From: a virus
DNA length: 30,949 nt
Reading direction: 5' to 3' (one strand)
IMG/VR virus record: IMGVR_UViG_3300047276_000094
Coordinates: 1-30,949 of that record
Shown here: positions 1 through 30,949 of the stretch, one piece after another
Layout of the letters: the number at the start of each line of letters is the position of its first letter
Numbering within the stretch: position 1 is the stretch's first letter
Made by a program: the position numbers and the translations under genes
Notes under the pieces: model-generated
Told to the model about the DNA's origin: nothing
Seen by the model: only the letters and a program-made list of their open reading frames with translations
The model's database searches: none

Positions 1-8
1 CCCCTGAT

Positions 9-21
9 GGGCGGTGCGCCC
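9..21. other. Short perfect hairpin at the left end
   Basis: GGGCG and CGCCC form a perfect 5-bp stem around a GTG loop, within 10 nt of the left end and upstream of the first gene. It could be part of a packaging (cos) site or a leader hairpin. A GTG start codon for the first frame would lie inside it, which argues against starting that gene at 14. Role is unknown. Confidence 0.4.
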
Positions 22-55
22 GATAACCGCTAACACAAGAACAAGGAACAAGTAC

Positions 56-505
56 ATGAACAAGAAAGTGCTGGGCTGTGGAGTCGAAGAACACCACGAA
101 GATTGCCTGTGCGATGTCCACATCAGTGGTGAACCGTGGGAAGTCAAAGTGACAATCCCGTTGGATTACTGGTGCGGTCAGGAAATCGTTGACCATTTCG
201 ACCTTGGGGTTCCGTGGACGGGTGCTGACCTTGCAACCTTCTTCGAGAAACTCGCAGAGGTGAATGGTTACATCAACAGGAAAGGGCAGGTGCACCATGT
301 GCCAGCGCCAAACAAGGAACCCCGTGAAAGAGCAATCAAGAAGTTGAATGCTGAACAGTTGGAGGACTTGAAGGATTGGATTCGTTCAGGGATGATGCCA
401 ACACCGTGCGTGAAAGCAATGATGGACACACACGGAATCGTCATACACAAGTCGTATGTGACGAAAACAAAAGTACGAATGATTCGTAGAGGAGAACTCA
501 AGTGA
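56..505 (+). CDS. Hypothetical early protein, possible C-terminal helix-turn-helix
   Basis: This 149-residue protein is the first gene of the left operon. The ATG at 56 is chosen because AAGGA lies 8 to 9 nt upstream; the open frame extends to a GTG at 14, but that codon is inside a hairpin and has no ribosome site. The N-terminal half has Cys/His residues (GCGVEEHHEDCLCD, about 7-20) that could bind metal. The last 60 residues are basic and look helical, with an LNAEQLEDLKDWIRSG helix followed by a second helix and a basic KSYVTKTKVRMIRR segment. This resembles a helix-turn-helix DNA-binding module, but no family is recognised. It overlaps the next gene by 4 nt (GTGA). By position at the head of the early operon it might be a regulator; that is inference. 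Confidence 0.7.
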   Translation: MNKKVLGCGVEEHHEDCLCDVHISGEPWEVKVTIPLDYWCGQEIVDHFDLGVPWTGADLATFFEKLAEVNGYINRKGQVHHVPAPNKEPRERAIKKLNAEQLEDLKDWIRSGMMPTPCVKAMMDTHGIVIHKSYVTKTKVRMIRRGELK

Positions 506-1344
506 AGATAGAAGGAAATGACATCTACATCCGCCAGTCATGGTTGGGAGATGCACTGATTTGCATGGAGCGTGGACGGCTGACAATCACACAGCCGAAC
601 TGGAGAGTCGGTTCAGACTCGACAGTTCTTGGCACGGCATGTCATTCAGGCATCGAGCATTACATCGACAACGGCGGAGATGTTTCGTTGAACGACATGA
701 GAGAAGCAATGGTGCAGTCCATTCGCACCAACGAAGAGACTTTCAAGTGGACCGCAATGAAAGACGAAGACGACATGATTCGTTATGGCGATGCCATGCT
801 CGGCGCATGGTGGCGAGACATCAGACCAGATGTGGCGTTGGGCGGACTGGTGGAACACAACTTCACGGTTGCCGTCACGAAGTTCATCGTTGACAACACG
901 GAGTACGCTCTGCACTACACTGGGACGATGGATTACATCGCACCAGACGGAACAATCTGGGACTGGAAGACTGCGAACCGCAAATACTTCCAAGGCGAGA
1001 AGCAACGCCAGTCGATTCAGGCAAGCGTGTATTCGACAGCCGCAGTGTCGCTTGGTCTTGTGCCAGCGTTCCCTGTGTCGTTCAAGTTCGGGGTTATGCT
1101 CCGAAAGGACAAGTCGGAAGGACAAATCGTTGAGGTGCGCCGCACAGAGGCGCACTCATCATGGCTCGAAACGCAGACGAAAAACATTGTGTCGTCTGCA
1201 CTTCGATTGGGGCAGGATAATCCGTGGCTCCAAGTTGACCAGCACAACCTCTGCTCAGAGCAGTGGTGCCCGTGGTGGTCAATCTGCAAAGGCGCTCACC
1301 TCGGTGAGCATGAGAACCGCTGGAACCCAGCGGACGAAAGGTAA
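502..1344 (+). CDS. Cas4/RecB-like PD-(D/E)XK exonuclease with probable Fe-S cluster
   Basis: This 280-residue protein carries the signature of the PDDEXK_1 / Cas4-AddB nuclease superfamily. Visible motifs in order are Cys21 near the N-terminus; GTACHSG with His48; Glu118 in LVEHNF; Asp144 in GTMDYI; the DxK pair Asp154/Lys156 in IWDWKTAN; and the QxxxY-type motif QASVY (173-177). A C-terminal Cys triad follows (Cys251, Cys256, Cys262). Cys21 with the triad matches the four ligands of the 4Fe-4S cluster in Cas4 and AddB. Such proteins process DNA ends during phage recombination and replication. The start is a GTG overlapping the previous stop, preceded by GAGGAG. It sits immediately before the helicase-primase block, as in many actinophages. 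Nuclease assignment is strong; exact polarity and role are not visible. Confidence 0.85.
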   Translation: MKIEGNDIYIRQSWLGDALICMERGRLTITQPNWRVGSDSTVLGTACHSGIEHYIDNGGDVSLNDMREAMVQSIRTNEETFKWTAMKDEDDMIRYGDAMLGAWWRDIRPDVALGGLVEHNFTVAVTKFIVDNTEYALHYTGTMDYIAPDGTIWDWKTANRKYFQGEKQRQSIQASVYSTAAVSLGLVPAFPVSFKFGVMLRKDKSEGQIVEVRRTEAHSSWLETQTKNIVSSALRLGQDNPWLQVDQHNLCSEQWCPWWSICKGAHLGEHENRWNPADER

Positions 1345-1355
1345 AGGTACCCACA

Positions 1356-1781
1356 GTGGACAAGGACAAGAGCATCATCATTCAGGTTGCCGCAAAGATT
1401 GCGGCTGACTTGACGGGGAAGAGCGAGCGCAATGCTGACGAGAAGGTCAGCGAGTTCGCAATCATCTTCACTGATGTCAAGGACATCCTTCTGGAGAGCA
1501 TCTACGGACAGGTTCAGCAGGCAGTATCTCGCAACAGCGAGGAAGCACAGGTTGCCATGATTCAGCAGGCATTCCCTGATGCCGTTGAGGTCGACATGAG
1601 CGTCAAGGTTCGTGGCGAACAGCATGGCGAACTTCCCTCGTGGCTGATTGCGGCTTGCAAGCGTGACGGCATCACGGAGGTCTACGACAACCGTGACGGT
1701 CTCGCACAGAACCCGAAGCGTCCGTGGTTCAAGGCAGTGAACGACAAGGAAAAGGCTTACTGGCCTCCTCGCTCGAAGTAA
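1356..1781 (+). CDS. Small replication-module protein with degenerate zinc-ribbon-like C-terminus
   Basis: This 141-residue protein starts at GTG (1356), 11 nt after the nuclease gene. Residues 1-70 are mostly helical and acidic. The C-terminus (VYDNRDGLAQNPKRPWFK followed by DKEKAYWPPR) recalls a zinc-ribbon pattern I associate with phage replication proteins, in which WDNR is followed by PDFKC, a second Cys and a terminal WP. Here the second-knuckle cysteines are replaced and only one Cys (in ACKRDG) remains upstream. If related, it has lost metal binding. Its position between an end-processing nuclease and the helicase suggests an accessory or single-stranded-DNA-binding role. That is inference from context only. 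Confidence 0.65.
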   Translation: MDKDKSIIIQVAAKIAADLTGKSERNADEKVSEFAIIFTDVKDILLESIYGQVQQAVSRNSEEAQVAMIQQAFPDAVEVDMSVKVRGEQHGELPSWLIAACKRDGITEVYDNRDGLAQNPKRPWFKAVNDKEKAYWPPRSK

Positions 1782-1795
1782 CAAGGAAAAAACAA

Positions 1796-2836
1796 ATGAG
1801 ACTCACACCAGAACAGATTCTGGCTGGGTGGGACACGGTGGAACGGGGCGACAATGTTGCCCCGTTTCCTCGTGAATACCGCCTTTACCAGCCTCTCACT
1901 GAAGCCGCACATTCGTATGTGCGATGGGCGCAAGCACCGCATGAGCGCATCTACACAGGTATCAGCAAACTCGACACGGAGATGCGTGGCATAGCCCCAG
2001 GAGAGTTGGCAATGTTGCTTGGGTATTCTCACGGCGGAAAGACACTTGCCCTCATGCACATGCTGATGCAGAACGCAGACAAGAAGATTGCCTTCTTCAT
2101 TCCAGACGAACCACGCACACTCGTGCTCACGAAGTTGACATGCATGACACACAATGTTGATGCTCGTGACCTAGAAAGGCGTGTCGCCCAGAACGACCCT
2201 GATGCAATCGACCTCTTGCGTATGACCGCAGAAGAGATGTATCCCAACCTTGCAGTGTTTGACCAGCCGTTGACACCCAGCGACATGGAGCGTGCATTTG
2301 GCGAGGTGAGCGACCTGTGGGGAGCAAAGCCCGACCTTGTTGTCATTGACTATCTCGAACTTGTCGAAGCAGGCGAGATGGTTCCAGAGAAAGCAGGGTT
2401 CGTCAAAGGCTTTGGTCGTCGTCACGATGTGCCACTGTTGGTGCTTCACCAGACATCACGCTCCAGCGGTGCTGAAGGCAAGAAACTCACAATGTCCAGC
2501 GGTGCTTACGGTGGTGAACAGCAAGCAACCAGCATCATTGGTGTACGCAGAAAGAAGTACGAAATCATCTCGGAGATAAACGAGTTGATGGAGAAGTTGG
2601 ACCGCAACCCGACAGAGCGCACGCAGGAGCGGATGGAAATGTTGCGTCACGAACTGAAGATTCATGAGTACACAATCACTCTCAGCCTGCTGAAGAACAA
2701 GAGACCAGGAGGCATGCTTGTTGACGACATCGACTTTGAGTTGGACATTCACACGGGGCGCATCTACCCCCTGCGTGATGGCGAACTGCCCGACCAGTAT
2801 CTCCGCTCAATCAACAGAGAAGGGTTGTACGGATGA
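1796..2836 (+). CDS. DnaB-type replicative helicase (RecA-like ATPase domain)
   Basis: This 346-residue protein has a DnaB/RecA-like ATPase core. It shows Walker A GYSHGGKT (76-83), Walker B LVVIDYLEL (181-189), and a LLVLHQTSR segment (214-222) matching the sensor/Q-loop motif of DnaB helicases. The N-terminal region is only about 55 residues, so the usual DnaB N-terminal helicase-primase interaction domain is missing. A charged, coiled-coil-prone stretch (about 250-300) follows the core. The frame is open from a GTG at 1724, but the ATG at 1796 has AAGGA 8 to 9 nt upstream and is preferred. It overlaps the primase gene by 4 nt (ATGA), so helicase and primase are probably co-translated. It is expected to unwind the phage replication fork. 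Confidence 0.88.
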   Translation: MRLTPEQILAGWDTVERGDNVAPFPREYRLYQPLTEAAHSYVRWAQAPHERIYTGISKLDTEMRGIAPGELAMLLGYSHGGKTLALMHMLMQNADKKIAFFIPDEPRTLVLTKLTCMTHNVDARDLERRVAQNDPDAIDLLRMTAEEMYPNLAVFDQPLTPSDMERAFGEVSDLWGAKPDLVVIDYLELVEAGEMVPEKAGFVKGFGRRHDVPLLVLHQTSRSSGAEGKKLTMSSGAYGGEQQATSIIGVRRKKYEIISEINELMEKLDRNPTERTQERMEMLRHELKIHEYTITLSLLKNKRPGGMLVDDIDFELDIHTGRIYPLRDGELPDQYLRSINREGLYG

Positions 2837-3720
2837 ATGTACTAGACGACTTCGTGACCCTGTTCAGGGGTCGTGGAGATGCATACGGCTCATGGGAAGG
2901 CGGATGTGTTCGTTCCGCTGTCACACAAGAACTATTCATGTCTCATCTGACGGGCAAAGAAATGTTCGGCGTGTATCCACTCGTGCCATTTGAAGGTGCA
3001 TTTGGTTGCGTCTGGGGATGCAGTGACATTGATGTCGATGACCTCGATGCGGCTCGCAACCTGCAAATGGCATTCGCACTAAAGAACATCAACGCACATG
3101 TCGAGAAGACACGCAAGGGTTACCACATCTGGGTGTTCGTTGACTCGCTTGTGCCAGCGTCAACAATGCGCAGAGCATTCCTAGCCGCACATCAAGCAAT
3201 CAACTATGTAGCCAAAGAAGTCAACCCCAAACAGGAAGACATCGGCAAGGGATACGGCAACTATGTACGCCTCCCCTACCCGAACGGTTTGAATGAACTT
3301 CCAGAGAACAGGTACATGCTCGATGACGATGACAAGCCAGTCGCATTGGTCGACTGGATTGTTGAAGCGAAAATAACACGAACAAACAGAAAGACTCTTG
3401 ACAAACTCGCTCTCCTCTACACGCCACCACAGATACTCAGCGTTGCCGTAGGCGAAACAACAGAAGATGTTAGAATGTTGCTGAAGAAGGTTTCGGTCAT
3501 TCCGTACATCATCTGGCGTGATGGACCATACAAAGGCTCGGACCGTTCGACGGCGCTGTACAAACTGTGCCACCGTCTAGCAGAATCAGGACTAACGCCA
3601 ACAGAAGCGTTCACTGTCCTGAAAGACGCAGACAAACGGTGGGGCAAGTTTCATTTGCGTAGCGACGGCGACTTCGAACTCATGAAAATGATTGACAGCG
3701 CATACGGAGCACAGCAATGA
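2833..3720 (+). CDS. Archaeo-eukaryotic-type primase (TOTE-like primase domain)
   Basis: This 295-residue protein matches the primase module of TOTE-type AEP primase-polymerases. Asp65 and Asp67 in SDIDVDD form the metal-binding hDhD motif. KGYHIWVF (96-102) supplies the conserved His98 of the sxH motif. The segment around VNPKQE...GNYVRLPYPNG (130-152) matches the conserved region ending in RLPY, with Arg146 the probable basic residue. Residues after about 200 look like a helical C-terminal domain. It lies directly after the helicase with an ATGA overlap, giving a two-gene primase-helicase pair. Stand-alone AEPs can prime and sometimes polymerise. No separate DNA polymerase is encoded, so this protein may carry more of the synthesis than a plain primase. 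Confidence 0.85.
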   Translation: MNVLDDFVTLFRGRGDAYGSWEGGCVRSAVTQELFMSHLTGKEMFGVYPLVPFEGAFGCVWGCSDIDVDDLDAARNLQMAFALKNINAHVEKTRKGYHIWVFVDSLVPASTMRRAFLAAHQAINYVAKEVNPKQEDIGKGYGNYVRLPYPNGLNELPENRYMLDDDDKPVALVDWIVEAKITRTNRKTLDKLALLYTPPQILSVAVGETTEDVRMLLKKVSVIPYIIWRDGPYKGSDRSTALYKLCHRLAESGLTPTEAFTVLKDADKRWGKFHLRSDGDFELMKMIDSAYGAQQ

Positions 3721-3953
3721 CATTTGAAGAATGGATGGAGTTAGGAATCAATCGAGGCTGGTGTGGTCCTCCCGTCTGCGAACTGCATGACGGAATCCCC
3801 CACACATGGGCAGAGAGCGAAATCCTCATGATGGGAGAAGACATCTGCGTCAGCATCGTTCGTCTGTATCCCGACGAAGAGACACGGCTGGAAGTCGAAG
3901 ACTGCCATGCCGCATCTGTCTGGAGAAAGGAAGACTGGTGCAACACACAGTGA
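3717..3953 (+). CDS. Conserved actinophage small protein (WCGPPVC motif), function unknown
   Basis: This 78-residue protein has the sequence GINRGWCGPPVCELHDGIP (residues 10-28) and a downstream ICVSIVRLYPDEE segment. I recognise this pattern from small proteins widespread in actinobacteriophage replication regions, none with an established function that I know. Cys16, Cys21, His24 and Cys44 could form a metal site. It overlaps the primase stop (ATGA) and the RusA start (GTGA), so it is embedded in the recombination/replication operon. The family match is by memory of the motif and not by a search. Confidence 0.75.
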   Translation: MTFEEWMELGINRGWCGPPVCELHDGIPHTWAESEILMMGEDICVSIVRLYPDEETRLEVEDCHAASVWRKEDWCNTQ

Positions 3954-4267
3954 AACTGGCTATCAAGCCAATCGCCAAACAACGCCCCCGCCTTGGCAGA
4001 CGAGGAAGGGTGTTCACCCCACAACGCACGCTCGACTTTGAAGCACAGATTGCAGAAGCATGGGACGGTCCATGTTTCGAAAGTCCTTGCGCACTCGTAG
4101 TCGAGTTCACCAAAGACACCGTGAAGATAACGGTGAAAGAATCCAAGTACACCTCAGGTTTGAGAGGAGACATCGACAACTATGTGAAGTCCATCATGGA
4201 TGGTCTGAACGGTGTTGCCTATGTGGACGACAAACTTGTCACAGAAATCAAGGCAGTAAAGAAATGA
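3950..4267 (+). CDS. rusA: RusA-family Holliday junction resolvase
   Basis: This 105-residue protein has the RusA hallmark GDIDNYVKSIMDGLNGVAYVDD (73-94). The catalytic acidic residues correspond to Asp74, Asp76 and Asp93/94 (E. coli RusA uses Asp70, Asp72 and Asp91). The N-terminal KPIAKQRPRLGRRGRVFTP matches the usual P.pk.R.R..rg..y.p start. RusA cuts four-way junctions symmetrically, resolving recombination or replication intermediates before packaging. The chosen start is GTG at 3950, overlapping the previous stop and giving the family's normal start and length. An upstream in-frame ATG at 3806 would add 48 arginine-rich residues read out of frame from the previous gene and is rejected. 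Confidence 0.92.
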   Translation: MKLAIKPIAKQRPRLGRRGRVFTPQRTLDFEAQIAEAWDGPCFESPCALVVEFTKDTVKITVKESKYTSGLRGDIDNYVKSIMDGLNGVAYVDDKLVTEIKAVKK

Positions 4268-4458
4268 GCCTCATCGAAACCCATGTTGTAGATGTCATCG
4301 AGCGTGAGCGACTCAGCGAAAGCAGAGACGCATACCGCATCGCCGCCATCTACTTGTACAACTTTGTGAAGAACAATGTAGCAATCGTTGGACACGAAGA
4401 AATCAAGGCTTGGCACATCGCCAAGAACTACTACGAGCAAGCCAAGAAAACGGGGTGA
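4264..4458 (+). CDS. Hypothetical small helical protein
   Basis: This 64-residue protein starts at an ATG overlapping the RusA stop (ATGA). It appears all-helical, with charged residues and aromatics (IAAIYLYNFVKNN, residues 27-38, and AWHIAKNYYEQA, 49-60). No Cys, signal peptide or clear membrane segment is present. No family is recognised. The tight overlap and matching codon style support a real gene. Confidence 0.65.
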   Translation: MSLIETHVVDVIERERLSESRDAYRIAAIYLYNFVKNNVAIVGHEEIKAWHIAKNYYEQAKKTG

Positions 4459-4461
4459 ACT

Positions 4462-4917
4462 ATGAGCAAAGAGTTTCACCAAGCACCGTTTGCGGTCAGG
4501 TACACCCAGATGGGAGATGTTGCAGAAGGCGTATTCGAACATGTCTTTCCTGCACACCACCGTCTAGGTCTAAACCGCCCCAATCTTCGAGTCATGTCTC
4601 TTCCATACATCACACGCTTCCTTCCAGACTTCCTCACGGCAGACGGAATGGTCGAAGTGATGGGAATCGGACGGGACAAGACACTCAAGTTCAAGATTGA
4701 GAAAATGCACAACCTCGTGAAGTGGTCAATGATTTGCCCAGTTCACCTGTTCGTCTACGACTCAAGCAGAAAGAAGTGGTACTACGCACCGCTCGAACAA
4801 TGGTTCGAAGCGGCAACAGCACACGGACAACTTGACCACTTCGAAGACAACGGAAGCGCATACCTTCGTTTGCTGTCAGACAACTTCCCATGTGAAGGGG
4901 TGAAATACGATGGCTAA
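4462..4917 (+). CDS. Putative PD-(D/E)XK-fold nuclease-like protein
   Basis: This 151-residue protein has an ATG three nt after the previous stop, with a GGGGTGA ribosome site. It contains PDFLT followed by VEVMG (Asp56...Glu65) and a LKFKIEKMHNLVKW helix (75-88), with Glu22 upstream. This arrangement (E, then PD, then ExK with a following helix of K/W) is that of small PD-(D/E)XK endonucleases and Vsr/MRR-like proteins. The usual catalytic Lys after Glu65 is Met67, so activity is uncertain; lysines at 76, 78 and 81 could substitute. The C-terminal part (YDSSRKKWYYAPLEQW) continues a mixed alpha/beta fold. Neighbouring RusA and primase support a DNA role. This is a fold-level guess. Confidence 0.6.
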   Translation: MSKEFHQAPFAVRYTQMGDVAEGVFEHVFPAHHRLGLNRPNLRVMSLPYITRFLPDFLTADGMVEVMGIGRDKTLKFKIEKMHNLVKWSMICPVHLFVYDSSRKKWYYAPLEQWFEAATAHGQLDHFEDNGSAYLRLLSDNFPCEGVKYDG

Positions 4918-5773
4918 GCGTGAAGTGAGCACAGACTTCTACGGAAGGAACACGCCACTTCATGCATCACGCCCCCTCACAGAAATCGAAGCGCTCATGC
5001 AGGCAATGCCTCTAGAAGAGCCACAGGAATCCGTCATGGAACTCCAACCTCTCAGGGAAGCAGTAGCGCACTGCATTGACCAACTCGATGAACAGGACAA
5101 ATGGATAATCGAAGCATTGATGTCTGAAAACATCAGCCTTCAGCAACTCGCAGAAAGAATGGGCGTAACAAAGACCCATGTGTGGAGACTGCGAAACAGG
5201 GCATACGACAAACTCCACCGAATCATGATTACTGACACAACCATTAGAAGGAGAATCAAAGTGGCAGACACATGGGGACAAGCGGCAGGACAGTGGGTCA
5301 ACCACTTCTCAAACCTCAGCACTGTGCCAGCGGAAGCAGACATAGAGGGAATGATGAAACTGCGTGACAATGCGTCAATCGCAATCAGCATGAACCTCGA
5401 ACCGTCATCTACAATCTGGAACATCATCGCCACAAACGCAATCAATGAACTGCGGATGCTGGGATGCTGGGATACAGGTCGGATGATTCGAACACTCTGT
5501 TCGAAGCAGAACGACTACGGACATGGAAATGTCAACAAGTTTGGAATCATGGGAATCGCAGTCCGTCTCTCAGACAAGATTGAACGACTTGCCAACCTCA
5601 AATCCAAAGGAGAACAATACTATGTAGCCAACGAATCGTTCGTCGACACGCTTGTCGACATCGTTGGATACTGCGCCATCGCACAAATGTTGAACGATGG
5701 CACCTTCAACCTTGAACTAGAATCAGACTGGTTCGAAGCAACATCATCCCTAGAAGGAGTCATCAATGACTAA
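4910..5773 (+). CDS. Sigma-70 region 4-like HTH fused to DUF1599-type domain
   Basis: This 287-residue protein has two recognisable parts. Residues 47-108 resemble sigma factor region 4: LREAVAHCIDQLDEQDKWII, then SLQQLAERMGVTKTHVWRLRNRAYDKL, a canonical helix-turn-helix. Residues about 190-262 match the DUF1599 / nucleotide-modification-associated domain 1 pattern: KQNDYGHGNVNKFG (199-212), VRLSDKIERLANL (218-230) and ESFVDTLVDIVGYCAIA (242-258), with the conserved DYG, DKIxRL and DTLxDxxGY residues. Sigma regions 2 and 3 are absent. It overlaps the previous gene by 8 nt, with GAAGGGG 9 nt upstream of the ATG. The HTH part may recruit host RNA polymerase to phage promoters; the second domain suggests a link to nucleotides. 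Joint function is unknown. Confidence 0.8.
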   Translation: MAKREVSTDFYGRNTPLHASRPLTEIEALMQAMPLEEPQESVMELQPLREAVAHCIDQLDEQDKWIIEALMSENISLQQLAERMGVTKTHVWRLRNRAYDKLHRIMITDTTIRRRIKVADTWGQAAGQWVNHFSNLSTVPAEADIEGMMKLRDNASIAISMNLEPSSTIWNIIATNAINELRMLGCWDTGRMIRTLCSKQNDYGHGNVNKFGIMGIAVRLSDKIERLANLKSKGEQYYVANESFVDTLVDIVGYCAIAQMLNDGTFNLELESDWFEATSSLEGVIND

Positions 5774-5984
5774 CGAGAACACCCCATCAAACGACCTTGA
5801 CAACGACCTCATCGGAGAAGAGATTCATCCGTTTGGAGCAGAATGGATTGCCGCACACCTGCTTGCAATCATCATCTTCCTTGAAGACAAGTTCGGAGAC
5901 ACAGCAGGACATGTCATCGGCGGAATCGCCGCAGACCTTCTCAAAGAGTTCACCAACCCTGAACAGGAGACTGCTCCTGAATGA
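5766..5984 (+). CDS. Small acidic protein with one hydrophobic helix
   Basis: This 72-residue protein overlaps the sigma-like gene by 8 nt and has a strong AGAAGGAG ribosome site. The ends are acidic. The middle (WIAAHLLAIIIFLE, residues 27-40, then AGHVIGGIAADLL) is hydrophobic and could be an amphipathic or weak membrane helix. No family is recognised. Confidence 0.65.
   Translation: MTNENTPSNDLDNDLIGEEIHPFGAEWIAAHLLAIIIFLEDKFGDTAGHVIGGIAADLLKEFTNPEQETAPE
5964..5979 (+). promoter_or_regulatory. Hairpin sequestering a ribosome-binding site
   Basis: CAGGAG (5964-5969) and CTCCTG (5974-5979) form a perfect 6-bp stem with an ACTG loop. It ends one base before the ATG of the 55-residue gene at 5981. 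The AGGAG half is the likely Shine-Dalgarno sequence, so the site would be masked unless ribosomes translating the upstream gene open it. This fits strict translational coupling. Confidence 0.5.
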
Positions 5985-6148
5985 GCACAAGACAGGTGAC
6001 AATCGCATTCGAGTCACCAGTCGACATCAGGCACATAGCCGCAATCATCCAGCACTACTATCCGAACACAGAAGTCGTAATCGGGTATGGACTGCATGTA
6101 AACGGCATTCACGAGAACTGGATTCTTGTTGATGACAAATCCGAATGA
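5981..6148 (+). CDS. Hypothetical 55-residue protein
   Basis: The reading frame starts at ATG 5981, overlapping the previous stop (ATGA), and ends at TGA 6146-6148. The product begins MSTRQVTIAFESP and ends ENWILVDDKSE. It looks like a compact alpha/beta peptide without Cys. No family is recognised. Its place in an unbroken chain of overlapping genes, with the next gene starting inside it at 6132, is the main support. Confidence 0.6.
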   Translation: MSTRQVTIAFESPVDIRHIAAIIQHYYPNTEVVIGYGLHVNGIHENWILVDDKSE

Positions 6149-6422
6149 CGACTGGATTCGAGACATCATCCCCGAAGAGGATGTCGAATCAATAAACGCC
6201 AAAGCCAAGCGCATCGAAGACGACTTGGACACATACTACGAACTGACCTTTGTTCTCTCAAGAGAAGAAGCAATCAAGACATGTCAGAAGTACGAAAGCG
6301 CACAGGACGGTGATGCAAACTCAATGTTTCACCTGTACGCCATACTCTCTGGCATTGTTGCCTCAATCGAGTTTGCGCTAGCAACAGACGACATCGACCC
6401 CTACGAGGAAGACATCATCTAA
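6132..6422 (+). CDS. Hypothetical acidic helical protein
   Basis: This 96-residue protein starts at ATG 6132, inside the end of the previous gene (17-nt overlap). Two in-frame TTG codons directly upstream are less likely starts. It is strongly acidic at both ends (PEEDVESINAKAKRIEDDLD; DDIDPYEEDII) and helical in between (SMFHLYAILSGIVASIEFAL). No family is recognised. Its stop TAA shares two bases with the next ATG (TAATG). Confidence 0.65.
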   Translation: MTNPNDDWIRDIIPEEDVESINAKAKRIEDDLDTYYELTFVLSREEAIKTCQKYESAQDGDANSMFHLYAILSGIVASIEFALATDDIDPYEEDII

Positions 6423-6496
6423 TGGGACACATCGCTTTCTTCACAATGCTCGGCTTCTACGCATACATGCTCTGGCGATTTGCCAGAATGCGCTAA
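6422..6496 (+). CDS. 24-residue single-pass membrane peptide
   Basis: A 24-codon frame runs from ATG 6422 (TAATG overlap with the previous stop) to TAA 6494-6496. The peptide is one hydrophobic helix, GHIAFFTMLGFYAYMLW, followed by a basic tail RFARMR, which fits a single transmembrane segment with a cytoplasmic positive end. Its stop overlaps the endolysin stop on the other strand by two bases. It could be a lysis-related or membrane-active peptide, or a non-functional frame; the size makes this uncertain. Confidence 0.5.
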   Translation: MGHIAFFTMLGFYAYMLWRFARMR

Positions 6497-6927
6497 GGGC
6501 GATTATCAATCGGAGTCTTGGTGCCCCAAGAATCCTTCGTGGTTTCAATGTGCAACCACTTAGCCCATTCCTGACCCATGCCATGCGAGTTGGGCTTCTG
6601 CTTCTTCCACCCATGTGCCAGCGTCCAAATGCGGAGACCCACATAGTCGACAATCATTTGCACGCCCAACTTGGCGTGCTCCTTGACCATCCAATCCATC
6701 GCTTGCACAGCGTGCTTACGGTTGGTGTAACGCCAGTCAAGAGCGGCACCAAACGAATGCGACGAAGGTGAAGTCCCACCACGCACAGGGCGGCGGTTGT
6801 AAATACCAACACTGGTACCCCCATACACCTTGATGAGAACATCCTTCAACTCCACCAGATTAGGTGAAGCCTTACGGAACTTGATGTAGTCAGCCTTGCT
6901 TGGCTTCTGCCAGTTGTAATAGGTCAC
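6493..6927 (-). CDS. M15-type peptidase endolysin (D-Ala-D-Ala/L-Ala-D-Glu type)
   Basis: This 144-residue protein has the zinc-site motifs of M15 (VanY/endolysin) peptidases. SSHSFGAALDW supplies His57 and Asp64 (the SxHxxGxAxD motif), and KWLHIE supplies His126. There is no signal peptide and no added wall-binding domain, so export through the holin is expected. It would cut peptide bonds in host peptidoglycan at lysis. It is the last gene of the late operon and overlaps the stop of the giant virion gene by 4 nt. It is far from the holin candidate (21 kb). It could alternatively be a virion-associated lysin because it follows internal virion genes. Confidence 0.85.
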   Translation of the reverse strand: MTYYNWQKPSKADYIKFRKASPNLVELKDVLIKVYGGTSVGIYNRRPVRGGTSPSSHSFGAALDWRYTNRKHAVQAMDWMVKEHAKLGVQMIVDYVGLRIWTLAHGWKKQKPNSHGMGQEWAKWLHIETTKDSWGTKTPIDNRP

Positions 6928-9900
6928 TCTACAAACCCCAACGCTTTCTGCTGTGCCATGAAACGCTCCATGGCTTTCTTCCTGCTATTTGCTTCACGGT
7001 CGATTGTCTCTGTAGGAACATTCCTAACTGGCAAACCAAACCATGATGCAACCGAGGCACCTTGCCTCTCCTTGTATTGGTCCGTCGACGGGAACAGTCT
7101 TTCGGCTGTTCCCAAAGGCGGAATCAAGTTCTGAATCGCATAGTTAGCCTTCTCACTTGTCAACACATTTCCGCTTGCGTCAGTTTGCAACTGACCAAGC
7201 AGAGCCAACAATGGGCTTGCGAGTTTTGAACCAACGCTCAACTGTTGCGGTGTTTCAGTGAACTGTTGACCCGTGTACAACTTCGTGTTGCCAGACAACT
7301 CAATAGGCAGACGCAACAGTGGGTTCATGTACGACAGCAAACGATTGGGCTGACCAAGTTCAGCAATCTGCTGATTCACACGAGTGAACGGTAGGTCAGG
7401 CTGAAGCCACATGCCTCCGCCAATCTTGAAAGCACCTGATTCTTTCATCCAAGGCGGAACAACATCTTCTTCCGTCGACTGGTCAAAGTTGCGTACAAAC
7501 GAGTTGTAAATCGCATAAGCCCTTGGGTTCGTCCAGCGGTTGACCAACTGGTTCGGAATGTTTCTAGACATAAATGTCCAGAACGGAACAATGTTGCGAA
7601 CAGCCTCATCAGCCGTTGAAGGATTCATGTAGTCAATCAGGTAACGGCGTGTCTCAGCCGTAGCCATCTCGACATCCATTCCCTTCTTGATGCGGTCATA
7701 AGCAAACATGTAACGACGCACAAAATCCTGCTTGTGACCAGTGCGCTTCATCATGTTCAGGAACTTGTTGTTGTAAATCCATGTGTCGCCACGAACCATG
7801 AACTCATCAAGAGCGTCAGTGAACTGACCACCGCCACTAGCCAATGCCGCCTGCATTGCCTTCTCCGCATCTCCTCGCTGTGCCTGCGGAATCTTGTTCA
7901 ACCATCCCTGAGGGTCATCAATGTATGGCGAGAGGTGCGGAAGAGCCTCTCGCATGTTTCTAATGTCTGCATTGCCAGACAACATAGAGAACATGTCGCT
8001 CATTGCGTTGCGCACATGGAAGCCAGGAGAAGCAGTTGCATACGCCTTGAAGAACTGTGTGTACTTCGCCATGAAGTCAGTCGCTCGCACAATCCCACCA
8101 GGAGCATTGAATGTCTTCGTAACATTCTGCATTGCTTCAGCAACAGCCTTAGGAACTTGAAGTCCTGGCATACCAAGGTCAACAACCTGCCCCTTGCGAA
8201 GAGCCTTCTTATCTGTCTTGTCGGCACCCTTGCGCAAACGCTTGAGATTCTTCAGTTCATCATCCGTGTATCCACCAAGACGAACCCAACCTTCATTCAG
8301 AAGAGCAACAGTTTCTTTGCTACCAAAACCAGCCTTTACCTTGTCGAGAAGTTCCTTCTCAGACACAACCATCTGGTCAAATGCACGAGATTGGAAATCC
8401 GCAATCTGAGCCTCAGCAAACAAAGCCAACGCTTTGTTAGTTGGGTCAGCGTCAAGACGGTCAACAACTTCCTGCGCACGCTTACCCCAAGCAGTCAGTT
8501 CATCACGAGCGGCTACATCAAACTTGCCAGAAGGCTTTGACGGGGCGTTCTTCAGAACCTCATTGACAGCCTCGATGCGTTCAACCAACATTGGCTTGAT
8601 TGATTCAACAGCACCCTCAGCGTATGAAGCCGCAAGACTTGCATCACCAAACACAACCTGAGCCTCAGACAGCCTGCGAGCCGCCGCTTCCTGAGCACCA
8701 CTAGCCTTATCGAAGCGACCAGCAATCCTTGCCTGTGCTTCTTCCAACTGCTTGTACAGACCCTTTCGGGCTGTCTTGCCATTCTTGTCAATAGTGCCAT
8801 GAAGAATCGCATTGAGACCCTGAATCGCTGGCTCCCAATCCTTCAACTTCTGATTACGAACAGTTTCCGCAATAGGAGTCAACTTGGCTAGACGAGCCTC
8901 ACGCTGTACGAGTTCTGTGCTGGCGGCAAGCCTTGCCTGACCAACCTGTTCCAACTGGCGCACAAGGCTCTCAGCCTGTTGCGACAGTTTTACAGTTGTC
9001 TTCTTCAGACCAGCCTCACGGCTAGCCTTACCCATCGCATCCTTTGAAGCCTTGTACAGTCTGTCAACAACACCCTGCAACGCCTGCTCACCAGCATTCT
9101 CCAAACGAGAAGGACTGATACCAAGTTCACTGGCGGTAGGAATGTAAGGCTTGGTGTTTGCTGGCTTACCAGCAGGAATACCCTTTACCCCAGCAACATC
9201 CTCCGACAAGCGAGCGGCTCTAGCCGCTTCTTCACGGGCACCATAAAGACCAGCCTCGATAGCACGCTCGTAGCCAGCAATGGATTGAAGGTCAAAACCC
9301 TCACCGCCCATAATGGTCTTGAGACGCTTCTGCAAGAAAGCAATCTCTTCATCGAGATTGCGCTGTAGACGCATTGGAGCAGAACCAGCAAGGTCGTTGT
9401 ACTCTTTCAGGAGTGCATAATCCTGTGTTACACGCCAACCGTTCTGCAAAGAATCAAGACGGGAACTAGCAGTTGCACCATCAACATAATCAGACGAGAA
9501 GATAAAGCGCTTTACGCTTTCTGGCGTAACAGTAAAGTTTGAAGCAAACTCGTCAATGAACTTGTTTATCTCACTGAACTTGAGAATGGCTGTCTGCCTA
9601 ACCGAAGGGTCAGCCGCCTGACGAGCAATCTTCAGGTCTTCCAACTCGTTGCGCAAACTTTGTGCTTGGTTTCTGAATCGTGAACGAACACTATTGCTTG
9701 TTGCGCCACTAGCACGACGCTCAAGTTCTGCAATCGTTCTTTCTGTTTCTGCAATCTGCTTGTTCAATCGACCACGAGTCTGAATGCTCATGTCTCCAGA
9801 GAACAAAGAAGCCCATTCACCACGACTGAACGACAATCCATCAATAGTGTCATCAGCCCTCAAAGCATCAGCAAGAGAAATGCCTCCACGGTCAGTAACT

Positions 9901-12900
9901 TGACCAACACCGCTCTCTCGCACAAATGCGACGAGGCGGTCACGGAAAGAAATGCCGCCCATCTCACGACCAGCAAATCTCTTGAGAGTTTCGTACATCT
10001 CCTGAGAAGCCTTCGCCATGGCAAACTCTGGGGTTTGCTCGATGGCACGCAGGCGCTTGTTGACCTCATACTGTTGGTCAACTATCTCCTTGGGCTGGTA
10101 CTGTCGACCAGCAGGAGTCTCACGCACAAACCCTTCAGTTGATAGATTGCGGTTGATTGCAATCTGCTCATCGGGGGTAGTCTTCTGAACAGGGCGTGCC
10201 GCCATTTGGAGGTCTTGAAGTTCAGCCAACTCTCCTTGAGCAGTAGCCAACTGATTACGGTAACGCCCCTTCAACTGAGGAGTAGATGCCTCACGAACCT
10301 TCTTCTTTAGTTCAGAAATCTGCTTCTTCTTGTTAGCAATCTCTGGTGCGTAAGCCTTCGTCTTCTTGTAGCGAGTCGGAGGCATCGGGGGGACTTCCTG
10401 CGGACCAGCAAGAGAAGCAGGAAGAACACCAGTGTCAGCCGCACCACGCTCAGCCGTGCGCAAACCAAGAGAAGCCTCAACATCAGCCGCACGACCACGA
10501 GCACGACCAAGCAACTCAGTTGAACGAGCAATACCATCAAGTTCGCCCTGAATACGAGCCGCCTGAATCCTGAAAAGGCTTGCAACAGTCAAAGGTGTCG
10601 ACTGGTATTCTCCAGCAAGAATCGCACGAGGGTCTGCAAACGGGTCAAGCGCAACACCGCCAGCCTCGGCAGAAACAACAAACTTGCCGTTCTCAAACGG
10701 ATACACATTGCGGAACAATCTTGTCATCTTTGAAATCATCTCTGATTCACGAGCAAGAGATTCACCAGCAATGTCGATAATCATCTGTGAAGGAAGTGTC
10801 TGTGTCTGAAGAGAAACAATCGCTTCACGAACCTTCTTGTTGCCACTCTTTGTCAGGACACGAACACCTTGATTGTCGCCAGTGCGACGAATCTTGTAGT
10901 CAACATTCTTCTCAAGAAGACCAACCTCAGAGTTGTACCACAAAACGAGACTGTCACTAGCCTCCATAGCACGATTCTGAAGCACCTTAGGTTCGGTTGT
11001 GCGAGCGATTTGCTCACCAACAAGTCCAGGGTCAGTAACAGCGCCTCGCTCAATAGCGGAGGCGGTTTCTTGTGTACGGGTAAGTTCACCATAAGCCTGA
11101 GTTGGCTTGGCACGGTCCAACTCTGTTCGCCAATCACGAACAGAACGCTCATAGTCATCCCACACTTTACGAATGCCAGACACCTTGGTATCAATCTTGA
11201 ACGAGTCCAATGTTCCAACGACATTCACCAAGAAGTTCTTCTTGCTCTTCTGGTTGAATGTCTTGGCAATCAACTCTTCAACAGGTCCAAAGTCTCCGCT
11301 TGCTTCCGCTGACACAAGTGCGGCACGCAGTTGTGACAACTGAGTGCGAGCACCATCAATCTGCAACACACGGTCCTGCCAGATGTTTCCACGCTCGTTC
11401 AGAACAGATTCTGTAATCATGCGGAGATGATTGTCTGTGATTTGCAGACCCATCTCGGACATCAACTCTTCAGTTGCAATAGACCTACGCCAAATCTCGC
11501 TAATGATGTTGTATCGCTCAACGGCAACCGCAAGATTACGGTGTACATCCTTAGCACCACGAGTCATTTCGTTTGCTCGTGCAACAGCACGGCGCTGACC
11601 CTTCTTGATGTCCATGACTTCAGTGCGGTACTCAAGTTCAGATGCATACTTCTCAAGGTCAGCAAGACCACCAATGGGTTCCTTGTCCGCCCCTCTAAGC
11701 CCCTTCTTGCCGCCACGAGTCAATGGCTTCAACTGTTCATTTGCATTCAAGGCAAACTTCTTGACTGTTTTGTCCTGACCAAACCCAATGGTATGAACCT
11801 TTGACTCAAGTTCTTGTGCACGATTGCGGAGCATGCGAATCTGTCCATCAATCTCATCAAGGTCAGAAGTTTGTACTGGCACGATTCGACCAGAACCCTT
11901 CTTGTTTACACCAATGACACGACCGTCTTTGGCGTACTTGATTTGGACACCGTTCTGGATACGCAACTCCTCAAGTCGCCTATCCTTCTTTGCCATAAGG
12001 TTGTCAATCTCCCCAAGGATGACATCAAGTTCTTCCTTGTCAGAGTTCATCAAACGCAAGGCACGCTCAGCCGCTTCCTTGCGGTTGTATGTCTTGTTTG
12101 ACTTACCACGACCAACTTCACGCATTGTGAACCTACGGTTTCCAGCAGAAACCTTCATTGCGTCAATCAGTTCATCTTCCGCTTGCACAAGTTCGGGCGG
12201 CATCATCGCACGAACAATCTGGTTTACCTGTTCGGGGTCAGTTATTCCCCTTCGTGCCAGCGACGACTCAATAGACGACACAAAGAAATCATGAGCACGG
12301 GCAATCATGTTTGCTCCAACACTCTCTGTCTCATAGAGAGTGGAGGACATACGAGCCGCATTATTCAAAATGCGCTGACGAGTATCGCCAGTCATCGAAA
12401 TAACCTTCTCGTCATTCAGGGGAGCAATCTGCGTAATACCCTTGTACCAAGAAGATTCAGTCAGTCGACGCTGAATACCTTCACGAGTTCCAGCCGCCAT
12501 ACGGCGCTGACCACGAGCCGCAACAGACTTGCCCTTTGCAATACCAGACAACTCCTCGACACCTCTGCGAATGTCTGCGGAATAAACAAACGGAAGATTC
12601 GAAGGAGTAATCTCCCCACGCATAATCCTGTCAAAGTTCGTGGCAAAGAACTGCTGGTACACCGCAGTCTTACCAACCGTTTCAGCAATGTCATTGAACT
12701 GTGAATCAATCGTCTTCAGAGTTTCCCGAAGAGCGGCAACAGCCTGCTCTTCCTTGGCAAAGTCATCAAGCCAACGCTTCGAATCCTCAACAGAACCCAT
12801 CGCAGAATCAATCATCTGATTCAGGTCATTCTTTGCTTTGTCAATCTGGTCAACAAGCACCTTGACCAAACTTTCATCACCCATGTTGTCAATAAAGAAC

Positions 12901-14675
12901 AAAGAACGCATGCTTTCGCCAAGAACCTCAAGGTCGGCAACAGCAGAATCAACTTCTTTACGGGCTTCGGAAAGAGCATCCTGAGCAGACTTGTAGCGCA
13001 ACTCGACATCACCAAGAACAGCGTTGTCAGCATTGCGAGCCGCATTCATCGCATCATTCACAGCCGCCATGAAACGACCAAAAGCATCCTTGGTCTTTGT
13101 GTTCGCTGTGCCAGCGAGTTTCATGACATCCTCAACACGCTTCGACTGCTGGGCAATCAGTTCACTATTTGGAACTGCACGCTGAATCACACGGTCAAGA
13201 ATGCCCTTATCATCCAGATACTTGAAACGAGCAAGGCGACCCATTTCTTTAGAATGGGAAGCCACATAGCCACGCAAAACGGGAATAGCGTTAGGCTCAA
13301 AGAAATCACCCTTGAAGCCACCAGCCTTGGCAATCTCATTCAGACGCTTTACAGTCAGGTCATCCTCTGTGAGAACAACACCAAAGAACTTTGTCTTTCC
13401 ATCAGCAACAAGACGACGAGGTTCAACAAATCCAGGACGACGCAACTGGTCTGGAGACAAACGCAGAACCTTCTGAAGAATCGAATCATTCCCTGCGTAC
13501 TCCTTGGCGGCAGGAGTCATGATGTGGGGGAAATAGTTCTGCTGGTATCCGACACCAGCATTAGGGTCAAGAGCCTTTGTCGCACTATCAACACGACCAT
13601 GAAGTTCATCCAAGAAAGTACGAACACGCTGAACAAATGAACGCTCAGCATCAGTCGCCGTATCAAGAAGAGCGGGATTCTCAAGAAGGTCAGAAGCACG
13701 AGACCCCAAATCAAGAAGAGTCTTCTCGTTCATTCCACCAAGAACAGTGTCACGCAACTGCGCATTGGCAACATTGCCAGCCTGAGCCGCAACAGCCCTC
13801 TCTGTGTCAGCGGAACGAATAACATCGATGTACTGCTTTGCAGTGTCTGAATCTGGTACAAGACCACGCTTCAGAGCCAAGCGTGCGCTATTTGCGTCGC
13901 TTGGCGTGAATGCATTGCGAATCGCTTGCACAAACTGACGGTCGCTAACCAGCAGTCTCCCCTTGGCAAAGGCACGCTCGCCAAACTCTCCAACCTTTGC
14001 TGTTCCCTTGATTCTCTGACCCATGAAATACAGACCAGCCTGATTCAAACCAGCAAGTTCACGCTCAGCAGGTGTAAGGAACCAAGAACCTTCACGAACA
14101 AGTTTCGCCGCCCTAGTGGCATCACCGCCAGCATCAATCAACTTTCCAGCGGCGGCAATCTTGTTGCCAAAACCAGCGGCACGAGCCGTACCAAGAGTCA
14201 AGTATGTAGTTGGGTCAAGAGCCACATCGCCAGCAAAACCAATAATGCGGTCAACCCACTGGTTGCCAGTGTCTACAAAATCACCAAACCCAAACGAAGG
14301 ATTCTTTGCCTGCGTGTAGAACTCCTTGAGGGATGCATCACCCTTTCCAGACAGAAGGTCGTAATACTCTTTGCCTGCTGAAATGACAACACGGCGAGGA
14401 ATGTCCAGAACACTGAGTGGAGCAAGAGCCTGCTTGATTCCAGGAGCGCCAAGAACTTTCGCCGCAACACCCATAACACCGCTAGGCGGACGCTGACCCT
14501 GAGCAATAGCCTCAAGGCGAGCCTGAATACCAGAACGCTGTTCCTGTGGCACATAACTCAGTTTGTTCATGGCACTACTGTAAGCACCCTGAATCACTGG
14601 ATTGTTAGGTATGGCGGAAGTGGTCGCCTTTCCTGATGCCAGATTCTTTACCCTGCTGTCAATGATTCCAGCCAT
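6924..14675 (-). CDS. Giant internal virion protein, probable DNA-ejection protein
   Basis: One uninterrupted frame encodes 2,583 residues, a quarter of the window. The N-terminal part contains the GFAGDVALDPTTYLTLG segment (about 140-157), which I associate with large virion proteins of short-tailed and actino phages. The middle (about 500-2,100) is rich in Glu/Lys/Arg/Gln/Ala with long coiled-coil predictions by eye (for example KKKQISELKKKVREA and TERTIAELERR). A C-terminal region has GFHVRNAMSDMFSML (about 2,217-2,231) and VPFWTFMSRNIPNQLV (about 2,360-2,375), a motif pair found in phage proteins carried inside the capsid. No enzyme motif was found by eye. It follows three smaller internal-protein candidates and precedes the lysin. 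By analogy with T7 gp15/gp16 it may form a channel for DNA entry. Confidence 0.75.
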   Translation of the reverse strand: MAGIIDSRVKNLASGKATTSAIPNNPVIQGAYSSAMNKLSYVPQEQRSGIQARLEAIAQGQRPPSGVMGVAAKVLGAPGIKQALAPLSVLDIPRRVVISAGKEYYDLLSGKGDASLKEFYTQAKNPSFGFGDFVDTGNQWVDRIIGFAGDVALDPTTYLTLGTARAAGFGNKIAAAGKLIDAGGDATRAAKLVREGSWFLTPAERELAGLNQAGLYFMGQRIKGTAKVGEFGERAFAKGRLLVSDRQFVQAIRNAFTPSDANSARLALKRGLVPDSDTAKQYIDVIRSADTERAVAAQAGNVANAQLRDTVLGGMNEKTLLDLGSRASDLLENPALLDTATDAERSFVQRVRTFLDELHGRVDSATKALDPNAGVGYQQNYFPHIMTPAAKEYAGNDSILQKVLRLSPDQLRRPGFVEPRRLVADGKTKFFGVVLTEDDLTVKRLNEIAKAGGFKGDFFEPNAIPVLRGYVASHSKEMGRLARFKYLDDKGILDRVIQRAVPNSELIAQQSKRVEDVMKLAGTANTKTKDAFGRFMAAVNDAMNAARNADNAVLGDVELRYKSAQDALSEARKEVDSAVADLEVLGESMRSLFFIDNMGDESLVKVLVDQIDKAKNDLNQMIDSAMGSVEDSKRWLDDFAKEEQAVAALRETLKTIDSQFNDIAETVGKTAVYQQFFATNFDRIMRGEITPSNLPFVYSADIRRGVEELSGIAKGKSVAARGQRRMAAGTREGIQRRLTESSWYKGITQIAPLNDEKVISMTGDTRQRILNNAARMSSTLYETESVGANMIARAHDFFVSSIESSLARRGITDPEQVNQIVRAMMPPELVQAEDELIDAMKVSAGNRRFTMREVGRGKSNKTYNRKEAAERALRLMNSDKEELDVILGEIDNLMAKKDRRLEELRIQNGVQIKYAKDGRVIGVNKKGSGRIVPVQTSDLDEIDGQIRMLRNRAQELESKVHTIGFGQDKTVKKFALNANEQLKPLTRGGKKGLRGADKEPIGGLADLEKYASELEYRTEVMDIKKGQRRAVARANEMTRGAKDVHRNLAVAVERYNIISEIWRRSIATEELMSEMGLQITDNHLRMITESVLNERGNIWQDRVLQIDGARTQLSQLRAALVSAEASGDFGPVEELIAKTFNQKSKKNFLVNVVGTLDSFKIDTKVSGIRKVWDDYERSVRDWRTELDRAKPTQAYGELTRTQETASAIERGAVTDPGLVGEQIARTTEPKVLQNRAMEASDSLVLWYNSEVGLLEKNVDYKIRRTGDNQGVRVLTKSGNKKVREAIVSLQTQTLPSQMIIDIAGESLARESEMISKMTRLFRNVYPFENGKFVVSAEAGGVALDPFADPRAILAGEYQSTPLTVASLFRIQAARIQGELDGIARSTELLGRARGRAADVEASLGLRTAERGAADTGVLPASLAGPQEVPPMPPTRYKKTKAYAPEIANKKKQISELKKKVREASTPQLKGRYRNQLATAQGELAELQDLQMAARPVQKTTPDEQIAINRNLSTEGFVRETPAGRQYQPKEIVDQQYEVNKRLRAIEQTPEFAMAKASQEMYETLKRFAGREMGGISFRDRLVAFVRESGVGQVTDRGGISLADALRADDTIDGLSFSRGEWASLFSGDMSIQTRGRLNKQIAETERTIAELERRASGATSNSVRSRFRNQAQSLRNELEDLKIARQAADPSVRQTAILKFSEINKFIDEFASNFTVTPESVKRFIFSSDYVDGATASSRLDSLQNGWRVTQDYALLKEYNDLAGSAPMRLQRNLDEEIAFLQKRLKTIMGGEGFDLQSIAGYERAIEAGLYGAREEAARAARLSEDVAGVKGIPAGKPANTKPYIPTASELGISPSRLENAGEQALQGVVDRLYKASKDAMGKASREAGLKKTTVKLSQQAESLVRQLEQVGQARLAASTELVQREARLAKLTPIAETVRNQKLKDWEPAIQGLNAILHGTIDKNGKTARKGLYKQLEEAQARIAGRFDKASGAQEAAARRLSEAQVVFGDASLAASYAEGAVESIKPMLVERIEAVNEVLKNAPSKPSGKFDVAARDELTAWGKRAQEVVDRLDADPTNKALALFAEAQIADFQSRAFDQMVVSEKELLDKVKAGFGSKETVALLNEGWVRLGGYTDDELKNLKRLRKGADKTDKKALRKGQVVDLGMPGLQVPKAVAEAMQNVTKTFNAPGGIVRATDFMAKYTQFFKAYATASPGFHVRNAMSDMFSMLSGNADIRNMREALPHLSPYIDDPQGWLNKIPQAQRGDAEKAMQAALASGGGQFTDALDEFMVRGDTWIYNNKFLNMMKRTGHKQDFVRRYMFAYDRIKKGMDVEMATAETRRYLIDYMNPSTADEAVRNIVPFWTFMSRNIPNQLVNRWTNPRAYAIYNSFVRNFDQSTEEDVVPPWMKESGAFKIGGGMWLQPDLPFTRVNQQIAELGQPNRLLSYMNPLLRLPIELSGNTKLYTGQQFTETPQQLSVGSKLASPLLALLGQLQTDASGNVLTSEKANYAIQNLIPPLGTAERLFPSTDQYKERQGASVASWFGLPVRNVPTETIDREANSRKKAMERFMAQQKALGFVE

Positions 14676-14681
14676 CTATTC

Positions 14682-15551
14682 CTAACCTTGAGATTTCAGC
14701 ATCTGCATCATCTGGAGACGAGTCAGTTCAAACGGAGAAAGAAGAGAAGTTCCGCTCTTCTTTATGGCTTGGTCGTAACCTCTTTGCCAAGAGCCTTCAT
14801 TGATGTTCTGGGTTGTACCAGCGGAACGAAGATTCTGCTGAAGGGTCATCAGAGCCTTCTTCTGCTCTTCCTTTCTGCGCTTCAAATCTGGGGAGTCAGG
14901 AAGAATCCTGTCAGCAACAGCAAGACCAGTAGTAGCACCCAAGCCAGCACCTGCAACAGTTGTCGCACCCGTGGGAAGAAGGGTGCCCAAAGCACCACCC
15001 AACAATCCACCAAGACCAGCGATAGAACTCTTGACTCCACGCTTGAGCCATTTATTGACTCCAGTTTCTTCCAACTTGTTTTCCTGAAGAGCCTTGATTT
15101 CGGAAGAATACTTCTTCTCATTTTCTGATTCCACGGAATACGGGTTGATTGAAGCAGGAGCCTGTTGACCAATAGTCGGCGCAAGGAATGCCAACTCTGG
15201 AAAACCAAGTTCCTTAGCCGCCTTCGCAAGAGAGGCGTTTCCACCACCCTTCTGCTTGTTGGCAAGAGCATTCAAAACACTCTTCTTCACTTCGTCCGCT
15301 GTGTCAGTGTCAATGTTGTAGGCACCCTTTGCCACTGCCTCATCAAAAGACTTCTTTACCTGTTCATAAGGAAGCCCAGACTCGACATCTGCAATGAACT
15401 CATCAGCCGCAGTCTTGGCATCCCCACCCATTGCGTAAATCTTTGCAAGGGCATCGCCATAGTCCCCAGAGCCACCCGACATGAGAGTGGCAAGAGTTCC
15501 TTGGTCAAGCATCTGTAGAAGCGCACGCTTCTCTGCGTCACTGAGAGCCAT
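14682..15551 (-). CDS. Putative internal virion/ejection protein with glycine-rich membrane segment
   Basis: This 289-residue protein has an N-terminal helical half and, at about 168-210, a long Gly/Ala/Leu stretch (SSIAGLGGLLGGALGTLL, then TTVAGAGLGATTGLAVADRI). That stretch looks like a glycine-zipper membrane-inserting segment. A basic, helical C-terminus follows. Such a layout fits ejection proteins that enter the host envelope (compare P22 gp7/gp20 or T7 gp14; an analogy only). The start ATG overlaps the upstream stop (TAATG). Its own stop is 6 nt before the giant gene, with AGGAA as ribosome site. Confidence 0.65.
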   Translation of the reverse strand: MALSDAEKRALLQMLDQGTLATLMSGGSGDYGDALAKIYAMGGDAKTAADEFIADVESGLPYEQVKKSFDEAVAKGAYNIDTDTADEVKKSVLNALANKQKGGGNASLAKAAKELGFPELAFLAPTIGQQAPASINPYSVESENEKKYSSEIKALQENKLEETGVNKWLKRGVKSSIAGLGGLLGGALGTLLPTGATTVAGAGLGATTGLAVADRILPDSPDLKRRKEEQKKALMTLQQNLRSAGTTQNINEGSWQRGYDQAIKKSGTSLLSPFELTRLQMMQMLKSQG

Positions 15552-16336
15552 TAGTAAATACCTCCGACATTCACACCCTTAGCGGCAAGTTCAAGAAGAA
15601 TCTGGTTCAAACGATTCCGTTCAGCCTGCTTCTGCTGATTCACAGCAAAGTTGTATGCACCGCTCTGCGACTGAAGGTCGGCAAGAGCGGCAAGACGAGC
15701 CGCTTCAACATCCGCTGTACGCTGAGTATTGCCACTCACCTGACGAGCACCAAGAAGGTCAGCGATGTTTTGGAACTGAGTAGTAGCCGCCTGATTAGCG
15801 GTGTTCTCCGCTGACACACGAGTGTTCAGTTGGTCCATAGAACCACCCTGAGACTGCATGAACTGTGCAAGCGCAGGATTGGTCTGGACAGCCTGAAACC
15901 TCAGGTCTGCATAAGGGTTGGTCTGCTGACCAAGCATTGTGGCAAGAGAACCGTACCCTTCATTGATTTGGGTACGAGCAGTGTCAGTCATGCCGCCCAA
16001 CTGCGTAATCAAATCGTCGTACTGCTGACCGTATGAACCACTAGAGATTGCCTTCCTGATGGCATCAGCGTTCTTCTTCAAAGCCGCCATAGCCTTAGCG
16101 TCGGCGCTCGAACCACCAGAAGCCTTGATAGCGGCAAGCATCGCCTTCTGTTGTGCAAGGGCATCGTTAGCCGCCTTAGCACCAGCGGCTTCAGCCGCCT
16201 TGGCAGACTTCTCACGCTCCGCATAAACAGGCGTGCCAACTTCATCAGCAGTGCCATAAAGCGCTGGACCCTGCACATCACCCTGAGGCTTGGGCGGATT
16301 CTTCTTCTTCGGAACTCGGGCAACAACCTGTTTCAT
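15551..16336 (-). CDS. Ala/Gln-rich putative internal virion protein
   Basis: The ATG at 16336 is chosen because GGAGGT lies 5 nt upstream; the frame extends four codons further to 16348. The 261-residue product begins with a basic, Pro-rich segment (ARVPKKKNPPKPQGD). It is then Ala/Gln-rich and helical (EREKSAKAAEAAGAKAAND; AENTANQAATTQFQNIADLL) up to a short hydrophobic end, GVNVGGIY. This composition is typical of phage internal or ejection proteins. No specific family is recognised. It sits between two similar candidates in the same operon. Confidence 0.65.
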   Translation of the reverse strand: MKQVVARVPKKKNPPKPQGDVQGPALYGTADEVGTPVYAEREKSAKAAEAAGAKAANDALAQQKAMLAAIKASGGSSADAKAMAALKKNADAIRKAISSGSYGQQYDDLITQLGGMTDTARTQINEGYGSLATMLGQQTNPYADLRFQAVQTNPALAQFMQSQGGSMDQLNTRVSAENTANQAATTQFQNIADLLGARQVSGNTQRTADVEAARLAALADLQSQSGAYNFAVNQQKQAERNRLNQILLELAAKGVNVGGIY

Positions 16337-16337
16337 C

Positions 16338-16775
16338 TCAACCTCCAATAAACGGCTTGAACGACTTCAGCATTGCCGCCTGCTGAGCCATGTCTGCAAT
16401 CTTCTGCTGTTCAATGTCAACCAAACCACGGTTGTACTGAGCCAACAGGTCAGCGGCATCCAACTCCAACTGACGAACCTCACCAGCAGTATCCTGATTG
16501 GCTCGGTTCAAATCCATAAAGTTCTGCTCGGCAAACCTATTGAGGGCATTCCGATAAATGCCCGACTGAACTCCAGGACCAGCAAGATTTCTCTTCGCAA
16601 ACGATGTAACGAACTTGGGGGTCTGCTGTTCGTACTGCTTAGTCAGGTCCTCGACCTTCCTAGCCCCCCTTGTGCGAGCGAGAAACTGGGCATACGCATT
16701 CTTGGCGGCACTTGCTGAATAAGTGTCGCCTAGAGCCTGCTTCTTTGATGAGTATGCGAAGTTGTAATCGGACAT
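16338..16775 (-). CDS. Putative small virion protein, helical
   Basis: This 145-residue protein has an AGGAGC ribosome site 6 nt before its ATG. The sequence is helical with many Gln/Ala/Asn (SASAAKNAYAQFLARTRGARK; AQYNRGLVDIEQQKIADMAQQAAML). A PGVQSGIYRNALNRFAEQN segment (67-85) resembles a motif in phage internal proteins that link to the next, larger Ala-rich protein. Function is inferred only from composition and position. Confidence 0.55.
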   Translation of the reverse strand: MSDYNFAYSSKKQALGDTYSASAAKNAYAQFLARTRGARKVEDLTKQYEQQTPKFVTSFAKRNLAGPGVQSGIYRNALNRFAEQNFMDLNRANQDTAGEVRQLELDAADLLAQYNRGLVDIEQQKIADMAQQAAMLKSFKPFIGG

Positions 16776-16786
16776 GTTTGCTCCTA

Positions 16787-17887
16787 TTAGGTGGTCGTTT
16801 CGTTCCTTCTAGCAATCTCCAACATCTGCCTCTTGTTGGAGAAATGACGCAACTGGTTGTGGACATAGGCTTCCTGTCGTGGGACCCAAAGTGAGGCAAC
16901 TTCCTCTACCTTCTCCCAATCATCCATGCTGATGTCTTCAGTAACCCCGTAATAGGTTCTGAATCGGCTAATACCAGCCTCCAACTCTTCGTATTCCCTC
17001 TCGATAAGACCAGAAATGTCCCAGATTTCAGGATTACGGGAGACAATGAAACTCATGGAACTTGATGCCATTCTGCTGAATACCAGTTCCCTAAACCCAT
17101 CATCCATCGGTGAGATGGATGCTGGTCGCACTCGTGCTTCTTCACTTCCAGAAAGGAAGTTAGAAATCTGCATTGGAACCATCGACTGAATAATGGAAAG
17201 TTCGTCATCAGTCAAACGCAATGCCTCAATGTAAGAGCGAGCAGACAAAGCCGCTTCATCCTTTGCATTGAATGGTTCTTTCGCCAGCACAGACCACTCA
17301 TAGATGAGACGAAACACTTCTTGTAGAGTTCTTCCAGTTGTGGGAATGATGGAGTTGTTCAACTTCTCGTTTGCCAACTCGGACTTTCCAGACGATTCAA
17401 TGTAAATGAGATGCCCAACACCAGCGACAGACATGAATGATTCATAATGAACAATCTCGTCAAGTCCACTAATGACAGGTTTGGAAATCTCATTTGGGAA
17501 AGGTGCGGCACCGTAGTATCCGTTATCGCATCTCCAATCCCCGTTGATTGGCTTTGATGCTGTGAAGATGAATGTTCCAGAGTCCGCATCCAGCGGTCTG
17601 TCATACAAATCACAGATTCTTTCAATGGGATAAAGATTGAGAATCTGCGTATTGCCATCGGCATACGCAACAAGATTCTGCAAACCCAACTTCTGCAAAG
17701 GATGTTTCCATGCGGCAAGCAACGAGCCATCAGCCATCGTAAACAGGTCGACAAAGTCGACTGTTTCTAGTCCTGCTGGTGTTTGAATCCAGATGTCTAC
17801 ATCTGTTGCGTTCTTTGGCAACTTGTTCAGCAAGAAGAACATCTTGTGTGTTGAAAGAACATCGAGTGTGAATGGTGTTGTTTTCAT
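16787..17887 (-). CDS. Unknown 366-residue protein between fibre and internal-virion genes
   Basis: No family is recognised. The protein starts MKTTPFTLDVLST and is a mixed alpha/beta protein with a normal globular composition, unlike the repetitive neighbours. The N-terminal third is beta-rich (VDIWIQTPAGLETVDFVDLF; FIFTASKPINGDWRCDNGYY). The C-terminal half is helical (EVFRLIYEWSVLAKE; ISGLIEREYEELEAGISRF). It has only two Cys (109 region) and no signal peptide. AGGAC precedes the ATG by 3 nt. It ends in tandem stops TAA TAG. Given its place it could be a baseplate, fibre-assembly or host-contact protein. That is a guess. Confidence 0.65.
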   Translation of the reverse strand: MKTTPFTLDVLSTHKMFFLLNKLPKNATDVDIWIQTPAGLETVDFVDLFTMADGSLLAAWKHPLQKLGLQNLVAYADGNTQILNLYPIERICDLYDRPLDADSGTFIFTASKPINGDWRCDNGYYGAAPFPNEISKPVISGLDEIVHYESFMSVAGVGHLIYIESSGKSELANEKLNNSIIPTTGRTLQEVFRLIYEWSVLAKEPFNAKDEAALSARSYIEALRLTDDELSIIQSMVPMQISNFLSGSEEARVRPASISPMDDGFRELVFSRMASSSMSFIVSRNPEIWDISGLIEREYEELEAGISRFRTYYGVTEDISMDDWEKVEEVASLWVPRQEAYVHNQLRHFSNKRQMLEIARRNETTT

Positions 17888-17896
17888 AGTCCTATT

Positions 17897-19009
17897 CTAC
17901 GGTCCGTAATACTTGAAGGTGATACCACCTGCTACACCTGCGTTCCACCAGCCAGTACCACCCGTACCTACAACTGGTCCAGAGATTGCTGGCACAGAAC
18001 CAGCGGAACCCCATGCGGCTGTACCTCCACCGCCACCGCCGTTACCGCCTCGAAGTCCGTATGCACCACCGCCAGGACCTCCGTTTCCTCCAACATCGGG
18101 GTATCCAGCGTTTCCGCCTCCGCCGTCAGTACCTCCACCACCGCCACCTGCATAACGGTTGTAGTCAGTCGTGTAAATGGGTTGATTAGGGTCGTCGCAA
18201 CTTTGATAACAGTTGCCAAACTTGTCTGTACCACCACAGCAATACTGAACATAACCCGAAATGTATGTGTATCCGTAGTACCCAACACCACCGCCGTACT
18301 GTGGGTTGTTGCCTGAACCAGCAGTACCTGCCGCATTGGTCAACCAACCACCACCAGTACCACCACCAGCAGTCCAACTATTAGCACCAATAGTCAGTGT
18401 TGAGTTTCCACCAGAAGGCGCAGGCTGTGCCGTGCCACTGTTGTATGGTCCACCAGCCCCAACTGTGCCAGAGATTGTCTGTGAGCCACCAATAGAAGAG
18501 ACATGAGATGCAAAGATTCTGTAGCCGCCGCCACCGCCACCGCCATAAGCGGCGGAACCACCACCGCCGTACATGAGCATTTCGTAAATAGTCGGGGCAA
18601 TCGCTGAACCGCCAATGGGGGTAATGGACGGAATGTTGACGCTCCAGTTGCCAGCGCTTGTATTCAGGTATGTCTTCAGACCCCAAGTCGTGAAAGAAAC
18701 AACAGAACCAGTAACAGTACCAACAACAGTCGTAGCAACAGCACGAACATAGTAAGTGGTGTTGTTCGACAAACCAGTGACATTGAAATACGCCATCTGA
18801 TTCTGACCACTAACAGTTCCAGCAGAAACTTCAGTGTACGAAGACCAGTTGTTTGTTGTGTTGTACTGGAACTTTACTCCAGCCGCATAACCATTAGAAG
18901 AGACATAACAAACGAACGAAGCACGGTCTTGATTGAACTGCTGAACAGGGTCAGTAGAAACAACAGGAAGCAACGAAACGCTTCCAGACATGCCACGATG
19001 AAAAGGCAT
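17897..19009 (-). CDS. Tail fibre/adhesin: FN3 domain plus glycine-rich tip
   Basis: This 370-residue protein has a fibronectin type III-like domain at about 13-106, with characteristic FQYNTTNNWSSYTEV and the LSNNTTYYVRAVATT strand. A short linker follows, then a glycine-rich domain from about 150 to the end, with runs such as YGGGGGGGYRIF and GGGGGGTDGGGGN. A Cys-containing insert (CCGGTDKFGNCYQSCDD, about 257-273) could be disulphide-linked. Glycine-rich distal domains of this kind form polyglycine-helix receptor-binding tips in some phage adhesins. Its start overlaps the collagen-like gene stop (TAATG). It is the last of four fibre-type genes and a likely receptor-binding protein. Confidence 0.75.
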   Translation of the reverse strand: MPFHRGMSGSVSLLPVVSTDPVQQFNQDRASFVCYVSSNGYAAGVKFQYNTTNNWSSYTEVSAGTVSGQNQMAYFNVTGLSNNTTYYVRAVATTVVGTVTGSVVSFTTWGLKTYLNTSAGNWSVNIPSITPIGGSAIAPTIYEMLMYGGGGSAAYGGGGGGGYRIFASHVSSIGGSQTISGTVGAGGPYNSGTAQPAPSGGNSTLTIGANSWTAGGGTGGGWLTNAAGTAGSGNNPQYGGGVGYYGYTYISGYVQYCCGGTDKFGNCYQSCDDPNQPIYTTDYNRYAGGGGGGTDGGGGNAGYPDVGGNGGPGGGAYGLRGGNGGGGGGTAAWGSAGSVPAISGPVVGTGGTGWWNAGVAGGITFKYYGP

Positions 19010-20493
19010 TAGACAGTCAAGTCCCCAATAACAATGATGTCGTTATCTGCAACAGCAAACAATGTTGCCGCAGAATAAACATCTCGCAACTTCAAACCTG
19101 GGGTACCTCCAGCGGTAACACCAGAACCAGCAGAAACTTGAACAGACCCACCACGACGAATAATGTCAATACTCTGACCAGCCTTCATAACACCAGAAGG
19201 AATAGTCACCGTCGATGTGTCAGCGTTTGTGAACACAATCATCTTCCCAATGTCAGAAGCAGACAAAGTTCTTGCGGTCGTTGGTTCCGTAACAACAACC
19301 TGCTTAGTTGACCAAGGTTGACGATTACGCCAAGTTTCAGTTGCACTGTCATACACGACAACCTGATTGTCCTCAACAGAAGAAATCTGAACATTGTGCA
19401 ACTCGTCAAACTCGAAACCGTTCTGCACATGAACAAAGATTTCACCAACATTTGCGTTGACACGAGTGACAACACCCAGATAAACCATGTGCTTAGGGGC
19501 AACTGGCTTGTTTGCCAAACCAAACAGCAAGTTGCCGTTCTCACCCAACCAAACAGGGTCAGCAATGGTGGCAGTGCTTGTATCAAGACCAGACAGCAAA
19601 CCTTCTGTCACAACAAATCCAATGTCGTTCAAAGCCAATGCTTGAGCAACCAAACCAATCGTCTTTGATGAAGAATACTCATAGCGATTGTCCGACTTGG
19701 AAACAATCATGTTTGTGCCGCTAGAAGACGACACATACACAGCCTGACCCTTCGCCAAGGAAACGCCAGCCTTTACTTCGTGTTTGACTGCGCTTGCATA
19801 GTTCTCAATGCCAACCCAGTTTGTTCCATCAAACGAAAGAATCTGACCATCAACAGGAGAGGGGGTAACAACATCATAAAGGTCGTTCAGGACAGCGGTT
19901 CCCAAACTTCCAGCAGGACCTTGAGGACCAACAAGACTGTCAAGCCACTGTGCCTCTGTGCCAGTGAAACCATTCGCAACAGCAACCTCGTATGCAGAGT
20001 CACCTTCTGGACCCTGAGGTCCAGTCAAACCAATAGGACCTTGCGGTCCAGTATCGCCAGTGTCCCCCTTGTCTCCCTTGTCTCCCTTTACCCCCTGGAT
20101 ACCTTGTGGACCCGTGAGACCAATAGGACCCTGTGGTCCAACAGGACCAACTTCGCCCTGAATACCTTGAATACCCTGTGGACCAGTTGCTCCAGTATCA
20201 CCTTTGTCGCCCTTTGGACCCTGAGGACCAGTAGCACCAGTCAAACCAACAGGACCCTGTGGACCGACAGGACCTTCAGGTCCAATCGGTCCTTGAGGAC
20301 CAGTAAGACCAGTGGGACCTTGTGGACCAATGGGACCAGATGAGTAAGGAAGAAGGTTCCAAGTTTTGACACCATCGCCAACCTTGAACTTTCCAGTGTC
20401 AATCTCCCATCCAGATTCGCCAACAGCAAGAATCGGATTTACGCTCGACCACTGCAATGCAGTGCCACGCCTGAACTGAATCTGAACAGCCAT
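19009..20493 (-). CDS. Collagen-like tail fibre with Mtd-like N-terminal domain
   Basis: This 494-residue protein begins with an Mtd-type phage fibre N-terminus (residues 1-52: [34 protein letters not shown]). It then has 38 consecutive Gly-X-Y triplets (53-166). The spacer around [20 protein letters not shown] (168-187) is common in phage collagen-like fibres. A beta-rich domain (about 230-370) follows, with KGQAVYV and [21 protein letters not shown], and then a C-terminal module with [15 protein letters not shown] and [21 protein letters not shown]. It is a trimeric side or tail fibre subunit, attached through its N-terminus. The Mtd-like start does not imply a diversity-generating system, since no reverse transcriptase is present. 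Confidence 0.85.
19996..20337 (-). repeat. Collagen Gly-X-Y coding repeat
   Basis: The DNA encodes 38 uninterrupted Gly-X-Y triplets, with recurring blocks [13 protein letters not shown] and GDKGDTG. Repeated 9- to 18-nt units such as GGACCTTGTGGACC variants make the segment prone to length change by slippage or recombination. Confidence 0.85.
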
Positions 20494-20885
20494 TACACAC
20501 CACCTGCATCAATAGGGTTCACACCGCCGTACACACTGTCAGGATGTCCACCATCAAGGTCGAGAGTCGCATAACCACTCGAACCAGCAGGACCAGTTGG
20601 ACCTACTGGACCTTGGATACCCTGAGGTCCTTGCGCTAACACAAGATTCAAAGTCTGGTTAGGAAATGTTCCACTGATGTTTGCAGACGGGCTTGTGCCA
20701 GCGGTTACGGACCCAACAGACAAGTTGTAGTAGTTGGAAGAAATAGTTGTCTGAACGCCCTTGAGGTACTCCTTGAGTGAGGTGAAGATGTGCTGAAGCG
20801 TTCTAGCGTCAGCCGTCTTCAACGACCCAAGAAGGGGCGCAGTCCATACCTCGATGGGTGGATTATTTCTTGGTGTCTCAGACAT
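20493..20885 (-). CDS. Small fibre-associated protein with short collagen-like run
   Basis: This 130-residue protein has a helical N-terminus ([20 protein letters not shown], 17-36). A beta-prone middle follows, then a short collagen-like run ([17 protein letters not shown], about 85-101) and a C-terminal tail [20 protein letters not shown]. That tail pattern (DGG...SVYGG...IDGG) recurs at the C-termini of small phage structural proteins near fibre genes. It overlaps the S74 fibre gene by 8 nt and abuts the next fibre gene. It may be a connector or accessory fibre subunit. Confidence 0.7.
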
Positions 20886-21852
20886 TCTTCAATGCGTCAA
20901 CTTCTGCCTGAAGAGCATCAACTTTGTCAGACAGTTCCTGAATAGCGGCAACTGCAAGAGAGATGACAGCATGAGGCTTCCAAGACTGTGGCTTCAGCGA
21001 ACCATCTTCCTGCTCTTGGTAAATGACAACATCAGGTACATCAGACTCAAGAAGTTCATCAACAACAAATCCGTACTGTTCCTGTGTGCGACGGTCAAAC
21101 TCGTCAAACTTGTCGTCCTCAATCAACGAATCTTTCTTGAAACGGAAGGAGCGAGGAATAATGCTCTTCAACTTGGAAAGAGGAGAAGAAATCTCCTTGA
21201 TGTCTTCCTTCATTTCACGAAGCGACCAAGGGTTCAGCGTGCGCTTCTTCACCTGTCCAGCAGAAGTGAGAACACACACATCATAAACGGATGAAGGTCC
21301 AAGAGACATGAAATAGACCTGACCAAAGAAGTCAAACTCTTGCGAAACACTCCACCATGAACCATTCCAAGAGATTTCAGCACCAGCGTTGTACACCCTC
21401 TTTGCATAGTCACAGTTATCTGCATAACCAGCGGAACCAGCAGAACCAGCAGAACCAGCATAACTAGCCGAACCAGCAGAACCAGTCACATTGATTGAAT
21501 AGGTTCCACCATCGTTGAACACATTGCCAATAGCGGGTTTACCAGAAACATTCCCCCAAGCGACAGAGCCAGCAGAACCACTGACATTGACGGGAAGAGT
21601 TTCGTTGTCTTTTACCTTTGCGGCAGTAACCGCATCGTCGGCAATCTCACTCGTATTGACGGCGTTATCTGCAATCTTTGCCGAAGTAACTGCGTTGTCC
21701 GCAATAGCCGCAGTATCAGCCTTGACTGAACCATCAACCTGCACAACCTGCGTTTCGACAAACGACTTGATGGCGTTCAAGTCCGCATTGACTTCGACAG
21801 CGTTTGCTGTCGTATTGTTGGAGAACAAATAGGGGAAGTTCAGTGATGCCAT
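20878..21852 (-). CDS. Tail fibre/spike with C-terminal S74 intramolecular chaperone
   Basis: This 324-residue protein starts at ATG 21852 (GAGGAGG ribosome site, TAATG overlap); the longer frame to 21906 reads into the upstream gene. Residues 45-80 are imperfect repeats of IADNAVTSAK type, typical of trimeric fibre shafts. Residues 126-144 are Gly-Ser-Ala repeats. The end (about 208-324) matches the endosialidase chaperone/peptidase S74 pattern: WSLREMKEDIKEI, LKSIIPRSFRFKK, EQYGFVVDELLES and a final coiled coil ELSDKVDALQAEVDALK. This domain trimerises fibres and usually cleaves itself at a Ser near its start; Ser210 is the obvious candidate. Confidence 0.85.
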   Translation of the reverse strand: MASLNFPYLFSNNTTANAVEVNADLNAIKSFVETQVVQVDGSVKADTAAIADNAVTSAKIADNAVNTSEIADDAVTAAKVKDNETLPVNVSGSAGSVAWGNVSGKPAIGNVFNDGGTYSINVTGSAGSASYAGSAGSAGSAGYADNCDYAKRVYNAGAEISWNGSWWSVSQEFDFFGQVYFMSLGPSSVYDVCVLTSAGQVKKRTLNPWSLREMKEDIKEISSPLSKLKSIIPRSFRFKKDSLIEDDKFDEFDRRTQEQYGFVVDELLESDVPDVVIYQEQEDGSLKPQSWKPHAVISLAVAAIQELSDKVDALQAEVDALKNV

Positions 21853-23468
21853 TATGAAAGAATCCTCCTCGGGGAATACTTCAGTGTGTAACTGTTGATA
21901 CCCCAAGCACGGGCAAGAGGACCAACAAACTCAATCTGCACAGAACGGGCGAGACCAAAGTTTCGACCATTCACAACTTGAGAACCATAGTTAGGTGCGC
22001 CCCAAGAGGCGGCACCCCAAAAAGAAACACCCCACAACATTCCTCCAGAACTTTCTGGAAGACCCAGTTCATACGAACGAACCACATTTGATTCCTCGTA
22101 ATCACGGAACACATTTACAGTCATCTGCGTGTTCTGTGCTGTCTGCTTGGCAATAATGTCGGGACGGCGGAACATCTTCTTCTGGCTGTAGTTGCCAGCA
22201 TCCTGCCATCGTGTTCTGTACCTAGAAACAAATGGAGAGTTGGTTCCAGAAATGTCATCCTGAAACTGTGTGTACAAATCAACACGCAATACACACGCCG
22301 TTGATGGATGAACAGCGAGATGGAGGTTTGTGTTGTCTTGCGCAATAAATGTGCAACCACCAGCAATACCATGAGAGTCAGAAGTGCTGAACATTGTCCA
22401 AGCACCGTTACGCCCAATGGTCGAGTCGTACACAAACGAAACACTTGGATAATCAAACGATTGTGTAATGCCATACGGCATTGACAACCAAACACGACGA
22501 TTGATGTAGTTCACATAAATCTGGTCAGCCGCAGTAGTGTTCAAATGTCCCATGTCAAACATCGGGCGAAGCGGTTCAAACACATCAACAATCGTTGAAC
22601 CGTTGTAGAACATCAAACCCTCTGGATAAGAGAAGAAATACACACCACTCTCAGAGTTGGCAAAAGCGTGAGGATTAGAACAGCCAACAGTTCTAGAAAC
22701 CTCAACAACCTGGAATGTGTCAGAGTCATACCCAAACACGGCATAAATGCCGTTCTCCTTGAACACCACAAGATGACCAGCAACAACAGACAAACCATTG
22801 ATTTGACTACCGCCATCATTGATGTCGATGTAATCATCGTATGCCCAGTTCTCTGGGCTATTGGGGTGAGACCAGCGAATACGGTTAGGGAACGCCGTTC
22901 CAGTCTCGGTTGTGTTGGCGACAAACACCTTTCCTGCATGCGTCAAGCAATGCAGTGCAGTAGGCATGTGACCACCAACAGGCGTGGTGTAGTTGTTCTG
23001 CCAAGATGAACTACCACCAGCACCGTTCACAGTCAAAGCAGAAAGAACATTAGGTGCAGGTTCAGTGTTCCACTTGTATGAAACACCACCAGTAGTCATG
23101 TACAGGGTATTACCCCATGGTGCAAATCCTGCACCATGTGGTGAAGTCACTGGCACAACCAAGTCAACAAACGAGTCACCAGTTGAATAGTAGACAGAAC
23201 CGTTGCTTACCCCATTGCGAGTTGTCAGCATCACATAGGACTCTTTGCCATAGAACGGAACAAGTCGTTCAGGATTCCATTCACCAGTTTTGATTGCCGA
23301 AGTATTGACACGACGCATAGCGCCACGAGAGAACACACCGCCACGAGGGTCAATCTCTACATTGAGCATCGCAGGGGACTCGTTTGGTCCCAACTGAAAC
23401 TGGTCAGCACGAAGGTTCAATCCGCCAGTGAAGTCATCCTGCCTAAGCAGGCGAATGTTAGTTGCCAC
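21852..23468 (-). CDS. Large tail/DNA-stabilisation structural protein (P22 gp10-like position)
   Basis: This 538-residue protein starts at GTG 23468, with AGGAG 9 nt upstream and a TAA overlap with the adaptor gene; 29 codons of open frame further upstream lie inside that gene and are excluded. The N-terminus (DDFTGGLNLRADQFQLGPNESPAMLNVEIDPRGGVFSRGAMRRVN) is the pattern of podovirus tail-hub or packaged-DNA stabilisation proteins. The rest is beta-rich with repeating blade-like units (LVVFKENGIYAVFG, GVYFFSYPEGLMFYNG), suggesting a propeller. It lies between the head-tail adaptor and the fibres and would plug or extend the connector. Confidence 0.75.
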   Translation of the reverse strand: MATNIRLLRQDDFTGGLNLRADQFQLGPNESPAMLNVEIDPRGGVFSRGAMRRVNTSAIKTGEWNPERLVPFYGKESYVMLTTRNGVSNGSVYYSTGDSFVDLVVPVTSPHGAGFAPWGNTLYMTTGGVSYKWNTEPAPNVLSALTVNGAGGSSSWQNNYTTPVGGHMPTALHCLTHAGKVFVANTTETGTAFPNRIRWSHPNSPENWAYDDYIDINDGGSQINGLSVVAGHLVVFKENGIYAVFGYDSDTFQVVEVSRTVGCSNPHAFANSESGVYFFSYPEGLMFYNGSTIVDVFEPLRPMFDMGHLNTTAADQIYVNYINRRVWLSMPYGITQSFDYPSVSFVYDSTIGRNGAWTMFSTSDSHGIAGGCTFIAQDNTNLHLAVHPSTACVLRVDLYTQFQDDISGTNSPFVSRYRTRWQDAGNYSQKKMFRRPDIIAKQTAQNTQMTVNVFRDYEESNVVRSYELGLPESSGGMLWGVSFWGAASWGAPNYGSQVVNGRNFGLARSVQIEFVGPLARAWGINSYTLKYSPRRILS

Positions 23469-24159
23469 CGCCAAGACTCCTACCAAGTGACCACAACCAG
23501 CGAGCCTCGCTAGGCGCAGGGTAACCACGGGACATAACCATTGGTCTAGCGGCATCGGGGCGCATCAACTCACGGCGTGCAATAGCAACAGCCTCATCAA
23601 ATGACTGCTTGTAGATAGCAGACATGTCAGGGTCTTCCTGACGCTTGTAAGCCTGAGAGATTGCATAGTATGCAAGCGCAATGTGGAAACGCTCGTCACA
23701 ATCTGGTTCAAGAGTGTTGTCCGAAACCCACGCATAACTCGGCTTGCGATACCCACGAATGCTAAGTGGGTAGGCGGTATCTGGACGGGGATAGAAATCA
23801 ATACTGTTTCCCCACTTTGTCCAATGAAGTGGACGACTGGAAGAATCAGTAGAACCATGCCAGATTGCTTCAGCATCATCAACAGCAATGAGATTCAACT
23901 TGTTACCAGCAAGGCTTTGGTCCACAATCGAAACAATCTCTTCAAAGTTCCCAGAACCAATAGAAGAAAGTGGATAAGAACGCTGTTCAGCAACAGTGTT
24001 CAAAGTCGTTGAAACCTGAAGAAATGGCCATCGCCGTTCAAGGTTCAGAATGCGCTGAAACCCATCACGAAGGTATGTACGAATCAAAGCCAACGGAAGG
24101 TCATCTTCCGCCAAGTCAGTAACGCTTCTTACAACACCAACAACATCAGAAGTAATCAA
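23458..24159 (-). CDS. Head-to-tail adaptor protein
   Basis: This 233-residue protein probably starts at TTG 24159, which overlaps the previous stop (TTGA) and follows GGAAGAG. The open frame reaches 24198 but those codons lie inside the previous gene. The helical N-terminus (LPLALIRTYLRDGFQRILNLERRWPFLQ, 20-47) is typical of connector/adaptor proteins of short-tailed phages (gp4/gp6-like ring proteins). A beta-rich centre follows (IDFYPRPDTAYPLSIRGYRKP), then a C-terminal helix with CDERFHIALAYYAISQAYKRQEDPDMSAIYKQSFDEAVA. It is next to the capsid, as expected. Confidence 0.75.
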   Translation of the reverse strand: MITSDVVGVVRSVTDLAEDDLPLALIRTYLRDGFQRILNLERRWPFLQVSTTLNTVAEQRSYPLSSIGSGNFEEIVSIVDQSLAGNKLNLIAVDDAEAIWHGSTDSSSRPLHWTKWGNSIDFYPRPDTAYPLSIRGYRKPSYAWVSDNTLEPDCDERFHIALAYYAISQAYKRQEDPDMSAIYKQSFDEAVAIARRELMRPDAARPMVMSRGYPAPSEARWLWSLGRSLGGGN

Positions 24160-24371
24160 GACTCTTCCTTCTTCTTCGCACGGAGATGACCCACGCAATA
24201 CTCAGTGCCCTTTGCACGAGGACCCTCGCAAGTGTCGTTGTTGGCAATACAACGATTACGCCCAACATAAGGTGCTGAAGGGGGTGCAATCTTTGCGCCA
24301 TCAACAGCCTGTGCTGGGCGAATACCACTAACGGGCTGACCGTAGTACGAATGTGCAGGAACAGAACTCAT
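24156..24371 (-). CDS. Small Cys/His protein after the capsid gene
   Basis: This 71-residue protein is the first after the capsid-terminator region; ATG 24371 is taken over an adjacent TTG. The N-terminus is Pro/Tyr-rich and flexible. The C-terminus has Cys-x6-Cys-x11-Cys-x2-His (RCIANNDTCEGPRAKGTEYC then VGHLR), a plausible zinc site. I have seen similar RCxAxxDTCxGxxxKGxxxCxGH segments in actinophage genes beside capsid genes, without known function. It may be a head-completion protein. Confidence 0.65.
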   Translation of the reverse strand: MSSVPAHSYYGQPVSGIRPAQAVDGAKIAPPSAPYVGRNRCIANNDTCEGPRAKGTEYCVGHLRAKKKEES

Positions 24372-24385
24372 CAATGTATGGCGCT

Positions 24386-24400
24386 TTCGTAACCTGAAAT
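24386..24400. promoter_or_regulatory. TTTCGTAACCTGAAA motif, second copy
   Basis: This site lies between the capsid terminator and the small Cys gene. Ten bases (CGTAACCTGA, 24388-24397) recur exactly in reverse orientation at 30921-30930, in the divergent region at the window end. It may be a promoter or operator element that restarts transcription of the tail genes. Confidence 0.4.
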
Positions 24401-24437
24401 GGTAAACCCCCCGTCACCATAGGTGACAGGGGGTACC
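24401..24437 (-). terminator. Structured element after the capsid gene, probable weak terminator
   Basis: Downstream of the capsid stop (24458), GTCACC (24413-24418) and GGTGAC (24422-24427) pair around a 3-nt ATA loop. The stem continues, past an A bulge, as CCCCC/GGGGG and, past a small internal loop, as GGTA/TACC. On the transcribed strand it is followed only by TTTACC, so the U tract is poor. This fits an attenuator giving excess capsid transcript, or an RNA stabiliser at the 3' end of the capsid message. Confidence 0.7.
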
Positions 24438-24457
24438 ACTTGTCGGATTGTGACGAC

Positions 24458-25393
24458 TCAGGCGGTGCGAGCGGTCAACTTGCCCTGCTTCGCACGGTTG
24501 CGAACAGTCAGGTTGCCGTAGCACATGATGAGTGCGTAGCGAGCGTCCATGTCCTCGGGTGACTGGAACGGAGTCTGCTTGAACCACTTGTCGCTGTGAC
24601 CAACGAGGGTGAGGTACTTGCTGTTCAGGAAGAACACTGTGCCAGCAGGTGCGTGCACATCGTACATCACGGGAGCCGACTTGAAGAGCAGGTTCTGGAA
24701 ACCAGCATCTGCGGTCTTGGTGTCGGTGTAGCGGAGTTGCGGCTGGAGGAGCGACTCGTACTTCTCGAACAGGGTCTGCGTGGTGAGAACCATGTCGGGA
24801 TGCTCGTTGCCAACGCTCACGCTGTTGTAAGCGGTGGACATGTCGAGGAGCGAAAGCGCACCAGCGTCGTCGTTCACATAGGACTTCCAGAACTCGTTGC
24901 CAGTAACGGTGGGGTCGATTCCACCAACAGACACGGTGTCGGAGATGATGTTTCCGAGACCATTCCAGTCCTTCGAAGTTCCAGGGGTGCCGAAGAACAT
25001 CTGGTTGAAGCCTTCACGCATGGACTCTTCAGCCTGCATGATTTTGGCTTCGAGCAGGTTGATGACCTCTGCCTCGCCATTGTTCTTGGCTTCCTCGATA
25101 CCGCTGATTGCGATAGAAGCGGCGTACTGCTTCCAGTCGAACTCTGCGGCAGAGATGCCTTCCTGCGGAGTCAGGGCAATGGTGTCGTAGCCCGAGTATG
25201 CACCAACAGTGCTGTTCTGCCCGTAGATGAGCGGCTCCACAATCTTGGTGCCACCATTGACCATGCGAATGCGGTCACGAGAGGTGAGCCAGTAGGTGAG
25301 CGGACGAGCCGTGAAAACATTGTCCGTCAACTGCTTGCGGTAGTTAGCAAGAGTCGTGGACAGAAGTGTGTCGAAGTTGTCGTTTGCGGCCAT
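24458..25393 (-). CDS. Major capsid protein
   Basis: This 311-residue protein directly follows the scaffold and precedes the connector genes, the standard place for the capsid gene. It opens MAANDNFDTLLSTTLANYRKQ and contains TARPLTYWL, an E-rich helix NGEAEVINLLEAKIMQAEESMREGFNQMFFG (about 104-134), and a beta-rich end with YLTLVGHSDKWFKQ. The layout is that of HK97-fold coat proteins of short-tailed actinophages (fold inferred). AAGGGA lies about 10 nt before the ATG. Codon choice is richer in G/C at third positions than in the neighbours, consistent with very high expression. A hairpin follows the stop. Confidence 0.85.
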   Translation of the reverse strand: MAANDNFDTLLSTTLANYRKQLTDNVFTARPLTYWLTSRDRIRMVNGGTKIVEPLIYGQNSTVGAYSGYDTIALTPQEGISAAEFDWKQYAASIAISGIEEAKNNGEAEVINLLEAKIMQAEESMREGFNQMFFGTPGTSKDWNGLGNIISDTVSVGGIDPTVTGNEFWKSYVNDDAGALSLLDMSTAYNSVSVGNEHPDMVLTTQTLFEKYESLLQPQLRYTDTKTADAGFQNLLFKSAPVMYDVHAPAGTVFFLNSKYLTLVGHSDKWFKQTPFQSPEDMDARYALIMCYGNLTVRNRAKQGKLTARTA

Positions 25394-25414
25394 GATTGAT
25401 GTTCCCTTCAGGGT

Positions 25415-26194
25415 TTAGGAGATGCCCAACTGTCGCTTTGCTTCAGAGAAGGCATCTCGAAGTGATGTGATGCTTTCAGACATTGCGGAAGCATTCGACG
25501 CTGAAGAGCCTCCAGAGATGATTGTCGCCTGACGCTTCTGCTCAAGGATTGCCGCCTCTTCCGCACTCTTTCGTGCTTCGTAGTCGTTTTTTGCGCCCCT
25601 CTGTGCAAGAACCTTGTCAAACGCAATCTGCTTGAAGACTGCCTCTAGGTCTGTTGAGCCAATAGCCAATGCTCTTGCCACAACTTCACTAGCGTCAAAG
25701 ATTTCGCCGTATCTGTTCTGCAAAGTATTGACGGTCTGCTCCAACTCCTGTAGCGCCTGTGCTTCTTCAAAAGCACGGATGCGCTGGTCAAGAGTCCGAT
25801 ACTGCTGTTCCACTGGGTCCAAGAACTCGTCTTCACCGAAAAACTCGTCCTCTTGCTGGATTCCATAGTGCTGTTGCAGTAAAGCAATCGTTTCAACAGG
25901 ATTGTTATCCAATGCCTGCTGGATTGCCTGAGCAAATGCCAGTTCTTTGCGCTGGTCAGCCAGTTCCTGCGTCTTACGGGTGTAATCCGCCTGTCGCTGA
26001 TAACCAGAGATGGCTTCCTTCAGGGGAACTTCAACTTCTTCACCGCTGACGGAAAGACGAACATACTTGTCGCCAAACTCATCAACATCGAAGTAGTCGT
26101 AAGAAACCTCTTCGGTTGCCGTATCACCATCAAGTTCGACTTGTCCGTCAACTACGGGGTCTACATCGGGTGTGTATTCAAATGTGTCGCTCAT
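25415..26194 (-). CDS. Capsid scaffolding protein
   Basis: This 259-residue protein lies between portal and capsid. The N-terminal 50 residues are very acidic (TPDVDPVVDGQVELDGDTATEE). The rest is predicted helical and charged with coiled-coil features (KTQELADQRKELAFAQAIQQAL; YRTLDQRIRAFEEAQALQELEQTV). The C-terminus (SLRDAFSEAKRQLGIS) is a short helix of the type that binds coat protein. It would template procapsid assembly and be lost before packaging. No protease motif is visible, and no separate maturation protease was found in the window. Confidence 0.85.
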   Translation of the reverse strand: MSDTFEYTPDVDPVVDGQVELDGDTATEEVSYDYFDVDEFGDKYVRLSVSGEEVEVPLKEAISGYQRQADYTRKTQELADQRKELAFAQAIQQALDNNPVETIALLQQHYGIQQEDEFFGEDEFLDPVEQQYRTLDQRIRAFEEAQALQELEQTVNTLQNRYGEIFDASEVVARALAIGSTDLEAVFKQIAFDKVLAQRGAKNDYEARKSAEEAAILEQKRQATIISGGSSASNASAMSESITSLRDAFSEAKRQLGIS

Positions 26195-26242
26195 TGCGCC
26201 TTCCAGAGTCCGATTGGTTGCTCTGTATCTATGTCCAAATCG

Positions 26243-28069
26243 TTACATTGCCTGCGTGTTGTTCAGTGGTGTTCCCTGAGACGCAAGTGTTGCAAGCACT
26301 TGCGGAGGTATTGAACTAGGCATTGGCATGCCACCAGTAGGCGGCATTGGCATCTGTTCAACAGGCATTCCGCCTTCCGCTGGCACAGGAGAACCTTGTG
26401 GTGCGCCCTGCTGTCCCATCATTGGATTGGGAGCGGCAAGGAATGCTTCTGGTGCTTTGACACCAAAGCCAAACTGGAGGATGTGGCGAGCAAGAGCCGC
26501 CATGTCAACAACACCAGCACCAAGGAACGGAGCCATTGCATCAACCATCTGGAGAGCCATCTGACGGCGGAAAGACTCGTTGACTGGCTGAGTAGAACCA
26601 GCCTCAACCTCAAAATCGAAATCTCCCTTGATGTAGTCACGGTCAAACTTGACCCACAAAGGCATGGCGTTAGAACCAACAACACGAGCGGCATGTTCGC
26701 CAGTCAGGTATTGCTGAGCCAAACCAATAAGTCGTGAAGCACACTTAGCGGTTGTACGCTCAATGGTTGCCAGTTTGTCGCTTGTGCGAGCGTTCATGGC
26801 ATCCTGCATCATTGCCGCTTCAGTTGCTGTACGGCTGATTTCAGACGCACCGCCACGCATAAACTCGCCAACACCGCTGATGCGGTCAATGTCTCCGAGA
26901 ATCGTGCTCGACAAGTTGTACATGTCGGGAGGGTTGATTACGGCAGGCATTGGGGCAACAACATTGCCAAGTGGTTCATCGCTGACAACAGGAACCATTA
27001 CATTGTCTTCATCTGACTCCAGAGAAGAACGACCATCACGGTCAAATGCTGATTCCTTGTACAGCCACTTGCGAGAGAAACGCTTTCGATGATTCATCAT
27101 CTGGGTACGAGTTGCGTTCAACTCGTGCTGAAGGGGTTCAATAGCCTCCAACTCTCCCATTGGATAGAAATAATCGGGGATGTCGTAGTTGCGCATCATC
27201 TCATACGGATGACCGTCTGCATAAGGCATCTTTGTGGGGGGAATCAAGAAGTTGTCGCCACCATCGGCAAAGACACACATGATGCCCTTGGAGATGTCGT
27301 AGAACTCCCAGACATCAACAAATCCGTCGCTCTTGTCTCGTGACTGGCGAGGACGGTCACCTTCCTGCGACCACTTTGACCATGTGCTAGGGGAACACTC
27401 TTCCCTTGCCTTCTTGTTGTAGCGTTTGTCGGCCTTGACTTCCATGAGTGGACGGCGAATACGCTGTGCAATCCACTTCATGTCACGCATCGAAGTGGCA
27501 TTGGGGTCTACATACATGTCAAACGGAGAAACACGCTCCAAGAAAGGACGGTCTTCCACAACAACGGTGTCACTCTCGATTGAAGACGCATCCTCTGTTT
27601 CAAGTGCCAGTTCATCAACATAGGCACCCTCCGCAACAGCCTCTGGGTCTACAACCTTGGGCTGTTGCTTCTCAACAAAGCGGTAACCAGCCTTCAACCA
27701 TCCATGACCAATAATCAGAAAGTCGTCAACAGCAAGACGAACTTCTGGCTGGCAGTCATAATGACGCCACCAGTAGTTGATGATTGCTTCAGTAATCGTT
27801 GCACGGTCTGCGTCTTGTGGACGGCGTGCACCAACCGTAATCTTCGGGTGGTTGACGCTGACAGAAGGTCCAATCACATTCACAGTAGAGAAAGCAATGT
27901 TGACAAGAAGCCTGTCTTCGTTTGACAGCGTGTCGTAATGCTTGCCTCTGTAGAGGTCAATCATTCGACCCCAAAGAGCGTCATACTTCTCTTCACGCCT
28001 CCAGCGCTTAGATTGGTCGACCTGCTTGCGATACCTTGCAAGCATGTCTTTATGGGAAGGACGAGCCAT
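26243..28069 (-). CDS. Portal protein
   Basis: This 608-residue protein has the size and order of podovirus portals. It begins with a basic helical region (RKQVDQSKRWRREEKYDALWGRM). YRGKHYDTLSNEDRLLVNIAFSTVNVIGPSVSVNHPKI (40-77), FLERVSPFDMYVDPNATSMRDMKWI and DIDRISGVGEFMRGG are typical portal segments. The C-terminus is Pro/Met/Gly/Gln-rich and disordered (NPMMGQQGAPQGSPVP, EQMPMPPTGGMPMP). It forms the 12-mer through which DNA enters and leaves. Its start overlaps the holin stop (TGATG). Confidence 0.88.
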   Translation of the reverse strand: MARPSHKDMLARYRKQVDQSKRWRREEKYDALWGRMIDLYRGKHYDTLSNEDRLLVNIAFSTVNVIGPSVSVNHPKITVGARRPQDADRATITEAIINYWWRHYDCQPEVRLAVDDFLIIGHGWLKAGYRFVEKQQPKVVDPEAVAEGAYVDELALETEDASSIESDTVVVEDRPFLERVSPFDMYVDPNATSMRDMKWIAQRIRRPLMEVKADKRYNKKAREECSPSTWSKWSQEGDRPRQSRDKSDGFVDVWEFYDISKGIMCVFADGGDNFLIPPTKMPYADGHPYEMMRNYDIPDYFYPMGELEAIEPLQHELNATRTQMMNHRKRFSRKWLYKESAFDRDGRSSLESDEDNVMVPVVSDEPLGNVVAPMPAVINPPDMYNLSSTILGDIDRISGVGEFMRGGASEISRTATEAAMMQDAMNARTSDKLATIERTTAKCASRLIGLAQQYLTGEHAARVVGSNAMPLWVKFDRDYIKGDFDFEVEAGSTQPVNESFRRQMALQMVDAMAPFLGAGVVDMAALARHILQFGFGVKAPEAFLAAPNPMMGQQGAPQGSPVPAEGGMPVEQMPMPPTGGMPMPSSIPPQVLATLASQGTPLNNTQAM

Positions 28070-28260
28070 CAGACCTCAGCCTCAAACTCGGTTGTGTACG
28101 CCTCAACCGTGCGATACACGAGGTTGAGAACTGCGCTCACGCCTGCGGCAATAGCCATCTTCCACGCCGACACATCGAGAACAGCGCTCGACAGCGGGGT
28201 GGAGAGTGCACCAAATGCGAAAGTGGCGACAGCCCTCTTGATTGCATCCTGATAGGTCAT
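28069..28260 (-). CDS. Putative holin (actinophage r1t-like type)
   Basis: This 63-residue protein has a short N-terminus with KRAVATFAFGALSTPLSSAVL (8-28) and a second hydrophobic segment WKMAIAAGVSAVLNLVY (33-49). The end is charged (RTVEAYTTEFEAEV). The pattern AxxTFxxG...LDVSxWKxAxxAGxxAxLNxV is that of actinobacteriophage holins. It would form the membrane lesions that release the endolysin. It overlaps both neighbours (ATGA upstream, TGATG downstream). Its position between terminase and portal, not beside the endolysin, is unusual. Confidence 0.75.
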   Translation of the reverse strand: MTYQDAIKRAVATFAFGALSTPLSSAVLDVSAWKMAIAAGVSAVLNLVYRTVEAYTTEFEAEV

Positions 28261-28508
28261 ACCTTTTCTCCAGTCTTGGTTCGGTATTTAGTTTCCGAAA
28301 TGTGGCTCCTGAGTTCATTTCTGTGCTCTTTGAGTTCCATTTCCAGATTGTCAACTTTCTCGTCAACCTTGTCAAACTTGATAACAAGGTGTTCAAGAAG
28401 TCCTCTTGATTCTGCGTGTTGGCTGGTGTTCTCGTGACGCAATCTCTGGAGAATCACTACAACAGGTCCAGTGATAACGGCAGTCAGGATTGGCACCCAC
28501 CAATACAT
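28257..28508 (-). CDS. Membrane-anchored coiled-coil protein, holin partner candidate
   Basis: This 83-residue protein has an N-terminal transmembrane segment (MYWWVPILTAVITGPVVVIL, 1-20). A long charged helix follows (LLEHLVIKFDKVDEKVDNLEMELKEHRNELRSHISE, about 37-72) with heptad spacing of Leu/Val. Such one-span coiled-coil proteins accompany holins in actinophages (DUF2746-like) and may regulate lysis timing. It overlaps the holin gene (ATGA). Confidence 0.7.
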   Translation of the reverse strand: MYWWVPILTAVITGPVVVILQRLRHENTSQHAESRGLLEHLVIKFDKVDEKVDNLEMELKEHRNELRSHISETKYRTKTGEKV

Positions 28509-28511
28509 GTG

Positions 28512-28739
28512 TTACACCCAACGACTTCCAACAGGCTGGGGGTCAAGCCCAGCGGAACGAGCATCTGAAATCTGCTTGTCTTGGCGTTCCTTGATGGTTG
28601 GTCCATGGAAGTTCTCTTTGCCATGCACAAACCCAAAGTCGATGGTCTTGATGTGGCACGCAAAGCAGATTGCACCCCTACGAGGGGTGACATCGACCTC
28701 AAACTCTTTAGAACACTTCTCGCATGTAAGAACACTCAC
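28512..28739 (-). CDS. Small zinc-finger protein next to the large terminase
   Basis: This 75-residue protein starts at GTG 28739, 18 nt after the terminase stop. It has two CxxC pairs, CEKC (6-9) and CFAC (25-28), forming a probable zinc ribbon or finger. A charged segment (NFHGPTIKERQDKQISDARSAG) and a PQPVGSRWV end follow. It could bind DNA at packaging or be a small HNH-like remnant, but there is no HNH catalytic His pair. No clear ribosome site is seen before the GTG. Confidence 0.6.
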   Translation of the reverse strand: MSVLTCEKCSKEFEVDVTPRRGAICFACHIKTIDFGFVHGKENFHGPTIKERQDKQISDARSAGLDPQPVGSRWV

Positions 28740-28757
28740 ATAAATAGCGACGAATCG

Positions 28758-30341
28758 TCACCTACGGGTGTTGAAAGAGCCAAGAAACTGTTTCTTCTCC
28801 CTCTGGAGGTCCGCTTTACGCTCAAACCATGCGTATGTTCCCCTTGGGGGCAGTTTGCTTACCTGATACTCGGGAAGAAACACATGTTTCAGCATCTGGT
28901 TGGCAATAGCCAACGACATTGTACGGTCGTCATGAGGAGACCCGTGCATCTTGCCATTGCCTTCACGAACAAAAGTCCTAAGTTCAGCAATGGTTCTTTC
29001 GCAAGTCAGGCTCAAATCCATGTCACGCAACGATTTGGCTAGTTCGTCAATAGCCAAAGGCTTGGAAGCGGAGGTTGTGCGCCAACCCAGAACCTCTGTC
29101 GCCTGTGGTGTTCTCTGTCCAAGTCTGCGCTGACGATAAATGTTCTTGTAGCCAACCCTCTGAAGAGACTTCAGGGTTGTCAAACCGTGGTTGTTGTTCT
29201 CAACACCAATAAGGGCGGTGTTGTAGAACCACCCAATAGCCGCCAACACAGATGAACCAAAGAGGTCGGGGTCTATGTGACCGTGCCAGTGGGCAACGAC
29301 TTTCTCTGTGCTGGCATCAATGATGTGGGCAGACGAATAATCCCCATAGTCGAAACCTTCAGCCACATCCGCCCCGACGCAGTACACATGGTTTGGCTGG
29401 GGAAGTTCCCAGATAGACAATGCTCCACCGTCTTCACGGAACTCATAAACATTTCTGCCCTGCAACTCATGCAAGTAGCCCTTTCGAGGCTGTTCTATGG
29501 GCAACGCCCTAAGAACATCAAGGTCAAAGACTGGTCTACCTGAACGAATAAACGCCTCATCAGGGTCAGATGGGTATTCCTGAGCCAACTGCCAATCAGG
29601 AAGTTCACGCTTCTTCACCTCGTACCAGTCATCATCACGGTCACCAGCAGACCAAGGAAAGAAAATACCCTTGAACGAGTTTGTGCCAGTCTGCGAACCC
29701 ACCCACAACTGATGAAAGATGTTTCCCTCGCCATTGGCTGTACTCAGGAAGACAGCACGACCACCAACATCGATAATAGGTTCAATAGCGGCATAGGCAT
29801 CCTCGGAGTTGGGCAAGAACGCCATCTCGTCCACAAACACCCTAAATACCGCCTCACCACGAGCAGGGTCATTGCCGCTAGGCAAAGACTCGATGTAGGA
29901 CTCATTATTGAAAACCATCTTCAACTGGTTATCGCTAATCAGTGCTGGTCCACGATGACGCATCCACTCAGGCAACATCTTGTAGCCATACTTGGATTTC
30001 TGAAGCAGTTTCGCCGCCTCACGCTCCGTGCGGCTCAACATGACTTCAGGACGGTCTTGCCAGAAGAAGACCTCCCAGAAGGCGAAAGCCGCCGCAAGTG
30101 TCGAGAAACCAATCTGCCTAGCCTTGAGAACAATGGTTTTGCGGTGGGAAATCCATGCTTCAGCGGTTTCACGCTGTGCTGAGCGAACCTCAAACAAAAT
30201 ACGCCCCCGTTCAGGGTGGCGGATGTACCAGTAGTTAGAACAGAAATACTCGAAAGCGTCCGCAAGTTCCTGTGGGGTAGCCCCATCAGGTCCCTTGCAT
30301 AGTCTCCATTCCTTCTCGTTGAGAAGTTCTGTCAGTTCCAA
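28758..30341 (-). CDS. terL: Terminase large subunit
   Basis: This 527-residue protein has both terminase engines. The ATPase shows a deviant Walker A KARQIGFST (73-81), Walker B VFRVFVDE (165-172) and the coupling motif STANG (200-204). The RNase H-like nuclease shows Asp325 in VGADVAEGFDYGDYS, Glu381 in IGVENNNHG and Asp471/472 in HDDRT. It packages DNA into the prohead and cuts it. The start is TTG 30341 with GAGGA 8 nt upstream, overlapping the 40-residue zinc ribbon gene by 10 nt. Confidence 0.93.
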   Translation of the reverse strand: MELTELLNEKEWRLCKGPDGATPQELADAFEYFCSNYWYIRHPERGRILFEVRSAQRETAEAWISHRKTIVLKARQIGFSTLAAAFAFWEVFFWQDRPEVMLSRTEREAAKLLQKSKYGYKMLPEWMRHRGPALISDNQLKMVFNNESYIESLPSGNDPARGEAVFRVFVDEMAFLPNSEDAYAAIEPIIDVGGRAVFLSTANGEGNIFHQLWVGSQTGTNSFKGIFFPWSAGDRDDDWYEVKKRELPDWQLAQEYPSDPDEAFIRSGRPVFDLDVLRALPIEQPRKGYLHELQGRNVYEFREDGGALSIWELPQPNHVYCVGADVAEGFDYGDYSSAHIIDASTEKVVAHWHGHIDPDLFGSSVLAAIGWFYNTALIGVENNNHGLTTLKSLQRVGYKNIYRQRRLGQRTPQATEVLGWRTTSASKPLAIDELAKSLRDMDLSLTCERTIAELRTFVREGNGKMHGSPHDDRTMSLAIANQMLKHVFLPEYQVSKLPPRGTYAWFERKADLQREKKQFLGSFNTRR

Positions 30342-30454
30342 ATGTCGTCCTCGTTGAGTTTGAAATAGGGTCTTTCCCCAGAATCACAGAACGGGCAGGC
30401 ACCCCAGTTTCGTGGGTACTCTTCACCGCAACGGTCGCATTCGACCAGTTCCAT
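30332..30454 (-). CDS. 40-residue zinc-ribbon microprotein between terminase genes
   Basis: This small frame starts at ATG 30454, which shares one base with the small-terminase stop (TGATG), and ends at TGA 30332-30334 inside the terminase start region. The peptide has two perfect knuckles, CDRC (6-9) and CPFC (20-23), followed by an acidic tail (KLNEDDIWN). The overlaps on both sides and the four cysteines argue it is real. It may help DNA recognition at packaging or only couple translation of the two terminase subunits. Confidence 0.65.
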   Translation of the reverse strand: MELVECDRCGEEYPRNWGACPFCDSGERPYFKLNEDDIWN

Positions 30455-30879
30455 CAGACTGCCTTCAGTTTCCTGCTGTCCCGTTCACGAGCGGCTAGAG
30501 CCGCAATCAGTTCATCAAGTTCACTGTCAGACAGTTCAGCCGCTTTCTTGTCGCTCTTGACCTCAATGGTCGGAGGCGACATACGGTTCGTAGCCTGAAG
30601 ATACAGTTGAGCAGACTTCACATCGCCATCAAGGGCACGCTCATAAAGCGTGTCAAGAACTCTCTGCGTTCGTTCTGGTGACCCTTGAATGGCTTGTATG
30701 CGTGTTTCCCACAGGTCTCGAAAGACGGGCTTCTTCTCCCAACGGCGCAGAGTCTTGATGTCGACCTCAAGGTGGTCCGCCATCTTCTGCTTGGAGACGG
30801 GTTGACGCTCAGATGGGGCAGTGCAAAGCCAGTCCAGGTACTCCTGCTGTGCTTGCGTTAGAACCATCTCTTCGCTCAT
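30454..30879 (-). CDS. terS: Terminase small subunit, homeodomain-like HTH
   Basis: The product is 141 residues from ATG 30879. A start at 30903 would put the first codons inside the inverted repeat, and neither start has a good ribosome site. An N-terminal helix-turn-helix (LTQAQQEYLDWL, then SKQKMADHLEVDIKTLRRWEKKPVFRDLW) resembles small terminases that bind the packaging site. Helices for oligomerisation follow (VLDTLYERALDGDVKSAQLYLQATNRM), and the C-terminus is charged (LSDSELDELIAALAARE). It is the first gene of the late operon and precedes TerL, as expected. Confidence 0.8.
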   Translation of the reverse strand: MSEEMVLTQAQQEYLDWLCTAPSERQPVSKQKMADHLEVDIKTLRRWEKKPVFRDLWETRIQAIQGSPERTQRVLDTLYERALDGDVKSAQLYLQATNRMSPPTIEVKSDKKAAELSDSELDELIAALAARERDSRKLKAV

Positions 30880-30892
30880 AAAGAACAGGTGA

Positions 30893-30932
30893 TTTCGTAA
30901 CATAAAGTGATAACGATTCTCAGGTTACGAAT
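30893..30932. promoter_or_regulatory. Inverted repeat TTCGTAAC...GTTACGAA, probable operator
   Basis: TTCGTAAC (30894-30901) and GTTACGAA (30924-30931) are perfect inverted 8-mers about 22 nt apart, just upstream of the small terminase. Together with the start of the window this is the divergent control region if the ends join. The right half (TCAGGTTACG) also occurs, reversed, at 24388-24397. It is a plausible binding site for a phage regulator. No convincing -35/-10 pair could be assigned. Confidence 0.5.
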
Positions 30933-30949
30933 GGGGGGGACTATAGGGG

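Follow-up and report, generated by a model that had tools for sequence, protein, structure and literature searches.

In the present study we have analysed a virus record of 30,949 bases (the window), in which a single gene on the + strand (positions 4910..5773, ATG start, 287 aa) joins a sigma-70 region 4 (sigma-4) HTH to an alpha-helical DUF1599 domain. This fusion is a real, conserved domain architecture, apparently new to the literature, and a search for it in other phages yielded 50 non-redundant fused genes among related phage contigs. The first-pass annotation had described a sigma-like HTH joined to DUF1599 in one protein, which is confirmed by Pfam, NCBIfam and phrog_1485 matches; the pairing, which it called unusual, is not restricted to this phage, the domain pair being found family-wide in the relatives, which are uncultured podovirus-like phages. 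Fusion of these two genes most likely took place several times, and an internal start still seems to function at the joint, which makes the observation more interesting than first stated. We propose, with a probability of about 0.42, that the gene encodes a transcription regulator of the replication operon, whose sigma-4 domain would act on the host polymerase or on DNA and would be coupled to a nucleotide-binding or nucleotide-converting DUF1599 domain.

The window is probably a fragment, as most of the long relatives measure ~36-41 kb. The fused gene shares its operon with a PD-(D/E)XK nuclease (502..1344), a DnaB-like helicase (1724..2836) and an AEP-type primase (2833..3720; Pfam AEP-TOTE, E 8.3e-15), all on the + strand, the last of which was used for the family tree. 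Its start overlaps by 8 bases an upstream ORF of the same operon (4462..4917, +), and its end overlaps by 8 bases the downstream ORF (5766..5984, +).

Domain architecture of the fused protein

The sigma-4 domain comprises four helices (residues 42-106; 5033..5227, +) and is recognised by Pfam, NCBIfam and the VIA fold search. Pfam Sigma70_r4 (PF04545) covers residues 55-102 with E 1.5e-5 and 24.9 bits, above the cut-off of 24.1, NCBIfam sigma70-ECF covers residues 36-104 with E 1.3e-8, and 36/41 fused homologues match Sigma70_r4 at E 0.01 or better. In the AlphaFold2 model of the whole protein (mean pLDDT 86) residues ~22-114 align with solved sigma-4 domains with Z 8-10. The VIA fold search matched the N-terminal part to SigL-4 (Z 9.9, rmsd 3.2 over 77 residues) and to SigW (Z 9.6-9.7, rmsd 1.4-1.5 over 62 residues), and its matches to sigma-4 of WhiG, BldN and others likewise fall at Z 9-10. 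An HTH that attaches to the replication origin or to a packaging site of the phage genome, with no role in transcription, would suit a gene placed in a replication operon with primase and helicase; however, the top structural matches are to sigma region 4 and sigma families lead both the Pfam and the NCBIfam lists, and we consider this explanation quite improbable.

Sigma region 4 binds the -35 DNA element and has its site on the beta flap of RNA polymerase, and region 2 is responsible for -10 recognition and clamp binding. The fused gene does not encode a complete sigma factor. The absence of regions 2 and 3, noticed in the first reading of the protein, agrees with Pfam, which matches region 4, and Sigma70_r2 was detected neither in the protein nor in 18 family records, in a search whose positive control matched in 10 genomes. 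A single-subunit (T7-type) phage RNA polymerase was not found in the same 18 records either, the control of that search being also without a match. Since neither region 2 nor a phage RNA polymerase was found in these records, the HTH probably works with the host polymerase, and the sigma-4 domain is most likely a regulator on that enzyme and not a sigma factor. The search for a conserved late promoter upstream of terminase in 15 relatives identified no target promoter, the gene order there being too variable.

The C-terminal domain is predicted by AlphaFold2 to be a compact all-helical fold, with pLDDT 92.5 when residues 117-287 are modelled alone, and residues 118-198 are part of it and not a linker. 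Its Pfam DUF1599 core (residues 199-259; 5504..5686, +) carries the near-invariant motifs KQxDYG, RxxDKxxR and ExxxDxxxDxxGY. For the window protein by itself the score against DUF1599 (PF07659, nucleotide modification associated domain 1) falls just below the cut-off (E 2.3e-4, 21.9 bits against 25); membership is nevertheless established by phrog_1485, which matches residues 191-264 with E 1.5e-13, together with the family-wide matches, found in 38/41 fused homologues and in 74/74 aligned C-terminal domains of fused and split proteins (best E 5.6e-9). With these proportions, and with that of Sigma70_r4 given above, the domain matches are not chance. Twelve residues (K199, D202, Y203, G204, R219, D222, K223, R226, E242, D246, D250 and Y254) are invariant in the 41 fused proteins and equally in the 74 fused and split ones. 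Near-invariant polar residues of this kind suggest a putative active or ligand site, perhaps containing a metal.

To our knowledge DUF1599 has no proven activity, and no biochemical activity could be assigned to it from sequence or fold comparisons; the literature search for DUF1599 gave only unrelated papers. The C-terminal domain profile had no real match among PDB sequences, and the fold search of solved structures gave no convincing relative, the best Z being 6.0 and all matches generic helical bundles. BF1032 (3nrh) reached Z 5.8 and HisE only Z 4.6 with rmsd 8.7. Kinship with MazG-type pyrophosphatases or with DUF6378 was not supported by hhalign, which gave probabilities of 0.8% against the MazG alignment and 1.0% against DUF6378; the DUF6378 profile matches 10/74 of the family C-terminal domains, with a best E of 0.015. 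A putative role in nucleotide modification comes from the name of the domain, and ThyX was not found in the 18 family records.

Fused, split and HTH-only states

The full-length fused protein as query gave no relatives in close-relative searches of viral and genome contigs, whereas profile scans of IMG/VR returned 80 loci with the DUF1599 seed and 80 with the primase seed. States were counted after removal of near-copies, and alongside the fused genes there are ~32 split pairs, whose HTH and DUF1599 genes overlap by a few bases; the ATG of DUF1599 is usually located 0-32 bases upstream of the HTH gene end, mostly in the +1 frame. The HTH without DUF1599 was found at 31 loci (21 after thinning), and none of the 14 whole HTH-only contigs checked carries DUF1599 elsewhere. 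As many relatives keep the HTH alone, the regulator does not need DUF1599, which is an optional partner. The HTH was detected in all primase-selected loci except nine, whose contigs end within ~2.1 kb of the primase (distances calculated manually). In genome contigs the profile scan yielded DUF1599 alone, with no HTH detected in the vicinity.

Two side observations concern these states. A contig of an Actinomycetota MAG (L169, 7581-8243) encodes a stand-alone DUF1599 protein of the MSITALxxxxPxxPVTW type, as in the viral contigs L065 and L077, with no detectable HTH neighbour. In HTH-only genomes (L101, L102, L105, L110, L111, L115, L142 and L151) a conserved small acidic protein (..DWIYxIIPxDQ.. 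to ..EEGINPYE..) is encoded downstream of the HTH and occupies the place where DUF1599 is absent.

The primase tree (93 rows) needs 12 changes among the fused, split and HTH-only states, and even if only its well-supported branches are counted the fused state must have been gained or lost at least 8 times; the root is a midpoint root only, so that the direction assigned to each change is presumptive. Fused rows are located among split ones (L033 with L037, L126 with L030, L036, L136 with L038) and among HTH-only ones (L016/L021, L026). On account of these 12 changes the fusion most likely occurred several times, and as the most distant branch is in the split state, the tree is most simply read as recurrent fusion combined with recurrent loss of DUF1599. 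That the same adjacent genes have been fused more than once provides good evidence that their products cooperate, and the joining of sigma-4 and DUF1599 several times in evolution thus points to a cooperation of gene control with nucleotide handling in these phages. The functional link between both modules that had been suggested for the window is in this way supported by the fused and split linkage and by the primase tree.

A plain benefit of co-expression represents a serious rival. Two independent activities would share one operon slot, DUF1599 being a nucleotide-metabolism enzyme for phage DNA synthesis and the HTH a regulator, and their fusion would only keep them co-expressed at a constant ratio, without allosteric communication between them. 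The occurrence of the HTH without DUF1599 in 21+ genomes and of DUF1599 alone in other phages favours this possibility and counts against a coupled regulator; furthermore, the start/stop overlap in the split forms is ordinary translational coupling, an internal start would give the enzyme alone, and the operon also encodes helicase, primase and nuclease. However, translational coupling already provides co-expression, so that several fusions at the same joint exceed what co-expression needs, and we tentatively place this explanation behind that of a coupled regulator.

A predicted internal start at the joint

At the fusion joint, a Shine-Dalgarno (SD) sequence AAGGAG (5248..5253, +), contained within the codons for IRRR, lies 7 bases upstream of an in-frame GTG (5261-5263, residue 118). 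The predicted nested product is a DUF1599-only protein of 170 aa (5261..5773, +), which matches the separate gene of the split relatives. Because SD and in-frame GTG are retained where a separate gene would start, the fused gene may also yield this protein from GTG 5261. In the split relatives the DUF1599 protein begins shortly before a TW or F motif (e.g. MSNSTWESEA), and in the fused genes this motif comes directly after the sigma-4 domain, the window sequence being IRRRIKVADTWGQAA. The beginning of the C-terminal fold in the AlphaFold2 model nearly coincides with the predicted internal start, as would be expected of a protein produced on its own.

The SD/anti-SD pairing energy in the window is -8.8 kcal/mol, the 1% level among 4009 other internal start codons being -8.5. 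At the joint this level is passed in 14/49 fused genes and the 5% level in four more; the start codon is lost in one fused subclade (L007, L011, L019, L092, L095 and others). In the fused genes keeping the start codon AGA and AGG account for 9% each of the Arg codons and GTG for 24% of the Val codons, yet the site commonly reads AGA AGG AGA ... GTG or ATG. Among fused members keeping the site, identical residues use the same codon in 78% of cases at the site against 39% elsewhere, a comparison biased by the choice of members for having an internal site. An unbiased test, on all fused pairs under 60% identity and in 321 sequence segments, is weaker, and still leaves the joint among the strongest segments: those over the joint rank 2nd and 3rd and that of the SD codons 40th, the top one being the 3' end of the gene, where the ribosome site of the next gene is located. 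The internal start is thus supported, not proven, by the SD energy in the top 1%, the rare Arg codons in the SD and the raised synonymous conservation at the joint. Both in the window and in several other fused genes, an internal ribosome site where the two genes formerly met probably gives rise to DUF1599 alone as well.

The two nested proteins, sigma-4/DUF1599 and DUF1599-only, might co-assemble, with nucleotide supply during phage replication tuning the redirection of host polymerase to phage promoters, which we regard as rather unlikely. Alternatively, the sigma-4 domain could be a targeting device that brings a nucleotide-acting domain to transcribing host polymerase or to promoters, in order to affect host transcription or counter defence. 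The binding of sigma-4 domains to the polymerase flap and the absence of sigma region 2 in the genomes searched would be compatible with such a role. Nucleotide-modification-associated domains have also been listed among predicted defence domains (PMC13092281). However, the retention of a DUF1599-only form means that targeting is not always needed, and this is the least probable of the explanations considered.

Comparison with known systems and proposed mechanism

Among sequenced phages, Podoviridae sp. ct52p938 (MW202803.1, Manatee Spring, circular record) is the closest to the window, with which it is syntenic and shares primase (34% identical), terminase (51%), HTH and DUF1599. In contrast to the window, its HTH (17419-17856) and DUF1599 (ATG 17831-18292) are separate genes in different frames with a 26-base overlap. 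Between the two phages the DUF1599 sequences show 47% identity (E 1e-25). BLAST could not align the HTH sequences, and the HTH of MW202803.1 is a weak match, being reached by the family HTH profile with E 0.009. The region 16962-18999 of this record (L002) is unannotated in GenBank though it contains both genes. A0A6J5QFU4 from an uncultured Caudovirales phage (BFVD model, 273 aa) is a fused homologue, as it is 49% identical over 272 aligned columns; its label is only 'Clostridium phage phiCTP1, Gp74', with no function given. Stand-alone DUF1599 proteins (phrog_1485) of crAss-like, Bacteroides, Streptococcus and other phages have the same core and motifs and, unlike the fused gene, are without a sigma-4 HTH.

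Phages are known to use the flap site for late transcription, as the T4 late co-activator gp33 is a small protein bound to the host polymerase flap at the sigma-4 site (PMC7892883). Nevertheless, gp33 is structurally unrelated to sigma-4 and has no nucleotide domain. Staphylococcal phage dimeric dUTPases bind the Stl repressor and the nucleotide controls the contact (PMC5608427), an all-helical nucleotide enzyme being coupled there to a transcription regulator; however, these are separate proteins, the repressor belongs to another element, and no fold shared with DUF1599 is demonstrated.

In the coupled-regulator mechanism that we prefer, the protein would be a product of the replication (early/middle) operon. 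The sigma-4 domain at its N-terminus would most likely dock on host RNA polymerase and/or bind a -35-like DNA element, and the C-terminal DUF1599 domain would bind or convert a nucleotide. Both modules would act as one polypeptide in the window and as the products of two overlapping, translationally coupled genes in relatives. By analogy with the staphylococcal phage dUTPases, DUF1599 might sense or modify a nucleotide and thereby determine how active the sigma-4 domain joined to it is. We infer in this mechanism the nucleotide ligand or reaction of DUF1599, the use of the host polymerase by the sigma-4 domain and the direction of control, from nucleotide state to sigma-4 action. Control of promoter choice by nucleotide state, the first function put forward in the first-pass annotation, is plausible, though unproven; the second was a putative sigma appropriator for the late operon. 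The fusion connects a transcription factor with a domain that is common among phages, and thus offers a concrete route to the role of DUF1599 and to whether phages read nucleotide pools to time expression.

Other features of the window

At its downstream extremity the convergent structural operon contains a single ORF of 2583 aa (6924-14675, -). An inverted repeat, TTCGTAAC / GTTACGAA (30894-30901 and 30924-30931), overlaps the start of the leftward ORF 30454-30903, which adjoins the terminase gene, and represents a possible operator.
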